NCBI RefSeq assembly: GCF_002117125.1
Contig: NZ_CP019344.1
Location: forward strand, 496,001-560,000
Direction of reading: 5' to 3'
DNA from: Nonlabens spongiae
GTDB taxonomy: Bacteria > Bacteroidota > Bacteroidia > Flavobacteriales > Flavobacteriaceae
Length of the DNA stretch: 64,000 nucleotides
The stretch's first letter is position 1. Each line of letters opens with the position of its first letter. Shown here one piece after another: positions 1 through 64,000 of the stretch. The notes under the pieces are model-generated. The model saw nothing but the letters and a program-made list of their open reading frames with translations, was not told the origin of the DNA and did no database searches. Position numbers and translations under genes: made by a program.

Positions 1-532
1 TTAGATAACTTTCTTCCGACTTTTTTAATCTATCATATGCATCTTTCTGTGCTTTTTTATCGTTAAGAAACTCTCTTTGTTGTTCAAATGGTGATAATAA
101 AAATTCTCTTACATCGTTTTCATTTTCTTTATAGAAGAATATTGCACAATTGACGATATACCAATATCTATAATCTCGCAATTTTAGTTCTAAAAGATTT
201 TGAATATGCAAGTCATACATATTTTCTTTGTATTTCAGAACTTGAGAAATTGGCGATTTTATTAAAGCATTATTGTAGTTTACAAACCACCTTTTTCGAT
301 AGTCGAGGTGGTAGCTATTAAGGTCCCAATCTTTTACTTCGATAATGAGAACTCCACCGCCTTTTCGCATTAGGATTATGTCTGGGCAATCTCCGTTTAA
401 AAACGGTTGAAAATAAATTTCATATTCATCATTGAGATTTTCAAGAAGAAAGTCAATCATTTTAAATTCCCCTTCAGTTGGTGGAACTCTCAAGTTTTTT
501 ATCGTTTCATATTTTGGATAAAGGATTGCCAT
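1..532 (-). CDS. NERD-domain protein, 3' end outside the window
   Basis: On the minus strand an uninterrupted frame runs from an ATG at 532 to the window edge (177 codons). The N-terminal part has the layout of a NERD (nuclease-related) domain: a stretch ending in NGDCPDIILMRKGGG followed by VLIIEVKDW, i.e. an Asp and an E-V-K arranged as in PD-(D/E)XK folds. In the family this domain is usually fused to a helicase, kinase or DNA-binding region, none of which is visible here because the gene leaves the window. The last codons seen are charged and probably helical. The start is the first ATG after an AT-rich spacer. The domain call is good; the function of the complete protein is unknown. It may be a defence or DNA-repair protein. 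Confidence 0.72.
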   Translation of the reverse strand, partial: MAILYPKYETIKNLRVPPTEGEFKMIDFLLENLNDEYEIYFQPFLNGDCPDIILMRKGGGVLIIEVKDWDLNSYHLDYRKRWFVNYNNALIKSPISQVLKYKENMYDLHIQNLLELKLRDYRYWYIVNCAIFFYKENENDVREFLLSPFEQQREFLNDKKAQKDAYDRLKKSEESYL

Positions 533-730
533 TCGTTGGTTTTACCTTGCAGCTAACATGTTATACCACCATAAAAATAGCATTTTATGAAGACTAGATT
601 CCTAATAACCGCATATTTGTGTACATCTATTTAAAGATAACTAGTGATCAAACAAATAACTGACATTTTGTTTTCGACTCAAATCTCAGCTCGCGAGATG
701 TTTAAAATTACTTATCAATTAGATTTTTGA

Positions 731-759
731 AAAGCTCCTTAGTTTGAGGGGCTTTTTTT
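731..759. terminator. hairpin with T-runs at the end of the 75-aa membrane gene
   Basis: A short stem (AAAGCTCC / GGGGCTTT, one mismatch) is followed by T7 on the plus strand and preceded by A4 that gives T4 on the minus strand. It overlaps the last codons of the minus-strand gene, so it could end transcription from either side. Confidence 0.45.
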
Positions 760-966
760 GTACCTACTTTTTATGAATTCGGAAACTAGATGGATAACAA
801 AGAACGTCACCGTAAAATAGAACCACTCGCCCCATAGACTTTCAAAAACAAAAAAGTCAAAAATTTGAAAATGAGATAAGGCAAAGAGTACTCCCACGAG
901 AGCGGCTGCTAGGATCATACAGGCTACAAACGCGCCCAACAAATTTTTTGAATTAAATGCTGACAT
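739..966 (-). CDS. small two-helix membrane protein
   Basis: A 75-aa protein with two strongly hydrophobic stretches (about residues 8-32 and 46-64) separated by a short aromatic loop, ending in a basic tail (KSRYKKS). No known family is recognised. The next gene upstream on the same strand encodes a protein of the same size and layout, so the two may be diverged paralogues. The final codons are formed by the terminator stem, which is unusual but leaves the frame intact. Probably an inner-membrane protein; no function can be given. Confidence 0.5.
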   Translation of the reverse strand: MSAFNSKNLLGAFVACMILAAALVGVLFALSHFQIFDFFVFESLWGEWFYFTVTFFVIHLVSEFIKSRYKKSPSN

Positions 967-1005
967 GATGGGATGAGTTTTATAACCCGAAAAGTATCAA
1001 AAAAA

Positions 1006-1215
1006 TCAATTTTCCTTTTTTCCTTTTGCACCTCTTGAAATCAAAATTGTAGTGACGAGAAAAATAATTACAAAAAAAATGAATTGCTTGGTGAATTTCC
1101 ACAGAGTCAAATGCTGCCATTGAAAAGACACATCTGAAAGACTAAAGAGTAGGCTGAAAATAAATGTAAAAGCCAGTGCAGACAGCAAGAATTTTATATT
1201 CCAGAGGTTTTTCAT
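1006..1215 (-). CDS. small two-helix membrane protein
   Basis: A 69-aa protein with two predicted membrane helices (about residues 8-27 and 44-60) and a basic C-terminus (RGAKGKKEN). It lies 9 bp after maf on the same strand, so it is probably cotranscribed with it. The two-helix layout with a Trp/Phe-rich loop resembles the neighbouring 75-aa protein. Not recognised as any named family. Confidence 0.5.
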   Translation of the reverse strand: MKNLWNIKFLLSALAFTFIFSLLFSLSDVSFQWQHLTLWKFTKQFIFFVIIFLVTTILISRGAKGKKEN

Positions 1216-1224
1216 TAAATAACT

Positions 1225-1809
1225 TTAAATGATCATCTCCCTCAAAAACCCATACACCTTCGGCAAAGGCAATCCCATCACGTTATAATAACAGCCGTTG
1301 ATGGAAGTTACTTTTGCAAAGCCTAGCCAGTCTTGAATGCCGTATCCACCAGCTCGGTCAAACGGTTGGTACTTATCAATGTAATAATCAATCTCCTCAT
1401 CATTGAGCTCACCAAAAGTCACCTCAGTGGTGTCATTGATCACCTTTTGATCGTCAATGGTGGTAAAACAAACTGAGGTATGAACCTTATGCTTGCGACC
1501 GCTAAGCTGACGCAACATTTTGCGAGCTTCGTCTTTGGTCTTTGGTTTTTCAAGCGCTCGGTCATCCAGCCAGACTATGGTATCGCTGGTGATTAAAAAA
1601 TCGTTTTCAGCCAGATCAGTAAAAGCTTTCGCCTTGAGCGTAGAAAGGAAATCAGTTATTTGAGTTCCTTGCAGCTGATCATTATAGACTTCATTTACGA
1701 GTCGGGTTTCAATGACGAATTCTATGTCAAGACCTCGCAATAATTCTTGTCTTCTGGGAGACTGTGAGGCAAGGATAATGTTGTGGTTCTTGAGTTTGTC
1801 TTGGAGCAT
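1225..1809 (-). CDS. maf: Maf-like nucleotide pyrophosphatase
   Basis: A 194-aa protein of the Maf/HAM1 fold. It opens with the family signature LASQSPRRQELL (residues 14-25), has the SDTIVW segment with the catalytic Asp near residue 75, a KP pair after it, FDRAGGYGIQ near 150 and a closing GCYYNVMGLPLP. These match house-cleaning pyrophosphatases of the YhdE type, which hydrolyse dTTP, UTP and modified nucleotides to monophosphates in the cytoplasm. Length is normal for the family. It lies in a minus-strand run with a prenyltransferase and MscS, with a toxin-antitoxin pair between. Substrate preference cannot be told from sequence alone. Confidence 0.93.
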   Translation of the reverse strand: MLQDKLKNHNIILASQSPRRQELLRGLDIEFVIETRLVNEVYNDQLQGTQITDFLSTLKAKAFTDLAENDFLITSDTIVWLDDRALEKPKTKDEARKMLRQLSGRKHKVHTSVCFTTIDDQKVINDTTEVTFGELNDEEIDYYIDKYQPFDRAGGYGIQDWLGFAKVTSINGCYYNVMGLPLPKVYGFLREMII

Positions 1810-1843
1810 TTCAGATTCAATAAAACGGATGAGAGATGATCGC

Positions 1844-2146
1844 CTAAAGGCGAATTGAGATTTCTAAATGAGCCCCCAGTCCTTCGTTGATAATTCTTTG
1901 TAAAGTTGAAAATCGAATATCCTTTAAATTTCTCTCCAATCTTGAGATATATGATTTGTTTGTCCCAGCAAGTTCAGCCAACTGTTCTTGAGTTAATCCT
2001 TTCTCCTCTCTAGCTTTTTGAATAAGGATACCGAGTTTGAAAGCATCGTATTCAGATTCAAATTCTTCCCGTGTTTCTGTCCCCCTTTTACCTATTTTAT
2101 CATCAATAAATTGATCTAAGCTTTTAAGGTTTTTATTCTTTTCCAT
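1844..2146 (-). CDS. HigA-like XRE-family antitoxin
   Basis: A 100-aa protein with a helix-turn-helix of the XRE/Cro type in its C-terminal half (KAREEKGLTQEQLAELAGTN, then KSYISRLERN). Its ATG overlaps the end of the upstream toxin gene by 14 bp, the usual translational coupling of a toxin-antitoxin pair. The order toxin first, antitoxin second is the HigBA order. The protein should bind the toxin and repress its own promoter. The N-terminal 30 residues are charged and contain FIDDKIGKRGTETREEFE, a common lead-in of this antitoxin group. Confidence 0.85.
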   Translation of the reverse strand: MEKNKNLKSLDQFIDDKIGKRGTETREEFESEYDAFKLGILIQKAREEKGLTQEQLAELAGTNKSYISRLERNLKDIRFSTLQRIINEGLGAHLEISIRL

Positions 2147-2474
2147 CGTAATATTCTTTTTTGATGTTTTCTGCTCTTTCTATTTCCTGTTTAGGTGTTT
2201 TTTGGGTTTTCTTTTGAAAACCATGACCTATAACAACAATATTCTCTCGATCAAAAAAGCAGAATATTCTGAATATATTACTGCTTACTTGAACTCTGAT
2301 CTCATAGAGACCCGTCGAATTTTTGATGAATTTCAAGTAATTCTCAGGTATTCTATCCAGATCTTCCAGGATTTTCAAAGTCCAGATAATTTTCTTTTGA
2401 ACTTTTTCTGGCTGGGAATCATAAAACTCCTCAAAATAGGTTTTAAAAAAGAACAGTTTTCTTCTACCGGTCAT
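2133..2474 (-). CDS. HigB-like toxin (Gp49/RelE superfamily)
   Basis: A 113-aa protein with the pattern of phage Gp49-like HigB toxins: an N-terminal FFKTYFEEFYDS, a central helix pair, FIKNSTGLYEIRVQ and a strand segment FRIFCFFD followed by GHGFQKKTQKTP and a basic C-terminal helix. The family cleaves mRNA on the ribosome. It is the first gene of a two-gene module with the overlapping XRE antitoxin. The module sits between maf and the prenyltransferase, which in relatives are often close together (family knowledge), so it may be a later insertion. Initiation at the first ATG is assumed. Confidence 0.83.
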   Translation of the reverse strand: MTGRRKLFFFKTYFEEFYDSQPEKVQKKIIWTLKILEDLDRIPENYLKFIKNSTGLYEIRVQVSSNIFRIFCFFDRENIVVIGHGFQKKTQKTPKQEIERAENIKKEYYDGKE

Positions 2475-2538
2475 AATGTAAAATTACAATAAGTTGTCCA
2501 ATTGAGCAACTTGATAAGCTCTCAATTTCTGTTAGCAC

Positions 2539-3459
2539 CTAAAAATCAGAAAAGCTATCTGCTTGATAGAAAAACATGAACAAAACCCCCAGCAGCATCG
2601 TGATTTTCATAATAAGGGAAAGCTTGTGAAATTTGGCAGGGCTGTCTGCAGCCCACAATTGGATTCCCACGATACTCAACGGCGCCATCAGTAAAAATAT
2701 CCAGTACAGTAAGGTCACCTGATCGGCAGCAAAATAAACGACTGCTAGATAACCCATGACTACCACCGTAAGCATTATCAAAACGCTGGTCAACCGAGCT
2801 GCTCGTTGTCTTCCTAAAACCAGCGCCATAGAATTGCGACCACCCAATCGATCGCCATTCACATCTTCACAATCCTTGATCCACTCGCGGTACAGATTGA
2901 TTAAAAAAGCTCCGAAACTAAAATAAAGAATGGGCTTCATCACCGCGGCAAGTTGGGCAGGGGAGTGCATCTCGGCGATGGGATAAAACTCAAATACACC
3001 TACAATCAGCACCGATAGACCTACCAACAAAGAGATCAATATATTACCTACTAACAAAATAGACTTGAGCGTGGTAGCGTAGGAGTAGAGGGTAAAACTC
3101 ACGATAATAAAAACACTCGCAAGTATAGGTTTATCGATGGCGTTTGCAACAATAAATCCCATCACTACGGCTGTGATGGTGAGTGCCATATAAATACTGA
3201 AAGCACTTTTATAAGTCATCTTTTTACCTACGATGACCTTATCAGGCTTATTGATTTTGTCAACCGCTATATCTTGAATATCGTTGATAACATTGCCGCT
3301 AGCCGTTAAAAGTGCCGTGGAAAGAATCAGCAATACCAGCTCCCAAGTTTCCATGGCCAGCAACAATCCAGATGGCTCGATCAAGGCTTGATATACCACA
3401 ACTTGCGCTACGATGGTCATTAAAACATTAGGCCAGCGGATGAGTTTGAGGAAGGTCAA
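2539..3459 (-). CDS. UbiA-family prenyltransferase (GGGP geranylgeranyltransferase-like)
   Basis: A 306-aa polytopic membrane protein of the UbiA superfamily with about eight helices. The two Asp-rich prenyl-diphosphate sites are visible: NVINDIQDIAVDKINKP near residue 57 and REWIKDCEDVNGDRLGGR near 190. In Flavobacteria this group is generally annotated geranylgeranylglycerol-phosphate geranylgeranyltransferase, but the acceptor substrate is not certain. It follows the DUF3817 gene by 21 bp and is probably cotranscribed with it and MscS. Confidence 0.85.
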   Translation of the reverse strand: MTFLKLIRWPNVLMTIVAQVVVYQALIEPSGLLLAMETWELVLLILSTALLTASGNVINDIQDIAVDKINKPDKVIVGKKMTYKSAFSIYMALTITAVVMGFIVANAIDKPILASVFIIVSFTLYSYATTLKSILLVGNILISLLVGLSVLIVGVFEFYPIAEMHSPAQLAAVMKPILYFSFGAFLINLYREWIKDCEDVNGDRLGGRNSMALVLGRQRAARLTSVLIMLTVVVMGYLAVVYFAADQVTLLYWIFLLMAPLSIVGIQLWAADSPAKFHKLSLIMKITMLLGVLFMFFYQADSFSDF

Positions 3460-3480
3460 AATACGGTTGGATTAAATGTA

Positions 3481-3783
3481 TTAGGCTAATGTATTTGTCT
3501 TTTCTAACTCCGGCTCCAGATACTCGCGCTCCATCCAGAAAGTTCCAAAGGGTACCACAGACATCGCCAATGAAATCAACATCTTTTTAAAATTCCACTT
3601 GAGCAATTGGGCTACCAGAATGGCAACTACCACATAAGCAAGAAATAAAACACCATGCGCCATTCCCATGATTTTATTGGGAAGTAATAGACCTCCCAGA
3701 TACTTTAACGGCATGGTGATAAAAAGCACTACCAGAAAAGAATAACCCTCGATTATCGCGAGATACTTGAAGAATTTAACCAT
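3481..3783 (-). CDS. DUF3817 membrane protein
   Basis: A 100-aa protein with three hydrophobic segments and the features of DUF3817: an N-terminal YLAIIEGYSFLVVLFITMP and later KIMGMAHGVLFLAYV with a conserved His-Gly pair. The frame is open further upstream, but the ATG at 3783 fits the family start (M-V-K-F-F-K-Y) and gives an 8-bp overlap with the end of the MscS gene, so I chose it. An inner-membrane protein of unknown function, probably translated together with its neighbours. Confidence 0.8.
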   Translation of the reverse strand: MVKFFKYLAIIEGYSFLVVLFITMPLKYLGGLLLPNKIMGMAHGVLFLAYVVVAILVAQLLKWNFKKMLISLAMSVVPFGTFWMEREYLEPELEKTNTLA

Positions 3784-4711
3784 TAGTCGTCTCTTGTTTA
3801 TTATTGAGAGACAAAGGTAGTTCAGAATCGCCTCTTCCGTAGAGTTTGATCTCTTGGATATCGGCAGGTAGGTAGAATCCTGCATCCATAAGCGCATATT
3901 TTACGCGACCTATAACGCGTCCTTTGGTAATATTAGCAATACGTCCAAAATCCTTAGTGTCGACCCAGAAAAACACACGCAGATTCACGGTACTGGTGGC
4001 GAGTTCGTCTTCGATTACATAGTTCACGTGTTCAGCATCTTGAATGACGGCGGCATCAGCGTTTAGGGTGTCTAAGATTACTTGTTTGGCTTGATCCAGA
4101 TCATCATCATAATCTACGCCCACCACAAAATCCCAGCGGAAGAATCCGTCTTCCGTATAGTTGGTTACAGGTTGTGTAATGACGTCAGCATTAGGAATAT
4201 ATACGTCTTTACCGTCAAAGGTTTTAATTTTGGTATGACGGAATTCCAGCGCCTTGATTCTTCCAAAATTATCACCTATCTCTACCGTATCATTGACGTT
4301 GAACGGTCTATTAAAACTCAAAATGACGCCGGCAATAAAGTTCTGTCCTATATCCTTAAAGGCAAAACCCAGAACAACAGCTCCAGCACCTGCTGTGGCG
4401 AGGATTCCCGCACTTATATCGCCCAAACCGGCGGCTCTCAGTGCAATCATGATAAAGACGATAATCCCCACAAAACGTATGGCCTTTCCCAAAAATCGGC
4501 TCATGAGAGGATCTTTAGTACTGCTGCGCACGCGAGCTGTGGTAAATCGGCCTAAAGCTCCAGCGATGAGAACTCCCAAAATAATGATCGCCAGACCCAG
4601 CCCCAGTCTGGGTAGGAACTCGATAAAGTTGTAATAGAAATTGGTGAGTGCATCTGTGAATTCAGTTGCTACAGATTTGGTGGTGTCGTTTTGTAAGCTC
4701 ATCGCCATCAT
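3776..4711 (-). CDS. small-conductance mechanosensitive channel (MscS family)
   Basis: A 311-aa MscS-type channel. After an N-terminal amphipathic lead there are three membrane helices; TM3 is the glycine/alanine-rich pore helix (ILATAGAGAVVLGFAFKD, about residues 103-120). The beta domain follows with FNRPFNVNDTVEIGDNFGRI and IPNADVITQPVTNY, both typical of MscS. The C-terminal alpha-beta domain ends in a polar tail. It relieves hypo-osmotic pressure at the inner membrane. First gene of a minus-strand group with DUF3817 and UbiA; divergent from the FAD oxidoreductase gene. Confidence 0.93.
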   Translation of the reverse strand: MMAMSLQNDTTKSVATEFTDALTNFYYNFIEFLPRLGLGLAIIILGVLIAGALGRFTTARVRSSTKDPLMSRFLGKAIRFVGIIVFIMIALRAAGLGDISAGILATAGAGAVVLGFAFKDIGQNFIAGVILSFNRPFNVNDTVEIGDNFGRIKALEFRHTKIKTFDGKDVYIPNADVITQPVTNYTEDGFFRWDFVVGVDYDDDLDQAKQVILDTLNADAAVIQDAEHVNYVIEDELATSTVNLRVFFWVDTKDFGRIANITKGRVIGRVKYALMDAGFYLPADIQEIKLYGRGDSELPLSLNNKQETTNG

Positions 4712-4788
4712 TTTTTTAAAAATAGAATCGAGCTACAAAAGAATTGTTAACCTTAGAAAAACTCTAACAGCTTTCAGCCGGCTGACCC

Positions 4789-4796
4789 TACATTTG
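4789..4796 (+). promoter_or_regulatory. Bacteroidota -7 promoter box
   Basis: TACATTTG fits the TANNTTTG -7 consensus of Bacteroidota sigma factor and lies 5 bp before the ATG of the FAD oxidoreductase gene, implying a nearly leaderless transcript. No clear -33 TTTG is seen at ideal distance. Confidence 0.45.
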
Positions 4797-4801
4797 TTAA
4801 G

Positions 4802-6046
4802 ATGAAAAACGAGAAAACCATTCATATCATAGGCGCTGGCGTCAGCGGCCTCGCAGCAGCAATTACTTTAAATAGAGCAGGTTATAAGGCCACGGTTTTA
4901 GAATCCAGTGATCAGGTGGGCGGCAGGCTCAAAACCGACCATGTTGACGGTCAAATTTTCGATCACGGTTTTCAGGTTTTGCTGGAATCCTATCCAGCGG
5001 TGGATGAATTTCTCAGCCTGCAACAGCTGGACGTTACGCGCTTCAGCCCAGGAAGTTACATTTTTAATGAGGGTAAGAAATCTAAGTTGGGCGACGCATC
5101 TCGAGACCGCAGTTTTCTCATGCCCACGGTACTCTCAGGAGTAGGATCGTTGAAGGATAAGTGGAAAGTGTTCTCGCTTTCGCGAAAGCTAAAACAAAAA
5201 AGTCTCCAAGACATATTTGCGGCACCAGAAACAACGACACAGAAATACCTAGAGGACTACGGGTTCTCAACCAAGATCATCGAGCAGTTTTTTAGACCAT
5301 TTTACGCTGGGATATTTTTAGAATCAGAGTTGTCTACGAGCAGCCGCATGTTTGAATTCATTTTCAAAATGTTTGCTGTGGGAGCGGCCACCTTGCCCAA
5401 AGGAGGAATCCAGAGCGTAGCGCAACAAATGTCAGAAGGATTGAGCGACGATCAACTGCGATTGAATGCTCAGGTACAAGAGGTAGTGGGAGAAACCATT
5501 ACTTTGCAAGATGACTCCACCTTACAGTCAGATTTCACGATTATTGCGGCAGCCGCGGGAAATATTGTGCCTAATCTGCCAAAAGACGATATCAAGTGGA
5601 AAAAGACCACCAATGTGTATTTCAAAACAGATCACGATGGATTTGGTGAGCCTATTATAGGACTCGTGGCAAATAAACAATCTCTGATCAACAACTTCCA
5701 TTTCATGCACGATGTTTATTCCGGTCATGAGAAGGTTTTGAGTGTAACCGTAGTGGGTGATCATGGTCTGGATGATGACCAACTGGCTTCAAGATTACGA
5801 GAAGAATTAAAGAAAGAGGTAGATATAAAGGTGGGTGAACCCTTAAAAGTTTATCACGTAAATAAAGCCTTGCCAGATTTAGAGTCCGTAAATTACAGCA
5901 TGCCTGCCACAGAAACACAATTGACGGAAAACATTTATCTTGCCGGTGATATCTTGAGCAATGGCTCGTTAAACGCAGCTATTCTAAACGGAAAGGCTGC
6001 TGCACAAGCTGTTATTTCCAAAATTGAGGATGGAGTTTTGATGTAA
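4802..6046 (+). CDS. FAD-dependent amine-oxidase/desaturase-like oxidoreductase
   Basis: A 414-aa flavoprotein. The N-terminal dinucleotide-binding motif is HIIGAGVSGLAAAITLNRAG (residues 8-27), followed by VLESSDQVGGRLKTD, the classic FAD contact of monoamine oxidases and phytoene desaturases. The C-terminal FAD motif appears as IYLAGDILSNGSLNAAILNG, where a glycine-rich helix contacts the ribityl chain. Substrate is unknown; the family acts on amines, carotenoids or protoporphyrinogen. A copy of the palindrome GCTTTCGCGAAAGC lies in the gene at 5176-5189, read as S-L-S-R-K-L in a charged surface-like segment. Confidence 0.82.
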   Translation: MKNEKTIHIIGAGVSGLAAAITLNRAGYKATVLESSDQVGGRLKTDHVDGQIFDHGFQVLLESYPAVDEFLSLQQLDVTRFSPGSYIFNEGKKSKLGDASRDRSFLMPTVLSGVGSLKDKWKVFSLSRKLKQKSLQDIFAAPETTTQKYLEDYGFSTKIIEQFFRPFYAGIFLESELSTSSRMFEFIFKMFAVGAATLPKGGIQSVAQQMSEGLSDDQLRLNAQVQEVVGETITLQDDSTLQSDFTIIAAAAGNIVPNLPKDDIKWKKTTNVYFKTDHDGFGEPIIGLVANKQSLINNFHFMHDVYSGHEKVLSVTVVGDHGLDDDQLASRLREELKKEVDIKVGEPLKVYHVNKALPDLESVNYSMPATETQLTENIYLAGDILSNGSLNAAILNGKAAAQAVISKIEDGVLM

Positions 6047-6115
6047 GGGTAGTCTTGTTTGGATTTATAAAGATGGAGTTCCTTTCTTATCTTTAAGCCC
6101 AAACAAAAAATCTAT

Positions 6116-8554
6116 ATGAAAATTAACCGAATTATGCCGCTGTATTTTGCAGCGTCCCTTGTTTTGGCTGGGTGTAAATCCAGTGAAAAAGTTGCAGCTC
6201 AGTCAAAAGCCAATTCAGAAGCACCCGCAAAGAAATCCAAGTTCAAACCTTATTCTAAAGTTATCACCAAAGACGCTGTAAGTGATGAAGGACTTTTCGA
6301 CGTGCATCAAGTGGATGATAAGTACTACTATGAGATCCCTCACGATATGTTGCAAAAGGAAATGTTGTGGGTGAGTCGCATCTCTCAAATTCCTGCTAAT
6401 CTAGGTGGAGGTTATCTCAACGCCGGTAGTAAAACCAATCAGCAAGTGGTTTCTTGGGAGCGTTTTCAGGACAAGATTTTACTTAAAGTCAAGTCTTACG
6501 ATGAGGTTGCGCTGGATACGACCGCTGCGATCAATAATTCGGTTAAGGTAAACAACTATGAGCCTACATTGTATGCTTTTGAAATTGAAGCTTTTGATAA
6601 AGACTCAACGGCTTCCGTCATTGAAGTGACTAAATTTTTATCAGGAGATGTAAAAGCCATAGGGTTGCCTTCCTTTTTGCGCAGTCAGTATAAAGTGCGC
6701 AATCTGGATAACTCAAGGAGTTTTGTCAATAGTGTGAAGTCATTTCCAGAAAATGTAGAAGTAAAACAAGACCTGACTTACAATGCTGCAAATCCGCCGT
6801 CTAATAGTTCAGTCGGTTCTATAAGTCTGCAAATGAATCAGTCGATGATTCTTTTACCTGAAGAGCCCATGCAACCTAGATTGTATGATCCACGAGTGGG
6901 CTTTTTTACGGTAAATCAAATTGACTATTCCAGCGATGCTCTGAAAGCCGATGAAAAGACCTACATCAGAAGATGGAGGCTCGAGCCTAAGGATCCAGAA
7001 GCTTACGCCAGGGGTGAGTTGGTCGAGCCGGTTAAGCCAATTGTTTATTACCTAGATCCTGGAACTCCAGAAAGTCTTCAGAAATATATCAAACAAGGAA
7101 TTGAAGACTGGCAAAAGCCATTTGAAACAGCAGGTTTCAAAAACGCAATCATCGCAAAAGATGCACCTACTCAAGAAGAAGATCCAGAATTCAGCCCTGA
7201 GGATATACGCTACAGTGTTGTGCGGTACGTGGCAAGTACCACTCGGAACGCTGTAGGGCCTAGTGTCAGTGATCCTAGAAGTGGTGAAATCATTGAAAGT
7301 GATATCATCTGGTACCACAACCACTTAAGATCTTACAGAAATAGGTATCTCTTGGAAACAGGAGCTGCAAATCCGAACGCTAGAACTTTAGACACAAATC
7401 CTGAAGAAATAGGGGAGATGATGCGTCAGGTGATTGCGCACGAGGTAGGTCATGCCTTAGGATTTCCTCACAACATGGCGGCGAGTTATGCCTATGATGT
7501 AGAGGATTATCGCGATGGTGATTTTACCCAAGAAAACGGAATCGCTGCGAGTTTGATGGACTACGCCCGTTACAATTATATTGCTCAGCCAGGCGATGAG
7601 AACATTCGCTTCGTGCGTCAAATGGGACCTTACGATCATTATGCCGTGAACTGGGGTTACCGAGTTATTCCAGATGCCGATTCGCCTCAAGAAGAAATAG
7701 CTACACTCAACAAGTGGATTGAAGATAAAGCTGATGACCCTAAATACAAATTTGGTCGTCAGAGCAGCCGTTTTGATCCACAATCACAGACGGAGGCTAT
7801 CGGTGACAATTCCGTTGAGGCAAGCACTTACGGAATGAAAAACCTTAAGATCGTTGCTAAAAACTTACCAGAATGGACTTCTGACAAAACAGAAGATTAC
7901 GATGATTTGAGTGAACTTTATGGTGAATTGCTAGGTGTGTGGTCTAGATATGCAGGTCATGTGGTGACTAATGTAGGTGGTGTCAACGAAAACTTGAAGA
8001 AACCATCACAAGATGGATCTGTTTACAGCAATGTAGATAAATCCTATCAAAAAGAATCCATGAAGTGGATCGAGGAAAATGTTTTTGACACTCCTGAGTG
8101 GCTCATTGATCAGAAGATTGTGAGGAACATCAGTCCAGACGGGTATTTTGATCGCATAAGATCTTTGCAGGTACGTCATTTGAATAGTTTGCTCAGTTTT
8201 GATCGTATAGGGAGATTGATCAATGCAGAGACTGTCGAAGACGATTATTACTCGGCAATTGACATGTTTAAGGATACGCGTCAGGCGCTATTTGGTAGTA
8301 GAAATTTAGATATATATAAGCGAAATCTTCAAAGAGCCTATGTAGAACGCATGGAATACCTGATGACTGAAGAATCTCGTCGAGCCGGTTACGATGTTTC
8401 CCAGAGTGATGTGAGAGCTTTGGTGAGAGGAGAGTTGGAATCCTTGCAATCTACTTTGAGATCTAGAGGCAATGCTGCAAGGTCTACCGTAGATCGATAC
8501 CACTATAGAGATTTAGCATCTCGTGTGGATATGATTTTGAATCCGAGGGGTTAA
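6116..8554 (+). CDS. secreted zinc-dependent metalloprotease lipoprotein (DUF5117/DUF4953)
   Basis: An 812-aa protein with a lipoprotein signal (LVLAGC, Cys near residue 20). The middle holds the zinc site HEVGHALGFPHN, an HExxHxxGxxH metzincin-type motif with the downstream ASLMDYARYNY Met-turn-like segment. The N-terminal region fits DUF5117 and the C-terminal half DUF4953, a pairing typical of large Bacteroidota metalloproteases. Probably anchored at the outer membrane or in the periplasm and degrading proteins or peptides. The length is normal. A TATCTTTA sequence about 25 bp upstream may be a weak promoter. Confidence 0.9.
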   Translation: MKINRIMPLYFAASLVLAGCKSSEKVAAQSKANSEAPAKKSKFKPYSKVITKDAVSDEGLFDVHQVDDKYYYEIPHDMLQKEMLWVSRISQIPANLGGGYLNAGSKTNQQVVSWERFQDKILLKVKSYDEVALDTTAAINNSVKVNNYEPTLYAFEIEAFDKDSTASVIEVTKFLSGDVKAIGLPSFLRSQYKVRNLDNSRSFVNSVKSFPENVEVKQDLTYNAANPPSNSSVGSISLQMNQSMILLPEEPMQPRLYDPRVGFFTVNQIDYSSDALKADEKTYIRRWRLEPKDPEAYARGELVEPVKPIVYYLDPGTPESLQKYIKQGIEDWQKPFETAGFKNAIIAKDAPTQEEDPEFSPEDIRYSVVRYVASTTRNAVGPSVSDPRSGEIIESDIIWYHNHLRSYRNRYLLETGAANPNARTLDTNPEEIGEMMRQVIAHEVGHALGFPHNMAASYAYDVEDYRDGDFTQENGIAASLMDYARYNYIAQPGDENIRFVRQMGPYDHYAVNWGYRVIPDADSPQEEIATLNKWIEDKADDPKYKFGRQSSRFDPQSQTEAIGDNSVEASTYGMKNLKIVAKNLPEWTSDKTEDYDDLSELYGELLGVWSRYAGHVVTNVGGVNENLKKPSQDGSVYSNVDKSYQKESMKWIEENVFDTPEWLIDQKIVRNISPDGYFDRIRSLQVRHLNSLLSFDRIGRLINAETVEDDYYSAIDMFKDTRQALFGSRNLDIYKRNLQRAYVERMEYLMTEESRRAGYDVSQSDVRALVRGELESLQSTLRSRGNAARSTVDRYHYRDLASRVDMILNPRG

Positions 8555-8561
8555 ATAGAGA

Positions 8562-9296
8562 ATGAGTGATCCAATTTCTCATAGGGTTGAAATAGCAAGT
8601 ACTTACCGTGACGACATTCTGAAAATATGGAATGATTTTAAGCAACTTGATATTTTTGATGAAGAGCATGTTTATCGAAAGTATCCCTTAGCTCCAGATT
8701 CAATCAAGAAACATCAATTGACGTTTATAGGTATTAATCCATCTTTTAATAAGAAGCATCAGGTTCATGAAGATGAAAAACCTATTTGGTTTTACCCAAA
8801 TGATTTCAAAGTTGATGATAACTCAATTTCATATTTTAAGAAGTTTCAAGAAGTCGCAGATTACTGTGAAGCAGAATGGACACATTTGGACTTACTTTTT
8901 TTAAGAGAGACCAATCAAAAGTTGATTGAAAACTTGACCTATTCAAATATCGATTTCATACAAAAGCAATTAGATATCTCTTTTGAAATTTTAGAAAAGG
9001 CGAAGCCTAAGTTGATAGTTGTTGCAAACGCATATGCGTCTGAATTTTTTGGTAAAAAAAAGTTTAAACATTATGCGTTTGATAAAATTTGGCGAGGTCA
9101 TGATTTTGTTTTCAACGACAACCCTAATAGTTCAAGAAGTAATTTCAATGAGGATATTGGAACATATGAAATTCAATTAAACGGCAAAAAGACACCGATT
9201 TTATTTTGCGGAATGCTTTCGGGTCAGCGAGCTCTTGACCTCGGTTCTTTCGAAAGATTGAAATGGCAAGTTAAAATGATTTTGCAGAAGCTATAA
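8562..9296 (+). CDS. uncharacterised protein with uracil-DNA-glycosylase-like motifs
   Basis: A 244-aa soluble protein. Not a close match to any named enzyme I know, but its motif order suggests the UDG fold: LTFIGINPSFN near residue 53 resembles motif A of MUG/SMUG enzymes (GxNPs), a central LDLLFLRETNQK, then KLIVVANAYASEFF as a buried strand, and near the C-terminus CGMLSGQRALDLGSFERL, which sits where motif B (xPSG) and its following helix would be. The residue after SG differs from the classical enzymes. The gene follows the metalloprotease by 7 bp. Function is inferred from fold resemblance only. Confidence 0.42.
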   Translation: MSDPISHRVEIASTYRDDILKIWNDFKQLDIFDEEHVYRKYPLAPDSIKKHQLTFIGINPSFNKKHQVHEDEKPIWFYPNDFKVDDNSISYFKKFQEVADYCEAEWTHLDLLFLRETNQKLIENLTYSNIDFIQKQLDISFEILEKAKPKLIVVANAYASEFFGKKKFKHYAFDKIWRGHDFVFNDNPNSSRSNFNEDIGTYEIQLNGKKTPILFCGMLSGQRALDLGSFERLKWQVKMILQKL

Positions 9297-9320
9297 TTTA
9301 AGAGTAAGTCTAATTTTACA

Positions 9321-9351
9321 ATCCCAGCATCACTATATGCTGGGATTTTTT
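9321..9351. terminator. bidirectional terminator between convergent genes
   Basis: A perfect 10-bp stem (ATCCCAGCAT / ATGCTGGGAT) with a 6-nt loop is followed by a T-run. It lies between the convergent UDG-like and MFS genes. Confidence 0.85.
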
Positions 9352-10504
9352 ATGTCTGTTTTTTTAATCTCATGAAAAGCCAACTGGTTATCGCACCGAT
9401 TATTGAGAAACCTGCAAGACTAGCAAAAACTAATTGAAACCCAACCAATCCAGGATAACCATCTAAAAAATAACCGATGAGCGGTCCCATAAAAACATCA
9501 GGTGTGTAGCCTAAGAGGGAAATGACTCCTACAGCTGTTCCCGTTACCGCTAGTGGAATGTTACCTTCTTGCACCGCAGCAAAGTATAGGGTGCGTATTG
9601 CGTAAACTCCTACGGCGGTTGAGATGATTGCGATTAAGAAAAAGATGAAATCTCCGTCTTGAACCCATCCCAAAGCAAATAGTAGTGCGCCGAGAAATGT
9701 TACAAGAAATCCGCTCAACATCATTCTCCCAGAGGTGAAACGATCTGCAAGCAAACCGGCTATCACTCCAATAAATATGCGTATCCCCAGCATATTAGCG
9801 CCTACTTTAGCTGCTTTCACTTCATTGTAGCCCATTATTTCATTGGCGTACAGAGAATAAACATCAGTGATTTTGTAACCCGAGTAACCACATAGAATGA
9901 TGATCATTAAAAGATATACCGCAGGGATGCGTAAAACCTTTACGTAATTTTTTAGGGTGTCTAGAATCCTTTCAGAAGACTTAGAAACTTCTTTTTTTGG
10001 ATTACTTACAAATAAGGCTGCAAGAACCGCAATGATAAGGATCACGATGGAGCAGAAATAAATTACTTGAGAAAAGGATTCTTTTCTGTCGGCAAGGTTC
10101 ACATATTCAATCTGAGTACCAGAAAAATAGTAGAAAACTACGATTCCAGCTACTCCAAACAAATACGATACCGCACCACGTCCGCCATCGAGCAATCCAA
10201 AAGCCAAACCTTGTTTGTCGCTTCCGCCCCAAATACGTGTAGCTTTAACCATCGCCGCCCAGAACAGAAAAATCGTTGTAAATCCCCAGTAGCCGTAGAG
10301 TACCAGCAATTCTTCAAAACTGGGATAGCTCGCGAGGTAAAATCCGCCAGCGGCTGTGAGTACGAGAGCCGCAGCGATCAGGTATCGAGGTGCAAAACGG
10401 TCTGCCAGTCCACCTCCCAGCACGTAAGAAACCATCGCTACCAAACCGTAGATCGAGAAACATGCTCCCAACTCGGTGTTGCTCAACGCAAATACTTCCA
10501 GCAC
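9350..10504 (-). CDS. MFS transporter with damaged 5' end
   Basis: At least 384 aa with eleven or more hydrophobic helices and an MFS loop motif GGGLADRFAPRYL after TM2, repeated in the second half as AGLLADRFTSGRMM. The first usable start codon (GTG at 10504) would omit TM1. The same frame continues upstream without ATG, GTG or TTG to 10630 and encodes a convincing first helix (QIILLILAGEAVFILPFV, then RIFRPTVLEVF); a TAA then follows at 10631-10633, where a repeat cluster begins. The start of the gene therefore seems to have been lost when the repeats inserted, unless a rare start is used. Substrate unknown. Confidence 0.78.
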   Translation of the reverse strand: MLEVFALSNTELGACFSIYGLVAMVSYVLGGGLADRFAPRYLIAAALVLTAAGGFYLASYPSFEELLVLYGYWGFTTIFLFWAAMVKATRIWGGSDKQGLAFGLLDGGRGAVSYLFGVAGIVVFYYFSGTQIEYVNLADRKESFSQVIYFCSIVILIIAVLAALFVSNPKKEVSKSSERILDTLKNYVKVLRIPAVYLLMIIILCGYSGYKITDVYSLYANEIMGYNEVKAAKVGANMLGIRIFIGVIAGLLADRFTSGRMMLSGFLVTFLGALLFALGWVQDGDFIFFLIAIISTAVGVYAIRTLYFAAVQEGNIPLAVTGTAVGVISLLGYTPDVFMGPLIGYFLDGYPGLVGFQLVFASLAGFSIIGAITSWLFMRLKKQT

Positions 10505-10635
10505 GGTAGGTCTAAAAATGCGCGTTAGTACAAAAGGTAAGATGAATACTGCCTCTCCGGCTAGGATCAGGAGTATTATTTGAAAGATGCGTTTGAGAAT
10601 AATTGAAAGTTTTGAAAATAATTGTTGAGGTTACG

Positions 10636-10688
10636 TCCCGATAGCTATCGGGATCGCGAACCTGCCTGTCGTGCCTCTGGCAGGCAGG
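10636..10688. repeat. compound palindromic repeat at the MFS 5' end
   Basis: A perfect 18-bp palindrome TCCCGATAGCTATCGGGA (10636-10653) is followed by an inverted pair CCTGCCTG / CAGGCAGG (10661-10668 and 10681-10688). A partial relative of the first palindrome (AACTATCGGGA) is seen near 38227. Confidence 0.8.
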
Positions 10689-10753
10689 AGCGAGATAAAG
10701 GTAAAGTGTCTAAAGCTAAGGCTAATAATTAAAGTAGATAATATCTTAAGTTA

Positions 10754-10830
10754 CAAATCCCAAATCCCAAATCCCAAATCCCAAATCCCAAATCCCAAAT
10801 CTCAAATCTCAAATCTCAAATTCCAAGTTC
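10754..10830. repeat. 7-bp tandem repeat, about 11 units
   Basis: Six perfect CAAATCC units are followed by three CAAATCT and then CAAATTC and CAAGTTC variants. It lies in the 324-bp gap between the MFS and amylase genes. The plus strand is open and encodes a repetitive peptide here, but its composition is simply that of the repeat. Confidence 0.9.
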
Positions 10831-10927
10831 CAAGCATCAAGCTCACGGCGCTCAGCACATCGCTACATCACTATAACGTTTGAGTAAATGGCAATTAGTA
10901 AAACGCGAGTTCTTTTTCAGGCTTGTT

Positions 10928-10935
10928 TATTTTTG
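10928..10935 (+). promoter_or_regulatory. -7 promoter box of the amylase gene
   Basis: TATTTTTG matches TANNTTTG and lies 19 bp before the amylase ATG. The upstream -33 element is not clear. Confidence 0.5.
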
Positions 10936-10954
10936 AGATCAAATCACAATTCAA

Positions 10955-12640
10955 ATGAGACTTTTTTCTTCACTATTAGTAATTCTTGCTGTTTTGACGG
11001 CTTGCAAGGATCAAGAAACCAAAGTAGCCGACCCGGAAATGACCGAAACCTCAGTAACTGAGCAAGCCTATTTTGACTGGGACGCGGCAAATGTCTATTT
11101 CATGCTAACCGACAGGTTTTACAATGGTGATACTACAAACGATACAATAGTCAAACGGGATCAGCCTACTGGTAAATTACGAGGCTTTGAAGGTGGAGAT
11201 TTTGCAGGAGTGATCAAAAAGTTGGATGAGGGATATTTCACAGACTTAGGTGTCAATGCTATATGGATGACTCCTATCTACGAGCAGATTCACGGTGGCG
11301 TAGATGAGGGGACTGGCTATAGTTATGGTTTTCATGGCTATTGGGCTAAAGACTGGACTGCAGTTGAGCCGAGTTTGGGAACGCTTGAAGAGTATAAAAC
11401 GCTGGTAAAGAAGGCGCATGATCAGGGAATAAGAGTCCTAATGGATGTGGTGATCAATCATACCGGTCCGGTGACGCCCATTGATTCCGTTTGGCCAGAA
11501 GACTGGGTGAGAACAGGTCCCGGCTGTAGCTATCAAAATCAAGAAACGGCGGTCACTTGTACGTTAACCAACAATTTACCAGACATAAGAACTGAGAGTC
11601 AAGAAGAGGTTGATTTACCGCCACAGCTCGTGGAGAAATGGAAGAAAGAAGGTCGTTACGAGCAAGAGGTAAAAGAATTAGATGCCTTCTTTGAAAAATC
11701 AGGACTTAAAAGAACTCCTGCAAATTATGTGATCAAGTGGGTGTCAGATTATGCAAGAGAAACGGGAGTCGATGGTTTTAGAGTGGATACCGTGAAACAT
11801 GTCGAGGAAGATGTGTGGCATACCATGATCGAGCAGGCTAGAATTGCTTATAATGATTACAAAGAAGCTCATCAAGACGAATTAATTCACGATGATGAAT
11901 TTTTTGTCTTGGGTGAGTTATACGGATATTCCATAGATAATGGCCGCGCTTATGATTTTGGAGATACAACAGTGGATTACTTTAATTACGGGTATGATGC
12001 GATGATCAATTTCGGTTTGAAATGGCAGGCAAGCATGCCCTATAAGGATCTATTTGAAAAATATGATTCATTAAGAGATAGCTTAATTGCAGAAAATCCA
12101 GAAGATCCAGCATCTTTCATGAATTACATCAGTTCGCATGACGACGGATCACCTTTTGATCCTGAGCGTAAAAAAGCGATTGAAGCAGGTACAAAACTGC
12201 TCCTGACCACTGGAATTTCACAGATTTATTATGGAGACGAGACTGCTCGTAGCCTTATGGTGGAAGGTACTCAAGGAGATGCCACTTTAAGGTCCAACAT
12301 GAATTGGGATGCTGGTGATCAAGAAGTTTTAAAACATTATCAAAAGCTTGGTAATTTTAGAATCAACCATCCAGCAGTAGGAGCAGGTGAGCATAAGACA
12401 ATTCCTCATAAAGGTGAAGGAACTCTTGCCGTGCGCACTTACGACAAGAATGGCGTTCAGGATATGGTTCTTTTAGGCGCTGGATTACCTGATGGAAAAA
12501 TAGAGATCAAGGTTTCCGAGCATTTTCCCGATGCTGATAAGTTGAGAAATGCGTATACCGATTCAGAACTGAGCGTTGAAAACGGTATTGTTAAAACGCA
12601 GGTAAAGAATGGAGTGGTTTTACTCGAGCGGTTAGATTGA
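10955..12640 (+). CDS. GH13 alpha-amylase-family lipoprotein
   Basis: A 561-aa protein with a lipoprotein signal (VLTAC, Cys near residue 17). The GH13 barrel is recognisable: MLTDRFYNGD near the start, region I VLMDVVINHTG, region II GFRVDTVKH with the nucleophile Asp, region III FVLGELYGY with the acid Glu, and region IV YISSHDDG holding the third Asp. The His before the last Asp is present but the usual Asn is Ser. A short beta domain closes the C-terminus. It should cleave alpha-glucans at the cell envelope. It stands alone without the SusCD pair often found with such enzymes. Confidence 0.93.
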   Translation: MRLFSSLLVILAVLTACKDQETKVADPEMTETSVTEQAYFDWDAANVYFMLTDRFYNGDTTNDTIVKRDQPTGKLRGFEGGDFAGVIKKLDEGYFTDLGVNAIWMTPIYEQIHGGVDEGTGYSYGFHGYWAKDWTAVEPSLGTLEEYKTLVKKAHDQGIRVLMDVVINHTGPVTPIDSVWPEDWVRTGPGCSYQNQETAVTCTLTNNLPDIRTESQEEVDLPPQLVEKWKKEGRYEQEVKELDAFFEKSGLKRTPANYVIKWVSDYARETGVDGFRVDTVKHVEEDVWHTMIEQARIAYNDYKEAHQDELIHDDEFFVLGELYGYSIDNGRAYDFGDTTVDYFNYGYDAMINFGLKWQASMPYKDLFEKYDSLRDSLIAENPEDPASFMNYISSHDDGSPFDPERKKAIEAGTKLLLTTGISQIYYGDETARSLMVEGTQGDATLRSNMNWDAGDQEVLKHYQKLGNFRINHPAVGAGEHKTIPHKGEGTLAVRTYDKNGVQDMVLLGAGLPDGKIEIKVSEHFPDADKLRNAYTDSELSVENGIVKTQVKNGVVLLERLD

Positions 12641-12679
12641 CATTACTTCTCTAGAGTCAACCTGAATTATTTTTTGACG

Positions 12680-12720
12680 AGACCTCTTGGGTTTTAAAAC
12701 TCAAGAGGTCTATTCTTTTT
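12680..12720 (+). terminator. terminator after the amylase gene
   Basis: A 10-bp perfect stem (AGACCTCTTG / CAAGAGGTCT) with an AT-rich loop is followed by TATTCTTTTT. Confidence 0.85.
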
Positions 12721-12751
12721 AGACGCTGCTGCATTCCAGAAGCATCCTTTT

Positions 12752-12759
12752 TATATTTG
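12752..12759 (+). promoter_or_regulatory. -7 promoter box of hisS
   Basis: TATATTTG fits TANNTTTG and lies 16 bp before the hisS start, directly after the amylase terminator. Confidence 0.6.
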
Positions 12760-12775
12760 CACCAACTAGAAAATT

Positions 12776-14149
12776 ATGGCACAAAAACCTTCTATTCCCA
12801 AAGGAACGAGAGATTTTAGTCCGCTGGAAGTTCAGCGCAGGCAGTACATCATGAATATCATACGCAAACATTTTGAGTTGTTCGGGTTCATGCCTATAGA
12901 GACGCCTAGCTTTGAAAATTACGGTACGCTCATGGGAAAATATGGGGATGAAGGAGATCGATTGATTTTCAAAATTCTCAATAGCGGTGAATACTTAAAA
13001 AAAGCAGATCCTAAGGTCTTAGAAGATAAGAATGAGCAAAAATTAACCCCATCCATTTCAGAAAAGGCGCTTAAATATGATCTCACTGTGCCTTTTGCAC
13101 GTTATGTGGTGCAACACCAGAACGAGATCAACTTCCCGTTCAAGCGTTACCAGATGCAGAATGTTTATCGTGCTGATCGACCTCAAAAGGGCAGGTTCAG
13201 AGAATTTACTCAGTGCGATGCAGATGTTGTGGGTAGTGATTCCCTTTTACAAGAGGTGGAACTCATCCAGTTGTACGATAATGTCTTCAACGATCTAGGG
13301 ATTCAAGGCGCGACCATCAAGATCAATAACCGTAAGATATTGGCTGGAATCGCTCAAATGATCGGTGCCAGCGATAAATTGATCGACTTTACGGTAGCGC
13401 TGGACAAGCTGGACAAAATTGGCCAGGAGAAGGTTAAGCAAGAAATGCTCGAGAAGGGAATTAGTAATGATGCTGTTGAGGCATTGACTCCTATTTTCAG
13501 TCTTTCAGGAAGTTATGATGATAAACTCGCCACCATGAAAGAGTTGCTCAAGGATTCTGCTGAAGGCTTAAAAGGCATTGAGGAGCTTGAATTTATTCAA
13601 AATCTTTTAAAAGATTATAATTTTAAAAGTGTGACCCTGGATCTGGACATCACGCTGGCGAGGGGATTGAATTACTACACGGGTTGTATTTTTGAAGTAG
13701 CTGCCCCTCAGGGAGTTAAAATGGGAAGCATCGCTGCCGGCGGTCGCTACGATGATCTTACGGGCATTTTCGGTCTCAAAGACGTGAGCGGCGTGGGTAT
13801 CAGCTTTGGTCTGGATCGGATCTATCTCGTTATGGAGCAGTTGGAACTTTTTCCTGATACGGTGCGCGCCGGTGTAGACGTTTTGTTTATAAATTTTGGG
13901 GAGCGTGAAGCTGCCTACTGTGTGGGATGGTTGTCTCGCTTTCGCGAAAGCGGAATAAAAACAGAGCTCTACCCAGAATCTGCCAAAATGAAAAAGCAAA
14001 TGACCTATGCAGATCGTAATGAGATTCCTTATGTAATCCTGGCGGGTGAGAACGAGATCGCTGATGGAAAATTGAACCTCAAGAATATGCGTACGGGCGA
14101 GCAGCAACAACTGACACCCGAAGACATTATCACAAAACTGACGGATTAA
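12776..14149 (+). CDS. hisS: histidyl-tRNA synthetase
   Basis: A 457-aa class II aminoacyl-tRNA synthetase. The N-terminus IPKGTRDFSP, motif 2 region YRADRPQKGRFREFTQCDAD, the histidine-specific ARGLNYYTGCIFEV (here LARGLNYYTG) and motif 3 GVGISFGLDRIYLV are all present, followed by a C-terminal anticodon-binding domain. It charges tRNA-His in the cytoplasm. The palindrome GCTTTCGCGAAAGC lies in the C-terminal domain at 13938-13951 and is read as R-F-R-E-S, in the helix after the domain's first strand, so it is tolerated in an essential gene. The LacI-type gene begins 2 bp later. Confidence 0.97.
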   Translation: MAQKPSIPKGTRDFSPLEVQRRQYIMNIIRKHFELFGFMPIETPSFENYGTLMGKYGDEGDRLIFKILNSGEYLKKADPKVLEDKNEQKLTPSISEKALKYDLTVPFARYVVQHQNEINFPFKRYQMQNVYRADRPQKGRFREFTQCDADVVGSDSLLQEVELIQLYDNVFNDLGIQGATIKINNRKILAGIAQMIGASDKLIDFTVALDKLDKIGQEKVKQEMLEKGISNDAVEALTPIFSLSGSYDDKLATMKELLKDSAEGLKGIEELEFIQNLLKDYNFKSVTLDLDITLARGLNYYTGCIFEVAAPQGVKMGSIAAGGRYDDLTGIFGLKDVSGVGISFGLDRIYLVMEQLELFPDTVRAGVDVLFINFGEREAAYCVGWLSRFRESGIKTELYPESAKMKKQMTYADRNEIPYVILAGENEIADGKLNLKNMRTGEQQQLTPEDIITKLTD

Positions 14150-14151
14150 AG

Positions 14152-15156
14152 ATGAAGAAAAACCGTGTAACGCTTAAAAATCTTGCTCAGCAGCTGGGAC
14201 TTTCTATTTCTACGATTTCCAAGGCGCTCAATAATAGCCCAGAAATCAGTGAGGAAACCAAAAAGAAAGTGCTGGACAAAGCTGATGAGCTGGGGTATAA
14301 AAGCAACGCGGGAATAGAATATGGTCATAAAACGATTGCAGTTTTATTGCCGGATATCAAAAATGATTTTTTTGCTCAAGTGCTTACAGGTCTGGAAGGC
14401 GTGGCCTCTGAGGAGGGTTTTAAAATAATCACTTGTCTAACGAATGAATCTTACAAAAAGGAGGTAGATTACCTCACGACTTTATCAAAGGAAACGATAG
14501 ACGGATTCATCATCGCAGCGGCACAAGAAACCCAGAAGCTGGAACAATACGATCATTTTCAGGACATTATCGATTCCGATATTCCGCTGGTGATGTTTGA
14601 CCGTGTCATCGATCAAATGGAGTGTGATAAAATCGTAATAGACGATTATCAATCTGGAGCACGTGCGGTAGATGCGCTCATAGACAGCGGTGATCGCAAT
14701 ATTTGTATGGTGAGTCTTACCAGCACTTTGAGCGTGTCTAGATTAAGGGAACAAGGCATACGCAATCAAATGGCGCGATATGATGATGCGATTTTCAATG
14801 TCATCACATGTGAAGATGAGCAAACTTTTCAAGATAGAGTAGGAGATGCACTCAATTATGATGGGGTGCAAAGCATTATTGCTCTTGACCAGATTTCTGG
14901 AAAACTCGCGCTGAATAAAGGGATGGAATTAGGTAAACGAGTACCCGAAGAACTCCAGATCATCAGCTATTCAGATGGTATTTTGAGTAATTACTCGCGA
15001 CCCAAGATCTCGGTAATGGATCAGCACGCTGAGGAACTCGGGAAGAAAACGTTCATACGCATGCAAAACCTAATCAATAACAAAGATGAGGTTAAAGTCA
15101 CCCGAATTCATACTTTAAGGACTTCGCTAATTAGGAGGGAGACGACGAGGAATTAG
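14152..15156 (+). CDS. LacI-family transcriptional regulator
   Basis: A 334-aa regulator. The N-terminal helix-turn-helix is VTLKNLAQQLGLSISTISKA followed by LNNSPEISEETKKKV and the hinge helix DELGYKSN. The rest is a periplasmic-binding-protein-like sugar-sensing domain. Members usually control sugar-use genes, and the GH13 amylase two genes upstream is a possible target, though hisS lies between. Two bases separate it from hisS, so it is probably cotranscribed with a housekeeping gene, which is an odd partner. The 1.2-kb repeat array begins just after its stop. Confidence 0.92.
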   Translation: MKKNRVTLKNLAQQLGLSISTISKALNNSPEISEETKKKVLDKADELGYKSNAGIEYGHKTIAVLLPDIKNDFFAQVLTGLEGVASEEGFKIITCLTNESYKKEVDYLTTLSKETIDGFIIAAAQETQKLEQYDHFQDIIDSDIPLVMFDRVIDQMECDKIVIDDYQSGARAVDALIDSGDRNICMVSLTSTLSVSRLREQGIRNQMARYDDAIFNVITCEDEQTFQDRVGDALNYDGVQSIIALDQISGKLALNKGMELGKRVPEELQIISYSDGILSNYSRPKISVMDQHAEELGKKTFIRMQNLINNKDEVKVTRIHTLRTSLIRRETTRN

Positions 15157-15291
15157 TTTTCTGTTATTAGTTGATGGTTATTAGTTGACAAATGTTGGTT
15201 GCTAGTTGCTAGTTGTATATTATTCGAATTCGAGTGCGCTTCTACCGGCTCAGCGTGACACTTAGATTCTCAGAATTTATTCAAAAATTAT

Positions 15292-15519
15292 TGTCACTCT
15301 GAACCCGACCTTAGGAGGGATTCAGAGTCTCATTAAGAATGTCTCGATCTTTAAATGCATTTTTAGAACACCCCAAACCCCCTCGGAGGGGGGCTTTTTG
15401 GTCTGTATCCAAAATCTTATTGTCACTCTGAAACCGACTTTAGGAGGGATTCAGAGTCTCATTAAAATGTCTCGATCTTTAAATGCATTTTAGAACACCC
15501 CAACCCCCTCAGAGGAGTC
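15292..15519. repeat. repeat family A, two tandem copies
   Basis: Two copies start at 15292 and 15421 (period 129 bp). Each begins TGTCACTCTGA, passes through CGACCTTAGGAGGGATTCAG (second copy slightly changed) and GTCTCGATCTTTAAATGCAT, and ends in a G/C-rich inverted tail of the CACCCCAAACCCCCTC...GGAGG type. The tail is related to the short elements found inside the restriction gene. Confidence 0.88.
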
Positions 15520-15529
15520 TTGCTTATTT

Positions 15530-15872
15530 CGAGTGCCTCAGCTCTTAGATCTGACGGTAAAGCGAGCCCTGAGGTTCTCGAAGGGCGACTATAATGAATT
15601 GATAAGCCCCAATTTGATTTTCAAAAGGTTCTCGATACTCGTGAAAACTTCCAAACGTCGGTGTTCACGAACTTGAACTAACTTGTTTTTTCAAATAGGA
15701 GCCTCGAGTACCTCAGCCCTCAAATCTGACGCCAATTCGAGCCCTGAGGTTCTCGAAGGGTGACTGTAATGAGTTGACAAGCTCAGTTTGATTTTGCTAA
15801 AGGTTCTCGATACTCGTGAAAACCTCCTTAGGTCGGTGTTCACGAACTCGAACTGACATTAAATATTTTTCC
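15530..15872. repeat. repeat family B, two tandem copies
   Basis: Copies begin at 15530 and 15705 (period 175 bp). Each contains two imperfect hairpins: one formed by CGAGTNCCTCAG and CTGAGGTTCTCG, the other by TTCTCGATACTCGTGAA and TTCACGAAC. The core GAGCCCTGAGGTTCTCGAAG recurs near 34.7 kb and, inverted, inside the large secreted protein gene at 61.6 kb. Confidence 0.88.
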
Positions 15873-15927
15873 TTCACTCAATACAAAGATCAACTGTCTA
15901 GGTTCTTAGGTCTCATAGCAAAAAATT

Positions 15928-16027
15928 TGTCACTCTGAACCCGACCTTAGGAGGGATTCAGAGTCTCATTAAAATGTCTCGATCTTTAAATGCATTTTAG
16001 AATACCCCCAAACCCCCTCAGAGGAGT
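15928..16027. repeat. repeat family A, third copy
   Basis: A third copy starting TGTCACTCTGAACCCGACC and ending in the C-run/G-run tail. It separates the two pairs of family B copies, giving the order A-A-B-B-A-B-B, with each A copy in the pattern running directly into the next unit. Confidence 0.88.
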
Positions 16028-16038
16028 CTTGCTTATTT

Positions 16039-16372
16039 CGAGTGCCTGAGCTCTCAAATCTGACGCCATTTCGAACCCTGAGGTTCTCGAAGGGCGACTA
16101 TTATGAATCGATAAGCCCCAATTTGATTTTGCAAAAGGTTCTCGATACTCGTGAAGACCTCCTTAGGTCGGTGTTCACGAACTTGAACTAACTTGTTTTT
16201 TCAAATAGGAGCTTCGAGTGCCTCAGCTCTTAGATCTGACGGTAAAGCGAGCCCTGAGGTTCTCGAAGGGCGACTATTATGAATCGATAAGCCCCAATTT
16301 GATTTTGCAAAAGGTTCTCGACACTCGTGAAGACCTCCTTAGGTCGGCGTTCACGAGTTCGAACTGACATTT
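16039..16372. repeat. repeat family B, copies three and four
   Basis: Copies begin at 16039 and 16215 (period 176 bp). They are close to the copies at 15530 and 15705 and carry the same two hairpins. The last ends about 14 bp before the stop of the converging FAD protein gene. Confidence 0.88.
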
Positions 16373-16385
16373 TTATTCTCAACTC

Positions 16386-18173
16386 TTACAAAGATTCTAA
16401 CCAGCCTTTTATTTTTTCCTCATTAAAACATTCCAAGATCGCATCAACGCCATAAATACTCCCCTTGGTTAAACGGCTGAAGCTGTAAAGTCCTTCTACT
16501 CGTCGTTCATTTACGATGTGGGTGCAATCTTGATCTACGTGAAAGGCTAGCTTTTCTGATACTTGTTGCCCAAGATTCTTATTTAATAAATCGTTAGTGA
16601 GCAAATCACTGGTTTCTTTCACATCTGGTGAAGCCTGGATGGCGTCGATCAGAGCGTGTACGGTTGTGGACTTATCGCTAGAGACTATTTTGAAGCCATC
16701 AGCAATGAGCTTGATTTCTGGATCTGTGACGTAATCTAGGTTAAGGATACCGGCTTTTTCTAGCGCAAGCAGTTGCAACATACTCTCAACCGGCGGGCCA
16801 TAGCTGTAACGTTTAGTTTGTTCATCTACTTTAATGAAATCATTCAGAAGATCTGGTCGGGTTTTGTAACTGAAAATATTATACAAATCAGGTTGTAGTT
16901 GTCGCCACATTTGTCCTACTGCAAAATCCAGACTGGGTGGCGTATCGCCCATTGCCATGCCGCAAGTGGTCTGAATGTACTCTGTGATGGGAAGTTCCTT
17001 GGATAAAATATGATCGTGAGACACATCTGGATCCTCCAGCCACGCTGCAATTATTTCTGTGCACCCTTTGTTATCTAGTGGCTGGTCACAAAAAGTAGTG
17101 TTCAGGCTCAGATACACTTGAGCCATCACATCTGCGAGGGGTTTCAACAGATCGCCTATTTCAGTATTTTTTTGATCTCGTAGATGTTTTAAAGTTTCAA
17201 ACAGTGCCGACTGATCTGCTTCGGGTATGCTGAATGGATCATCGATATGTTTGCCCAGCGGTTTAGGGACTAACGGCAAACCATCGAGCGAGTAGGGGAT
17301 GATGCTGATTTCACGATCTCCACCCACATATTTTAAATGGTAGCTTCCATCTAATTTTTCAAAATGACCTCCATCGTGCTCTAAAATCATGCGCACAACG
17401 TCAATCATGGAAAGTCCCAAGCCTTTAATTCCTATGGCTTTGGAAGGATCTTTTGAATTGCTGGTTGTTCTGGTGTTTTTTTGATCCAGCTCTGCTGATG
17501 AGGTGGAATTGCTGTTTGAGTTTTCTGCTTTCGCGAAAGCGTAAATATCCATAGCCTCCTGAGAATAACAGTTAGCACTAAAGTAGATCCCGTCCCGATT
17601 TGCGTGCTGTTTGAACTTTTTGTTCTCATCGCTCATCTCTGTAGGCAAGTGGCCCTGAGTCAACATGACTTTGTTTGAGAAATACTTTTTTTGTGGAGTG
17701 TACAGCAAAAAATCAGTATGATTTTTATCCAATCCTACCACGCGCTCCTGTATGATCTTGATAACTTCTAAATCCTTGAGGGACTCTATAAACTGAGTGC
17801 AACGTTGTGTCAGGTAAGCGCCCATGATCTTGCGGCGGTGGAAGGTGTCCTTTACATCACTCATATCGTGACCCATGACTTCTTGTAGCCATGATGTGTA
17901 ACCCTGAAATTCAGGGATGGTCAGATTACCTAATTGCATGGCAGGTCGAGCAGGGAAGGACATGAGTGCCCGATCAGCAATGTTGATCCAGTTGGCATCG
18001 GGTTGATGAACGCTCCAGGCCTTACCTACGGCTAGTTCTTCATCTTTCTCAAAAATGAGCACCTTGGGGAGTTCTTCTATCTCCTTTTCAGAATGCTTTA
18101 AAAAATACTGTTCCAGCACGTAAAGCCCACGTGGTCCGAAACCGACAATAGCAAGATTAAAAGTGGTATCCAT
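16386..18173 (-). CDS. FAD/NAD(P)-binding protein
   Basis: A 595-aa protein of the FAD-NAD(P)-binding family (PF13454-like). The N-terminus FNLAIVGFGPRGLYVLEQYF contains the GxGxxG-type dinucleotide site, and GKAWSVHQPDANWINIADRA is typical of this group. A second Rossmann-like motif appears as IGIKGLGLSMIDVV. Between them a Ser/Thr/Asn-rich spacer of about 30 residues begins at the palindrome copy at 17527-17540, read A-F-A-K-A, and looks like a later in-frame insertion. Substrate and pathway are unknown. The gene converges on the repeat array. Confidence 0.8.
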   Translation of the reverse strand: MDTTFNLAIVGFGPRGLYVLEQYFLKHSEKEIEELPKVLIFEKDEELAVGKAWSVHQPDANWINIADRALMSFPARPAMQLGNLTIPEFQGYTSWLQEVMGHDMSDVKDTFHRRKIMGAYLTQRCTQFIESLKDLEVIKIIQERVVGLDKNHTDFLLYTPQKKYFSNKVMLTQGHLPTEMSDENKKFKQHANRDGIYFSANCYSQEAMDIYAFAKAENSNSNSTSSAELDQKNTRTTSNSKDPSKAIGIKGLGLSMIDVVRMILEHDGGHFEKLDGSYHLKYVGGDREISIIPYSLDGLPLVPKPLGKHIDDPFSIPEADQSALFETLKHLRDQKNTEIGDLLKPLADVMAQVYLSLNTTFCDQPLDNKGCTEIIAAWLEDPDVSHDHILSKELPITEYIQTTCGMAMGDTPPSLDFAVGQMWRQLQPDLYNIFSYKTRPDLLNDFIKVDEQTKRYSYGPPVESMLQLLALEKAGILNLDYVTDPEIKLIADGFKIVSSDKSTTVHALIDAIQASPDVKETSDLLTNDLLNKNLGQQVSEKLAFHVDQDCTHIVNERRVEGLYSFSRLTKGSIYGVDAILECFNEEKIKGWLESL

Positions 18174-18255
18174 ATCACAAAGTAAAACAAGACGACGGTA
18201 ATGAAGGCACGTTTAAGGTTTACTTTATGATCTCAAGTTCAAATAGTACAAATCT

Positions 18256-19155
18256 TCAAGGTTTTTTGAATTGATCGGCTTTGTTCTGGGCGTATTTGTA
18301 GCCCTGTTTCCACCAGCTTTTCATGAGTTTTTTATCAAATATCAGCGAGTTCTCCGTAAGTTTTGAGGGCGTATAATACAGGTTGAGCGTGACATCACCA
18401 CGGCTCACGGCAGCCAGTTTGCCTAAGGCGATATCGTTCTTCTCGGTTTGGTCTTTTGAGAAGCTCAGCAGACTCAACAGCAAAGAAAACGGATTCTTAC
18501 CCAGCACCTGCCGGCGGTCCATTTTTTCATCGTCCAGTACGATCGCGTCCACGTGTTTGGCACCGCGCCTTATGGCTTCGCGTATGGGAATCAAACAACC
18601 AAAACCACCATCGGCGTACTCATAACCATTTTTCTCTGCGAGACTCATAAAGGGTACAAAATTGCACGAGATCCAGATCCAGTCGAGAAACTCATCGTAA
18701 TCAAAATCCTTGATGGATTTATACTCCACTTTGTTCAGGGAAAGATTGGAAACCGTGACCACCAGATCGGCTACGGTGTTTTTGATCTCCAAGAACTCGC
18801 TGTAGGAAATACTTTTGCTGATGGTTTTCCTCAGATTTTTGCTTTCGCCAAAGGTGCGTTTGTTTTTCATGAACTGCCACAAGCAGGTCAGGTAATTAAT
18901 GGTCACGTACTCACGATTATCCTTTTTCTTGATCACAAAAGGATCTACGCTAAACACCGTACGTTGCTTTACCGAGGTGTAGATTTTATAGATTTTATTT
19001 AAATCACCCAGTGCCAGGTGCGGTAACAACAAACTACCGGTAGATGTACCCAGAAACAGATCGTATTTCTCGCCCTGTTTGTTCATAAGGTAATGTGCCA
19101 CGCCACCCGCATAAGCGCCTTTACTACCACCACCAGAAATGACTAATGCTCGCAT
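18256..19155 (-). CDS. patatin-like phospholipase
   Basis: A 299-aa protein with the patatin active site: the oxyanion loop SGGGSKGAYAGGVA at the N-terminus, the nucleophile elbow GTSTGS near residue 38 and the Asp of the catalytic dyad in YADGGFGCLIP. The family are serine/aspartate lipid acyl hydrolases. No signal peptide, so probably cytoplasmic or membrane-associated. Length is normal for small bacterial patatins. It follows the META-domain lipoprotein gene by 24 bp on the same strand, so the two may be cotranscribed. Confidence 0.9.
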   Translation of the reverse strand: MRALVISGGGSKGAYAGGVAHYLMNKQGEKYDLFLGTSTGSLLLPHLALGDLNKIYKIYTSVKQRTVFSVDPFVIKKKDNREYVTINYLTCLWQFMKNKRTFGESKNLRKTISKSISYSEFLEIKNTVADLVVTVSNLSLNKVEYKSIKDFDYDEFLDWIWISCNFVPFMSLAEKNGYEYADGGFGCLIPIREAIRRGAKHVDAIVLDDEKMDRRQVLGKNPFSLLLSLLSFSKDQTEKNDIALGKLAAVSRGDVTLNLYYTPSKLTENSLIFDKKLMKSWWKQGYKYAQNKADQFKKP

Positions 19156-19179
19156 GGGGCTAATTTACGGTAAAGTGAT

Positions 19180-19638
19180 TTAGTCCTTTGTGAACGTCAA
19201 TTTGAGTTGATCATTTTTCATGGTCAAACTATTCTCCCTAAAAATGAAAGGTTGATCGTTTAATAAATCAAAGAATTGGTTTTCCCATTTGTTACCGTCT
19301 TCGCAGCCTATTTCAGTTGCCATGGGTGGCTCGGAAAATTTAATTTGGGAATCACTGATTGTAAAAGGGGCCGTAAAATTATTGCAACCGCTGTGACCGC
19401 TGGCGATGTTACTGGTGGTATCAAAAGTTAGATAGGGTTGTGTTGCCTCAAAACCATAATATTCGCTCAAATTAAAAACAGTATCGTTCACGGTTTTGAG
19501 TTTGAAGATTCCAGACAGGTAATGTTGTTTTATGACTTCAACTTTTTCTGGACGGTTGATTTCAAAGGATGGTTCTTCTTTTTTCTGGTTGCAGGAGAGG
19601 AAAATAAGCATTGATATCAGGAGCAGGGAAAGTTTCAT
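19180..19638 (-). CDS. META-domain (HslJ-like) lipoprotein
   Basis: A 152-aa lipoprotein with a short signal ending IFLSC. The body fits the META domain: YLTFDTTSNIASGHSGCNNF is the conserved strand-turn with Gly-x-x-Gly-Cys-Asn, and the C-terminal half has the paired strands ending LKLTFTKD. META proteins in E. coli (HslJ) are linked to envelope stress; the role here is unknown. Upstream on this strand lies a copy of the 16-bp palindrome and then the divergent restriction gene. Confidence 0.8.
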   Translation of the reverse strand: MKLSLLLISMLIFLSCNQKKEEPSFEINRPEKVEVIKQHYLSGIFKLKTVNDTVFNLSEYYGFEATQPYLTFDTTSNIASGHSGCNNFTAPFTISDSQIKFSEPPMATEIGCEDGNKWENQFFDLLNDQPFIFRENSLTMKNDQLKLTFTKD

Positions 19639-19684
19639 AAATTATCTTTTGACTGATATTAATTGAAATATAATTATTCTGTTA

Positions 19685-19700
19685 CGCTTTCGCGAAAGCG
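19685..19700. repeat. intergenic copy of the palindrome CGCTTTCGCGAAAGCG
   Basis: A perfect 16-bp palindrome between the divergent META lipoprotein and restriction genes, extended by AC on the left and GT on the right to 20 bp of perfect symmetry. Confidence 0.95.
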
Positions 19701-19773
19701 TAAATAAAACCATTATTAATTTTCCCACAAATTCTTATAACTTAGCGGGAATTATTTTTTACTGAGCCGCTAA

Positions 19774-21130
19774 ATGACCGTCAACCAATACATCGACAAA
19801 CTTAATGAGCGTTATTCCCAAGGTGTTGCTACCGAGCATAGTTACCGTGGCGACCTGCAAACTTTACTGGAAACGTTTATTCCCGATTATGCGATTACAA
19901 ACGAGCCTAAACGATCCAATGTAGGTGCGCCAGATTATATTGTACAGCAAGGGGACATAGCACGTGGTTATATCGAGGTAAAGGATATCGATAAAAACCT
20001 GAATGACAAATCTTATAAAGAACAGTTCACGCGATATAAGAACGGCTTGCCCAACCTGATCATAACCAATTATCACGAGTTCCGTTTGTATCAAGATGCT
20101 GAGCTGGTCAAAACGGTGCATGTCGCGCATCTCAATGATCAGGGTGTTTTTGTGCCAAATACAGCTGCTTTTGGCGAGTTTGAAGCACTGATCAAGGATT
20201 TCCCGCAGCACATAGCGCAAACCATATGCAGCCCGCGACAGCTATCCAAGCTTATGGCCGCCAAAACGCTTTTGCTCAAGGAGTCTTTTGCGCGATCACT
20301 TAAGGAAGACATCGCAGATGATCTTAATCCAGATACAGAGTTGCAGGGACAGTTCAACTCTTTTAAGGATTTATTGATTAAGGACATCACGCCAGAGCAG
20401 TTTGCCGATCTTTACGCACAGACCATTGCTTACGGTATGTTTGCCGCGCGCAGTAAGGATCCTACGCTGGAAAGCTTTGACCGTCGTGAGGCGGCCGAGC
20501 TGATCCCTAAAACCAATCCTTTTTTACGCAAACTTTTCCATTACATTGCCGGATACGATCTGGACCCGCGTATCTCGTGGATCATTGATGGACTGGCAGA
20601 GGTTTTTCGCGCGACTGATGTGGACGGCATCCTGCACAATTTTGGTAAGGCGACGCGCATGGAAGATCCCATCATCCATTTTTATGAGGATTTCCTGAAA
20701 GAATACAATCCCGGCCTGCGCGTGGAGCGTGGCGTCTGGTACACGCCACAGCCCGTGGTACAATTTATCGTGCGCGCGGTAGATGATGTCCTGAAAAATG
20801 AATTTGGCATCGCGGCCGGTCTCGCAGATGACAGTAAAATCGATATTACCGTAGATACTGATATACAGGATAAACGTACGCTTTCGCGAAAGCGGAAACA
20901 TACAAAAAAGGTGCATCGCGTGCAGATACTCGATCCTGCCACGGGAACCGGTACTTTTTTGAGCGAGGTGGTGCGTAAGATCAGGGAACGATTTGATGGC
21001 CTGGAAGGTATGTGGTCATCTTATGTGGATAACCATTTGATCCCACGTCTCAACGGTTTTGAGCTGCTTATGGCGAGTTATGCCATGGCGCACTTGAAAC
21101 TGGACCTTCTTTTACAAGAAACTGGTTATA
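19774..21130 (+). pseudogene. R-M block 1: nuclease and first half of the methylase
   Basis: An intact frame opens with a PD-(D/E)XK nuclease: APDYIVQQGD around residue 54 and YIEVKD around 68. A helical connector follows, then GVWYTPQPVVQFIVRAVDD, and methylase motif I as ILDPATGTGTFLSEVV near residue 386. It stops shortly after LDLLLQETGY, where the first repeats begin; the frame as written then runs into repeat-derived residues and ends at 21255. A palindrome copy (20879-20894, T-L-S-R-K-R) lies in the charged loop just before motif I. A truncated product could keep the nuclease but would lack the catalytic NPPY. Confidence 0.85.
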
Positions 21131-21217
21131 GCCCCATCCCTAACCCTTCCCAGAGGGAAGGGGAAACTATGGGATTAGATCGATCATCTAAAAATTCCCC
21201 CTGGGGGGCTAGGGGGC
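21131..21217. repeat. two G/C-rich palindromic elements at the first frame break
   Basis: The first element (about 21131-21166) pairs CCCTAACCCTTCCC with GGGAAGGGG. The second (21195-21217) is a 23-bp unit, TTCCCCCTGG...CTAGGGGGC. The bases between, with a GATCGATC, match nothing else seen here. After them the true reading resumes as N-Q-R-F-N-I-Y-L-T-N in another frame. Confidence 0.85.
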
Positions 21218-21218
21218 A

Positions 21219-21880
21219 AACCAGCGTTTCAATATTTACCTCACCAATTCCCTAGAACCCGGCTTTAAGGAAGTGCCCAACCTGTTCATGAACCAATGGC
21301 TCACGACCGAGAGCCAAGAAGCCAGCCGCATCAAGACCGAGACGCCCGTGATGGTCGTGCTGGGTAACCCGCCCTACAGCGGGATAATTGCTAATAATGG
21401 CAAGTACATCATGGACCTGATGGAGGCCTATAAAAAAGAACCTGGTGGTAAAATAAAATTGCAGGAGCGCAAACATTGGCTCAATGATGATTACGTGAAG
21501 TTTTTGCGACTGGCGCAACATCTGGTCGCTAAAAACAAAGAAGGCGTAGTCGCCTATATTAATCCGCATGGGTTTTTGGACAACCCCACCTTTCGCGGTA
21601 TGCGCTGGCATCTGCTTAAGACCTTTGACAAGATCTACACCATAGACCTGCACGGCAATGCCAAAAAGAAGGAAACCGCACCTGACGGCAGCAAGGACGA
21701 TAACGTTTTTGACATACAGCAGGGCGTGAGCATCAACATCTTTGTAAAAACAAATTCAAAAACAAAAACAAAAGATGATCTCGCCGAGGTTTTCCATTAT
21801 GATTTGTACGGTCGTAGAAAGGATAAATACAAGTTTTTGGAAGAAACTTCTATCTTAGATATGATAGCAGCCACGGAAAA
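21219..21880 (+). pseudogene. R-M block 2: methylase catalytic half
   Basis: Reading from NQRFNIYLTNSLEPGF, this block carries the catalytic motif IV as VMVVLGNPPYSG, typical of N6-adenine methylases, and continues through YVKFLRLAQHLV, VVAYINPHGFLDNPTFRGMR and NVFDIQQGVSINIFVK, all familiar from the Eco57I/type ISP group. The first internal ATG is at 21285; no ATG is near the block start, so an independent product would begin late, at or after P-N-L-F-M. It ends at A-A-T-E-N where the second frame break occurs. Confidence 0.83.
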
Positions 21881-21903
21881 TTCCCCCTTGGGGGGCAGGG
21901 GGC
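21881..21903. repeat. 23-bp G/C-rich element at the second frame break
   Basis: TTCCCCCTTGG...CAGGGGGC, 23 bp, differing slightly from the unit at 21195. Its length is 2 modulo 3, which is the frame change observed. Removing exactly these 23 bp restores a continuous reading. Confidence 0.88.
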
Positions 21904-22687
21904 TGATATTGCTTTCGCGAAAGTACCCAACGTCGCACCCGATTATTTTATGGTGCCGAAGGATTTTGAGTTGATGGAGAGGTATAATGGTAACTTGAGT
22001 ATTGAGAAAATATTTCATCTTTCTGGCGCTGGTATTGTAACAGCACATGATGAATTTGTTATCGATTTCAGCAAACAAGTTTTAGAGATGAAATTCCAGA
22101 GATTCGCAAATTCTTTAAGAGATACTGAAAGTTTACATCGAGATTTCAAAGTTGCTAAGAAAAAAGGTTGGGATATTTTAGAGGGATACGATAATCTTCA
22201 GAACAACGTAGACTTTGGTAAATACATATATAACATTGATTATCGACCTTTTGATACTCGTGAAATATTCTACGAGGACAAATTAGTATGGAGGACAGTT
22301 AGACAGGTATTTGACAATATAAATGGTAAAGAGAATTATTCTCTAGTCTTACCTAAACAGAATAAAAAGGACTGGGGCGTTTTTATATCAAAGTTCTGTA
22401 CAGCTCATAAACTAGTTAGCGCTTATGACATTAATTATAATCATCCACTATATCGATATGAGTCCAATGATCGCATCCCAAACTTAAATCGTAAAATGAT
22501 CCAGCAGTTTGCGTCTGGGTTGAGTTTGACCTTTTTACCAGATCATGATCTGGAGCGATTGCGAGAAGCGGTGGAGTTGCGAGAGCAAGGTCAAGATGTG
22601 TATAGTGGGTGGAAGCTGCCGGAGACTGTTGAAGATATAGAGCAATTGTTTGAAAGGAGAGAGAAAGCTCAAAAGGGGGATGATATT
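21904..22687 (+). pseudogene. R-M block 3: target-recognition region
   Basis: This block reads D-I-A-F-A-K-V-P-N-V then APDYFMVPKDFELMERY and continues with IDYRPFDTREIFYEDKLVW, a segment well conserved in type ISP target-recognition regions, and PNLNRKMIQQFASGLSL. The A-F-A-K at its start is the 16-bp palindrome family (21911-21924). In the present sequence the frame runs on without a stop into the DUF559 cassette, making a translational fusion. Confidence 0.83.
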
Positions 22688-23133
22688 GCCCCCCTAATCC
22701 CCCAAGGGGAACTATTGAGAGGTCAAAAAGCAAAGTGGAAGACTGCAGATCCCAGGATTTATGAAGTCATGAAGGAGCGCGCTAAGGAATTGCGCAAAAA
22801 CATGACGGCTACTGAGAAGGTATTTTGGCAGGAGATCAGAGCAAACAAACTAGGAGTGAAGTTCAACAGGCAACACGTCGCCGCTGGATTCATTCTTGAT
22901 TTCTTTGATCCAGAAATAGGACTGGCAGTAGAAATAGATGGCGGCTATCACGAAAATCAAAAAGAGCAAGATCAGCTGCGCACGGAAGAATTGAATGCAC
23001 AAGGCATACAAGTCATTCGATTTAGTAACACTCAGGTTACAAAGAATCTTTTGGTTTGTATAAGAGAATTGCAAGATTCTATTGATAAAATTCAATCAAA
23101 TACTAAGGATTCCCCCTTGGGGGCTAGGGGGCG
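22688..23133. mobile_element. DUF559 cassette bounded by inverted 23-24 bp elements
   Basis: The left end is GCCCCCCTAATCCCCC...GGGGAA (22688-22711) and the right end TTCCCCCTTGG...CTAGGGGGC (23110-23132). The right end is the reverse complement of the left apart from small differences, so the pair are terminal inverted repeats. They enclose an endonuclease gene. A 446-bp excision puts blocks 3 and 4 of the R-M gene back in one frame. No clear target-site duplication is seen, and the exact borders are uncertain by a base or two. Confidence 0.72.
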
Positions 23134-23155
23134 ACAGGAGCATTCACTCCATTAG
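22769..23155 (+). CDS. DUF559 (Vsr-like PD-(D/E)XK) endonuclease-domain protein
   Basis: The domain is complete: a helical lead (KELRKNMTATEKVFWQEIRA), FNRQHVAAGFILDFFDPEIG with the first Asp, LAVEIDGGYH with the E-x-D pair, and the closing strand GIQVIRFSNTQV. DUF559 belongs to the Vsr-like branch of restriction-endonuclease folds. From the ATG at 22769 it is 128 aa, but the frame is also open from block 3 upstream, so it may be made as a fusion. The last residues before the stop come from the right inverted repeat. Its role in mobility is inferred; DUF559 proteins are poorly characterised. Confidence 0.75.
   Translation: MKERAKELRKNMTATEKVFWQEIRANKLGVKFNRQHVAAGFILDFFDPEIGLAVEIDGGYHENQKEQDQLRTEELNAQGIQVIRFSNTQVTKNLLVCIRELQDSIDKIQSNTKDSPLGARGRQEHSLH
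23110..23132. repeat. 23-bp G/C-rich element, right end of the DUF559 cassette
   Basis: Same length and orientation as the solo units at 21195 and 21881, which suggests the solo units are single cassette ends or a non-autonomous form. Confidence 0.88.
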
Positions 23156-23272
23156 ATGTATTGGATTATATCTACGCGGTGTTGCACAGTCCGTCTTACC
23201 GCGAGAAGTACAAAGAATTTTTAAAGACAGATTTTCCACGCGTGCCGTGGCCGGCCTCGCTTGCCTCTGTGG

Positions 23273-23328
23273 CCTCACCCCAGCCGGAGCATTCCTCTCG
23301 CTCCAGCTCGTCGGATGCTGGGGAGAGG
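23273..23328. repeat. in-frame hairpin repeat
   Basis: Arms CCTCACCCCAGC and GCTGGGGAGAGG pair with one mismatch. It adds Ser/Pro/Glu-rich residues between D-F-P-R-V-P and F-W-K-L-V-E without breaking the frame. Confidence 0.7.
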
Positions 23329-23490
23329 GAGCAAGTCCAGTCGGTGTTTTGGAAGTTGGTGGAGTTGGGTGGCGAGCTGCGTCAATTTCATTTGATGAAA
23401 CACGAGGACAGCGATAAAGTCAGCGTGACTTATCCAGCTGCAGGCGATAACGTGATCCGCAATAAAATGACGAAGACGAGCCCGGGATGG

Positions 23491-23533
23491 AGCCCCCTTT
23501 CTCCTGCGGAGATTTCCCCAAAGGGGAAAGAGG
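23491..23533. repeat. in-frame hairpin repeat
   Basis: Contains the odd palindrome TTCCCCAAAGGGGAA (23514-23528) next to CTCC-TGC-GGAG. Related in composition to the C-run/G-run elements but distinct in sequence. Confidence 0.65.
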
Positions 23534-23580
23534 ATCTGAAGTTGGACACGAACTCGAAAAACGAAGATGTCAGTACCAGC

Positions 23581-23604
23581 CGGTCCCTGAGCGGAGTCGA
23601 AGGG
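23581..23604. repeat. 24-bp repeat family D
   Basis: CGGTCCCTGAGCGG...CGAAGGG, 24 bp (8 codons), read as S-R-S-L-S-G-V-E-G. The same 24-bp unit, one base different, occurs at 61554-61577; shorter relatives are at 33661 and 61869. Confidence 0.85.
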
Positions 23605-23857
23605 CATGGCGAAGTGTATCGAGAACGATTAGGCCGCGTAATGATCAATGAAACCCAGTATTTTGACAACGTCCCAAAGTCGGCATGGGAATTTTACATA
23701 GGCGGTTATCAGCCCGCTCAAAAATGGCTTAAGGATCGCAAAGACCGCGAGCTTAAAATGGAAGATATTCAACACTACCGGAAGATCATCAAAGCGCTGG
23801 TGGAAACAGAGCGGTTGATGGGGGAGGTTGATGGGGTTTTAAAATTAGATTAACCAG

Positions 23858-24901
23858 ATGAACTTAAACTACAATCCCGATTCTTTTCAAAAAGGCAAAC
23901 AATTTGAAGATTTTGTCGAAAACGTTCTGTTTCCTGACTCAGAATATTCAATTGAGCATAAAACGAGTGAGTTCAAACAGAACCGCGTCAGGTATGTGGG
24001 CGATGCGCAATTGCCTGATTTTAGATTCAAAAGCAAGGTTACCGGTCAAGAGTTTCATGTAGAGGCGAAATTCAGTTCCAGCAGTTGGCAGGGCGAATAC
24101 ACCATCGCAAGCGAGAATCAGGTCAAAATATTCAGCAGGATTGATATTGACAAAACTCCAATTTTTGTAGCGTTGGGCTATGGTGGACAGGCACATGAAC
24201 CTGATTTTGTAAGCTTGATACCCTTTGAAAAATACCCAGATGGAAAAATTCCTGAAACTGAGGTCATGGAATATCGGGTTGAGAAGTCAACGGTAGCATC
24301 ATCAGAAATACATGATCGAATTCAATCTTTACAAGTTATCGGTGAGGTAGAAATAGCTCTCGAGAATTCAACATCTACAGAGCCAATTGATCAAGATTCA
24401 AAAACAAAGTCATCTCAAGTCGAAGAAACTAAAGCACCAAAATCAAGCAAACGCAATGTTGTAGTCGGTGTTTTGGCGGCGCTAATAGTTATTGTATTTG
24501 CAATTTTCATGTTCAATAGTGATTCTGTTTCTGATGAAGAATTGCTTAAAGAACGTATTGAGAATTATTACAAGATTCTTGATGCCAACAAAGTCCATGA
24601 GATCCACAACTACGTTTCAGAGGATCTGCATACTTGGTACAGCTACGATGATCCTGATTTTGAAACCGTAATCAGCGATATCCAGCGCTACCGTGAGAAA
24701 TATCCTTTTACCATTTCAGAAATTGATTGGTCTCAATTCAAGCTTACAGAATTAGAAAACGGGCATTTTAAAGCAGAATATCCACTAGAGTATAAGATCA
24801 AATCAAAGATGAAAAGTCCTTATAAGCTGTACAATTTAGAGATTACGACGATTTGGGATGAGGATATGAAGCTGGTAAGTGCGGTGGAGGTGAGGAGGTG
24901 A
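23858..24901 (+). CDS. membrane-anchored PD-(D/E)XK nuclease-like protein
   Basis: A 347-aa protein of three parts. Residues 1-130 resemble a restriction-endonuclease fold: KGKQFEDFVENVLF, then LPDFRFKSK (Asp near 52) and FHVEAKFSS (Glu-x-Lys near 69-71). A charged linker leads to one membrane helix (NVVVGVLAALIVIVFAIFMF, about 199-218). The C-terminal 125 residues start ELLKERIENYYKILDANKV and end in paired strands (LYNLEITTIWD), which looks like an NTF2-like domain. With the nuclease inside the cell, the C-terminal domain would be in the periplasm. It begins 4 bp after the R-M gene. The combination is not one I recognise. Confidence 0.6.
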   Translation: MNLNYNPDSFQKGKQFEDFVENVLFPDSEYSIEHKTSEFKQNRVRYVGDAQLPDFRFKSKVTGQEFHVEAKFSSSSWQGEYTIASENQVKIFSRIDIDKTPIFVALGYGGQAHEPDFVSLIPFEKYPDGKIPETEVMEYRVEKSTVASSEIHDRIQSLQVIGEVEIALENSTSTEPIDQDSKTKSSQVEETKAPKSSKRNVVVGVLAALIVIVFAIFMFNSDSVSDEELLKERIENYYKILDANKVHEIHNYVSEDLHTWYSYDDPDFETVISDIQRYREKYPFTISEIDWSQFKLTELENGHFKAEYPLEYKIKSKMKSPYKLYNLEITTIWDEDMKLVSAVEVRR

Positions 24902-25003
24902 ACCTAATATACGCTGTAAGTAAAGAATAATGTGCGGAAGGAATAAAATTTTGATGAGTGATACTATAAATTTTTGAATCATAGATTAATAATACGAAAC
25001 GAC

Positions 25004-26410
25004 ATGGCTGGCACTAACCGCAAAATTTTGACGTACGAGGAATTTAATAAGCATTTCGGATTAGCTGGCGAATATGTAAATACTAGTTTACTCAAGTCAG
25101 AAAACATTATAAGGAATCGAATAATTAATCAGCCAGTTATAATCAAACCAGGAACACCAGAAGTTCATTTTGAAAATTGTGAATTCAATTGCAAAGTCAA
25201 AATTTGTGAAGGTTCTATTAACGAATTTATTCCAAGTTATCGACAGATGGAACTCATCGTGGAGGAGGAAAAAAGAAAAGAATTGAGTGAATACGACTTC
25301 GAAAAATGGAAAACAGATAACGAGCTTAAGGAGGCTATTAGGTCAAAAAAAACAAACACAATTAAACATCAACTTTCCTTCACCAATAATTGCGTATTTA
25401 ATATGGCGTTCATAGCAAATGATATGATTTTCGAGAAAAAATTTATCGTACATAGTTGCAGACTTAATGAATTCCATTTGAGAAATACGAAATTCCATGG
25501 TCTGGCAGATTTTTGGAATTCTACTTTCAATAAGGGCATGACCTTTTATAAAACTGACTTCAATAAAACGGCCGTTTTCAGCATGGCTACGTTTGAAGAA
25601 AATGTTCTATTCACATACAGTTTGCTAGCGGGAAAAAGCATCTTTGCTAAAACTGAGTTCAAGGCAGGTCTTGATTTATCCCAAGCAATCATTTCGGGTG
25701 AATTGAAGATATTTGATCTGCTATTTAGAAAAGAGGAATTTGACACCAATTATTTCGAGAAGGAAAATAAAAATGGATATCAAAAAGCCATAGATTATCA
25801 AGGAATTATCCCAACGGAAAATAAAGTGCATACCTTCCAAATTTTACGCAAGGCTTTAGAAGATGTAGGTAATTATGATGACGCTACAAAGATGCGTCGA
25901 GCTGAAAAGTCCGCTGCAAGGCAACTGAATTATGAATCATTAGAGTTGGGTGAGATACCCGTAATGGAGAATCAGGGAGATAACAATTTATTATTAAACT
26001 GGGCAACTGAGCCTTTTCGTTCTTTCAGATTGATTAACTGGAAGGAATTACGATCAAACGACGGACTAATTTTATTTCTCAATCGCAGATCAAATAAATA
26101 CAAGACAAGTTTTTGGACAGGAGTTTGGTTTACGGTTCGAATGGCGTTACTTTTTGCCCTTGTAACATTATTGTCATTAGGGGACTTTTGGGCTCATTTA
26201 CCGTGGATCGATCGTACTACTCCAGATTATGAAGCAATGCAGAAAGGTGTTAAATTCATCGTTCAATTTTTTAACCCGGCTAGGAGAATAAATTATTTGG
26301 ATGCTCTTAATCCATGGTTTGGATTAGCATACATATTTGATTTTTTAGGTAGAATAGCTGTAGGCTATGGAATTTACCAAACAGTTCAGGCATTTAGAAA
26401 ATTTAAGTAG
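25004..26410 (+). CDS. pentapeptide-repeat-like membrane protein
   Basis: A 468-aa protein. Residues from about 110 to 235 have the five-residue periodicity of pentapeptide repeats with Phe/Leu at the centre (FHLRNTKFHGLADFW, TFYKTDFNKTAVFSMATF), which would form a right-handed beta-helix. A helical region with LRKALEDVGNYDDATKMRRA follows. Two or three membrane helices lie near the C-terminus (VRMALLFALVTLLSLGDFWA and the last 40 residues). The ATG at 25004 is preferred over an upstream TTG at 24974. The next gene starts at the base after its stop, so they are coupled. Its role in the defence island is unknown. Confidence 0.62.
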   Translation: MAGTNRKILTYEEFNKHFGLAGEYVNTSLLKSENIIRNRIINQPVIIKPGTPEVHFENCEFNCKVKICEGSINEFIPSYRQMELIVEEEKRKELSEYDFEKWKTDNELKEAIRSKKTNTIKHQLSFTNNCVFNMAFIANDMIFEKKFIVHSCRLNEFHLRNTKFHGLADFWNSTFNKGMTFYKTDFNKTAVFSMATFEENVLFTYSLLAGKSIFAKTEFKAGLDLSQAIISGELKIFDLLFRKEEFDTNYFEKENKNGYQKAIDYQGIIPTENKVHTFQILRKALEDVGNYDDATKMRRAEKSAARQLNYESLELGEIPVMENQGDNNLLLNWATEPFRSFRLINWKELRSNDGLILFLNRRSNKYKTSFWTGVWFTVRMALLFALVTLLSLGDFWAHLPWIDRTTPDYEAMQKGVKFIVQFFNPARRINYLDALNPWFGLAYIFDFLGRIAVGYGIYQTVQAFRKFK

Positions 26411-27010
26411 ATGATAAAAATTAATCAGCAGTATAACGATTTTGAATTCTCTCTGCGAAAAATTTGGAGTTCTAGTAATTTTGAAAAAATGCTGATCGAG
26501 ATTGCTCAGATGTTATTTCGTACCCGATCTGATATTAAAGATTGGAAGAAGCCAAATGATAACGATGGATACGGTGTTTATGCTTTCTGGTATAAGGGTG
26601 GTGGTAAAATTGATTTTGAAACTTTCAATACGAAATGGTCGGGTTTAGAGAAGTGTAGTTCGTCTAGACCCTACAAGAAATGGTTTGAGACTGTAGCCAT
26701 GAAAGAGCTTCATCGAGAATTAGGTCTACATATTCAAGGTAATAGCCATCGTTGTTTCTATCTCGGTAAACGAGAAATGATATTTACCAGAATTTCAGAT
26801 CATATTGATGGTTCATCACAGACTACCTATGGACTTCATCTAAATCGGGATGGAATAGATTTTCGCGATCAACTTTCTGTGGGTTACTGGCGTGTACCGA
26901 TAGATGTTGACGTCAAATGTAATACCTCTCGGATGGTCAATCAACATTTAATCTCTTACATTGAATCAGAATTGCGCTACTACCTAAGTCCGATGGTAGG
27001 TAAACAATAG
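26411..27010 (+). CDS. uncharacterised protein, possibly GIY-YIG-like
   Basis: A 199-aa soluble protein starting directly after the stop of the pentapeptide gene. I do not recognise the family. Two segments suggest a diverged GIY-YIG nuclease: DGYGVYAFWYKGG near residue 52 (G-V-Y) and RCFYLGKREMIFTRISDHID near 115 (Y-L-G, then R and H), but the 55-residue stretch between them is much longer than usual, so the resemblance may be accidental. The tight coupling with the membrane protein and the position before mcrB suggest a joint role in defence. Confidence 0.4.
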   Translation: MIKINQQYNDFEFSLRKIWSSSNFEKMLIEIAQMLFRTRSDIKDWKKPNDNDGYGVYAFWYKGGGKIDFETFNTKWSGLEKCSSSRPYKKWFETVAMKELHRELGLHIQGNSHRCFYLGKREMIFTRISDHIDGSSQTTYGLHLNRDGIDFRDQLSVGYWRVPIDVDVKCNTSRMVNQHLISYIESELRYYLSPMVGKQ

Positions 27011-27028
27011 AATTTTAAAAATTAAAAT

Positions 27029-30000
27029 ATGTCATTCCAACCTGAAAAAATCACAAAAGAACACGTTTTAAAAGCCTTTGAAGAGATAGATAGTGGCAAG
27101 ATCGGTATTAGACCTTCAACTAAATACGATATACTTTATGAAGGGCAGACTTATCCACCAAAGGATGTCATGCGCTTGGCACATGAATATGCTACTGGCG
27201 ATTATTTGTGGCATCCTGGGGGAGGAGAGCCTACGAATAAATATCTTAGGAACTTAGGTTTTGATGTCTTAAATAAAGATGAGATTTTTGATCCCTACAA
27301 CTGGACTGAAACCCACCGAGAACTCGCTGAATATTTGCGAGACAAACGAGAGCAAACGCCACTTTTATTAAACGTTCTCGAAAAAGCTGGAGTTAATGTA
27401 GGTACCGACCAAAAAGAACAGGGAGAAAAGAGTCCTATCGAGAAAATCGATCCATTTACATTTTTCTGTTATATCTATAAATATGGCGAAAAGAAACGGC
27501 TTGAGGTTCTGCAAAATATTGCTGACCAACTTGATTTGACTCATCCGGAAGGTGAGCGTGGCATCCCGAGCGCCAATGCTCAAAAAGTTTGGATGTTTCC
27601 CTATGCCTACGCTAGAACTGGAAATGAATTTGATATACTGTGGGAATTGTTTGACCGTGTTTTAAACGATAAAGTCGATGACCAAATTTTTCAGAAAGCA
27701 CTCGCCATAAAAAATGTAGGTAAGACTAAGCTGACCGAGGTACTTTTTTATGTGCGCCCTGATCGATACTTTCCGATTAATGGCCCGTCAAAGCCTTATT
27801 TAAAAGAAGTTTTGGGAATCGATCATCAATTTGAAACTTTTGAAGATTATCAAAAAATCAATGAAGCTATTAATGACAAAAGCAAAAAGTCTTATCCTGA
27901 ACTGTCTTATGAGGCTTGGCAGTTTTCTTCACAAATGGAATCATTATTGGGAGATGATGCAGAAATCTTATTACAAACTCTAAAAAAGTACAAACAAGAA
28001 AATGTTGTAGACTATTTCACATTATTGGATCAGTTCATCGATGAGGTAGCAATTGATGCTAGAGACAACTGTTTTACATTTAATGTACGAGAGGGGAAAA
28101 TTCGTTTGATTGCAGGTCAGATGGTCATCTGGGATCTGAATCATTTGAAGGAGAACAAAGGCTTTGCAATTATTGCAAACAATGAGTGGGGGCACGTGAC
28201 CTATCGTTATAAAAATGAATCCTTTGTGATGGTGACAGTTTCAGATGTCGATCAAATTGATAATTCACAATTGGATTCCGCTGTTTATATAGCCAAGTCC
28301 ATTCAATCTAAAAGTGAGAAGTCAGGATACAGGAATAAAATGAATTCTGCTTTCGCGAAAGCGGCGTTTGATAAAGAATACAGACAGTATATTTATGATC
28401 AGCTAGATGATCAACCAAAAGTTGACTATTGGATCTTTAAAATTGATCCTGATGAATTTGATATAGCCGCTTCTCTTAGCGGAGGTCATTTTAGAAGTTG
28501 GGGAGTTTTAGCTCACGAAAATAAAATAAACGTAGGTGACAAAGCGATAATTTGGAAAAAGGGAAAAGATGCGGGCTGTTATGCGCTCGCAGAGATTATC
28601 ACTGATATAGAGAATTCTGAACAGAAAGAATTTGAGAATTATTACTACAAGACTGAACAAAACGCTGAGAACTCTGACAGAGTGGGACTAAAAGTAACCC
28701 ACTATTTTAATGATAATCCAATACTAAAGGATGATATTAAGAACCATCGGGTTTTCAAGACATTAAATCTAGATAGTGAAGAAGAGATTTTAAAGTCTTC
28801 TCAAGTCCAGTTTGAGTTTTTTGAAAATTTCAAAGTTCCTCTATCAGAAAATCACAAAATGAACATCCCACTAAACCAAATCCTTTACGGTCCACCGGGA
28901 ACGGGAAAAACCTACGCTACTAGCAGACTTGCTCTGGAAATTATCAAAGGCAAAGAATATGTAAAAAATCTTTCTAGAGATCAAATTCTTCGGGAATATG
29001 GTAGTTTGCTAATACGGGACTGGGAAAGTACTACTGGACAAATCACTTTCTGTACGTTTCATCAATCCTTTTCTTATGAAGATTTTGTAGAAGGAATCAA
29101 ACCGAGAGTCGTTGAGGAGAAGGATGTCATCTATGAGGAACAGGACGGTGTGTTCAAACTTTTATGTGAACGAGCTAGAACAAGCTCAGATTCTGATAGC
29201 TCAGATTTGCAAAAAGTATTGAATGAGTTCAAGAAAAATATTATTGAGAATGGTCCTAAAACCTTGAAAACAGACAGAGGACTTAAATTTGATGTTGATT
29301 ATAGCGGTCATACTACATTTGGAATCAGACCCCACGAGTCATCGGCAGAGAACCCTAAATACCCTGCCTCTATAAAAAATATCAGATTGCTTTATGAGGG
29401 AGCACCTTTGACAAGTATTTATAATCCTTCATACGTAAAGGGTATTTTGAATCATTTGTTTGAGGAATACCACCTGATTGAGTATGAGAAAATCAAAAAG
29501 GAGGGAAAGCCACATGTTTTGATAATAGACGAGATCAATAGGGGTAATGTCTCATCAATTTTTGGAGAATTAATTACACTTATAGAGACAGATAAACGAG
29601 AACAGAATAAAGAAGAGTTAAGTACTATACTTCCTTACAGTAAGAAAGAATTTAAGGTTCCCAAAAACGTTTACATTATCGGCACCATGAACACCGCAGA
29701 TCGAAGCATTGAGGCTCTGGACAGCGCGCTGCGCCGTAGGTTTGAGTTTGAAGAGATGATGCCAGATTATGAACTTATAGATGAAGTTTTGGACAGCAAT
29801 GAGTTTGAAAATTTCAAATTATCTGAAATACTTCAAACTATTAATAAGCGTATTGCGGTTTTATTGGATCGCGACCATCAAATCGGTCATTCCTATTTTC
29901 TCAAACTTAAAGACTCTGAAAATCTTGAAGAAGGCTTGAGAACCATATTTGCCAAAAAAATTATTCCGCTGCTTCAAGAATATTTCTTCAACGATTATGT

Positions 30001-30175
30001 AAAGATTGCCATGGTTCTGGGTGAGGGCTTTTTGGAGAAAAAAGAAACTGAAAAGAATCTTTTTGCTCAGTCTGCTGAGAGCTATGCCGGCGACTACGAT
30101 GAGGTAATTAGATATGAAATAAAGCAACCCGTAAAAATTGACATTAAAGAAGCCATTGAGTTATTGATGAATTAA
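27029..30175 (+). CDS. mcrB: McrB-type GTPase with EVE domain
   Basis: A 1,048-aa motor subunit of a modification-dependent restriction system. The first 80 residues (YPPKDVMRLAHEYATGD, HPGGGEPTNKYLRNLGF) look like the ScoMcrA-type N-terminal domain. A helical middle region follows, then an EVE domain at about 465-600 (DYWIFKIDPDEFDIA, VGDKAIIWKKGKDAGCYALA), which in relatives binds modified bases. The AAA+ domain has Walker A YGPPGTGKTYA (about 620), Walker B VLIIDEINRGN (about 830) and the McrB signature GTMNTADRSIEALDSALRRR (about 884). A palindrome copy (28349-28362, A-F-A-K-A) lies in the linker before the EVE domain. mcrC follows after 10 bp. Confidence 0.92.
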   Translation: MSFQPEKITKEHVLKAFEEIDSGKIGIRPSTKYDILYEGQTYPPKDVMRLAHEYATGDYLWHPGGGEPTNKYLRNLGFDVLNKDEIFDPYNWTETHRELAEYLRDKREQTPLLLNVLEKAGVNVGTDQKEQGEKSPIEKIDPFTFFCYIYKYGEKKRLEVLQNIADQLDLTHPEGERGIPSANAQKVWMFPYAYARTGNEFDILWELFDRVLNDKVDDQIFQKALAIKNVGKTKLTEVLFYVRPDRYFPINGPSKPYLKEVLGIDHQFETFEDYQKINEAINDKSKKSYPELSYEAWQFSSQMESLLGDDAEILLQTLKKYKQENVVDYFTLLDQFIDEVAIDARDNCFTFNVREGKIRLIAGQMVIWDLNHLKENKGFAIIANNEWGHVTYRYKNESFVMVTVSDVDQIDNSQLDSAVYIAKSIQSKSEKSGYRNKMNSAFAKAAFDKEYRQYIYDQLDDQPKVDYWIFKIDPDEFDIAASLSGGHFRSWGVLAHENKINVGDKAIIWKKGKDAGCYALAEIITDIENSEQKEFENYYYKTEQNAENSDRVGLKVTHYFNDNPILKDDIKNHRVFKTLNLDSEEEILKSSQVQFEFFENFKVPLSENHKMNIPLNQILYGPPGTGKTYATSRLALEIIKGKEYVKNLSRDQILREYGSLLIRDWESTTGQITFCTFHQSFSYEDFVEGIKPRVVEEKDVIYEEQDGVFKLLCERARTSSDSDSSDLQKVLNEFKKNIIENGPKTLKTDRGLKFDVDYSGHTTFGIRPHESSAENPKYPASIKNIRLLYEGAPLTSIYNPSYVKGILNHLFEEYHLIEYEKIKKEGKPHVLIIDEINRGNVSSIFGELITLIETDKREQNKEELSTILPYSKKEFKVPKNVYIIGTMNTADRSIEALDSALRRRFEFEEMMPDYELIDEVLDSNEFENFKLSEILQTINKRIAVLLDRDHQIGHSYFLKLKDSENLEEGLRTIFAKKIIPLLQEYFFNDYVKIAMVLGEGFLEKKETEKNLFAQSAESYAGDYDEVIRYEIKQPVKIDIKEAIELLMN

Positions 30176-30185
30176 AGCAATTGCA

Positions 30186-31448
30186 ATGAAAAATGATCTC
30201 ATACAGGTTTTTGAATATGAACGCATTGCTTACAAAGGTAGGTATGCTCATGATCAGTTTGACGAAGATCTTTATAAGGCATTTCAATCTTACCACGAAC
30301 GTTTTCCAGACACGCCGTTTTTTAGCCTGACAGCTTATGGGGTTAAATTCACTCAATATGTAGGTGCAATTAGAGTAGGGAACATCACAATTGAAGTGCT
30401 TCCCAAGGCTGGAAAATCTGGCACTCACGCACAATGGCAAGGAATTCTTTTAGAGATGTTGAAGAAATGTCACTTGCTTCAAGCCAAGCAATCTGGTACC
30501 GCCAATCTAAAATTGAAAGCCAATTCAATTTTGGAATTATATTTTGAACTGTTTATTGTTGAATTGGAGCAATTAATCCATCGTGGCCTCATCAAAAAAT
30601 ATTATCAATCCAGCGGTCAACAACTCGCATTAAAAGGTGCATTGTTGTTCAATCAACAAATCGCCAAAAATCTAGTTCATAAAGAACGCTTCTACACTCG
30701 CCACACGATTTATTCTAAAGATCACTTGCTGCATCAAATCTTACATGAAGCCATATTTGTTATAAGCCATTTAGTCACGAGTTCTGCCTTGGTGGATCGG
30801 ATAAAGCGTGTTCAAAGCTTATTTCCAGAAGTTCGTAGAGCACAGGTTAATGCAGCTACGTTTGATAAAATTCCGCTTTCGCGAAAGCATCAACCATATC
30901 AAACTTCGATTTCGATTGCTAAGCTGATTCTTCTTAATTATCGCCCAGATATCAAATCAGGCCGAAAGGATCTTCTTGCGATTATGTTTGATATGAATAA
31001 GCTGTGGGAAGAATATGTTTTGGTTTGCTTACGCAAGGAAGTTAAGGATCGATGGGCTGTGAATGGTCAGAGAAAGAAGTCTTTTTGGTATGCAGAAGCT
31101 GGTTATTCCAAATCAATCAAACCAGATATTTTGTTAACCAATGGCGATACTTCCATTATCATTGATACGAAGTGGAAAATTATAGATGATGGCAGACCGA
31201 GCGACAATGATCTTAAACAGATGTATGTGTACAATCACTATTGGGATTGTGATCATAGTTTTTTGGTTTATCCAAGATCCTTTTCTGCTAATGGAATCTC
31301 AGGACGCTTTTCAAATACCAAAAATTCAAAAGATAAAGGCTGCGAGATGATTTTTCTTGACGTCCATCATGAAGGTCGATTGAATCAATCCATAGGTAAT
31401 GATTTGATTGAAGAGATCAAAAGTACCGTAGAATCCATTCATTTTTAA
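30186..31448 (+). CDS. mcrC: McrC nuclease subunit
   Basis: A 420-aa partner of McrB. The N-terminal half (FSLTAYGVKFTQYVGAIRVG, ITIEVLPKAGK) is the conserved McrB-contacting region. The C-terminal PD-(D/E)XK nuclease shows IKPDILLTNG near residue 312 and IIIDTKWKIID near 326, with the D-x-K form typical of McrC. Together the pair cut DNA carrying modified bases after GTP-driven movement. A palindrome copy lies at 30875-30888 (P-L-S-R-K-H) in the middle of the protein. The GTAC array starts about 30 bp after the stop. Confidence 0.94.
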   Translation: MKNDLIQVFEYERIAYKGRYAHDQFDEDLYKAFQSYHERFPDTPFFSLTAYGVKFTQYVGAIRVGNITIEVLPKAGKSGTHAQWQGILLEMLKKCHLLQAKQSGTANLKLKANSILELYFELFIVELEQLIHRGLIKKYYQSSGQQLALKGALLFNQQIAKNLVHKERFYTRHTIYSKDHLLHQILHEAIFVISHLVTSSALVDRIKRVQSLFPEVRRAQVNAATFDKIPLSRKHQPYQTSISIAKLILLNYRPDIKSGRKDLLAIMFDMNKLWEEYVLVCLRKEVKDRWAVNGQRKKSFWYAEAGYSKSIKPDILLTNGDTSIIIDTKWKIIDDGRPSDNDLKQMYVYNHYWDCDHSFLVYPRSFSANGISGRFSNTKNSKDKGCEMIFLDVHHEGRLNQSIGNDLIEEIKSTVESIHF

Positions 31449-31478
31449 CTCTTAAAAATTCCCATACAGTTTAACATT

Positions 31479-31716
31479 GTACACTTTTCAACTTAGTACA
31501 GCCCAGAACTGTACAATCCTGTACACTTTTAATTGGTACATTTTCTAAAACTGTACGGTAAAAACTGTACAAACTTTTCTTGTACAAACTTATTCTTTGT
31601 ACAAATCAACCTTGTACAGCTTTGTACAAACACTTCGTGTACAATTTTAAACTTTTTACAGATTTACCTTGTACAATCCTGTACCCACTTTTTTCGTAAC
31701 GATCTGAAATCAGTAC
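31479..31716. repeat. array of 15 GTAC motifs at 15-17 bp spacing
   Basis: GTAC begins at 31479, 31496, 31511, 31521, 31536, 31553, 31567, 31582, 31599, 31614, 31624, 31639, 31671, 31681 and 31713. The steps are 17, 15, 10, 15, 17, 14, 15, 17, 15, 10, 15, 32, 10 and 32, so the two long gaps equal 17+15 with one unit lost. Most units read TTGTACAAACTT or a near variant. The pair GTACAATCCTGTAC occurs twice (31511, 31671). A plus-strand frame of 79 codons crosses it but is Cys-Thr-Asn-rich only because of the repeat. The gap continues to 31938 with no gene; TGTGACA-like words follow at 31735-31790. Confidence 0.88.
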
Positions 31717-31938
31717 AGTTTAAAATGTTACAAAGCTGTCACAGATGGCTCTGTCCCATATTGAATTTGTGACAGAAGGATTTGTGACAAGATAAATTGC
31801 ATCGCTAGGTTTATTTCTAATCGCTTTAACGCGCTTTATCGCTCTATTAACACTCAGCAGTATGTGCAGGCTCTAATTTTGTCTGAAATAAATAGAGGGT
31901 TGTATGAGACAGCTCACTAAATCGAAAAAAACAACATT

Positions 31939-32619
31939 ATGAACGTATTATTTGTACTGACATCACACGATAAACTGGGAGACACCGGCAAGAAAACCGG
32001 GTTTTGGGTGGAAGAATTCGCTGGGCCTTATTACACCTTAAAAGACAAAGGGGTAAATATCACCCTCGCCACACCAGAAGGTGGAAAGGCGCCCATAGAT
32101 CCTTCCAGTACCACAGAAGATGCCTCAACCGAGTCCACCGAGCGCTATGATAACGATCTAGAAGCTCAAGAACGCATCGCTAACACGACCAAACTTTCTG
32201 AGGTGAAAGCAGCGGATTATGACGCGGTGTTCTATCCAGGTGGTCACGGTCCGCTATGGGATCTATCGCAAGACAAAACTTCCATCGCGCTGATCGAGTC
32301 ATTTAATCAGGCTCAAAAGCCTATAGGTTTTGTATGTCACGCACCAGCAGCCCTCAAAAATGTAAAGGGTACTGATGGCGCACCACTGGTAAAAGGTAAA
32401 AAAGTAACTGGATTCGCTAACACCGAGGAGCAAGCCGTGGACCTGGTAGACGTGGTGCCTTTTCTCGTAGAAGACATGCTCAAGGAAAACGGCGGTGACT
32501 ACTCAAAAGTAGCTGACTGGGATGAGTATGCCTTGCAGGATGGCAATCTAATCACGGGACAAAATCCAGCTTCTTCTAATAAAGTAGCTGAAATGCTCTA
32601 CGATTCTTTGAAAAAATAA
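31939..32619 (+). CDS. DJ-1/PfpI-family protein (Hsp31-like)
   Basis: A 226-aa class I glutamine-amidotransferase-like protein of the DJ-1/PfpI superfamily. The start is VLFVLTSHDKLGDTGKKTGF followed by WVEEFAGPYY, where Glu near residue 28 is the partner acid. The nucleophile elbow is GFVCHAPAALK with Cys near residue 136. The insertion YPGGHGPLWDLS is typical of the Hsp31/glyoxalase III-like branch that detoxifies methylglyoxal or repairs glycated molecules. Cytoplasmic. Followed by a good terminator, so it forms its own transcription unit. Confidence 0.9.
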   Translation: MNVLFVLTSHDKLGDTGKKTGFWVEEFAGPYYTLKDKGVNITLATPEGGKAPIDPSSTTEDASTESTERYDNDLEAQERIANTTKLSEVKAADYDAVFYPGGHGPLWDLSQDKTSIALIESFNQAQKPIGFVCHAPAALKNVKGTDGAPLVKGKKVTGFANTEEQAVDLVDVVPFLVEDMLKENGGDYSKVADWDEYALQDGNLITGQNPASSNKVAEMLYDSLKK

Positions 32620-32640
32620 CTAGAACCCGATTAAATATGA

Positions 32641-32673
32641 CGCCTGATCTTTCGCGAGATCGGGCGTTTTTTT
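32641..32673 (+). terminator. terminator after the DJ-1/PfpI gene
   Basis: Stem CGCCTGATCT / AGATCGGGCG with one mismatch and the loop TTCGCG, then T7. The loop contains half of the common TTTCGCGA word. Confidence 0.88.
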
Positions 32674-32738
32674 ATCCCCTAAGATGATGCTCATTTAAAG
32701 TTTAATATTATTCATGCTCAGGTGAGTTTATTATTACA

Positions 32739-32754
32739 CGCTTTCGCGAAAGCG
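32739..32754. repeat. intergenic copy of the palindrome CGCTTTCGCGAAAGCG
   Basis: A perfect 16-bp copy in the 302-bp gap between the DJ-1 and DsbA-like genes. The rest of the gap is AT-rich and contains only very short frames that I do not call. Confidence 0.95.
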
Positions 32755-32921
32755 AGAAATGAATAGCTTATAAGAAATTTAAAAATCCTACCATGGAAAA
32801 TTTTTGCATTACCATTTCCAAAACGTGTTTAGAATTTATTTTAAAGAAATGGAATACAGAAAGAACAAACAGATCCAAGCGACTCAAGTAAAGTCGAAAA
32901 GATTTACCATAATACGATAGC

Positions 32922-33542
32922 ATGAAACTTATTTACATCTACGACGCCCTCTGCGGCTGGTGCTATGGCTTCTCGCCCGTAATCCATGAGTTTGTAGCTA
33001 CTAACAAATTAGATTGTGAGGTGCTGTCTGGGGGGATGATCACGGGAAATAGGGTCGGGCCTATCGGTGAGGTCGCTGGATATATAAAGACCGCTTACAA
33101 AGATGTGGAAGAGCGTAGTACGGTGCGATTTGGTAAAGACTTTTTGAACGGCACGCTGGAGGAGGGGAGTGCCGTATTCACGTCTATTCCTGCTGCGATT
33201 GCCATGGCTGTTTTTAAAAACGTTATGCCTAAACACCTGCTGGATTATGCCAGCGAGATACAAAGAGCCATCTATCATCAGGGTAAACCACCAGCAGATC
33301 ATGCCACATATGCCAATATCGTGATCAAATACGGCATCGAGCCCAACAGTTTTAAGGAATTGATGAGTAAAACTGAATATTTTGATCAGGCTCAAGATGA
33401 ATTTGACCACGTTGCTCAACTAGGCGTTTCTGGTTTTCCAACTTTGATGCTAGAAAAAGATGATGAGCTCTTTGTCATTGCAAAAGGTTACTTGCCAGTG
33501 CAACAACTGCAAGCAAATTTTGAGCGGACACTAAATATGTAA
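32922..33542 (+). CDS. DsbA-family thioredoxin-fold protein
   Basis: A 206-aa protein with a thioredoxin-like start IYIYDALCGWCYGFSPV, carrying a CGWC redox motif at residues 11-14, and the cis-proline loop VSGFPTLMLEKDD near residue 160. The helical insertion between is as in DsbA/FrnE-like proteins. No signal peptide is present, so it is probably cytoplasmic, unlike classical DsbA. It may be a thiol oxidoreductase or act on small molecules. It stands alone. Confidence 0.87.
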   Translation: MKLIYIYDALCGWCYGFSPVIHEFVATNKLDCEVLSGGMITGNRVGPIGEVAGYIKTAYKDVEERSTVRFGKDFLNGTLEEGSAVFTSIPAAIAMAVFKNVMPKHLLDYASEIQRAIYHQGKPPADHATYANIVIKYGIEPNSFKELMSKTEYFDQAQDEFDHVAQLGVSGFPTLMLEKDDELFVIAKGYLPVQQLQANFERTLNM

Positions 33543-33660
33543 TTTATGAGTGCATGATGTTATGTCAAGCGCTCCCGGCACGTTTCTGGACGAGAAAGGT
33601 TACATATCTCGATTTTAAAACGATCTCGCTCTGATAAAATCAGGAAACGTTTGCCCATGG

Positions 33661-33680
33661 CCGCTGAGCGGAGCCGAAGC
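33661..33680. repeat. family D repeat, partial copy
   Basis: Contains GCTGAGCGGAGCCGAAGC, followed by GCAAGC; it shares the core CTGAGCGGAGCCGAAG with the copies at 61554 and 61869. Here it is intergenic. Confidence 0.75.
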
Positions 33681-33811
33681 GCAAGCTGGCTGACACCAAC
33701 TACATACGAAGCTCATTTTTTAACTAAAACAGGCTCAAAATTTAACCAAAAAAATGATGTTTAATACTTATTGTGGATGCACTTTTACCATGTTTTAAAA
33801 GTCATAATACC

Positions 33812-33907
33812 ATGGCAAACAAACCTAAAAAGCAGGCTAAAAATTTTGGCAAGCCAGCAGCTTCAAAAGCTCAGGCTCCTACTGCAAAGAAGGCTCCTAA
33901 GAAATAA
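33812..33907 (+). CDS. 31-aa lysine/alanine-rich peptide
   Basis: A short frame from ATG 33812 to TAA: it begins MANKPKKQAKNFGKP and ends TAKKAPKK. It has about nine lysines, no acidic residue, and Pro/Ala spacing like a histone-tail or ribosome-associated peptide. It is followed 57 bp later by a good terminator, which supports a real transcription unit. It is not recognised as a known family. The IS200-type element begins just after the terminator. Confidence 0.5.
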   Translation: MANKPKKQAKNFGKPAASKAQAPTAKKAPKK

Positions 33908-33964
33908 TCTTAGTACCAGCCTCACGTCAAGTCAAGGACTTGACAAGCAATGTCTAACAATCAC

Positions 33965-33989
33965 AGCCACTCGCAAGGGTGGCTTTTTT
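33965..33989 (+). terminator. terminator upstream of the IS200-type element
   Basis: Stem AGCCAC / GTGGCT with an 8-nt loop and a T6 run. It would end the transcript of the small basic peptide and shield the transposase from readthrough. Confidence 0.8.
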
Positions 33990-34009
33990 ATTGGTCTCAG
34001 GACAGGGTA

Positions 34010-34570
34010 TAAAACCCTGCAATTTCATTGCAGTACTTTAGTTATGCGAAAAAATCTATACATTGGTCATTATGGGATCAGCACAGAGAAAAGGCTCGCA
34101 TACTGTAACTCGTCTCACCTGTCATATAGTATGGTCAACGAAATATAGGTATAAGGTTTTGGAGGGCGACATCAAGATTCGCTGTCGTGCTCTCTTGATA
34201 CAGATCTGTGAATCTGAAAGTGTAGCGATACTGAAGGGTGTGGTCAGCTCAGATCACGTCCATATGCATGTTGAGTACCCGCCAAAGTTGCCAATCAGTA
34301 TTTTAGTAAAAAACCTTAAGGGTCGGTCATCACGGAAGCTGCAACAGGAGTTTCCAAAATTGAAGAAGCGTTATTGGGGGAACCACTTTTGGGCAACCGG
34401 CTACGGAGCATGGAGCAGTGGCAACATAACGGATGAAATGGTCAACAACTATCTGGAACACCACCGCAAGGAGAATGACAACGATAATTCCAACTTCATA
34501 TTGGAGTAGTCAGAGCAAGGACTTTCAGTCCTGTGTCAAAAACCCCTGCACTTGAGTGCAGGGTGGTTTA
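34010..34570 (+). mobile_element. IS200-type element, transposase only
   Basis: One Y1 transposase gene lies between two subterminal hairpins, the layout of IS200 members without tnpB. The left hairpin is CTGCAAT-TTC-ATTGCAG (34017-34033); the right is CCCTGCAC-TTGA-GTGCAGGG (34544-34563). Both share a CCTGCA foot (AACCCTGCA on the left, AACCCCTGCA on the right). Outer borders are estimated. No direct target duplication is expected for this group. Confidence 0.8.
34072..34509 (+). CDS. tnpA: IS200/IS605-family Y1 transposase
   Basis: A 145-aa single-strand transposase. The metal-binding HUH motif is DHVHMHVEYPP near residue 63, the nucleophile Tyr is in MVNNYLEHHRKE near the C-terminus, and the N-terminal HIVWSTKYRYKVL and central GNHFWATGYGAWSSGNIT are standard for IS200 TnpA. 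The ATG at 34072 fits the family start better than the TTG at 34063. Frame and motifs are intact, so the enzyme may be active. Relatives (REP-associated tyrosine transposases) are thought to spread hairpin repeats, which is relevant to the repeat arrays next to it. Confidence 0.93.
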   Translation: MGSAQRKGSHTVTRLTCHIVWSTKYRYKVLEGDIKIRCRALLIQICESESVAILKGVVSSDHVHMHVEYPPKLPISILVKNLKGRSSRKLQQEFPKLKKRYWGNHFWATGYGAWSSGNITDEMVNNYLEHHRKENDNDNSNFILE

Positions 34571-34660
34571 GTGACAATTTTTAATTGATTTGGATCTGCT
34601 ATAAACTCCAATAAGCGCAGTAATTTGTAAGATTTGATTTGATAATTGTTTTACTTGTTC

Positions 34661-35240
34661 GGTCGGACTTCGAGAACCTCAGTCCTCGCGATCTATTGTT
34701 CTTGAGCCCTGAGGCTCTCGAAGGGCAAATCAGTAGACGAATCTTACCGTTAACTAACTTGTTGCCGACTTTAGACTGTCTCGAGCTTTTCGAAAGACTT
34801 GAGCTGACATTAGGTGGGTTCATAAAACCGTTCCCTAATAACTTAGTAAATTGATAATTGTTTTTATTGTTCGGTCGGACTTTTAGAACCTCAGTCGTCG
34901 CGATCTATGGTTCTTGAGCCCTGAGGCTCTCGAAGGGCGAATCAGTAGACGATTGTTATCCGTTAACCAACTTGTTGCCGACTTTAGACTGTCTCGAGTT
35001 TGTCGAGAGACTTGAGCTAACATTAGGTGGGTACTTAAAACCGTTCCCTAACAAATTAGTAAATTGATAATTTTTTTATTGGCTTGATCGGACTTCGAGA
35101 ACCTCAGTCTTCGCGCTCTATTGTTCTTGAGCTCTGAGGCTCTCAAAGGGTGAATCAGTAGAAGATTCTTATCCGTTAACTAACTTATTCCCAACTTTAG
35201 ACCGTCTCGAGCTCGTAGCGAGGCTCAAACTGACATAAGG
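34661..35240. repeat. repeat family C, three tandem copies of 212-213 bp
   Basis: Copies start at 34661, 34873 and about 35086; the third is shorter. Each holds GGACTTCGAGAACCTCAGTC (diverged in the second copy), an inverted partner TTGAGCCCTGAGGCTCTCGA, then TAGACTGTCTCGAG with CTTGAGCTGACATTAGG. The GAGCCCTGAGG core is shared with family B. No gene lies between the transposase end at 34509 and thrS at 35552. Short frames in this stretch are repeat shadows. Confidence 0.9.
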
Positions 35241-35321
35241 AACACTTATGAAATCCGCTACTTTTCATGCTATGATAATTGTCTTTTTCATTTGACTTCA
35301 TACATAAAAATTGGTGTAATC

Positions 35322-35350
35322 CACCGCCCCCTTGAAGGGGTTGGGGTGTT
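35322..35350. repeat. C-run/G-run element upstream of thrS
   Basis: CCGCCCCCTTGAAGGGG followed by TTGGGGTGTT. Inverted, it matches the tails of the family A repeats at 15.4-16.0 kb (AACACCCCAA, CCCC). Confidence 0.75.
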
Positions 35351-35519
35351 ACCAGAATCTGTATCATTCCAGACTTAATCTAGGACTCCTTTTAAACCTT
35401 GTTAGATCTTAGATAACGTTGTATCAATTTCAAGGTGACAAGAATTTTTAAAAATCTGATGGCATCAAATTTTCTTAAAAAAGAAACCACATAGAAGGTT
35501 TTGGAATCTCATAAAATTT

Positions 35520-35527
35520 TACCTTTG
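35520..35527 (+). promoter_or_regulatory. -7 promoter box of thrS
   Basis: TACCTTTG matches TANNTTTG and lies 24 bp before the thrS ATG. A TTTTG at 35499-35503 sits about 16 bp upstream of it as a candidate -33 box. Confidence 0.6.
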
Positions 35528-35551
35528 GCGGCTTAATCGTAAGTTGTAGTT

Positions 35552-37498
35552 ATGATCAACGTTACATTGCCAGACGGCAGTATCAAACAGGTAGAGCAAG
35601 GATTTACACCCATGGACATCGCCATGGGAATCTCTCATGGACTAGCGCGCAACGTCATCAGCGCTAGTTATAATGGTAAAAAAGTCGAAACCAAAACGCC
35701 ACTAACAGAAGATGGTAACCTGGTACTCTATACTTTTAAGGATAAAGAAGGTAAAGAAGCCTTCTGGCATTCTACCTCGCACATCATGGCGCAGGCGATC
35801 GAGGAATTATTTCCGGGAGTGAGTCTGACCATAGGCCCAGCCATTGATAATGGATTCTATTATGATGTGGATTTTAAAGAGCACAGCATCAGTGAGTCTG
35901 ATATTCCCAAGATAGAGAAACGCATGCTGGAGATCGCTCGTGGTAAACATGAGTTCACCATGCGCGAAGTCTCAAAAGCTGATGCGCTGGAGTTCTATAA
36001 AAAGAACGATAATCCATACAAAGTTGAGCTTATTGAGAACCTGACCGATGGTGATATCACTTTCTGTGATCACGATTCATTTACCGATCTGTGTCGTGGA
36101 GGTCACATTCCAAACACAGGTCTCGTTAAGGCGGTAAAGGTCATGAGCATCGCCGGTGCTTACTGGCGCGGCGATGAGAACAATCCGCAACTGACACGTG
36201 TTTACGGGATCAGTTTCCCGAAGCAAAAAGATCTGAAAGAATACCTCGAGCTTCTGGAAGAAGCTAAAAAAAGAGATCACCGTAAGTTGGGTAAGGAACT
36301 CCAGTTGTTCCATTTTTCCCAGCGAGTAGGGCAAGGGCTGCCACTATGGTTGCCTAAAGGTGCCGCTTTACGCGAAAGGTTAGAAAACTTCCTCAAAGCC
36401 GCTCAGAAAAAAGCTGGCTATGAGATGGTGGTGAGTCCGCATATAGGCTCTAAAGAATTGTATGTGACTTCTGGTCACTACGCGAAGTATGGTGAAGATA
36501 GTTTCCAGCCCATTAAAACACCGGCTGAAGACGAAGAGTTTCTACTTAAACCCATGAATTGTCCACACCACTGTGAGATTTATAAAAGCGCGCATTGGTC
36601 CTATAAAGACTTGCCAAAGCGTTTTGCAGAGTTTGGAACGGTTTACCGCTATGAGCAAAGTGGTGAATTGCATGGTTTAAGTCGGGTGCGTGGTTTTACG
36701 CAAGATGATGCTCACATTTTCTGTATGCCAGAACAGCTGGATGCCGAGTTTAAAGCTGTGATCGATTTGGTGATGTATGTTTTTGGCTCATTAGGATTTG
36801 AAGACTTTACCGCTCAGGTAAGCATACGCGATCCTAAAAAACCTGAGAAGTACATCGGTGACGTGGCAAATTGGGAAATTGCAGAGCAGGCGATCATCAG
36901 CGCAGCAAAGGATAAAGGTTTAGACTACGTCATTGAAGAGGGTGAGGCGGCCTTTTATGGTCCTAAACTAGACTTCATGGTGAAGGATGCACTGGGACGC
37001 AGCTGGCAGCTGGGAACCATTCAGGTAGACTACAATTTGCCAGAGCGTTTTGATTTGAGCTATAAGGGAAGTGACAATGAGTCACATAGACCTGTCATGA
37101 TCCACCGTGCGCCATTCGGTTCCATGGAGCGTTTTATCGCTATTTTGTTAGAGCACACGGCGGGTAATTTCCCGCTTTGGTTGATGCCTGAGCAATGTAT
37201 CGTTCTGTCCCTGAGTGAGAAATACGAAGATTATGCAAAAAAAGTGGTAGATTCTTTAGAAAATAACGAAATTCGCGTCACTATCGACAATAGGGCTGAG
37301 ACCATGGGTAAGAAAATCCGTGAGGCTGAGATGAATAAATTACCCTATATGTTGATCGTAGGCGAGCAGGAAGAGCAAGATGGTACGGTTTCTGTTCGTA
37401 AACATGGTGGTGAAGATTTGGGAGCTATGAGTGTTTCCGCTTTCGCGAAAGCGATACATGAAGAAGTATCCCAGAGCATCAAAAAATTTGAAGTTTAA
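35552..37498 (+). CDS. thrS: threonyl-tRNA synthetase
   Basis: A 648-aa class II synthetase with the full domain set: an N-terminal TGS domain (VTLPDGSIKQVEQGFTPMDI), the editing domain with FWHSTSHIMAQA and DLCRGGHIPNTG, the catalytic core with PMNCPHHCEIY (zinc-binding Cys), YRYEQSGELHGLSRVRGFTQ (motif 2) and HRAPFGSMERFIAIL (motif 3), and an anticodon-binding domain. Charges tRNA-Thr. A palindrome copy (37437-37452, S-A-F-A-K-A-I) lies eighteen or so residues from the C-terminus. infC follows within 20 bp, the classical thrS-infC order. Confidence 0.97.
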   Translation: MINVTLPDGSIKQVEQGFTPMDIAMGISHGLARNVISASYNGKKVETKTPLTEDGNLVLYTFKDKEGKEAFWHSTSHIMAQAIEELFPGVSLTIGPAIDNGFYYDVDFKEHSISESDIPKIEKRMLEIARGKHEFTMREVSKADALEFYKKNDNPYKVELIENLTDGDITFCDHDSFTDLCRGGHIPNTGLVKAVKVMSIAGAYWRGDENNPQLTRVYGISFPKQKDLKEYLELLEEAKKRDHRKLGKELQLFHFSQRVGQGLPLWLPKGAALRERLENFLKAAQKKAGYEMVVSPHIGSKELYVTSGHYAKYGEDSFQPIKTPAEDEEFLLKPMNCPHHCEIYKSAHWSYKDLPKRFAEFGTVYRYEQSGELHGLSRVRGFTQDDAHIFCMPEQLDAEFKAVIDLVMYVFGSLGFEDFTAQVSIRDPKKPEKYIGDVANWEIAEQAIISAAKDKGLDYVIEEGEAAFYGPKLDFMVKDALGRSWQLGTIQVDYNLPERFDLSYKGSDNESHRPVMIHRAPFGSMERFIAILLEHTAGNFPLWLMPEQCIVLSLSEKYEDYAKKVVDSLENNEIRVTIDNRAETMGKKIREAEMNKLPYMLIVGEQEEQDGTVSVRKHGGEDLGAMSVSAFAKAIHEEVSQSIKKFEV

Positions 37499-37514
37499 TT
37501 AAAATTATATAGCC

Positions 37515-38066
37515 ATAGCAATAAGAAGACGCAGAAGCCGCGGCCCGGCTCGAATTATCAAAGAAGATAAGCACGCGATTAACGAGAAAATACGCGCGCG
37601 CAAAGTACGACTGGTAGGTCAGGGTGAACCTCGCATCATGGATACTCGTGATGCCATGAAAGAAGCACAAGAGAAAGAAATGGACCTTGTGGAGATTTCA
37701 CCAAATGCAGAACCGCCGGTTGTAAAAATCATGGACTACAAAAAGTATGTCTATGAACAGAAGAAGCGTGAGAAAGCCATGAAGGCAAATGCCAGTAAAG
37801 TGGTGATCAAAGAGATACGCTTCGGTCCTAATACGGATGATCACGATTATGAATTCAAGAAGAATCACGCTGAGAAGTTTCTGAAGGAAGGAGCTAAACT
37901 AAAAGCGTATGTATTCTTTAAAGGTCGTTCCATCATCTACAAAGATCAGGGAGAGATTCTCTTATTGAGACTCGCTCAGGATCTTGAAGAATTAGGTAAA
38001 GTAGAACAGATGCCTAAAATGGAAGGTAAGCGCATGAATATGTTTATCGCTCCTAAAAAGAAATAA
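37515..38066 (+). CDS. infC: translation initiation factor IF-3, apparent AUA start
   Basis: A 183-aa IF-3. From the first ATG at 37638 only 142 residues are obtained and the N-domain start is missing. The same frame reads upstream through A-R-I-I-K-E-D-K-H-A-I-N-E-K-I to A-I-R-R-R-R, the usual Flavobacterial IF-3 beginning, and the codon in the initiator place is ATA (37515-37517). A stop in frame (37500-37502) limits further extension. infC is known in E. coli to use AUU, which lets IF-3 control its own synthesis; an AUA here would fit the same logic. The C-domain (VKEIRFGPNTDDHDYEFK-like) is intact. Confidence 0.92.
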   Translation: MAIRRRRSRGPARIIKEDKHAINEKIRARKVRLVGQGEPRIMDTRDAMKEAQEKEMDLVEISPNAEPPVVKIMDYKKYVYEQKKREKAMKANASKVVIKEIRFGPNTDDHDYEFKKNHAEKFLKEGAKLKAYVFFKGRSIIYKDQGEILLLRLAQDLEELGKVEQMPKMEGKRMNMFIAPKKK

Positions 38067-38092
38067 GCTCAGGCCTTTTTTCATATAAGAAG

Positions 38093-38124
38093 CCGTCTCA
38101 ATAGATAATTGAGGCGGTTTTTTT
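38093..38124 (+). terminator. terminator after infC
   Basis: Stem CCGTCTCAAT / ATTGAGGCGG with one G-T pair, then T7. The 312 bp that follow before the next gene show nothing beyond an ACTATCGGGA fragment near 38229. Confidence 0.88.
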
Positions 38125-38436
38125 AAGTCTCTACAGTCAACATGCCAAGTATTTTTCTTTGCAAGTTTGTATTTAGAAAGTCAAACCTGGCTTTTTACTG
38201 TGAACGCGACGAAAGTAGCTTTCCTATAACTATCGGGACAGAGTACCCATTAACATTCCTCCACCTTGTTCAATAATTCTTAGCAATTAAAAAAAGAATG
38301 TCATGAAAGTTATACAGCATGCACTCTTCTCGTATATAGGAACGGGATAATTTTCTGAGCCATTAAATTATAACAAGTAAATTTGTGAATACAATTGATT
38401 TGATTTCCTTCAACCTCCTAATTCTTTCATTTCTCC

Positions 38437-39042
38437 ATGTTACGTAAAATTATTTCAATATTCATTGTAGTCTCTACAAGTTTCCTTGGACACTCTCAAA
38501 ATAAAAAAGCTTATAAACTCAGATCTAAAATCATCACCGCAAAGGATACGATTCATTGTTTCCTGACAAATGATGAAGGGTTTGAGGATGAAATTGAATA
38601 CAAATTAGGTATAGAAAAGGATAGTCCTCTTTACCGCATCAACACAGTTCATGTTTTAAAAATTGATCAAGGAGCAAGAGAATTCTACAATATACAGTAC
38701 AAGGGCAAATCAAAAATGGTCAAAAGCATCGTTGATGGAACTGTGCGTCTGTTTGAATACAATGAACCTACCTCATTCACATACTTCGATCATGATCAAT
38801 CAAGTCCAACCTATAGGGAAAGCCGTACGGTGTTCAACATGGACAAGCCTAAATATTATTTAGAAAAGGACGGAGAGATCTTCTATTTAGGTAAGGGAAA
38901 CAAGAAGAAAACGTTGAGAAAGGCGCTTACCGGAAATCCCGAGGTAACAGAAATGATTAATGATTTAGACAATTCATTGATCCGTTTCAGGTTGCGCAAT
39001 ATTGTTAAGAAATACAATTTCTGGCTCACTGAGAAAGACTAA
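38437..39042 (+). CDS. secreted protein of unknown function
   Basis: A 201-aa protein with a signal peptide (LRKIISIFIVVSTSFLGHSQ, cleavage probably after Ser-Gln). The mature part is beta-rich in the middle (EIEYKLGIEKD, TVHVLKIDQGAREFYNIQY) and ends in a basic helical tail. Not a family I recognise by name. It looks like a periplasmic or outer-membrane-associated protein. It converges on the fossil gene just downstream, 11 bp away. Confidence 0.7.
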   Translation: MLRKIISIFIVVSTSFLGHSQNKKAYKLRSKIITAKDTIHCFLTNDEGFEDEIEYKLGIEKDSPLYRINTVHVLKIDQGAREFYNIQYKGKSKMVKSIVDGTVRLFEYNEPTSFTYFDHDQSSPTYRESRTVFNMDKPKYYLEKDGEIFYLGKGNKKKTLRKALTGNPEVTEMINDLDNSLIRFRLRNIVKKYNFWLTEKD

Positions 39043-39053
39043 TCTCATTGAAC

Positions 39054-39431
39054 TTAAAACTTAAGACTACACAGCCATTTCTGCTCCCGCTCAGTAGCAT
39101 CCAGAATATCTAACTCTAATACTTGATTGAAGTGCTTTGCTGTCCTGAATACATCTTCTTAACACCCGGTACAGTAAAAAGTTATGCGCTGATTCCTATT
39201 GTGAAATAAATTCACGAGATACAGCTCTCCTTCAGTAGTCAAGGAGGTATTGATAGACCGCATACGCTAACTTGTTCGACCTTTGAAAACAGATATGTAT
39301 TCAAAATCGGGTAGTGGTTTCCATCTACCAATATGCAGCGCAAAAATCGACCAGATCTTGCGATACCTTTTCGCACCCAGATCAATCTGCGATTCCGTGC
39401 TTGACGCTAGATATACCGAAAAAGATAGCAT
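39054..39431 (-). pseudogene. fossil of a small Flavobacterial gene with two internal stops
   Basis: On the minus strand one frame of 126 codons starts ATG at 39431 and reads M-L-S-F-S-V-Y-L-A-S-S-T-E-S, then QIDLGAKRYRKIWS, HIGRWKPLPDFEYISVFKG, a TAG, then LTTEGELYLVNLFHNRNQRI, a TAA, and EDVFRTAKHFNQVLELDILD with ATEREQKWL. Apart from the two stops the frame is unbroken and protein-like throughout. From memory it resembles a conserved hypothetical family of Flavobacteria of about 120-150 aa; I could not check this. The first stop is at codon 56. Confidence 0.72.
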
Positions 39432-39632
39432 CTAACCACCCACAAGCAGACTTTCACAAGCTCCTACATAAATGAACAAGTAAATACTATAAAGGCAAAG
39501 GCTTCACGTTAGAAGGATCTCGGTTCTAAGTAAGTAATCATGGATGGTTATTTGATTCCAAATTTAGATAAACCCGTTTAAAACTTATGATTAACTATAC
39601 ACATCTGTCGTACATTCCTTATCAAAAAAGCA

Positions 39633-39640
39633 TACATTTG
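39633..39640 (+). promoter_or_regulatory. -7 promoter box of the E1 dehydrogenase gene
   Basis: TACATTTG matches TANNTTTG and lies 17 bp before the ATG. A second TAC-ATTC at 39611 is a weaker candidate. Confidence 0.55.
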
Positions 39641-39657
39641 AGTAGATAATTGATAAT

Positions 39658-41658
39658 ATGATAGCCGAACAGCCCATAGACTTAATTTCTTATTATAATA
39701 ACAATCTGGATGCTGCGACTCAATTACAGCTCTACAAGCGCATGTTATTGCCGCGCATGATAGAAGAAAAGATGTTGATTTTGCTGCGGCAGGGGCGCAT
39801 CAGTAAGTGGTTTTCTGGAATAGGTCAAGAGGCGATCTCAGTAGGTGTTACCATGGCGATGCGCGATGAAGAGTACATCTTACCCATGCATCGCAATCTG
39901 GGCGTTTTTACCACGAGAGACATCCCGCTCTGGAAGCTTTTTGCGCAATGGCAAGGTAAGGAAGAAGGATTTACCAAAGGTCGTGACCGCAGTTTCCATT
40001 TTGGAACGCAAGAATATAAGCTCGTAGGGATGATCTCGCATCTCGGTCCTCAACTAGGCGTTGCAGACGGTATAGCCTTAGCAAACAAACTCAAAAACAA
40101 CGGACTCGCCACGGCCGTATTTACCGGTGAGGGAGGTACCAGTGAGGGCGATTTTCACGAGGCGCTTAACGTGGCGAGCGTGTGGCAACTGCCCGTGCTG
40201 TTTTGCATCGAAAACAATGGTTACGGCCTCAGCACGCCTACCAGCGAGCAGTATAATTGCAAGGATCTTGCAGATCGTGCCGCGGGTTACGGCATGAAAT
40301 CTCAGATTGTAGATGGCAATAACATTATAGAAGTTTATAACACGGTTTCCCGTATTCTCAATGACATGCGTGAGCATCCAGAGCCGGTGCTGCTGGAGTT
40401 CAAGACCTTCCGCCGTCGAGGGCACGAAGAAGCGAGCGGCACGAAGTATGTGCCAGATGAGCTCATGAATTTTTGGGCAGATCGGGATCCCATTCTTCGG
40501 TATGAGCAATATTTGCTCAATCAGGGAATTTTAAATCAAGATACGATCCGTTCCTTACAAGAAGAGTATAAAACGGCGATAGAAGAGGGTCTTGATACCG
40601 CTTTCGCGAAAGCGAAACCGTCACCATCTACCTCACAAGAACTAGCTGATGTCTTCTCGCAACACCACCATGCTAGTGTGCCTGCTTCACCTTCCACAAA
40701 GAACATCAGACTGGTTGATGCCGTAAAAGATGGACTGGACGTGGCGATGAAGAAATTTGATGATCTCGTCATCATGGGACAAGACATCGCTGATTATGGC
40801 GGAGTTTTTAAGATTACTGAAGGTTTTACTGAAAAGTACGGTAAGGAACGCGTGCGCAACACGCCCATTTGTGAAAGTGCGATCGTCGAGGCGGGTATGG
40901 GCTTGAGTATCGCCGGTATGAAAGCCGTAGTAGAAATGCAGTTTGCCGATTTCGTCAGCAGCGGCTTTAATCCTATCGTCAACTATCTTGCAAAATCCCA
41001 TTACCGCTGGGCACAGAAAGCTGATGTAGTCATACGTATGCCGTGCGGTGCTGGTGTGGGAGCCGGTCCTTTTCACAGCCAGTCCAATGAATCTTGGTTC
41101 CATACCATTCCAGGCTTAAAAATCGTCTATCCATCAACTCCTGCAGATGCTAAGGGACTTTTGATTTCTGCAATTGAAGATCCTAATCCAGTTATGTTTT
41201 TTGAACACAAAGCACTCTATCGATCGGTTTATGGTGATGTCCCAGATGACTATTATAATATTGAACTTGGTAAAGCTTCACTCGTTAAAGAAGGAAACGA
41301 ACTCAGCATCGTCACTTATGGAGCAGCAGTACATTGGGCGATTGAAGCGGTAGAAGAATTAAGTCTCAAAGCCGATGTTCTTGATTTAAGAACTATCGTT
41401 CCCTTAGACGAGGAAGCCATTAAAGAATCGGTGCTCAAAACAGGTAAAGTTCTCGTTCTGACTGAAGATAACCTGACTGGTAGCGTTGCCAGTGAAATTG
41501 CCGCAAAGATCGGTGAGCAATGGTTTGAACATCTAGACGCACCTGTGAAAAGATTAGGCAGTATCGATACACCTATTCCATTTGAAAAGGGGCTGGAAGA
41601 CAATTACCTGCCGAAGAATAGATTGAGAGAAGCTCTGGAAGAATTGAGAGATTATTAG
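39658..41658 (+). CDS. 2-oxoacid dehydrogenase E1, fused alpha and beta subunits
   Basis: A 666-aa fusion. Residues 1-320 are the E1-alpha part with the thiamine diphosphate site FTGEGGTSEGDFHEALNVAS followed by FCIENNGYGLS, and RRRGHEEASG. Residues 350-666 are E1-beta: MGQDIADYGGVFKITEG, TPICESAIVEAGMGLSIAGM, GAGPFHSQSNESWF and LDLRTIVPLDEEAI. The order is that of branched-chain or acetoin-type E1 components. The linker near residue 315 carries a palindrome copy (40599-40614, T-A-F-A-K-A-K) followed by Ser/Thr/Pro and His residues. Works with E2 and E3, not seen in this window. Confidence 0.93.
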   Translation: MIAEQPIDLISYYNNNLDAATQLQLYKRMLLPRMIEEKMLILLRQGRISKWFSGIGQEAISVGVTMAMRDEEYILPMHRNLGVFTTRDIPLWKLFAQWQGKEEGFTKGRDRSFHFGTQEYKLVGMISHLGPQLGVADGIALANKLKNNGLATAVFTGEGGTSEGDFHEALNVASVWQLPVLFCIENNGYGLSTPTSEQYNCKDLADRAAGYGMKSQIVDGNNIIEVYNTVSRILNDMREHPEPVLLEFKTFRRRGHEEASGTKYVPDELMNFWADRDPILRYEQYLLNQGILNQDTIRSLQEEYKTAIEEGLDTAFAKAKPSPSTSQELADVFSQHHHASVPASPSTKNIRLVDAVKDGLDVAMKKFDDLVIMGQDIADYGGVFKITEGFTEKYGKERVRNTPICESAIVEAGMGLSIAGMKAVVEMQFADFVSSGFNPIVNYLAKSHYRWAQKADVVIRMPCGAGVGAGPFHSQSNESWFHTIPGLKIVYPSTPADAKGLLISAIEDPNPVMFFEHKALYRSVYGDVPDDYYNIELGKASLVKEGNELSIVTYGAAVHWAIEAVEELSLKADVLDLRTIVPLDEEAIKESVLKTGKVLVLTEDNLTGSVASEIAAKIGEQWFEHLDAPVKRLGSIDTPIPFEKGLEDNYLPKNRLREALEELRDY

Positions 41659-41662
41659 TTTT

Positions 41663-41711
41663 GTTAGCTGTTAGCTGTTAGCTGTTAGCTGTTAGCTGTT
41701 AGCTGTTAGCT
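41663..41711. repeat. 7-bp tandem repeat, seven perfect units
   Basis: Seven consecutive GTTAGCT units directly after the E1 stop codon. Like the array at 10754 the unit is seven bases long. Loosely related words (GTTATTAGTTG, GTTGCTAGTTGCTAG) occur after the LacI gene at 15163-15213. Confidence 0.95.
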
Positions 41712-41869
41712 GGGAGTCATGAGATTTTGGTGCTGAATTTTCTCAATAGAAGTTAATTATTGCGGTCTCTGTGCGGGCTGCAATCAGGTTTACTGTAAAT
41801 CAAAATTTTATCAAGAAACGATATAATAACAAAAAATAATTCCGAAATTGTAATCCAAAGCAAGCAGTT

Positions 41870-42112
41870 ATGGCCACCATCGATGTAATACGTAATATTT
41901 TGATAGATAAAATAAGATCTATTGAAAATAAGGATTTTTTAGTCGCACTTGATTCGCTTGTTACTTCCAGTTCATCTCGTGATGAGGTGACTAAGCTTAG
42001 CGAGGCTCAATTAGAAATGCTAGAAATGAGCGAGATTGACATCAAAAAAGGTCGACTCATTTCCCAAGAATCCATGGATAAAAGAAATCTGGAATGGCTC
42101 AACGACTTGTAA
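41870..42112 (+). CDS. antitoxin-like small protein
   Basis: An 80-aa acidic protein, mostly helical (IDVIRNILIDKIRSIENKDF, LSEAQLEMLEMSEIDIKKGR), with the C-terminal E-S-M-D-K-R-N-L-E-W-L-N-D-L typical of unstructured antitoxin tails that wrap a RelE/ParE toxin. Its end overlaps the toxin start by 19 bp. No DNA-binding domain is obvious, so autoregulation is uncertain. Type II antitoxin by context. Confidence 0.72.
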   Translation: MATIDVIRNILIDKIRSIENKDFLVALDSLVTSSSSRDEVTKLSEAQLEMLEMSEIDIKKGRLISQESMDKRNLEWLNDL

Positions 42113-42408
42113 GATGGACAAGGACTGCTGATGTACAATATATTGGAATTCTTGAATATTGGGTTAATCGAAACAAATCAGCTACGTACTCCAAGAAATT
42201 AATTAAAATCGTTGGAAAGTTGACAAAGCAAATAGCTAAATCACCTTTCATTTTTAAAAAAGCAGATTTTGAAAACACGCGCGTAGCCACTCTCAATAAT
42301 TTTAGCATATTTTTTCAGGTTCATAGAGAAGAAATATTGATTACCGCATTTTGGGATAACCGCCAGGATTCTATAAATCTCATTGAGACTTTGATAAATA
42401 CTAAATAA
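42094..42408 (+). CDS. RelE/ParE-family toxin
   Basis: A 104-aa basic protein with the fold pattern of ParE/RelE toxins: an N-terminal VRWTRTADVQYIGILEYWV, a helix pair SATYSKKLIKIVGKLTKQIA, SPFIFKKADFENTRVATLNN, then strands FSIFFQVHREEILITAFWDN and a final RQDS. The ending F-W-D-N-R-Q-D is characteristic of ParE. Whether it targets gyrase or mRNA cannot be told. It overlaps the preceding antitoxin gene. The flavoprotein gene follows closely. Confidence 0.85.
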   Translation: MAQRLVRWTRTADVQYIGILEYWVNRNKSATYSKKLIKIVGKLTKQIAKSPFIFKKADFENTRVATLNNFSIFFQVHREEILITAFWDNRQDSINLIETLINTK

Positions 42409-42435
42409 GGTTTGCAAAACAAGTCAAAAAGCTTG

Positions 42436-43557
42436 ATGAATAATATTGCTATCGACTTTGACGTAATCATCGCTGGTGGCGGTCTCGCGGGACTTACTGC
42501 GGCTAATATTTTGGGAAGGGACTTTAAGGTTTTATTAATTGATCCCGATGATTATCCGCGTCATAAACTCTGTGGCGAGTACCTAAGTGCCGAAGTAGAG
42601 AATATTCTATTGGATCTAGGTATAAACTTACCTAAAGCGACTGATGTAAAATTAAAAAAGCTGCTTTTTTCAACGCAAAACGGTAACAAAATCCAAGCTG
42701 ATTTACCGCTGGGAGGCTACGGAATTTCACGATTTCATTTAGATCATTTACTCTTTAAAAAAATTGATCAATCTGTTGCTATTAAAAAAGATAAAGTTGT
42801 TGAAGTAAACATGAAATTGAGCCAATTTGTAGTGCTGACAAAACATGAAAAGTTTACCTGTAGACAAGTAATTATGGCAACGGGCAAACGTTCTGTTTTG
42901 GATAAAAATCTGTCGAGAGAATTTGTGCAGCACAAGTCACCCTGGTTAGGAGTAAAATGTCATTACGAATTTGATATGCCTCTCGATCAAGTGGAGCTTC
43001 ACAACTTCAACGGTGGATATGCAGGTCTCTCAAAGGTCGAAAACGGAAATGTCAATCTATGTTATCTCGCCACGTTTGAATCCTTCAAAAAATATAAGGA
43101 CATCGACGACTTTAACAGAGAAGTCCTTTCACAAAACCCTCATTTAAAATTATTCTTTCAAAATGCACGGCCTTGCTGGGAAAAGCCCATTGCGATTTCT
43201 CAAATTAGCTTTGACAACAAAAGTGCGGTCCAGAATGGTATTATTATGATCGGAGATACTGCTGGACTGATTCATCCACTTTGTGGTAATGGAATGGCAA
43301 TGGCAATTCACAGCGCAGCGATTGCTTCAAAATGTATTCTGCCTTTCCTGAAAGACGAGACCAGCCGAGAGGATTGTTTAAAAGGCTATGAGCGGGAATG
43401 GAAGCTTGCTTTCAATTCTCGTTTACGTACGGGACGCTGGCTTCAGAAACTATTTTTAAACCCTACGGCTACTAAAGTAGGTTTGGGAATCGTAAAAAAC
43501 ATACCTAGCTTACTGCCTTTGATCATTGAAAGAACTCATGGCAAAGTGGTTTATTAG
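42436..43557 (+). CDS. FAD-dependent oxidoreductase (geranylgeranyl-reductase/halogenase-like)
   Basis: A 373-aa flavoprotein. FAD-binding motif VIIAGGGLAGLTAANILG near residue 13, then PRHKLCGEYLSAEV, the conserved Cys-Gly-Glu seen in this group, and IIMIGDTAGLIHPLCGNGMA, the second FAD motif (G-D-x-x-x) near 275. The group includes geranylgeranyl reductases and FAD monooxygenases, some acting in flexirubin-type pigment loci in Flavobacteria. No other pigment genes are seen nearby. The ATG at 42436 is preferred to a TTG 24 bp upstream. Confidence 0.82.
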   Translation: MNNIAIDFDVIIAGGGLAGLTAANILGRDFKVLLIDPDDYPRHKLCGEYLSAEVENILLDLGINLPKATDVKLKKLLFSTQNGNKIQADLPLGGYGISRFHLDHLLFKKIDQSVAIKKDKVVEVNMKLSQFVVLTKHEKFTCRQVIMATGKRSVLDKNLSREFVQHKSPWLGVKCHYEFDMPLDQVELHNFNGGYAGLSKVENGNVNLCYLATFESFKKYKDIDDFNREVLSQNPHLKLFFQNARPCWEKPIAISQISFDNKSAVQNGIIMIGDTAGLIHPLCGNGMAMAIHSAAIASKCILPFLKDETSREDCLKGYEREWKLAFNSRLRTGRWLQKLFLNPTATKVGLGIVKNIPSLLPLIIERTHGKVVY

Positions 43558-43652
43558 ATAATCAGACGATCAAAACATACCCGTAGCTTATAAGTACATC
43601 AGTTCTGAGGTTTCAAAAGTTGGTTGGCTTATTTTTGAAAAAAACCTAATCG

Positions 43653-45758
43653 GTGCCACTTAACTTCTTATCAACACCTATTGATTATTTAAACGGCGTG
43701 GGACCGCAACGGGCTAAGTTGCTCAAGTCTGAGTTGCACATCCACACCTACGGTGATCTGGCAAATCTATTCCCGAATCGATACATCGACAGAACTAAGT
43801 ACTATAAAGTGAGCCAACTCGTGGAGGAGGCAGCGCAGGTTCAGGTGATTGGGAAGATTGTGAATTTGAAAACCGTTGGTTCTGCAAAGTCAGAGCGACT
43901 CGTGGCAACGTTTACTGATGGAACAGGAGTGATGGAGCTGGTGTGGTTTAGAGCGCAAAAACACTTTCGCGAAAGCGTAAAAATCAACGAGCCCTATGTG
44001 GCTTTTGGGAAAGTAGCACGCTATGGGGCGACCTACAGCATGGCGCATCCTGATCTGGAATTACTTAGGGATCATCGTGCGCGCAAGCACAGTGCCATGA
44101 CACCGGTGTATCCCAGTACAGAGATGCTTGCCAAACGTAAGATTACCAATACGTACATCGTCAAGCTCATGCGCAGGTTGTTTGATGAGATTCAGAATGC
44201 GTTTGTAGAAACGCTTCCCGAAAACATTTTGAAAGAACTACAACTACTGGATAAAAACAGATCCATGCGCAACGCCCACTTTCCTGAGAGCGCGGCTTAC
44301 CTGCAGGCGGCACTATATCGGTTGAAATTTGAGGAGTTGTTCTACATTCAAATGGAGCTTTTGATGCAAAATCGCATCAGAAAAACGAAGATCAAAGGAT
44401 TTGTTTTTGATCAAGTTGGGGAGCGGTTCAATGATTTTTATGAGAATCACCTGCCATTCGAACTCACCGGCGCTCAAAAACGTGTAGTGCGAGAGATCAG
44501 GAGGGATATGGGAACAGGCGCGCACATGAACCGACTCTTGCAAGGCGATGTGGGCTCTGGAAAGACGATTGTTGCGGTACTGACTTGCTTGCTGGCGATT
44601 GATAATGGATTTCAAGCCTGTATCATGGCACCTACTGAGATTCTCGCACAACAACATTACGCAGGTGTTCAAGAATTGCTTGAAAAAACAGGTTTAAAAG
44701 TCGCATTGCTTACGGGATCGGTTAAAAAGAAAGATCGTACTATCATCCATGAGCAACTTGAGGACGGCTCGCTCCATATTTTAATAGGGACGCATGCACT
44801 TATTGAGCCTAAAGTTCAATTTAAAAATCTGGGCGTTGCGGTTGTAGATGAGCAGCATCGTTTTGGTGTGGCTCAACGGGCTAAACTCTGGAAAAAAAAT
44901 AGTCTGCCGCCGCATGTTCTGGTCATGACGGCTACACCCATACCACGTACACTCGCCATGAGTCTGTATGGCGATCTGGACATCTCCGTGATTGATGAGT
45001 TGCCACCGGGACGTAAGGAAATCAAGACCGTTCACCGTTACGACAAGAATCGTTTGTCAGTCTTCAATTTTATACGCGATGAGATTGAGCTGGGTCGGCA
45101 GATTTATATCGTGTACCCGCTGATTGAGGAGTCCGAGAAATTGGATTATAAAGACCTGCAAGATGGGTATGAAAGTATTGTGAGGGAGTTTCCATCACCT
45201 CAATACCAGGTCAGTATCGTGCACGGTCGCATGAAACCTGAGGATAAGGACTTTGAGATGCAGCGATTTGTTGAAGGAAAGACCCAGATTATGGTTGCTA
45301 CCACGGTGATTGAGGTAGGTGTAAACGTACCTAACGCCAGTGTCATGATTATTGAAAGTGCAGAACGTTTTGGACTCTCGCAACTGCATCAGCTGCGTGG
45401 TAGAGTAGGACGTGGAGCAGAACAGAGTTATTGCATACTCATGACCGGTCATAAATTGAGCAGCGATAGCAAGACAAGGTTGCAGACCATGTGCGAGACC
45501 AGCGACGGGTTCAAAATCGCCGAAGTAGATTTAAAACTACGTGGCCCTGGTGATATCATGGGAACCAGGCAGAGTGGCGTGATGGAATTACGGGTGGCTG
45601 ATATTGTGAGGGATAATGAAATTTTGGCGCTTTCGCGAAAGCGTGCACAAGAACTGCTGTCTCAAGATCCTACAATCTCGTTACCTGTTAATGCAAATGT
45701 CGCAAGGGTTATGCGTTTCCTGCAGAATAAAAAAGGCATCTGGAAATACATCAGTTAA
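43653..45758 (+). CDS. recG: ATP-dependent DNA helicase RecG
   Basis: A 701-aa helicase with wedge/OB domain at the N-terminus (DYLNGVGPQRAKLL, YGDLANLFPNRYIDRT), motif I LLQGDVGSGKTIVA, motif Ia APTEILAQQHY, motif II VVDEQHRFG, motif III VMTATPIPRTLAMSLYGDL, and the C-terminal motifs QLRGRVGRG and the RecG-specific KLRGPGDIMGTRQSG. It remodels stalled forks and branched DNA. The start is GTG at 43653. Two palindrome copies are inside: 43963-43977 (H-F-R-E-S-V-K, in the wedge domain) and 45628-45643 (A-L-S-R-K-R-A, near the C-terminus). Confidence 0.97.
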   Translation: MPLNFLSTPIDYLNGVGPQRAKLLKSELHIHTYGDLANLFPNRYIDRTKYYKVSQLVEEAAQVQVIGKIVNLKTVGSAKSERLVATFTDGTGVMELVWFRAQKHFRESVKINEPYVAFGKVARYGATYSMAHPDLELLRDHRARKHSAMTPVYPSTEMLAKRKITNTYIVKLMRRLFDEIQNAFVETLPENILKELQLLDKNRSMRNAHFPESAAYLQAALYRLKFEELFYIQMELLMQNRIRKTKIKGFVFDQVGERFNDFYENHLPFELTGAQKRVVREIRRDMGTGAHMNRLLQGDVGSGKTIVAVLTCLLAIDNGFQACIMAPTEILAQQHYAGVQELLEKTGLKVALLTGSVKKKDRTIIHEQLEDGSLHILIGTHALIEPKVQFKNLGVAVVDEQHRFGVAQRAKLWKKNSLPPHVLVMTATPIPRTLAMSLYGDLDISVIDELPPGRKEIKTVHRYDKNRLSVFNFIRDEIELGRQIYIVYPLIEESEKLDYKDLQDGYESIVREFPSPQYQVSIVHGRMKPEDKDFEMQRFVEGKTQIMVATTVIEVGVNVPNASVMIIESAERFGLSQLHQLRGRVGRGAEQSYCILMTGHKLSSDSKTRLQTMCETSDGFKIAEVDLKLRGPGDIMGTRQSGVMELRVADIVRDNEILALSRKRAQELLSQDPTISLPVNANVARVMRFLQNKKGIWKYIS

Positions 45759-45826
45759 GTCCTACATTCTCATGTACACGTGTGTTAAATAAAAACAAAA
45801 CTACCCGATTGTGATAGTAATACTTT

Positions 45827-45834
45827 TAGATTTG
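45827..45834 (+). promoter_or_regulatory. -7 promoter box of the TetR-ABC-HlyD-TolC operon
   Basis: TAGATTTG matches TANNTTTG and lies 17 bp before the TetR ATG. All four genes downstream are separated by at most 3 bp or overlap, so this is likely the operon promoter and the place where TetR acts. Confidence 0.6.
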
Positions 45835-45851
45835 CGAATCACATTTTGAAA

Positions 45852-46520
45852 ATGGATAAGATTCTTTATAACCTTAAGATGGAAATCAATGAAAAGCTTT
45901 TCATCAAAGATCCAGAAACTTCGGCTTTAGGCAAAAAGATCATTCAAGAGAGTATCGTGATGATTCATGAACTGGGCTTTGAACAGTTCACTTTCAGAAA
46001 ATTAGGTAGTAAGATCGGGTCTAATGAAAGTTCTATTTACAGATATTTTGAAAATAAGCATAAGTTATTACTTTATCTAGCCTCTTGGTATTGGAGCTGG
46101 CTAGAACATCAAATGGTATTTCAAACCATGGCTATCCACGAGCCTAGAGAAAAACTACTAAAAGCAATCGATATCATCACTGCAGATACGGTTCAAGATT
46201 CGACTTACCAGCATGTAGACGAGATATTACTTAACAAGATCGTGATATCTGAACATTCAAAGTCTTACTTGACAAAAGAGGTAGATCGTGAAAATAAAGA
46301 TGGGTATTTTCAAGTTTATAAAAGACTTGCGAGCCGTATAGGGGATATGATTTCAGCACTTAATCCAGATTATCCATACCCAGCTTCTTTGAGCAGTATG
46401 ATTATCGATGGAGCATTACACCAGCATTACTTAAAGGAACATTTTAAGGTAATTACAGATTGTGGAGCAAAAGTCTCCCCATCAAAATATTTTAAGGATC
46501 TTATCAATAGAGTTTTATAA
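45852..46520 (+). CDS. TetR-family regulator
   Basis: A 222-aa regulator. The N-terminal DNA-binding part reads ALGKKIIQESIVMIHELGFE, FTFRKLGSKIGSNESSIYRY and FENKHKLLLYLASWYW, the usual TetR three-helix pattern. The C-terminal ligand domain is helical and unassigned. The ATG at 45852 is chosen over a TTG at 45846. The ABC gene starts 2 bp after its stop, so it probably controls the export operon it heads. Confidence 0.88.
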   Translation: MDKILYNLKMEINEKLFIKDPETSALGKKIIQESIVMIHELGFEQFTFRKLGSKIGSNESSIYRYFENKHKLLLYLASWYWSWLEHQMVFQTMAIHEPREKLLKAIDIITADTVQDSTYQHVDEILLNKIVISEHSKSYLTKEVDRENKDGYFQVYKRLASRIGDMISALNPDYPYPASLSSMIIDGALHQHYLKEHFKVITDCGAKVSPSKYFKDLINRVL

Positions 46521-46522
46521 AG

Positions 46523-48202
46523 ATGAAGAATAACAGAAACATCTTAACCGCCTGGCAGCGGCTTACTCGATTGTTAAAACTGGATAGCAAAGATGTAAAA
46601 CAGATCTTTTACTATGCAATTTTTGCTGGTTTAGTAGGTCTTACCTTACCACTGGGAATTCAAGCTATAATCAATTTAATTCAAGGGGCACAAGTATCAA
46701 CCTCGTGGATCTTGCTAGTTATTTTAGTGACCTTAGGAGTCGCCTTTGCTGGTGTTCTTCAGATCATGCAGATCAGGATCACAGAAAACATTCAACAAAA
46801 AATATTCACGAGATCATCTTTTGAGTTTGCTTATCGATTTCCAAAAATCAAAATGAGCGCTCTGAGGGGGATCTATCCGCCTGAACTGGCTAACCGATTT
46901 TTTGATACGCTAACAGTTCAAAAATCGCTCGCAAAACTTTTAGTGGATTACCCTACGGCGATCCTACAAATTATTTTTGGCTTGCTGTTGTTGTCCTTTT
47001 ATCATCCATTCTTTATCATCTATGGATTTCTCTTATTGCTACTCGCTTATGTTCTTTTTAGATATACTGCTGAAAAGGGTCTGGAAACCAGTATCCTTGA
47101 ATCTAAAAATAAATACCGTGTGGCCCACTGGCTGCAAGAGGTTGCCAGGTCTATCATCAGTTTTAAACTCTCTGGATATACACAACTGGCGCTTAAAAGA
47201 AATGATGAACTCACGGCAGATTACTTGAAATATAGAGAGGAGCATTTCCGTATATTAGTATTGCAGGCTATTCTACTTATAGTCTTTAAGGTGTTGATTA
47301 CCGCAGGCTTATTATTAATAGGTGGATTGTTAGTTTTAAATCAGCAGATGAACATAGGTCAGTTTGTGGCGGCAGAGTTGATTATCCTGATCATCATCGG
47401 TGCAGTGGAAAAAATTATATCTGGGTTAGAATCCTTTTACGACATGCTAACATCCATGGAAAAATTAGGAGAGGTAGTAGATAAGGAGCTAGAAAATCAA
47501 GACGGTGAGCATCCATTTCATGATGATGAGAATTATACGGTTGAATTAGAACAAGTGACTTTTGAGGTGCCTAATCGCAGCACTCCGATTATTGAAAATG
47601 TAGATCTCAAAATTAGTAAATCTTGCATCATCCTACTCAACGGTAAGAATGGAAGTGGTAAAACTACTTTGCTCAGACTTATTGCTGGAATCATTGAACC
47701 AACTAAGGGGAATATCTATATCAACAACACAGATCTTAGAGGTATAGATCTCAACTATTATCGAGCTCATCTGGGACAATCGCTTACTGAGGAAAGTCCA
47801 TTTGAGGGAACGTTAAGACAGAACATAACCTTTGGCGATCCTAATATCGATGATGATAGAGTCTACTGGGCGCTTGAAAAAGTAGGACTCAATAATTTCT
47901 TGAAAAAGTTACCTCTAGGACTTAAAACAATGATTTACCCTGAAGGTAAACACCTGAGCTATACGGTAGGAAAAAAGATTGTTCTCGCTCGTAGTATCGT
48001 TAGAAACCCTAAATTATTGATTCTTAAGGATCCTTTAGATCAGTTTGATGAAGGAGAGGCTACACGTATCATGGACTTCCTTGTAGATCGTTCTAATGGC
48101 TGGGCACTTATCGTAGTGAGTCAAAATGAACGATGGTTGAATAAATGTGGTCGCATTGTTACCATGAACGACGGTAAGATCATTTCAGATAAATCTAAAT
48201 AG
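46523..48202 (+). CDS. ABC exporter with degenerate ATPase site
   Basis: A 559-aa half-transporter with six membrane helices (to about residue 310) and a nucleotide-binding domain like type I secretion ABC proteins. Walker A is intact (NGKNGSGKTTLLRLIAG, about 373) and the Q-loop Gln is present (HLGQSLTEESPF). The signature expected as LSGGQ reads LSYTVGKK (about 477). Walker B reads LLILKDPLDQF (about 499): the Asp is Lys and the catalytic Glu is Asp. The switch His is Gln (VVSQNERW, about 530). The frame is clean and codon use normal, so this is a preserved degenerate ATPase rather than a decaying gene. Confidence 0.85.
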   Translation: MKNNRNILTAWQRLTRLLKLDSKDVKQIFYYAIFAGLVGLTLPLGIQAIINLIQGAQVSTSWILLVILVTLGVAFAGVLQIMQIRITENIQQKIFTRSSFEFAYRFPKIKMSALRGIYPPELANRFFDTLTVQKSLAKLLVDYPTAILQIIFGLLLLSFYHPFFIIYGFLLLLLAYVLFRYTAEKGLETSILESKNKYRVAHWLQEVARSIISFKLSGYTQLALKRNDELTADYLKYREEHFRILVLQAILLIVFKVLITAGLLLIGGLLVLNQQMNIGQFVAAELIILIIIGAVEKIISGLESFYDMLTSMEKLGEVVDKELENQDGEHPFHDDENYTVELEQVTFEVPNRSTPIIENVDLKISKSCIILLNGKNGSGKTTLLRLIAGIIEPTKGNIYINNTDLRGIDLNYYRAHLGQSLTEESPFEGTLRQNITFGDPNIDDDRVYWALEKVGLNNFLKKLPLGLKTMIYPEGKHLSYTVGKKIVLARSIVRNPKLLILKDPLDQFDEGEATRIMDFLVDRSNGWALIVVSQNERWLNKCGRIVTMNDGKIISDKSK

Positions 48203-48204
48203 TC

Positions 48205-49578
48205 ATGTTGAACATCTCAAATACTTCAAGCATTAAAGGGAATCTAGAGCTCAATGACTATAAGTCTGGCGTTAAAGTCGCTAAAAGAAGACATTATAAA
48301 TATTTCAATAGATTCTTAGGTGGTGCAGCCATTTTTGCATTCATTATTCTATTCTTGCCATGGACACAGAATGTTACCGGTAATGGTTATGTAACGACAC
48401 TCACGCCCGAATCACGGCCACAAACTATACAATCTCCCATCGCTGGTCGAATAGAGACGTGGTATGTACGAGAAGGGGCTAGGGTTAAAGTAGGGGACAC
48501 CATTTTGAGGATTAGTGAAGTCAAAAGTGAATATTTTGATGATCAACTGGTTGAGCGTACAACGGATCAGATAGGCTCAAAAAGCAACGCGGTCATTTCC
48601 TATCAGAACAAAGTGAGTGCACTACGTAATCAAATAGGTGCGCTCAATCAAGAACGTGAGTTGAAACTGGATCAGGCTCAACTTAAATTGCAACAAGCTC
48701 GATTAGGAGTGGAGAGTGATAGCATAGATCTCGTAGCCGCTAGAACAAACGAGCGCATTGCCCTACAACAGCTCAACCGTTTTATAGAATTGAATGAAGA
48801 GGGCATTGAGTCTGATCAAGAGGTTGAGATGAAGGAGATGAAATACCAAGAAACCCAATCTAAACGTATTTCACAGGAAGCAAAACTACTCCAGAGCAAA
48901 GCTAAGGTAGCAGATGCTTTAGTCGAAATCAATCGTGTGAGACAAGAGTATATTGATAAGATCAGTAAGGCTGAGAGTGATCTTTATACCGCCCAGAGTA
49001 CTCAGTTTGACACAGAGGCTCAAGTAAGTAAACTGGAGGTAGATCGGGCAAACTACCAGCGTCGTAGAGATTTGTATTATGTGACTGCGCCCCAAGCTGG
49101 ATATGTAAACCGCGCTATAATAGGAGGAATAGGTGAAACCTTTAAAGAGGGACAGCAGCTAGTGAGTATTATGCCAGACGATTATGAGCTGGCGGTAGAG
49201 ACCTACGTTGAGCCTATAGATTTGCCCTTGATACATGAAGGGGAAGAGGTGAGGGTTCAATTTGATGGATGGCCGGCGATCATCTTTTCTGGCTGGCCTG
49301 CGGCGACCTATGGAACCTATGGAGCCAGAGTCGTTGCGATCGAGCAATTTATTAGTACTAACGGAAAATACCGAGTATTGCTGGCTCCAGATGAGGAGGA
49401 TCATCAGTGGCCAGACCAGCTGGTTCCAGGCGCAGGTGCCTACACCTTTGCATTGCTAGAAGATGTGCCGGTATGGTATGAATTGTGGCGTCGTTTGAAT
49501 GGATTTCCAGCAAACTTTTATCAGCCTGAGGCTAATGATAAAGAAGCTAAAAAGGATAAAAATGCCCAGAAGAAATAG
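48205..49578 (+). CDS. HlyD-family membrane-fusion protein
   Basis: A 457-aa periplasmic adaptor. One N-terminal membrane helix (GAAIFAFIILFLPW, about 50-64) is followed by the first lipoyl half (QSPIAGRIETWYVREGARVK), a long coiled coil (about 120-300, rich in Gln, Glu and Lys), the second lipoyl half (YYVTAPQAGYVNRAIIGGIG) and a beta-barrel domain. It should link the ABC protein to the TolC-like channel. It starts 2 bp after the ABC gene and overlaps the TolC gene by 17 bp. Confidence 0.9.
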   Translation: MLNISNTSSIKGNLELNDYKSGVKVAKRRHYKYFNRFLGGAAIFAFIILFLPWTQNVTGNGYVTTLTPESRPQTIQSPIAGRIETWYVREGARVKVGDTILRISEVKSEYFDDQLVERTTDQIGSKSNAVISYQNKVSALRNQIGALNQERELKLDQAQLKLQQARLGVESDSIDLVAARTNERIALQQLNRFIELNEEGIESDQEVEMKEMKYQETQSKRISQEAKLLQSKAKVADALVEINRVRQEYIDKISKAESDLYTAQSTQFDTEAQVSKLEVDRANYQRRRDLYYVTAPQAGYVNRAIIGGIGETFKEGQQLVSIMPDDYELAVETYVEPIDLPLIHEGEEVRVQFDGWPAIIFSGWPAATYGTYGARVVAIEQFISTNGKYRVLLAPDEEDHQWPDQLVPGAGAYTFALLEDVPVWYELWRRLNGFPANFYQPEANDKEAKKDKNAQKK

Positions 49579-51028
49579 AGTCCTTTCCTTTTCTGCGATA
49601 TTGATGTTTTTTGTAGTGTGTAGCTCTTTGGGTAGCACGCTTTCGCGAAAGCGAGTCCTACAAAATCCCATAGCCACTCAAGAAGTCATGGATACTACAT
49701 TCATTTCTCTCAGTGAGTATCTGGGGTATGTTAAGAAGCATCATCCAGTCGTTAAACAAGCAGGTCTTGTAATCGAACAGGGCGAGGCTCAATTATTGAA
49801 GGCGAGAGGTGGGTTTGATCCTAAAATTGAAGTGGACTATGAGCGTAAGGATTTCAAAGGCACAGAATACTATGATGAATTGCGTGGAGCATTCAAAATC
49901 CCCACCTGGTACGGAGTAGAATTCAAAGCTGGAGCTGAGCGCAATGAGGGAGCCTTTCTCGATCCATCACTCAAGGTTCCAGAAGATGGATTATACAGCG
50001 CTGGAGTGAAAGTGTCTGTCTTGCAGGGTTTAGTGATCAATGATCGCATGGCGACGCTTAGAAAAGCAAAATTATTCCGTGAGCAGACCCAGTCAGAACG
50101 TAACCTCTTAATCAACCAAATCCTATCCGACGCTACTGAGGTGTATTTTGAATGGTGGAGAGCGGCGCAGGAACGTTTGCTCTTTGAAAGTATATTAGAA
50201 AATACCATTATAAGGTATGAGGGTGTCGTGCGACAGGTGGAGACGGGTTACAAAGCTGCTATCGATAGTGTTGAAGCTGGGATTGCCGTAAACAATCGTC
50301 AATTGAGTCTGGAGCAGGCACGCTTGGATTTCGTTAAAAAGCGTTTGGAATTATCTAACTTTTTATGGATCGACGGCGTCCCTATAGAATTGAGGGAAAA
50401 TACATTTCCTGAAAATGAATTGCTGGACAACATCGATGCTTCCCTTGAGATCATGGGACAGTCTCTGGATCTTTTCACCATTGAGAACCATCCCAAAATC
50501 TTGGCGATGCAGCTTAAAATGGAGCAACTGGACGTAGATCGAGATTTGAAGGCCAACAAACTCTTACCTAGACTCGATGTGGGCGTGGACTTACTGACAC
50601 CCGAATGGGATAATGGCGATAGTTATCAATTGAATAATTACAAGGCTCAGGCGACCTTTTCATTCCCCATATTTTTGAGGAAAGAACGCGGAGACCTTGC
50701 CCTAGCTGAAATCAAGTTGCAAGATGCGTCTTTTGACCTTTTGGCAACCAGTATTCAGATCGAGAATAAGATCAAGGCCAACTTTAATGAGATCGATTCC
50801 TACAGTAGGCAAAACCAGATCTCAGATGAAATCGTGACTTCATCTGCGCGTTTGCTTTATGCTGAAGAACGTAAATTTGATCTGGGTAACAGTTCCATTT
50901 TCTTGATCAACGCTCGTGAAAATAAACTGATCGAGAGCAGCGAGAAACAGCTACAGATCATCGTCAAATTACTAAACGCAAAAGCGAGTTTATTCAATAG
51001 CTTGGCGATTGTGCCGGAGAATTTGTAA
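49562..51028 (+). CDS. TolC-family outer-membrane channel protein
   Basis: A 488-aa protein with a signal peptide (VLSFSAILMFFVVCSSLG) and TolC repeats: SLSEYLGYVKKHHPVVKQAG in the first half and helical coiled-coil segments, with a second homologous half from about residue 290. It forms the outer-membrane exit for the upstream ABC/HlyD pair. The start at 49562 (M-P-R-R-N) gives a proper signal peptide. A palindrome copy (49638-49653, T-L-S-R-K-R-V) lies right after the signal peptide, in a region that tolerates change. Confidence 0.9.
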   Translation: MPRRNRVLSFSAILMFFVVCSSLGSTLSRKRVLQNPIATQEVMDTTFISLSEYLGYVKKHHPVVKQAGLVIEQGEAQLLKARGGFDPKIEVDYERKDFKGTEYYDELRGAFKIPTWYGVEFKAGAERNEGAFLDPSLKVPEDGLYSAGVKVSVLQGLVINDRMATLRKAKLFREQTQSERNLLINQILSDATEVYFEWWRAAQERLLFESILENTIIRYEGVVRQVETGYKAAIDSVEAGIAVNNRQLSLEQARLDFVKKRLELSNFLWIDGVPIELRENTFPENELLDNIDASLEIMGQSLDLFTIENHPKILAMQLKMEQLDVDRDLKANKLLPRLDVGVDLLTPEWDNGDSYQLNNYKAQATFSFPIFLRKERGDLALAEIKLQDASFDLLATSIQIENKIKANFNEIDSYSRQNQISDEIVTSSARLLYAEERKFDLGNSSIFLINARENKLIESSEKQLQIIVKLLNAKASLFNSLAIVPENL

Positions 51029-51039
51029 TCGGTATCGTT

Positions 51040-51780
51040 CTAATCTGAGGATTTAAAAACCTTAGTGCTGTTTTTAGTCAGTTTGCGTAATGTACTTAAC
51101 TCTTCTCGAGTAAGATCACGATGCTTTCCTACAGGCATATCCAGCTCCACATTCATAATACGCACGCGTTTCAGTTTGGTTACTCTATAATCGAGATACT
51201 CGCACATACGTCTGATCTGTCGATTCAAGCCTTGAGTCAGCACTATTCTAAAACTGCGTTTACCTAATTTTTCAACCTCGCACTCTCTTGTAACGGTATC
51301 TAAAATGGGAATCCCTGAAGACATGCGCTGCACAAAACGATCGGTTACCGTGCGGTCTACATGAACGATGTATTCCTTCTCATGATTGTTTCTTGCTCTG
51401 AGAATCTTGTTCACGATATCGCCATCGTTTGTCAAAAAGATCAATCCTTCTGACATTTTATCTAATCGGCCGATGGGGAAAATACGAGTAGGATAGTTGA
51501 TGTAATCAATGATATTGTCCTTTTCTACTCTGGTGTCAGTCGTACATACAATGCCTACTGGTTTGTGGAATGCTAGATAAACGGGTTTCTCTTTTTTTGT
51601 GCTTATTGCTTCACCATCTACAGCGACTTCATCTCCAGGCATGACTTTGGAGCCCATTTCTGGAACTTGACCGTTAATGGTCACCCGTTCTTGCTCTATG
51701 AGTTTATCGGCTGCTCTTCTTGAACAAAAGCCTTGCTCACTGAGGTATTTATTGATGCGCGTTCCTTTTTGATCTGACAT
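51040..51780 (-). CDS. RluF/RsuA-family pseudouridine synthase
   Basis: A 246-aa enzyme. An N-terminal S4 RNA-binding domain (RINKYLSEQGFCSRRAADKL) is followed by the RsuA-type catalytic domain with the active-site Asp in GRLDKMSEGLIFLTNDG and the closing LTQGLNRQIRRMCEYLDYRV. It resembles RluF, which modifies 23S rRNA at U2604, more than RsuA. The frame is open upstream, but the ATG at 51780 fits the family start and leaves no extra N-terminal tail. It converges on tolC. Confidence 0.9.
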   Translation of the reverse strand: MSDQKGTRINKYLSEQGFCSRRAADKLIEQERVTINGQVPEMGSKVMPGDEVAVDGEAISTKKEKPVYLAFHKPVGIVCTTDTRVEKDNIIDYINYPTRIFPIGRLDKMSEGLIFLTNDGDIVNKILRARNNHEKEYIVHVDRTVTDRFVQRMSSGIPILDTVTRECEVEKLGKRSFRIVLTQGLNRQIRRMCEYLDYRVTKLKRVRIMNVELDMPVGKHRDLTREELSTLRKLTKNSTKVFKSSD

Positions 51781-51929
51781 GCTACAAAGGTAAGCGTATT
51801 CACTATCTTCAAAAGAACTGAAGAAGATTTCCAAATTATCTATTAAGAGGACTACAGAAGCATCGTTACAAGGATTCCTATAATGTAACAATTTCAATCA
51901 CTATCGTACTAATAGATAAAGAAAGAACC

Positions 51930-52376
51930 ATGGATCAAAAAACCGCTGAAAATACCTTTAATGACCAATTCAGAGACGGCTACCCGGCCCACAACAATCT
52001 CAATACGCTCGCAACGATGCATTTGATTTATGGTATTCTATCCTCTCTAAGCTCGCTGTTCTTTATATTTTACATCTTTATGGGAGCAGCTCTAAGCGAT
52101 CAAATAATGCGAGACTCTTCCAGCACTCCACCGTTTGATGTGAGTGTTATTTTTATTATAATTGGTTCTGTGGGAATCTTCTTTTGTATACTAAAAGCGA
52201 TCTTCAATTTTCTATCCTCTTCTTACTTGAGGAAAGCAAAGAATTTCAACTTTGTTTTTGCGACAGAGATTATTAATTGCATCTCTGGAGTTTTAGGAAT
52301 AGTCTTGGGGATTTTTACTTTCGTAGAAATTCACAAACCACACGTCAAAGAATTATTTCATAGGAATAGATCCTAG
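51930..52376 (+). CDS. small membrane protein, three helices
   Basis: A 148-aa protein with a polar N-terminus (about 25 residues) and three hydrophobic helices (about 32-55, 70-93 and 110-130). Not recognised by name. It probably lies in the inner membrane. It converges on the DinB-like gene and overlaps its stop by 4 bp. Confidence 0.65.
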   Translation: MDQKTAENTFNDQFRDGYPAHNNLNTLATMHLIYGILSSLSSLFFIFYIFMGAALSDQIMRDSSSTPPFDVSVIFIIIGSVGIFFCILKAIFNFLSSSYLRKAKNFNFVFATEIINCISGVLGIVLGIFTFVEIHKPHVKELFHRNRS

Positions 52377-52843
52377 TTTTTCTTTACAATATCTCTTATG
52401 ATCTTAAGATGGTGATGAGTATGAATCGTGATGAACTTTACAGTTTCCTTCTTTTTCATCCATCCAAATAAAGGATGTTTAAAAATTTTATTTTCATCGA
52501 TTGCAGGAATTTCAGCGACTTCTTCGATTGTTGACGCATGTTTCTCAAGCAAACTGTTATGAGTTGCTTCTTGTGCACTCAAAGTCTGTTTAGGAGCTTT
52601 TCCTTTCCCTCGTGGAATGGTTTTGAAAGTCATGACCACCCATTTCCAGAAGCTGAATTTTGGAGCATAATTTTTAGGATTTGATTCTTCAAGGGTTTGA
52701 ATGATTCCTTTAATAACATTTAAGGAATGATCAATATGCCAGTACGTCCCCACCTTAGAAACATTATTAGCATTTTGATTGCCTAACTCAATGTAGGAGT
52801 GAAGTTCAGCAAGTTGATTTTCAAGTTTCTTAAGTGCTTGCAT
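52373..52843 (-). CDS. DinB-like/DUF1569 protein
   Basis: A 156-aa helical protein. Two His-containing helices match the DinB-like metal site pattern: GTYWHIDHSLNVIKGIIQ near residue 33 and VKFITIHTHHHLKIIRDI near the C-terminus. This group (DUF1569) has a four-helix bundle with a probable metal centre; substrate unknown. The chosen ATG at 52843 is 4 bp after the stop of the GreA-like gene, so the two are coupled. Confidence 0.75.
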   Translation of the reverse strand: MQALKKLENQLAELHSYIELGNQNANNVSKVGTYWHIDHSLNVIKGIIQTLEESNPKNYAPKFSFWKWVVMTFKTIPRGKGKAPKQTLSAQEATHNSLLEKHASTIEEVAEIPAIDENKIFKHPLFGWMKKKETVKFITIHTHHHLKIIRDIVKKN

Positions 52844-52847
52844 GAGT

Positions 52848-53300
52848 TCAAACGATTTGGAGAATATTATGTTCCTTCTCATTGAAGGTGAAGGTATCAC
52901 CTGCGTGGCGATGTTTCAAAGCCATTCCTAAAGGAGAGGCAAGGGATAGCGCAAATACGTCTTTTTCATTGACAGTAAGCTTCCCCATTCCCGCGCTGAT
53001 GTAATAGTGTCCAGAAGGTAACGTGACTAGTGCACCATCCTCAACACGTTTACATTTTTTATCTGGATCGATTTTCAAAAGTTGATCTAGAATGATTTGA
53101 GTCTGGTGACGCTGTCTTCGATAAAGCTCTTCTTGGTTCTGAATCATTGCGCGACCGGTTTCATATTTGTCACCGGCACTGCTTTTGGTTTCAGATTGCT
53201 TAGAATGCTGAAGGTTTTTTAGATTGTCATCGATAATGTCTAGGCGTTCAGCTACAATTTCTAGACACTTGGTATTTATTGCTTTTTTGAATTCAGACAA
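52848..53300 (-). CDS. GreA/GreB-like protein
   Basis: A 150-aa protein with an N-terminal coiled coil (about 1-75) and a C-terminal FKBP-like domain: DGALVTLPSGHYYISAG, ALSLASPLGMALKHRHAGDT and FTFNEKEHNILQIV, as in Gre factors. The family acts in the secondary channel of RNA polymerase. It is short for GreA, and relatives are sometimes misnamed in databases. A second Gre-like gene is at 62701-63207. Confidence 0.75.
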   Translation of the reverse strand: MSEFKKAINTKCLEIVAERLDIIDDNLKNLQHSKQSETKSSAGDKYETGRAMIQNQEELYRRQRHQTQIILDQLLKIDPDKKCKRVEDGALVTLPSGHYYISAGMGKLTVNEKDVFALSLASPLGMALKHRHAGDTFTFNEKEHNILQIV

Positions 53301-53396
53301 GGATCCTTAGTTTAGAATAGCAAATTACAATAACTCCCCTACAATTAGAGGTCAGAAATTACAATACCGAAAAAAAATAAAGATAAAAACTGAGAA

Positions 53397-53921
53397 CTAT
53401 AGACTATCCAGCTTAATCGCAGCCATTTTTATTGCTGCAACCGCAGCCTCGCTGCCCTTATTTCCATGGCGACCACCACTGCGATCTACACTTTGAACAT
53501 GAGTATCATCAGTTAGAACACAAAAAATTACTGGTATGCGCGAGTCATTAATGTTTAAGTCTTTGATCCCTTGAGTTACTCCCTGACAAACAAAGTCAAA
53601 ATGAGCGGTTTCTCCACGTATCACACTACCGATCACAATTATCGCATCCAGTCGTTTCTTTTGACCTTTATCTTTAATCGGGTAGGTAGTGTCTTGCATA
53701 TGCTTTGCACCATAAACCAATTCAAAACTGCCCGGTACATTTAATCTAAAGATGCGATCCTCATCTACACCACAGTCCAGCAAGGTTTCATGAGCGCCGT
53801 TGAAAAGGTTTTCAGTGATATCATCATTCCACTCGGCAACAACGAGACCTATGCGCATATTACTCGCATCAGGAAGCTGATTCTTATCGTAAGCTGAAAG
53901 ATCCTTACCTGCGGTAGCCAT
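53397..53921 (-). CDS. ribH: 6,7-dimethyl-8-ribityllumazine synthase
   Basis: A 174-aa enzyme of riboflavin synthesis that condenses the aminouracil with dihydroxybutanone phosphate. Features: GLVVAEWNDDIT, NVPGSFELVYGAK, IVIGSVIRGETAHFDFVCQG with the catalytic His, and VIFCVLTDDTHVQSVDRSGG. Forms a capsid-like or pentameric assembly in the cytoplasm. It follows the TPR gene by 3 bp. No other rib gene is in the window. Confidence 0.96.
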   Translation of the reverse strand: MATAGKDLSAYDKNQLPDASNMRIGLVVAEWNDDITENLFNGAHETLLDCGVDEDRIFRLNVPGSFELVYGAKHMQDTTYPIKDKGQKKRLDAIIVIGSVIRGETAHFDFVCQGVTQGIKDLNINDSRIPVIFCVLTDDTHVQSVDRSGGRHGNKGSEAAVAAIKMAAIKLDSL

Positions 53922-53924
53922 GAT

Positions 53925-54710
53925 TTAGTTTTTGGCTTTAGCCTGTCCTAAAAGAACCTTTGCATTTTGAGCTTCTGCTGAGTCGCTGTACTCATTTTCG
54001 ATACGCTCAAGTGCGCTTACCGCTTTTGCATTATCGCCAGCTTGGAGAGCGGCCTTAGCAGCTTTTAATAAGTATTTAGGTGAGGAGAATTCATTGGGTT
54101 CCGTATCGGCAGCGTTTAAGTAGTAGCTTACTGCATCGTCATATTGCTTCACTTGTACCAAAGCATCGCCTATACCAGCTTGTGCCAGCGCTTCCATTAC
54201 ACGGTCGCCACCATCATAAGCACTTAGGTAATCGATGGCTTTCTGGTATTTATCACCACCTATGTTGAGGTAGGCCATACCTGCCTGATAGTTGGCTAGA
54301 TTTCCAGCATCAGTTCCGGCGTACTCATCTGCGATTTTGATCAGTCCATATTTACCATCAGCACCTTCTAGAGCAAGATTGTAAAGACTGTCTTGTTCTT
54401 GTCCGCTTGCGTTTAACGCAGCAGCATAAAGTTCATTTGCTTTAATGCTTTCTAGAAGCGCTTCATTTTGCTTGGGAGATTGAATGAACTCGTTATAAGC
54501 CCAGTAAACTAGAGCTGCAAGAGCAATAGCAGCAATCACACCTATGATGGCGTTTTGGTTGTTGCTTACCCATTCCTCCGTTTTATTGGCACCCTCATCC
54601 AGCGACTCAAATACCTCTGCCGTTGTAGACTCAGAGTCGTCAATTAGTTCTTCTTCCTCCTTTTCAGGCTTGGTTTTCGGTTTATATCCTCGCTTATTGT
54701 ACGTTGCCAT
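53925..54710 (-). CDS. tetratricopeptide-repeat membrane protein (YfgM-like)
   Basis: A 261-aa protein with a charged acidic N-terminus (about 1-50), one membrane helix (AIIGVIAAIALAALVYWAY, about 56-74) and TPR-like helical repeats to the end (GDKYQKAIDYLSAYDGGD, QYDDAVSYYLNAADTEP, GDNAKAVSALERIENEY). It resembles YfgM/anchored TPR proteins of the periplasm that interact with the Sec or assembly machinery. The ATG at 54710 (M-A-T-Y-N-K-R-G-Y) fits better than the one 24 bp upstream. Coupled with ribH. Confidence 0.85.
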   Translation of the reverse strand: MATYNKRGYKPKTKPEKEEEELIDDSESTTAEVFESLDEGANKTEEWVSNNQNAIIGVIAAIALAALVYWAYNEFIQSPKQNEALLESIKANELYAAALNASGQEQDSLYNLALEGADGKYGLIKIADEYAGTDAGNLANYQAGMAYLNIGGDKYQKAIDYLSAYDGGDRVMEALAQAGIGDALVQVKQYDDAVSYYLNAADTEPNEFSSPKYLLKAAKAALQAGDNAKAVSALERIENEYSDSAEAQNAKVLLGQAKAKN

Positions 54711-54914
54711 TACTTCTTGAAATTGTGCGCGCAAAAATAGAACAATTATCGAATTATAAAAATGTGTGAAAACTTTATTACGACTAAGTTGAACCGTTGA
54801 AATGGGTATTTGAGGTAATTGTCCGGCTCACATCATTTTTAAGAGCATTCTACCAGTCATTTCCTTCCCTCTTTTGTAGGTTTGTGCAGCTGTAAAAAGT
54901 TTTTTAATAAGTAC

Positions 54915-54930
54915 GCTTTCGCGAAAGCGT
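54915..54930. repeat. intergenic copy of the palindrome CGCTTTCGCGAAAGCG
   Basis: Perfect copy, extended by TA on each side (TACGCTTTCGCGAAAGCGTA), in the gap between the divergent TPR and recF genes. Confidence 0.95.
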
Positions 54931-54976
54931 AAACCCTTACAATCACCTCACACATTTAAAGCTGTCGTTACCCATT

Positions 54977-56056
54977 ATGTATCTTAAATCACTGAGCCTG
55001 ATCAACTATAAAAGCTTTGAGAGTGCTGATTTTGAGATGGATGAGCGCATCAATTGTTTTGTGGGGAATAATGGGGTGGGTAAGACTAATGTGCTGGACG
55101 CTGTTTACCATCTGGCTTATGCAAAGAGCTACTTCAACCCGATTGCAGTTCAAAATATCAAACACGGTACAGACTTTTTTATGCTGAACGGAAAGTTTGA
55201 TAAAAATGGGCGTGAGGAAAACGTGATCATCAGTTCTAAACGCGGCGCTAAGCGACTGGTGAAGCGCAACGGCAAAGAGTACGAGCGCATCAGTGAACAC
55301 ATCGGTTTGATACCGCTGGTGATCATTTCACCAGCAGATCGGGATTTGATTACTGAGGGCAGCGATACCCGCAGGCGATTTCTAGATGGTGTTATTTCCT
55401 TGGAAAATAATCCCTACCTAAACAAGCTGATTGATTACAATAAACTGGTGCAGCAACGCAATGCTCTGCTGAAATACTTTGCCAGCAATAGAAAATTTGA
55501 CAGTGCAGCGCTAGAAGTCTATGATCTTCAAATGAGTGAGTTGGGTACGTACATTTATGAGCAACGGACTCAGTTTTTAGAAGTTTTCATACTCATTTTT
55601 AGAAAATACTATCAGAAGATTTCGCAGACCAGTGAAGAAGTCAGTATTAAATACAAAAGTGATCTCAAGGAGCTTAGTTTGCGCGAGGCCTTGACAAATG
55701 CCCAACAAAAGGATATGCAGTTGCAATACACAAGCGTGGGCACGCACAAGGATGACCTGATTTTATTGCTTAATGGCTATCCTGTGAAAAAATTTGGTAG
55801 TCAGGGACAGCAAAAAAGCTTTTTGACAAGTTTAAAACTGGCTCAATTTGAATTTATCAAACAGCAGAGCGGCACTGTACCTATTTTATTGCTGGATGAT
55901 ATTTTTGACAAACTGGATGAATCGAGGGTTGCGCAGATTATCGATATGGTAAATGAGGAGCAATTTGGGCAGATCATGATCAGTGATACGCATCCCGAGA
56001 GAACCGAGGAAGTCATTAAACGTACGGAGCAATCCTATAAAATTTTCAATCTATGA
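54977..56056 (+). CDS. recF: DNA replication/repair protein RecF
   Basis: A 359-aa SMC-like ATPase. Walker [21 protein letters not shown] near residue 30, RecF-specific [18 protein letters not shown], signature [18 protein letters not shown] near 275 and Walker [16 protein letters not shown] near 310. Loads RecA at gaps with RecO and RecR. The lipoprotein gene overlaps its stop by 4 bp. dnaA/dnaN are not nearby, as is common in Bacteroidota. Confidence 0.96.
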
Positions 56057-56472
56057 AGTGGAACATCTTTTTATCTGTATGTATCGCGATGTTTTTAATC
56101 TCTTGCGAGAAAGATTCTTCAGAAAAAATCAAATTATTAGAAGGCTACTGGAATATTGAGACGGTTGAAATGCCTGATGGATCTGAGAAAGCTTTTCCGT
56201 TCTCAAATCACATGGACTATTTTGAGATCAAAGAAAATACTGGGATGAAATACCGCGTGAGCCCACGATACGATGGAACTTTTGTCAATTATGGCAGTCC
56301 AGTGCCTTTTAAATGGAAGGAAAAAGATGGAGAACTGCTATTGAAATTTGCTGACAGTTCAAATGCTTATCAGCAAACCCTGAAAAGTGTGAGTAAGAAA
56401 GAACTGGTCTTACTCCATGAAAACGGAACCTTATACACCTATACCTCATATACACCAGATGCGAAACAATAA
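56053..56472 (+). CDS. lipocalin-like lipoprotein
   Basis: A 139-aa lipoprotein with signal ending MFLISC (Cys near residue 18). The rest is beta-rich and begins [19 protein letters not shown], the opening strand typical of lipocalin-like domains, and has [16 protein letters not shown]. Function unknown. It overlaps recF by 4 bp and the DUF721 gene by 14 bp, in a three-gene unit seen in many relatives. Confidence 0.75.
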
Positions 56473-56758
56473 AAAAGACGACTTTCTAAAATTGAGCGAT
56501 GCATTGCAGGATTTCAAATCTCAAGAAAAACTTTCTCGTGGGTTTGAGCGCGTTAATGTAGAGACAGCCTGGAAAGATGTCATGGGACCCGGCATCGTGA
56601 AATACACTACAGGAATGAAATTTACTGCAGGAACGCTTATCGTGAACTTATCTTCATCTGTTTTGCGTCAAGAATTGATGTATGGCAGGACTAAAATCAT
56701 GGAGAATCTTAACCATCATATGGGACAAGAATTGGTTACAAAAATTGTATTGCGATAA
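56459..56758 (+). CDS. DUF721 protein
   Basis: A 99-aa protein of the DUF721 (DciA-like) group. It has FLKLSDALQDFKSQEKLSRG, then VETAWKDVMGPGIVKYTTGM with the conserved Trp, and closes with GTLIVNLSSSVLRQELMYGR and a C-terminal strand. DciA relatives load the replicative helicase in many bacteria. Start at ATG 56459 is preferred over an upstream in-frame ATG. Confidence 0.85.
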   Translation: MRNNKKDDFLKLSDALQDFKSQEKLSRGFERVNVETAWKDVMGPGIVKYTTGMKFTAGTLIVNLSSSVLRQELMYGRTKIMENLNHHMGQELVTKIVLR

Positions 56759-56869
56759 AATCTGATACAGTTCTGATCTGGTTAAAGTTGTATAATTCTT
56801 ATTGACTTAAACTTACTCTTAAGCTTAAACTTATTCTTATTTCCGACCTTTGACTAAAACCAAATTGCT

Positions 56870-58042
56870 ATGAACTACATACTCTCAGATTTTGACGCCC
56901 ATAAGTCTTTGCTACCTTTTACTTACACTCGCCCAGCTTCAGAGATACGATGCGGTATTCTCACGATGACTAATCGCTGGAAAAGATTGCTGGAAGAAGA
57001 GTTAAGCTTTCAAACAGAAGAATATTTAACTAAAAAATTTTCTCTCCATGAAACAGATGACAATGTTGTTATTGCTGGAAACGCAGTAGCAACTGAAGAA
57101 CTTGTATTTCAAATCAAAGCTTTAAAATCAGAGCAAAAACTTATGGCTGGCGATAGGGTAGTAGCCTATCGAGCGGCTCAAGTTCACACACCCACCATCG
57201 AGTTAGAGCAAGTTATTTATGAAGGTGACGAAATTATTTTTATAGATCATACCTGGGATATCTTTTCCAAGAACGGAGAAGTTCTGGAAATGGACTTTGA
57301 TTTGATTACTAAAGAGCGCGATAGTCAACCCATCCCAGAGCATGTTCAAGCTGTAAATCCAGAACGTATTTTTATAGAGGAGGGAGCAACAGTCAACTTT
57401 TCAATTCTTAACGCTTCTAGTGGTTCTATTTACATAGGCCGCAATGCAGAAGTCATGGAAGGTTCTTTGATTAGAGGTGGTTTTGCATTGTGTGATCATA
57501 GCTCGACAAAACTGGGAACCAAAATTTATGGCCCAACAACAGTTGGACCTCACAGTAAAGTAGGTGGAGAGGTAGGCAATTCAGTTATAATCGGTTATTC
57601 AAACAAAGGACACGAGGGCTATTTAGGGAATTCAGTACTGGGAGAATGGTGCAATCTGGGCGCCGATACTAATACCAGCAATTTAAAAAACAACTACGCC
57701 GAGGTAAGACTGTGGGATTATGAAACAGGTCGTTTCGCTAAAACCGGACTACAATTCTGCGGATTAATGATGGGTGATCATTCCAAGTGCGGAATCAATA
57801 CCATGTTCAATACAGGAACGGTTGTCGGCGTAAGTGCCAACATCTACGGTTCAGGATATCCACGCAATTTTATTCCGTCTTTCAGTTGGGGTGGTCCACA
57901 AGGTATGATGACTTATAAATCCTCTAAGGCTTATGAAGTGGCAGAAGTCGTCATGAAAAGGCGTAATCTTCCTTTTACTGAGTTGGATAAAGAGATTTTA
58001 GATCACGTATTTGAGGATACTAAAAAGTATAGGAAGGATTAG
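56870..58042 (+). CDS. GlmU-like sugar nucleotidyltransferase-related protein
   Basis: A 390-aa protein. The N-terminal 170 residues resemble a nucleotidyltransferase-like domain (NYILSDFDAHKSLLPFTYTR, SEIRCGILTMTNRW). The C-terminal part has left-handed beta-helix hexapeptides (SIYIGRNAEVMEGSLIRGG, GTKIYGPTTVGPHSKVGG, GNSVLGEWCNLGADTNTSN). It belongs to the group annotated putative sugar nucleotidyl transferase in Bacteroidota. The exact substrate is unknown, and the pyrophosphorylase signature is weak, so the first domain may not be catalytic. Confidence 0.8.
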   Translation: MNYILSDFDAHKSLLPFTYTRPASEIRCGILTMTNRWKRLLEEELSFQTEEYLTKKFSLHETDDNVVIAGNAVATEELVFQIKALKSEQKLMAGDRVVAYRAAQVHTPTIELEQVIYEGDEIIFIDHTWDIFSKNGEVLEMDFDLITKERDSQPIPEHVQAVNPERIFIEEGATVNFSILNASSGSIYIGRNAEVMEGSLIRGGFALCDHSSTKLGTKIYGPTTVGPHSKVGGEVGNSVIIGYSNKGHEGYLGNSVLGEWCNLGADTNTSNLKNNYAEVRLWDYETGRFAKTGLQFCGLMMGDHSKCGINTMFNTGTVVGVSANIYGSGYPRNFIPSFSWGGPQGMMTYKSSKAYEVAEVVMKRRNLPFTELDKEILDHVFEDTKKYRKD

Positions 58043-58112
58043 TTTTTGTTGTTTGCGTGTAAAATAATGCTGGTGTTACGCAACTTTTACTATAAATGAT
58101 CATCTTTAAGTC

Positions 58113-58721
58113 ATGAAGTCGAGACAGAACACAGTATACTGTAGTGCCTTTTTAATGCTGCTACTTTTTCAGAATTTCTGTTTTGGCCAAGATGCCGCAC
58201 ATGGTAATATATCATTTGAATCTGGATTTCAAGTTGGTCGTTATATAGGTCTTGATTTTGGTATAAATTACAAAGTAAATCATCAGAACACACTTCATTT
58301 TGGCGTTTCAGCCTTAACTACAAAAGCGCATAATCGCCCTGAAGGGTATGGTGGAGGTTTAGAGTCGGTGTATAGCTTTGGGTTTTCTGCGGCAAGAGAG
58401 CGATTGTTTAATTTTCGTATTGGAATAGGTAAGATATTCAATTTGAACGAGCAGAGCAGTTGGAGGTTCCATCCTAAAGTTGGGATCGGGCTAGCAATCA
58501 TTCAAGAACCGATTAATTTTAACTTTAATGGTAGTTTTTTGATAAGTGAAAATTACGATTATGAATTCAATTCCTACAGTACATGGAGTATTCATATAAG
58601 CCCTAATATTGAATACCTCATTCATGAATCTTTTGGATTTTCAATTTCACCTTTATTGATTTTGAACAAAAATCAGTGGCACTATGGGCTAGGGCTCAAT
58701 GTTATACTTGGTAGCCCTTAA
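58113..58721 (+). CDS. outer-membrane beta-barrel-like protein
   Basis: A 202-aa protein with a signal peptide (TVYCSAFLMLLLFQNFCFGQ) and amphipathic strands alternating with turns: GNISFESGFQVGRYIGLDFG, NTLHFGVSALTTKAHN, WRFHPKVGIGLAIIQE, ending GLGLNVILGSP. It fits small eight-stranded outer-membrane barrels. No specific function can be assigned. Confidence 0.65.
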   Translation: MKSRQNTVYCSAFLMLLLFQNFCFGQDAAHGNISFESGFQVGRYIGLDFGINYKVNHQNTLHFGVSALTTKAHNRPEGYGGGLESVYSFGFSAARERLFNFRIGIGKIFNLNEQSSWRFHPKVGIGLAIIQEPINFNFNGSFLISENYDYEFNSYSTWSIHISPNIEYLIHESFGFSISPLLILNKNQWHYGLGLNVILGSP

Positions 58722-58794
58722 AAAAACAATCAGCTTCTGTTTTCTCATTATATAATGACATCTGCTACAATCTTTAATGCTCAGATAATTATCT

Positions 58795-59202
58795 TTAATC
58801 TGCAATTTTAGCATAACGCTCGCTGCACGCCTCAATACAGAAATAATTTATTTGAAGAGTTCCATCGGCTAAAGTGTAGGTCGCTTGACAATTTCCAACT
58901 GAAGCCATAATTGTATTATCCATCTCATTATAACTTCCTGTTCGGTCTGAGGAACTTGAAGATGCTCCAAAACACATTCCGAAATTACTGCTCACTGTTC
59001 CATTACCGTCAAAAGTAAGGCGCTTACCACTGTTGTCAACTTGGAAAGTTCCACTACCATCTCCAGGATCAGCGAGGGTGGTTCTAATTTCCCATGTTCC
59101 CTGTAAAATATTGCTGTCAACGTCAGTATCTTGATCGTCGCTATCACAAGAGTAAGCAGTCATTAAAAATAATACTGGAAGAATAAAATAGAGCTTTTTC
59201 AT
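58795..59202 (-). CDS. lipocalin-like lipoprotein
   Basis: A 135-aa lipoprotein with signal ending LMTAYSC. After an acidic linker (DSDDQDTDVDSN) it begins LQGTWEIRTTLADPGDGSG and continues with strands RLTFDGNGTVSSNFGMCF, YNEMDNTIMASVGNCQATY. Six Cys residues besides the lipidated one are likely paired. Similar to lipocalin-like/DUF4488 types. Its upstream region faces the large BNR protein gene. Confidence 0.7.
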   Translation of the reverse strand: MKKLYFILPVLFLMTAYSCDSDDQDTDVDSNILQGTWEIRTTLADPGDGSGTFQVDNSGKRLTFDGNGTVSSNFGMCFGASSSSSDRTGSYNEMDNTIMASVGNCQATYTLADGTLQINYFCIEACSERYAKIAD

Positions 59203-59274
59203 GTTTTTAGTTTTTATATAGATGCTTGATTCTCAAAAAGGTTGCGTAGTACGAGTTGCATTTTAATTGTCCCA

Positions 59275-59288
59275 CTTTCGCGAAAGCG
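59275..59288. repeat. palindrome ACTTTCGCGAAAGCG-type, upstream of the BNR protein
   Basis: ACTTTCGCGAAAGCG with an imperfect left end, about 40 bp before the ATG at 59325. It is in a region that would form part of the 5' UTR or promoter. Confidence 0.9.
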
Positions 59289-59324
59289 GAATCCCCACTA
59301 TCTTTAGAGCAATATTACAATTCT

Positions 59325-62300
59325 ATGAAAATCAAACTTACTTTAATCGGGTTCTTGATCTGTTTTGGAGCGATCCAAGCACAAAGATTAGATTTGGATC
59401 TGGTCAAAGAACTTAATCCCAGAAATATAGGTCCAGCAGGTATGTCGGGTCGTGTCACCTCCATCGATGTGGTGGAAAATCACACAAACATCATGTATGC
59501 CGGGACGGCGAGCGGTGGTTTATGGAAATCTACTAATGCTGGCACCACTTGGGGCCCCATTTTTGACAATGAGGTGACCGCTTCAATAGGTGCAGTAGCA
59601 GTGCAACAATCTAACCCTAGCGTGGTCTGGGTGGGAACGGGTGAAGGAAACCCTCGTAATTCTCTCAACGGTGGTTACGGCATTTACAAATCCCTCGATG
59701 GTGGGAAAACCTGGAAGTCTATGGGACTTGAAAAAACCAGACATATCCACCGCGTGGTGATCGATCCCACAAATCCAGATGTGGTTTATGCTGCTGCGAT
59801 AGGATCACCTTGGGGAGAACATCCAGAGCGCGGTGTCTTCAAAACTACAGATGGTGGAAAGTCTTGGAAAAAAGTCCTTTATACAAACGAAAAATCAGGT
59901 GCCGCTGATCTGATCATGGATCCAAGCAATCCCAACAAACTAATTGCTGCCATGTGGGAACACAAGCGCGATCCGTGGTTCTTTAAATCGGGTGGAGAAG
60001 GTTCTGGACTCTATATCACTTACGACGGTGGTGATAACTGGAAAAAACTGACCGACAAAGAAGGAATGCCCAAAGGCGAATTGGGTCGGATAGGAGTGGC
60101 GATTGCGCCCAGCGATCCGAATATTGTTTACGCTCTTGTAGAAGCAAAAAAAAATGCTCTTTATAAGTCTACTGATGGTGGAGAAAACTGGAAAAAGATC
60201 AACGATAAAAGCGATATAGGAAACAGACCTTTTTACTACTCTGAGATCTATGTAGATTCACAGAATGAAAACCGAGTATACAGCGTTTTCACTTACGTAA
60301 ATGTTTCTGAAGACGGCGGGAAAAATTTCGATCAGCTTATGCCGGCTTACGGTGTAGACAATGGTGTTCATCCAGACCACCATGCCTGGTACATCCACCC
60401 AAAAGATGGTTCTTTCATGATCGACGGGAATGATGGTGGAATGAATATTACTTACGATCGTGGTAAGTCGTGGAGATTCATCGGGAATCTTCCTGTGGCG
60501 CAGTTTTACCACATTAATGTAGATATGGAAACACCATATAATGTGTATGGTGGAATGCAGGATAATGGGAGCTGGAGAGGACCAGCTTACGTCTGGAGAT
60601 CGCAGGGAATCAGGAATTCCTACTGGCAGGAGATCAGCTTTGGGGATGGTTTTGATGTCGTTCCAGATCCTGACAACAGCCGTTATGGTTACAGCATGAG
60701 CCAGCAGGGTTATGTAAGTCGCTACGATTGGCAAACGGGAAATAATTATAGTGTACGACCCACGCATCCAGATCCCGAAGTTGACTTGAGATTCAACTGG
60801 AACGCTGCGATTAATATTGATCCCTTTGACAACTCAACCTTGTACTTCGGGAGTCAGTTTGTGCATAAATCCACTGATAAAGGTTTAACTTGGAAAGTGA
60901 TCTCTCCAGATCTCACCACAAACGATCCGGAAAAGCAAAAACAAAGTGAGAGCGGAGGACTTACTATGGACGCAACAGGAGCAGAGAATCACACCACCAT
61001 CCTGGTCATAGAGCCCAGCGCGGTAGAACGTGACGTATTATATGTAGGAACAGATGATGGTCGCGTGCATGTAACTAAAGATGGCGGTGCTAACTGGATA
61101 GATATCGCTTCTGGATTGAAAGGGCTTCCAACAGGCAGCTGGATCGCACAAATCAAGGCTAGCAAGACAAAAAAAGGCCATGCGCTACTTATTGCAAATG
61201 ATTACCGCCGTTTCAACTATGAGCCTTACGCTTACCGAACTACTAATTATGGACAGAGTTGGACCAGAATCGTGGATGCCGACGACACAGAAAGTTATGC
61301 ATTAAGCATTATTGAGCACCCAGAGCAGAACAATTTGATGTTTTTAGGAACTGACGACGGGCTCTACGTGAGTATCGATGCTGGTGATAACTGGACAAAA
61401 TACACAAACGGTTTCCCTACTGTGAGTGTGAAAGATCTTGTCATTCACCCGCGCGAGGACGATTTGGTGATTGGAACATTCGGTCGTGCAGCATGGGTGC
61501 TGGATGATTTGGAACCTTTAAAACAAATGGCTGGAGATTATTCCGCTTTCGCGCGGTCCCTGAGCGGAGCCGAAGGGAAAGCGAAAAGGAGTAGAAAGAA
61601 AAGAAAAAGTGCCCATCGAGAGCCTCAGGGCTCGGAGGATACAGCAACCGTTGCAGAGCAGCCCATATACCTGTTTGAGCCACCTACAGCTTATTTTGCC
61701 CGTTACCAGCAGCCCACGGGAAGCCGTTTTGGCGCTGATGCGATGTATCAAGGCGAGAATAGGGGAAGTAGAGGAAGGTTCAGATATTTCTTTGATCCAG
61801 ATGCGTACAAAACAAAAGGTGGAAAGGGAATAGGATCTGACAATAAGAGCAAAGAAGATAAGGAAGACGGGTCGCTGAGCGGAGCCGAAGCGAAGCCCGA
61901 TTCACTTTTCCTTAAAATCTATGATGGCGATAAGCTCATCAGAACAATGAGCAGTAAAGTGCCAAAAGAAAAAGGGGTGCACTCGTGGGGATGGTACCTG
62001 AGAGAAAAAGGAGCAAAGCGTCCGAGAAGAGGCGTAGATGAAAGCAAGAGAGAACCGACTGGAGTCAGCGTTTTGCCAGGAACTTACAAAGTTGTTCTAG
62101 AATATGGAGATTTGACCAGTGAGACGATGATAAAGGTTCAGGAAGATCCACGCATCGATGAGTTTTCTATCGCCAATAGACGTGCCATGCGAGCGGAACA
62201 GAAAAAACTGGAAGCGCTCAATGAGGAAGTCTATGAACTGACCCAAGCACTGGCAGAAGGCAAAAAAAACGCTGAGCTTTTCAAGAGAATAATGAAAGAT

Positions 62301-62630
62301 GCCGATGAAGAGAAATTCAAAGCTCAGATCAAACGAACTGATAGTGTTCTCAAAGAACTGAAGCTGGAGCAGAACAAATACTTTGGCACGCCAGATGACC
62401 GTCAAGGAATTACACGTAATCCTGAAAAGACCATTATGCAACATATAGGACTTGCCAGTTCCTACATAGGTAGCCGTCAGGGCGCACAAACACCTACCGA
62501 AGGACAGCTACTGGATCAAGCACAAACCTTGGCAAACAAAACCATGATGGAAACCAGAAAATGGATGGAGGAAGTCTGGAAACCCTACGTAGCGGATATG
62601 AAGGCGCTGGAAGTAAGCCTGTGGGACTGA
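59325..62630 (+). CDS. secreted BNR/VPS10-like repeat protein
   Basis: A 1,101-aa protein with a signal peptide (KLTLIGFLICFGAIQAQ). Residues about 30-720 are BNR/sortilin-type propeller blades with Asp-box-like signatures (KSTNAGTTWGP, KSLDGGKTWKS, KTTDGGKSWKK, STDGGENWKK, VTKDGGANWID). It resembles Bacteroidota glycosyl-hydrolase-like/VPS10-domain proteins. A C-terminal Ig-like and helical region follows. Between about residues 735 and 865 is a low-complexity linker holding three inserted repeats. The start at 59325 gives a normal signal peptide; the frame is open further upstream. It may bind or cleave polymers outside the cell; no activity is certain. Confidence 0.85.
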   Translation: MKIKLTLIGFLICFGAIQAQRLDLDLVKELNPRNIGPAGMSGRVTSIDVVENHTNIMYAGTASGGLWKSTNAGTTWGPIFDNEVTASIGAVAVQQSNPSVVWVGTGEGNPRNSLNGGYGIYKSLDGGKTWKSMGLEKTRHIHRVVIDPTNPDVVYAAAIGSPWGEHPERGVFKTTDGGKSWKKVLYTNEKSGAADLIMDPSNPNKLIAAMWEHKRDPWFFKSGGEGSGLYITYDGGDNWKKLTDKEGMPKGELGRIGVAIAPSDPNIVYALVEAKKNALYKSTDGGENWKKINDKSDIGNRPFYYSEIYVDSQNENRVYSVFTYVNVSEDGGKNFDQLMPAYGVDNGVHPDHHAWYIHPKDGSFMIDGNDGGMNITYDRGKSWRFIGNLPVAQFYHINVDMETPYNVYGGMQDNGSWRGPAYVWRSQGIRNSYWQEISFGDGFDVVPDPDNSRYGYSMSQQGYVSRYDWQTGNNYSVRPTHPDPEVDLRFNWNAAINIDPFDNSTLYFGSQFVHKSTDKGLTWKVISPDLTTNDPEKQKQSESGGLTMDATGAENHTTILVIEPSAVERDVLYVGTDDGRVHVTKDGGANWIDIASGLKGLPTGSWIAQIKASKTKKGHALLIANDYRRFNYEPYAYRTTNYGQSWTRIVDADDTESYALSIIEHPEQNNLMFLGTDDGLYVSIDAGDNWTKYTNGFPTVSVKDLVIHPREDDLVIGTFGRAAWVLDDLEPLKQMAGDYSAFARSLSGAEGKAKRSRKKRKSAHREPQGSEDTATVAEQPIYLFEPPTAYFARYQQPTGSRFGADAMYQGENRGSRGRFRYFFDPDAYKTKGGKGIGSDNKSKEDKEDGSLSGAEAKPDSLFLKIYDGDKLIRTMSSKVPKEKGVHSWGWYLREKGAKRPRRGVDESKREPTGVSVLPGTYKVVLEYGDLTSETMIKVQEDPRIDEFSIANRRAMRAEQKKLEALNEEVYELTQALAEGKKNAELFKRIMKDADEEKFKAQIKRTDSVLKELKLEQNKYFGTPDDRQGITRNPEKTIMQHIGLASSYIGSRQGAQTPTEGQLLDQAQTLANKTMMETRKWMEEVWKPYVADMKALEVSLWD
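61543..61898. repeat. three short repeats inside the BNR protein linker
   Basis: First: 61554-61577, a 24-bp family D unit (CGGTCCCTGAGCGG...), inserted inside a copy of the 16-bp palindrome, whose halves are at 61544-61553 and 61578-61583. Second: 61617-61634, CGAGAGCCTCAGGGCTCG, the inverse of the family B/C core. Third: 61869-61898, a longer GGGTCGCTGAGCGGAG... family D relative. All are in frame. Confidence 0.88.
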
Positions 62631-62652
62631 TGGCAATTGTATCTATAAAACA

Positions 62653-62680
62653 TAAAAGGATCTCGAAAAGAGGTCCTTTT
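62653..62680 (+). terminator. terminator after the BNR protein
   Basis: Stem AAAAGGATCTC / GAGGTCCTTTT with one mismatch, loop about five bases, then a T-run. It lies between convergent genes and could serve both. Confidence 0.85.
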
Positions 62681-62700
62681 TAAATTGAATCAGTTGAAGA

Positions 62701-63207
62701 TTAGGAATCGTATTCAATCTCCAAAATCTCAAATACCCGATTCTTAGGCTTCAGTTCCAAGATTACTTTATCACCGACTTTTTTATTGGTAAGCAGTTTT
62801 GCGATAGGAGAGATAAAAGATATTTTCCCCTTGGCGATATCGGCTTCATCTACGCCTACAATTTGAAATTGTTGAGGTTTGGATTGATCCCCAATTTTTA
62901 ATTTTAGGGAAGCTCCGAAACGTACTTCGTCTTTAGGTTGTTTACTCAAATCAATAACTTGAGCAGACGCGATTCTTGTCTTGAGCAGACCCAGTTTTGC
63001 GTTAATAAAGTTGGTTTGAATTCTCTTCTCTTTCTCATCTTTAATTTCTGAACTATCACGTTCCTTGATGAGATCTTCTTGCTCTTGGAGCAATTCACTC
63101 ATTCCGGTTTGAGTGACATAATTTGTAACACCCTCTGGCAGATCTGCCCTGGGTGGTACCATAGGTACTTCTTCCTGATCTTCCTCTTTTACAAAACCTC
63201 TGCTCAT
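62701..63207 (-). CDS. GreA/GreB-like protein
   Basis: A 168-aa protein with an N-terminal extension (VKEEDQEEVPMVPPRADLPE), a helical coiled-coil part (ELLQEQEDLIKERDSSEIKD) and a Gre C-terminal domain: FGASLKLKIGDQSK, FQIVGVDEADIAKGKISFIS and PIAKLLTNKKVGDKVILELK. The last is the typical GreA/B closing. The ATG at 63207 gives M-S-R-G-F-V-K, preferred over the one 9 bp upstream. A second Gre-like gene is at 52848-53300. Confidence 0.82.
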   Translation of the reverse strand: MSRGFVKEEDQEEVPMVPPRADLPEGVTNYVTQTGMSELLQEQEDLIKERDSSEIKDEKEKRIQTNFINAKLGLLKTRIASAQVIDLSKQPKDEVRFGASLKLKIGDQSKPQQFQIVGVDEADIAKGKISFISPIAKLLTNKKVGDKVILELKPKNRVFEILEIEYDS

Positions 63208-63326
63208 TACTTTCACTTAGAAGGGAAGTTAGCTTATTCTACTTCAAGTTTGTCCTAAAATTCTGTTGAAAGTGTTTATGAATAGAGGTTAAGGTAGATT
63301 CTGGATCTATAAAAGTTTTTATTAAA

Positions 63327-64000
63327 TCACCGACCCGTCACATTCTCAAACTTAGCGTACTCCACGATAAAAGAACCAGGATATTGTCGCTCGATGCGTT
63401 CTTTAAAACGTTCAGCTTGCTGGCGTTGGTCAAAATTACCGATGATCAAGGTATACACTTTTATGCCTTGTACGGTTTTTACTTGAGCGGTCATTTTGCT
63501 GCCGTAGCTTTTCTCAAGATTATCCGCCAGCCTCATAAGGTTTGCCAGTTCTTGAAAGCTGCCAATTTGAACACCAAATCCAGCGGGATCTGCGCGATTG
63601 ATATCGATATTATAGAATTCGGCTGGGGTTTGTTCATAGGTGTCTATGTCATCCTCTTCTTGATAGTCACCTGTGTCAGTTCCGTTATCAGCAACTGGTG
63701 TCTGTGAGTCTCCTACTACTTCAATGACGACGTCAGTAACACCCTGACCTACAAAATTCAATTTCTGCGCAATGGACTTAGATACATCGATGATGCGCCC
63801 TCTTACAAAAGGTCCACGGTCGTTTACCGTTACAATCTGGCTGCGGTTATTGGCAAGATTGGTCACTCTAAGCTTGGTGCCAAAAGGTAAAGTTCTGTGT
63901 GCCGCAGTAGCTTTATCATGTCTATATTTTACACCGCTCGCGGTTCTGCGACCTTCAAATTTATCGGCATAAAAAGATGCTTTACCGGTTTGTACTTGGG
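63327..64000 (-). CDS. rlpA: RlpA-like septal ring lytic transglycosylase, 5' end outside the window
   Basis: At least 224 aa. The N-terminal part seen at the window edge reads GKASFYADKFEGRRTASGVK, THRTLPFGTKLRV (double-psi beta-barrel with the catalytic Asp region) and VTVNDRGPFVRGRIIDVSK, classical RlpA. After an acidic linker a SPOR domain follows (FGVQIGSFQELANLMRLADN, LIIGNFDQRQQAERFKER). It cleaves denuded glycan strands and is drawn to the septum. The signal peptide would lie outside the window. Confidence 0.92.
   Translation of the reverse strand, partial: QVQTGKASFYADKFEGRRTASGVKYRHDKATAAHRTLPFGTKLRVTNLANNRSQIVTVNDRGPFVRGRIIDVSKSIAQKLNFVGQGVTDVVIEVVGDSQTPVADNGTDTGDYQEEDDIDTYEQTPAEFYNIDINRADPAGFGVQIGSFQELANLMRLADNLEKSYGSKMTAQVKTVQGIKVYTLIIGNFDQRQQAERFKERIERQYPGSFIVEYAKFENVTGR

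Follow-up and report, generated by a model that had tools for sequence, protein, structure and literature searches.

We asked whether a DUF559 nuclease gene lying within a broken restriction-modification (R-M) gene of Nonlabens spongiae, between two short inverted palindromes, is a mobile element of its own or merely a nuclease that happens to lie beside repeats. An original prediction, made from the letters of this locus, had taken the gene for the enzyme of a small mobile element and the palindromes for its ends. We followed it up in the window, i.e., the whole stretch of 64,000 nucleotides in which the locus lies, and in genomes from the genus outward to other phyla. The results partly support that interpretation, and we judge it probable that the DUF559 gene and the BoxC/PIT/TM_ECO-type inverted units around it together form one of a class of tiny mobile elements.

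A DUF559 element inserted in a restriction-modification gene

The features of the locus, in window coordinates, are as follows.

19774..23853, + strand: host gene, a Type ISP/IIG-like R-M gene in four open pieces split by three insertions
21133..21217, + strand: putative two-unit derivative without a gene, frame-shifting (units at 21133-21168 and about 21193-21217)
21878..21903, - strand: putative single-unit derivative, frame-shifting (repeat search, unit pattern and alignment to a relative)
22688..23132, + strand: DUF559 element of 445 bp, inserted in the R-M gene (repeats, PF04480 match and alignment to an intact relative)
22688..22713, + strand: left palindromic unit with an outward-facing C-rich tail (repeat search; missed by the unit model R1 at E<=0.05)
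22739..23104, + strand: nuclease frame of DUF559 (PF04480), continuing the frame of the R-M piece upstream (domain matched at 22769-23074)
23108..23132 (start approximate), - strand: right palindromic unit, inverted (repeat search; missed by R1 at E<=0.05)

The left unit reads GCCCCCCTAATCCCCCAAGGGGAACT and the right unit GATTCCCCCTTGGGGGCTAGGGGGC. In a repeat search of the window, positions 22691-22709 paired with 23113-23131 at 84% complementarity, and the local inverted-repeat score of the element was 14.0, whereas 20 shuffles averaged 8.1 and did not exceed 10.0. The open frame 21950-23155 has Pfam matches to PF04480 (E=2.6e-28) and to the beginning of Type_ISP_C, whose remainder lies in the next open frame. 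Between the arms, open frames and Pfam searches revealed DUF559 only and no known transposase. Together with a relative that lacks the insert (see below), these data confirm that inverted units border a DUF559 domain within the R-M gene. Since 445 bp is not a multiple of three, the element shifts the frame of its host.

The unit pattern of the window occurs four times in the genome, each time within the R-M gene. Model R1 matches at 21133-21168 (E=5.9e-5) but detects no arm of the DUF559 element at E<=0.05; the window arms are a short-stem variant of the BoxC-type unit, which the model misses. An Rfam scan of positions 19000-25000 gave a single match, at E=0.32 and far under its gathering score.

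A search with the R-M piece matched 12 of 395 genomes of the order, of which only G275 was close. Its gene (locus L116) is intact, with an open frame of 1080 aa and 47% identity over the part searched. The alignment to it breaks at about 21133-21217, at about 21874-21903 and at the DUF559 block. Because the reading frame changes at each of these breaks, the R-M gene was broken by three insertions and not by the DUF559 block alone. The original prediction had the family sequence restored by removal of about 446 bp. The right join, G-A-F-T-P-L-D-V, bears this out; the stretch of about 22550-22687, just before the block, is missing from the G275 relative too, and the left border therefore rests on the repeat and not on an empty site. 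As for R-M relatives free of DUF559, G275 is one, while the Type ISP genes of G549 and G599 carry DUF559 at the same position, although with arms that differ from those of the window and at separate places on the DUF559 tree.

The R-M gene also appears as a sink for repeats, with two in-frame repeat stretches (about 23236-23345 and about 23480-23600) besides the three frame-shifting insertions; both resemble other kinds of repeat and are missing in the G275 relative. A different palindrome, around CTTTCGCGAAAGCG, lies at 19683-19704 and 20877-20898, and leuS and metH genes of the genus hold stretches that resemble its translation (S-R-F-R-E-S-G, A-F-A-K-A), so it is perhaps another in-frame repeat family.

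Inverted flanks accompany DUF559 genes in eight phyla

The genome of N. spongiae has eight PF04480 matches. Two are partial and lie in and behind a Vsr-like gene. The six full copies, whose arms are all different, sit in leuS (one), hisH (one), the R-M gene of the window (one) and intergenic regions (three). At the Vsr-like endonuclease gene (L007, about 2489860-2490212 of contig C1), a second copy of the 3' 208 bp lies 223 bp downstream; the two copies are 87% alike, and each is followed by a hairpin. Tandem DUF559 cassettes were seen in the same genome (L002/L003, C1 about 468300-469450) and in G005 (L042, L045 and L049); two of the G005 copies are not separated by any branch in the tree, suggesting a recent local duplication.

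DUF559 is present in 18 of 39 genomes of relatives, 23 of them from the genus, where copy number ranges from 0 to 9. For the 49 full-length places in these genomes, the left flank aligned with the inverted right flank at a mean score of 15.5, compared with 8.6 for shuffles and 9.4 for pairs across loci. A sample of the phylum contained the family in 126 of 296 genomes, and 89 places from it were added to the 49 to give 138 Bacteroidota loci. With two loci dropped for short flanks, the inverted score reached at least 16 in 63 of 136, versus 38 of 1,360 cross-locus pairs and 2 of 156 other open reading frames (ORFs) from these loci; inverted ends are thus often present at DUF559 genes elsewhere, as the original prediction required. 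At 59 of the 138 loci DUF559 is part of an uninterrupted frame exceeding 250 aa, and at 79 it lies outside a large host frame. Copies in large frames had priority when loci were collected, so this share is not a population estimate.

Beyond this phylum, a scan of species genomes yielded 80 DUF559 loci, of which 47 of the 75 with enough flank (five were dropped) scored at least 16; the cross-locus figure was high here (25 of 375 pairs) because the arms resemble each other across phyla. Of eight loci on plasmid-collection records, chosen from 42 matching records among 72,556, seven had inverted flanks, in Cyanobacteria, Alphaproteobacteria and Deinococcus. By the names given in the records, inverted arms occur in eight phyla (Bacteroidota, Pseudomonadota, Desulfobacterota, Nitrospirota, Planctomycetota, Chloroflexota, Cyanobacteriota and Deinococcota); they were not found at the single Leptospiraceae locus.

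The flanking unit is a hairpin with a covarying third strand

Almost all hairpins in the flanks of DUF559 genes are pyrimidine in the 5' arm and purine in the 3' arm (341, versus 9 with the reverse arrangement). Such YR hairpins were found within 250 bp on both sides of the gene at 102 of 219 DUF559 loci, on one side at 64 and on neither at 53 (7 of 226 loci were dropped for short flanks). Among control ORFs of the same loci, the corresponding numbers were 0, 8 and 126 of 134, and among ORFs of the window away from the DUF559 gene 0, 4 and 41 of 45. Occupied sides carry at least two units in 46 of 223 cases in Bacteroidota and in 21 of 53 in other phyla. The picture given in the original prediction departs from these data at the 53 loci that have no nearby hairpin and at the sides with several units. 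The ends had further been described as one 23-bp sequence, which does not hold; they form a structural class whose letters change with the lineage of the nuclease.

The consensus unit is near ACCTCACCCCNRCCCCTCTCCNNNGGAGAGGGGAGYTT. Unit alignment A5, comprising the 24 of 33 units with a single stem and loop length, contains only C-G and U-A pairs, its hairpins having been preselected for such pairing; alignments A3 and A4 were dropped since their stems were out of register. Where the nearest unit on each side had a clear tail, 50 of 63 loci were inverted. Nearest tails in Bacteroidota point outward more often than toward the gene (92 versus 48), and in other phyla the gene-facing orientation prevails (38 versus 6).

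The G-rich tail fits the stem as a third strand. In 221 pooled units, 416 of the 466 cells facing A had A or T and 1,370 of the 1,459 facing G had G, and the mean fit was 0.906, compared with 0.778 (standard deviation 0.005, maximum 0.789 of 200) for reshuffled tails. With the loop fixed at three bases, G was found opposite A in 24% and opposite G in 87% of cases, a contrast that is gone at two or four bases. Related units are not independent, so these figures are not to be read as a probability. Across the pooled units the third strand covaries with the stem, which is a requirement of an intrastrand triplex.

The more alike two DUF559 proteins are, the more alike are their arms (Mantel rho 0.27, reached in 0 of 300 permutations, 115 loci), and the trend persists among pairs below 70% identity (rho 0.26). 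Binned by identity, the 18 available pairs from the same genome had arms about as alike as pairs from different genomes. The arms thus appear to belong to the nuclease and not to the genome.

Units also occur where there is no room for a gene. We read eight such loci in G576, G149 and G472, most of them picked because two R1 matches faced each other. Seven consist of two units with tails outward, spanning about 130 to 240 bp with their tails; the eighth (L322) has three hairpins, the last two with tails outward. Lone units had been expected to be end-only derivatives, and one- and two-unit forms do exist; the best explanation of both is that they are gene-less derivatives of the DUF559 element. 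The suggestion that other DUF559 proteins begin with residues of the translated repeat was borne out as well.

Unit numbers across genomes

Model R1 finds 15 units in N. spongiae, and in the genus the number of units follows DUF559 copy number (rho 0.61, p=0.002), with one unit in an incomplete genome that lacks DUF559. Among 64 Bacteroidota genomes, hand-picked from the phylum sample to include DUF559-rich ones, units were present in 30 of 44 with DUF559 and in 4 of 20 without it (p=0.0004). Within the family of N. spongiae alone the association is weak (6 of 12 versus 4 of 17; Fisher p=0.24, rank test p=0.04). Genomes with units and without DUF559 include G013, with one unit, and G149, whose eight R1 units stand beside no DUF559 match at E<=1e-10; there, the nuclease may have been lost or another enzyme may be at work.

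In-frame insertion into host genes

By sequence clusters, DUF559 resides in frame in leuS (at two positions), metH, hsdR, hisD, recG, hemF, hsdM, hisF, hisH and Type ISP genes. The names of leuS and metH come from NCBIfam profiles and that of the R-M gene from Pfam, the remaining ones from our reading of the sequences. The insert of metH lies in the linker before the cobalamin domain, that of hisD at the C terminus.

Occupied and empty alleles were found for two of these hosts. In the genus, metH is filled in five genomes and empty in five, the other 13 of 23 having no clear metH match. For leuS, match coordinates indicate 4 filled genes of 59; the 21 that were aligned comprise these 4 and 17 empty ones from genus members, which run unbroken through a stretch like ENKVVSNDD-DCVYPLELNTMPG. 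No unit was seen at the site in empty alleles of leuS or metH, and the aligned inserts hold little besides the DUF559 domain and the arms. A target-site duplication was looked for in both genes and none was resolved, the flanks being too diverged. On the DUF559 tree, which has moderate branch supports, the copies from one leuS position are scattered and those of the three Type ISP genes do not group together; the same sites thus appear to have been entered repeatedly.

Both parts of the element are constrained. Median omega of the DUF559 domain was 0.09 in metH, 0.13 in hisD, 0.09 in leuS, 0.08 in recG and 0.11 in hemF, with dS near saturation and 6 of 32 pairs giving no dS; in all five host genes the nuclease is under purifying selection. 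In the metH arms of five species, 24 of 26 columns on the left and 22 of 24 on the right are identical, compared with 20% of third codon positions in the body, and the arms are thus held at the nucleotide level or homogenized. In the leuS gene of G018 (L032/L086), the inverted arms extend past the unit into GCCAAC/GTTGGC, so that the sequence beside the element is itself an inverted copy, which could hint at synthesis of a fold-back kind.

The E. coli repeat BoxC and its neighbor ycjD

The consensus unit has a published name. It is the repeat that goes by the names BoxC, PIT element and TM_ECO (Holder et al. 2015, PMC4666352), known in Escherichia coli since the 1990s with its function left open. 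According to the parts of that paper available to us, E. coli MG1655 has 23 listed TM_ECO, no association of the motif with transposons, phages or plasmids was found, and its loci are prone to rearrangement. The available text contains no word beginning with nuclease or DUF, nor ycjD, and no enzyme assignment was seen in it.

TM_ECO no. 9 (1351239-1351204; CCCTCGCCCCTCTGGGGAGAGGGTTAGGGTGAGGGG) adjoins ycjD (1351407-1351760), annotated as a DUF559 protein in strain K-12. It lies about 165 bp behind the gene with its tail outward, and R1, a model built from other units, recovers it (E=1.3e-4); no unit was seen within 330 bp on the other side of ycjD. The unit is present in 5,375 of 5,426 E. coli genomes at a median of 17 places per genome. 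In 60 spread genomes, from which two short records (113 and 232 kb) were left out, the median number of other unit places was 20 in the 37 genomes with ycjD and 4 in the 21 without it (p=1e-8). Both ycjD and unit count are bound to lineage, so this comparison reflects one or a few events and not 58. Two genomes without ycjD still have 18 and 20 unit places.

Inverted pairs in E. coli are mostly opposite to the tails-outward arrangement (4 of 5 in the table of PMC4666352), and the two dimers that we read were tail-in, unlike the pairs of Bacteroidota; a simple derivative model does not explain them. BoxC dimers were located at alx-sstT, ygfF-gcvP and fepB-entC. Neither candidate empty site in E. 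coli proved to be one. At alx-sstT, one or two shorter alleles are internal deletions between the units and a third strain has unrelated sequence; at ycjD, all five strains examined that lack the gene have a TetR regulator and efflux genes in the gap. In the fabI-sapF gap, ycjD and the efflux operon alternate (L304-L314), an alternation also found in the part of PMC12817139 that was available.

The enzyme

The AlphaFold2 model of the window DUF559 protein has a pLDDT of 92. Among solved structures, the best matches are the endonuclease-like protein 3hrl and the I-Bth0305I homing endonuclease (3r3p, catalytic domain), with Vsr a weaker match behind them. Family profile and predicted fold thus agree on a putative PD-(D/E)XK enzyme of the DUF559 family. 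YcjD was named a putative PD-(D/E)XK member whose profile detects Vsr in a 2005 paper (PMC1189080, seen in part), and the Pfam entry gives the function of DUF559 as unknown. Caulobacter VsrA, also a DUF559 protein, is needed for the SOS response of cells without cytosine methylase, as stated in the portion of PMC12907096 available to us, so at least one member of the family probably damages DNA in vivo. The same source explains VsrA as a repair enzyme.

Proposed mechanism and alternatives

From the cassette, its ends, the occupied and empty sites and the constraint on both parts, we regard the following course of recognition, cutting and copying as the most likely one. The element would consist of one DUF559 nuclease gene (PD-(D/E)XK fold, YcjD type) between inverted units, in each of which a short loop joins a pyrimidine arm to a purine arm, followed by a G-rich third strand that may fold back as an intrastrand triplex. 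The DUF559 protein would recognize the folded unit of its own lineage, as hairpin or triplex, and nick or cut the unit or the target, and host repair would copy the element to a new place. Ends without stop codons would let it settle in frame. The recurrence across bacteria and the position of TM_ECO no. 9 beside ycjD suggest a new kind of tiny mobile element. What counts against it are the hairpin-free loci, the short arms of the window copy and their non-dispersed pattern, the weak association in the family of N. spongiae, the units in genomes that lack DUF559 or ycjD, the one-sided unit at ycjD, the tail-in dimers of E. coli and the repair account of VsrA. For the more specific proposal, namely, that DUF559/YcjD proteins are the dedicated enzymes of BoxC-type intrastrand-triplex repeats, reading the folded triplex end and residing in frame in essential genes such as leuS, so that both form a separate, ancient mobile class parallel to REP-RAYT, we find the balance of evidence tilted slightly in its favor.

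Three other accounts were weighed. The nuclease could be an ordinary repair or restriction enzyme, with BoxC-type repeats that spread by other means, are recombinogenic and flank the gene by accident. The link of VsrA to cytosine methylation and SOS in the available part of PMC12907096 fits this account, as do the rearrangement-prone BoxC loci of PMC4666352 (likewise seen in part) and the genomes that bear units without DUF559. Against it, none of the 134 control ORFs lies between two units, the arms covary with the lineage of the nuclease and not with the genome, and the metH and leuS inserts consist of little more than domain and arms. We regard a passenger role as unlikely.

Slightly less probable still is that DUF559 is a homing parasite for which the palindromes are landing pads and not ends, and which targets sites in host genes or existing repeats and spreads by gene conversion. 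The closest characterized relative by sequence and fold, I-Bth0305I, is a homing endonuclease, the PADLOC homing-endonuclease model matches one of three copies tested, and the same positions in leuS, metH and Type ISP genes are used repeatedly. Against this, the arms of similar nucleases stay alike from locus to locus, the site is free of units in empty leuS and metH alleles, and more than half of the Bacteroidota loci (79 of 138) lie outside a large host frame even though such frames had priority. The view that the R-M enzyme normally includes DUF559, as its shared position in the Type ISP genes of G549 and G599 might suggest, is largely refuted by the intact G275 relative without it, the separate placement and different arms of the three copies, and the frame shift caused by the copy in the window.

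Relation to known systems and significance

The proposed element of DUF559 gene and paired units shares its architecture with BoxC/PIT/TM_ECO, whose sequence is that of the consensus unit and which also occurs in inverted pairs; the available part of PMC4666352 mentions no link between that repeat and mobile elements, whereas here the units flank DUF559. As in BoxC, we found the YR hairpin, the third strand (in pooled units) and dispersal in many copies; the window arms do not score as a unit. The REP/REPIN repeats and their RAYT (TnpAREP) are alike in having small palindromes, inverted pairs and one dedicated small nuclease gene between them. RAYT is an HUH single-strand transposase (PMC3733652, in the part available), whereas no HUH tyrosine transposase lies between the repeats studied here, the enzyme being of the PD-(D/E)XK type and the hairpins of a pyrimidine/purine triplex type. 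CGTC REPs and Rickettsia palindromic elements, described in the available part of Di Nocera et al. 2013 (PMC3733652), resemble the units in having intragenic copies and no dedicated transposase reported; CGTC/dRS3 repeats were rejected as partners of DUF559, as their ATTCC..GGAAT core lies near it at 1 of 226 loci. I-Bth0305I and Vsr-related homing endonucleases are alike in fold and profile, and the arms are the addition here. Inteins share in-frame residence in conserved genes and a patchy distribution, but NCBIfam profiles gave no match to a self-splicing domain in a filled LeuS or a filled MetH, one protein of each being covered.

The comparisons with REP-RAYT, CGTC REPs, transposases and inteins thus failed, and only the repeat had been named before. 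We found no link between DUF559 and BoxC in the literature on DUF559, ycjD, BoxC and REP/RAYT, which was covered mostly as titles and listings and mostly outside subscription papers. If the proposed reading is true, the BoxC repeat gains a candidate enzyme and DUF559 a candidate substrate, and bacteria would harbor a mobile element whose ends are recognized, maybe, by their triplex structure. It would also provide a route by which a nuclease domain can become a tolerated insert in essential proteins.
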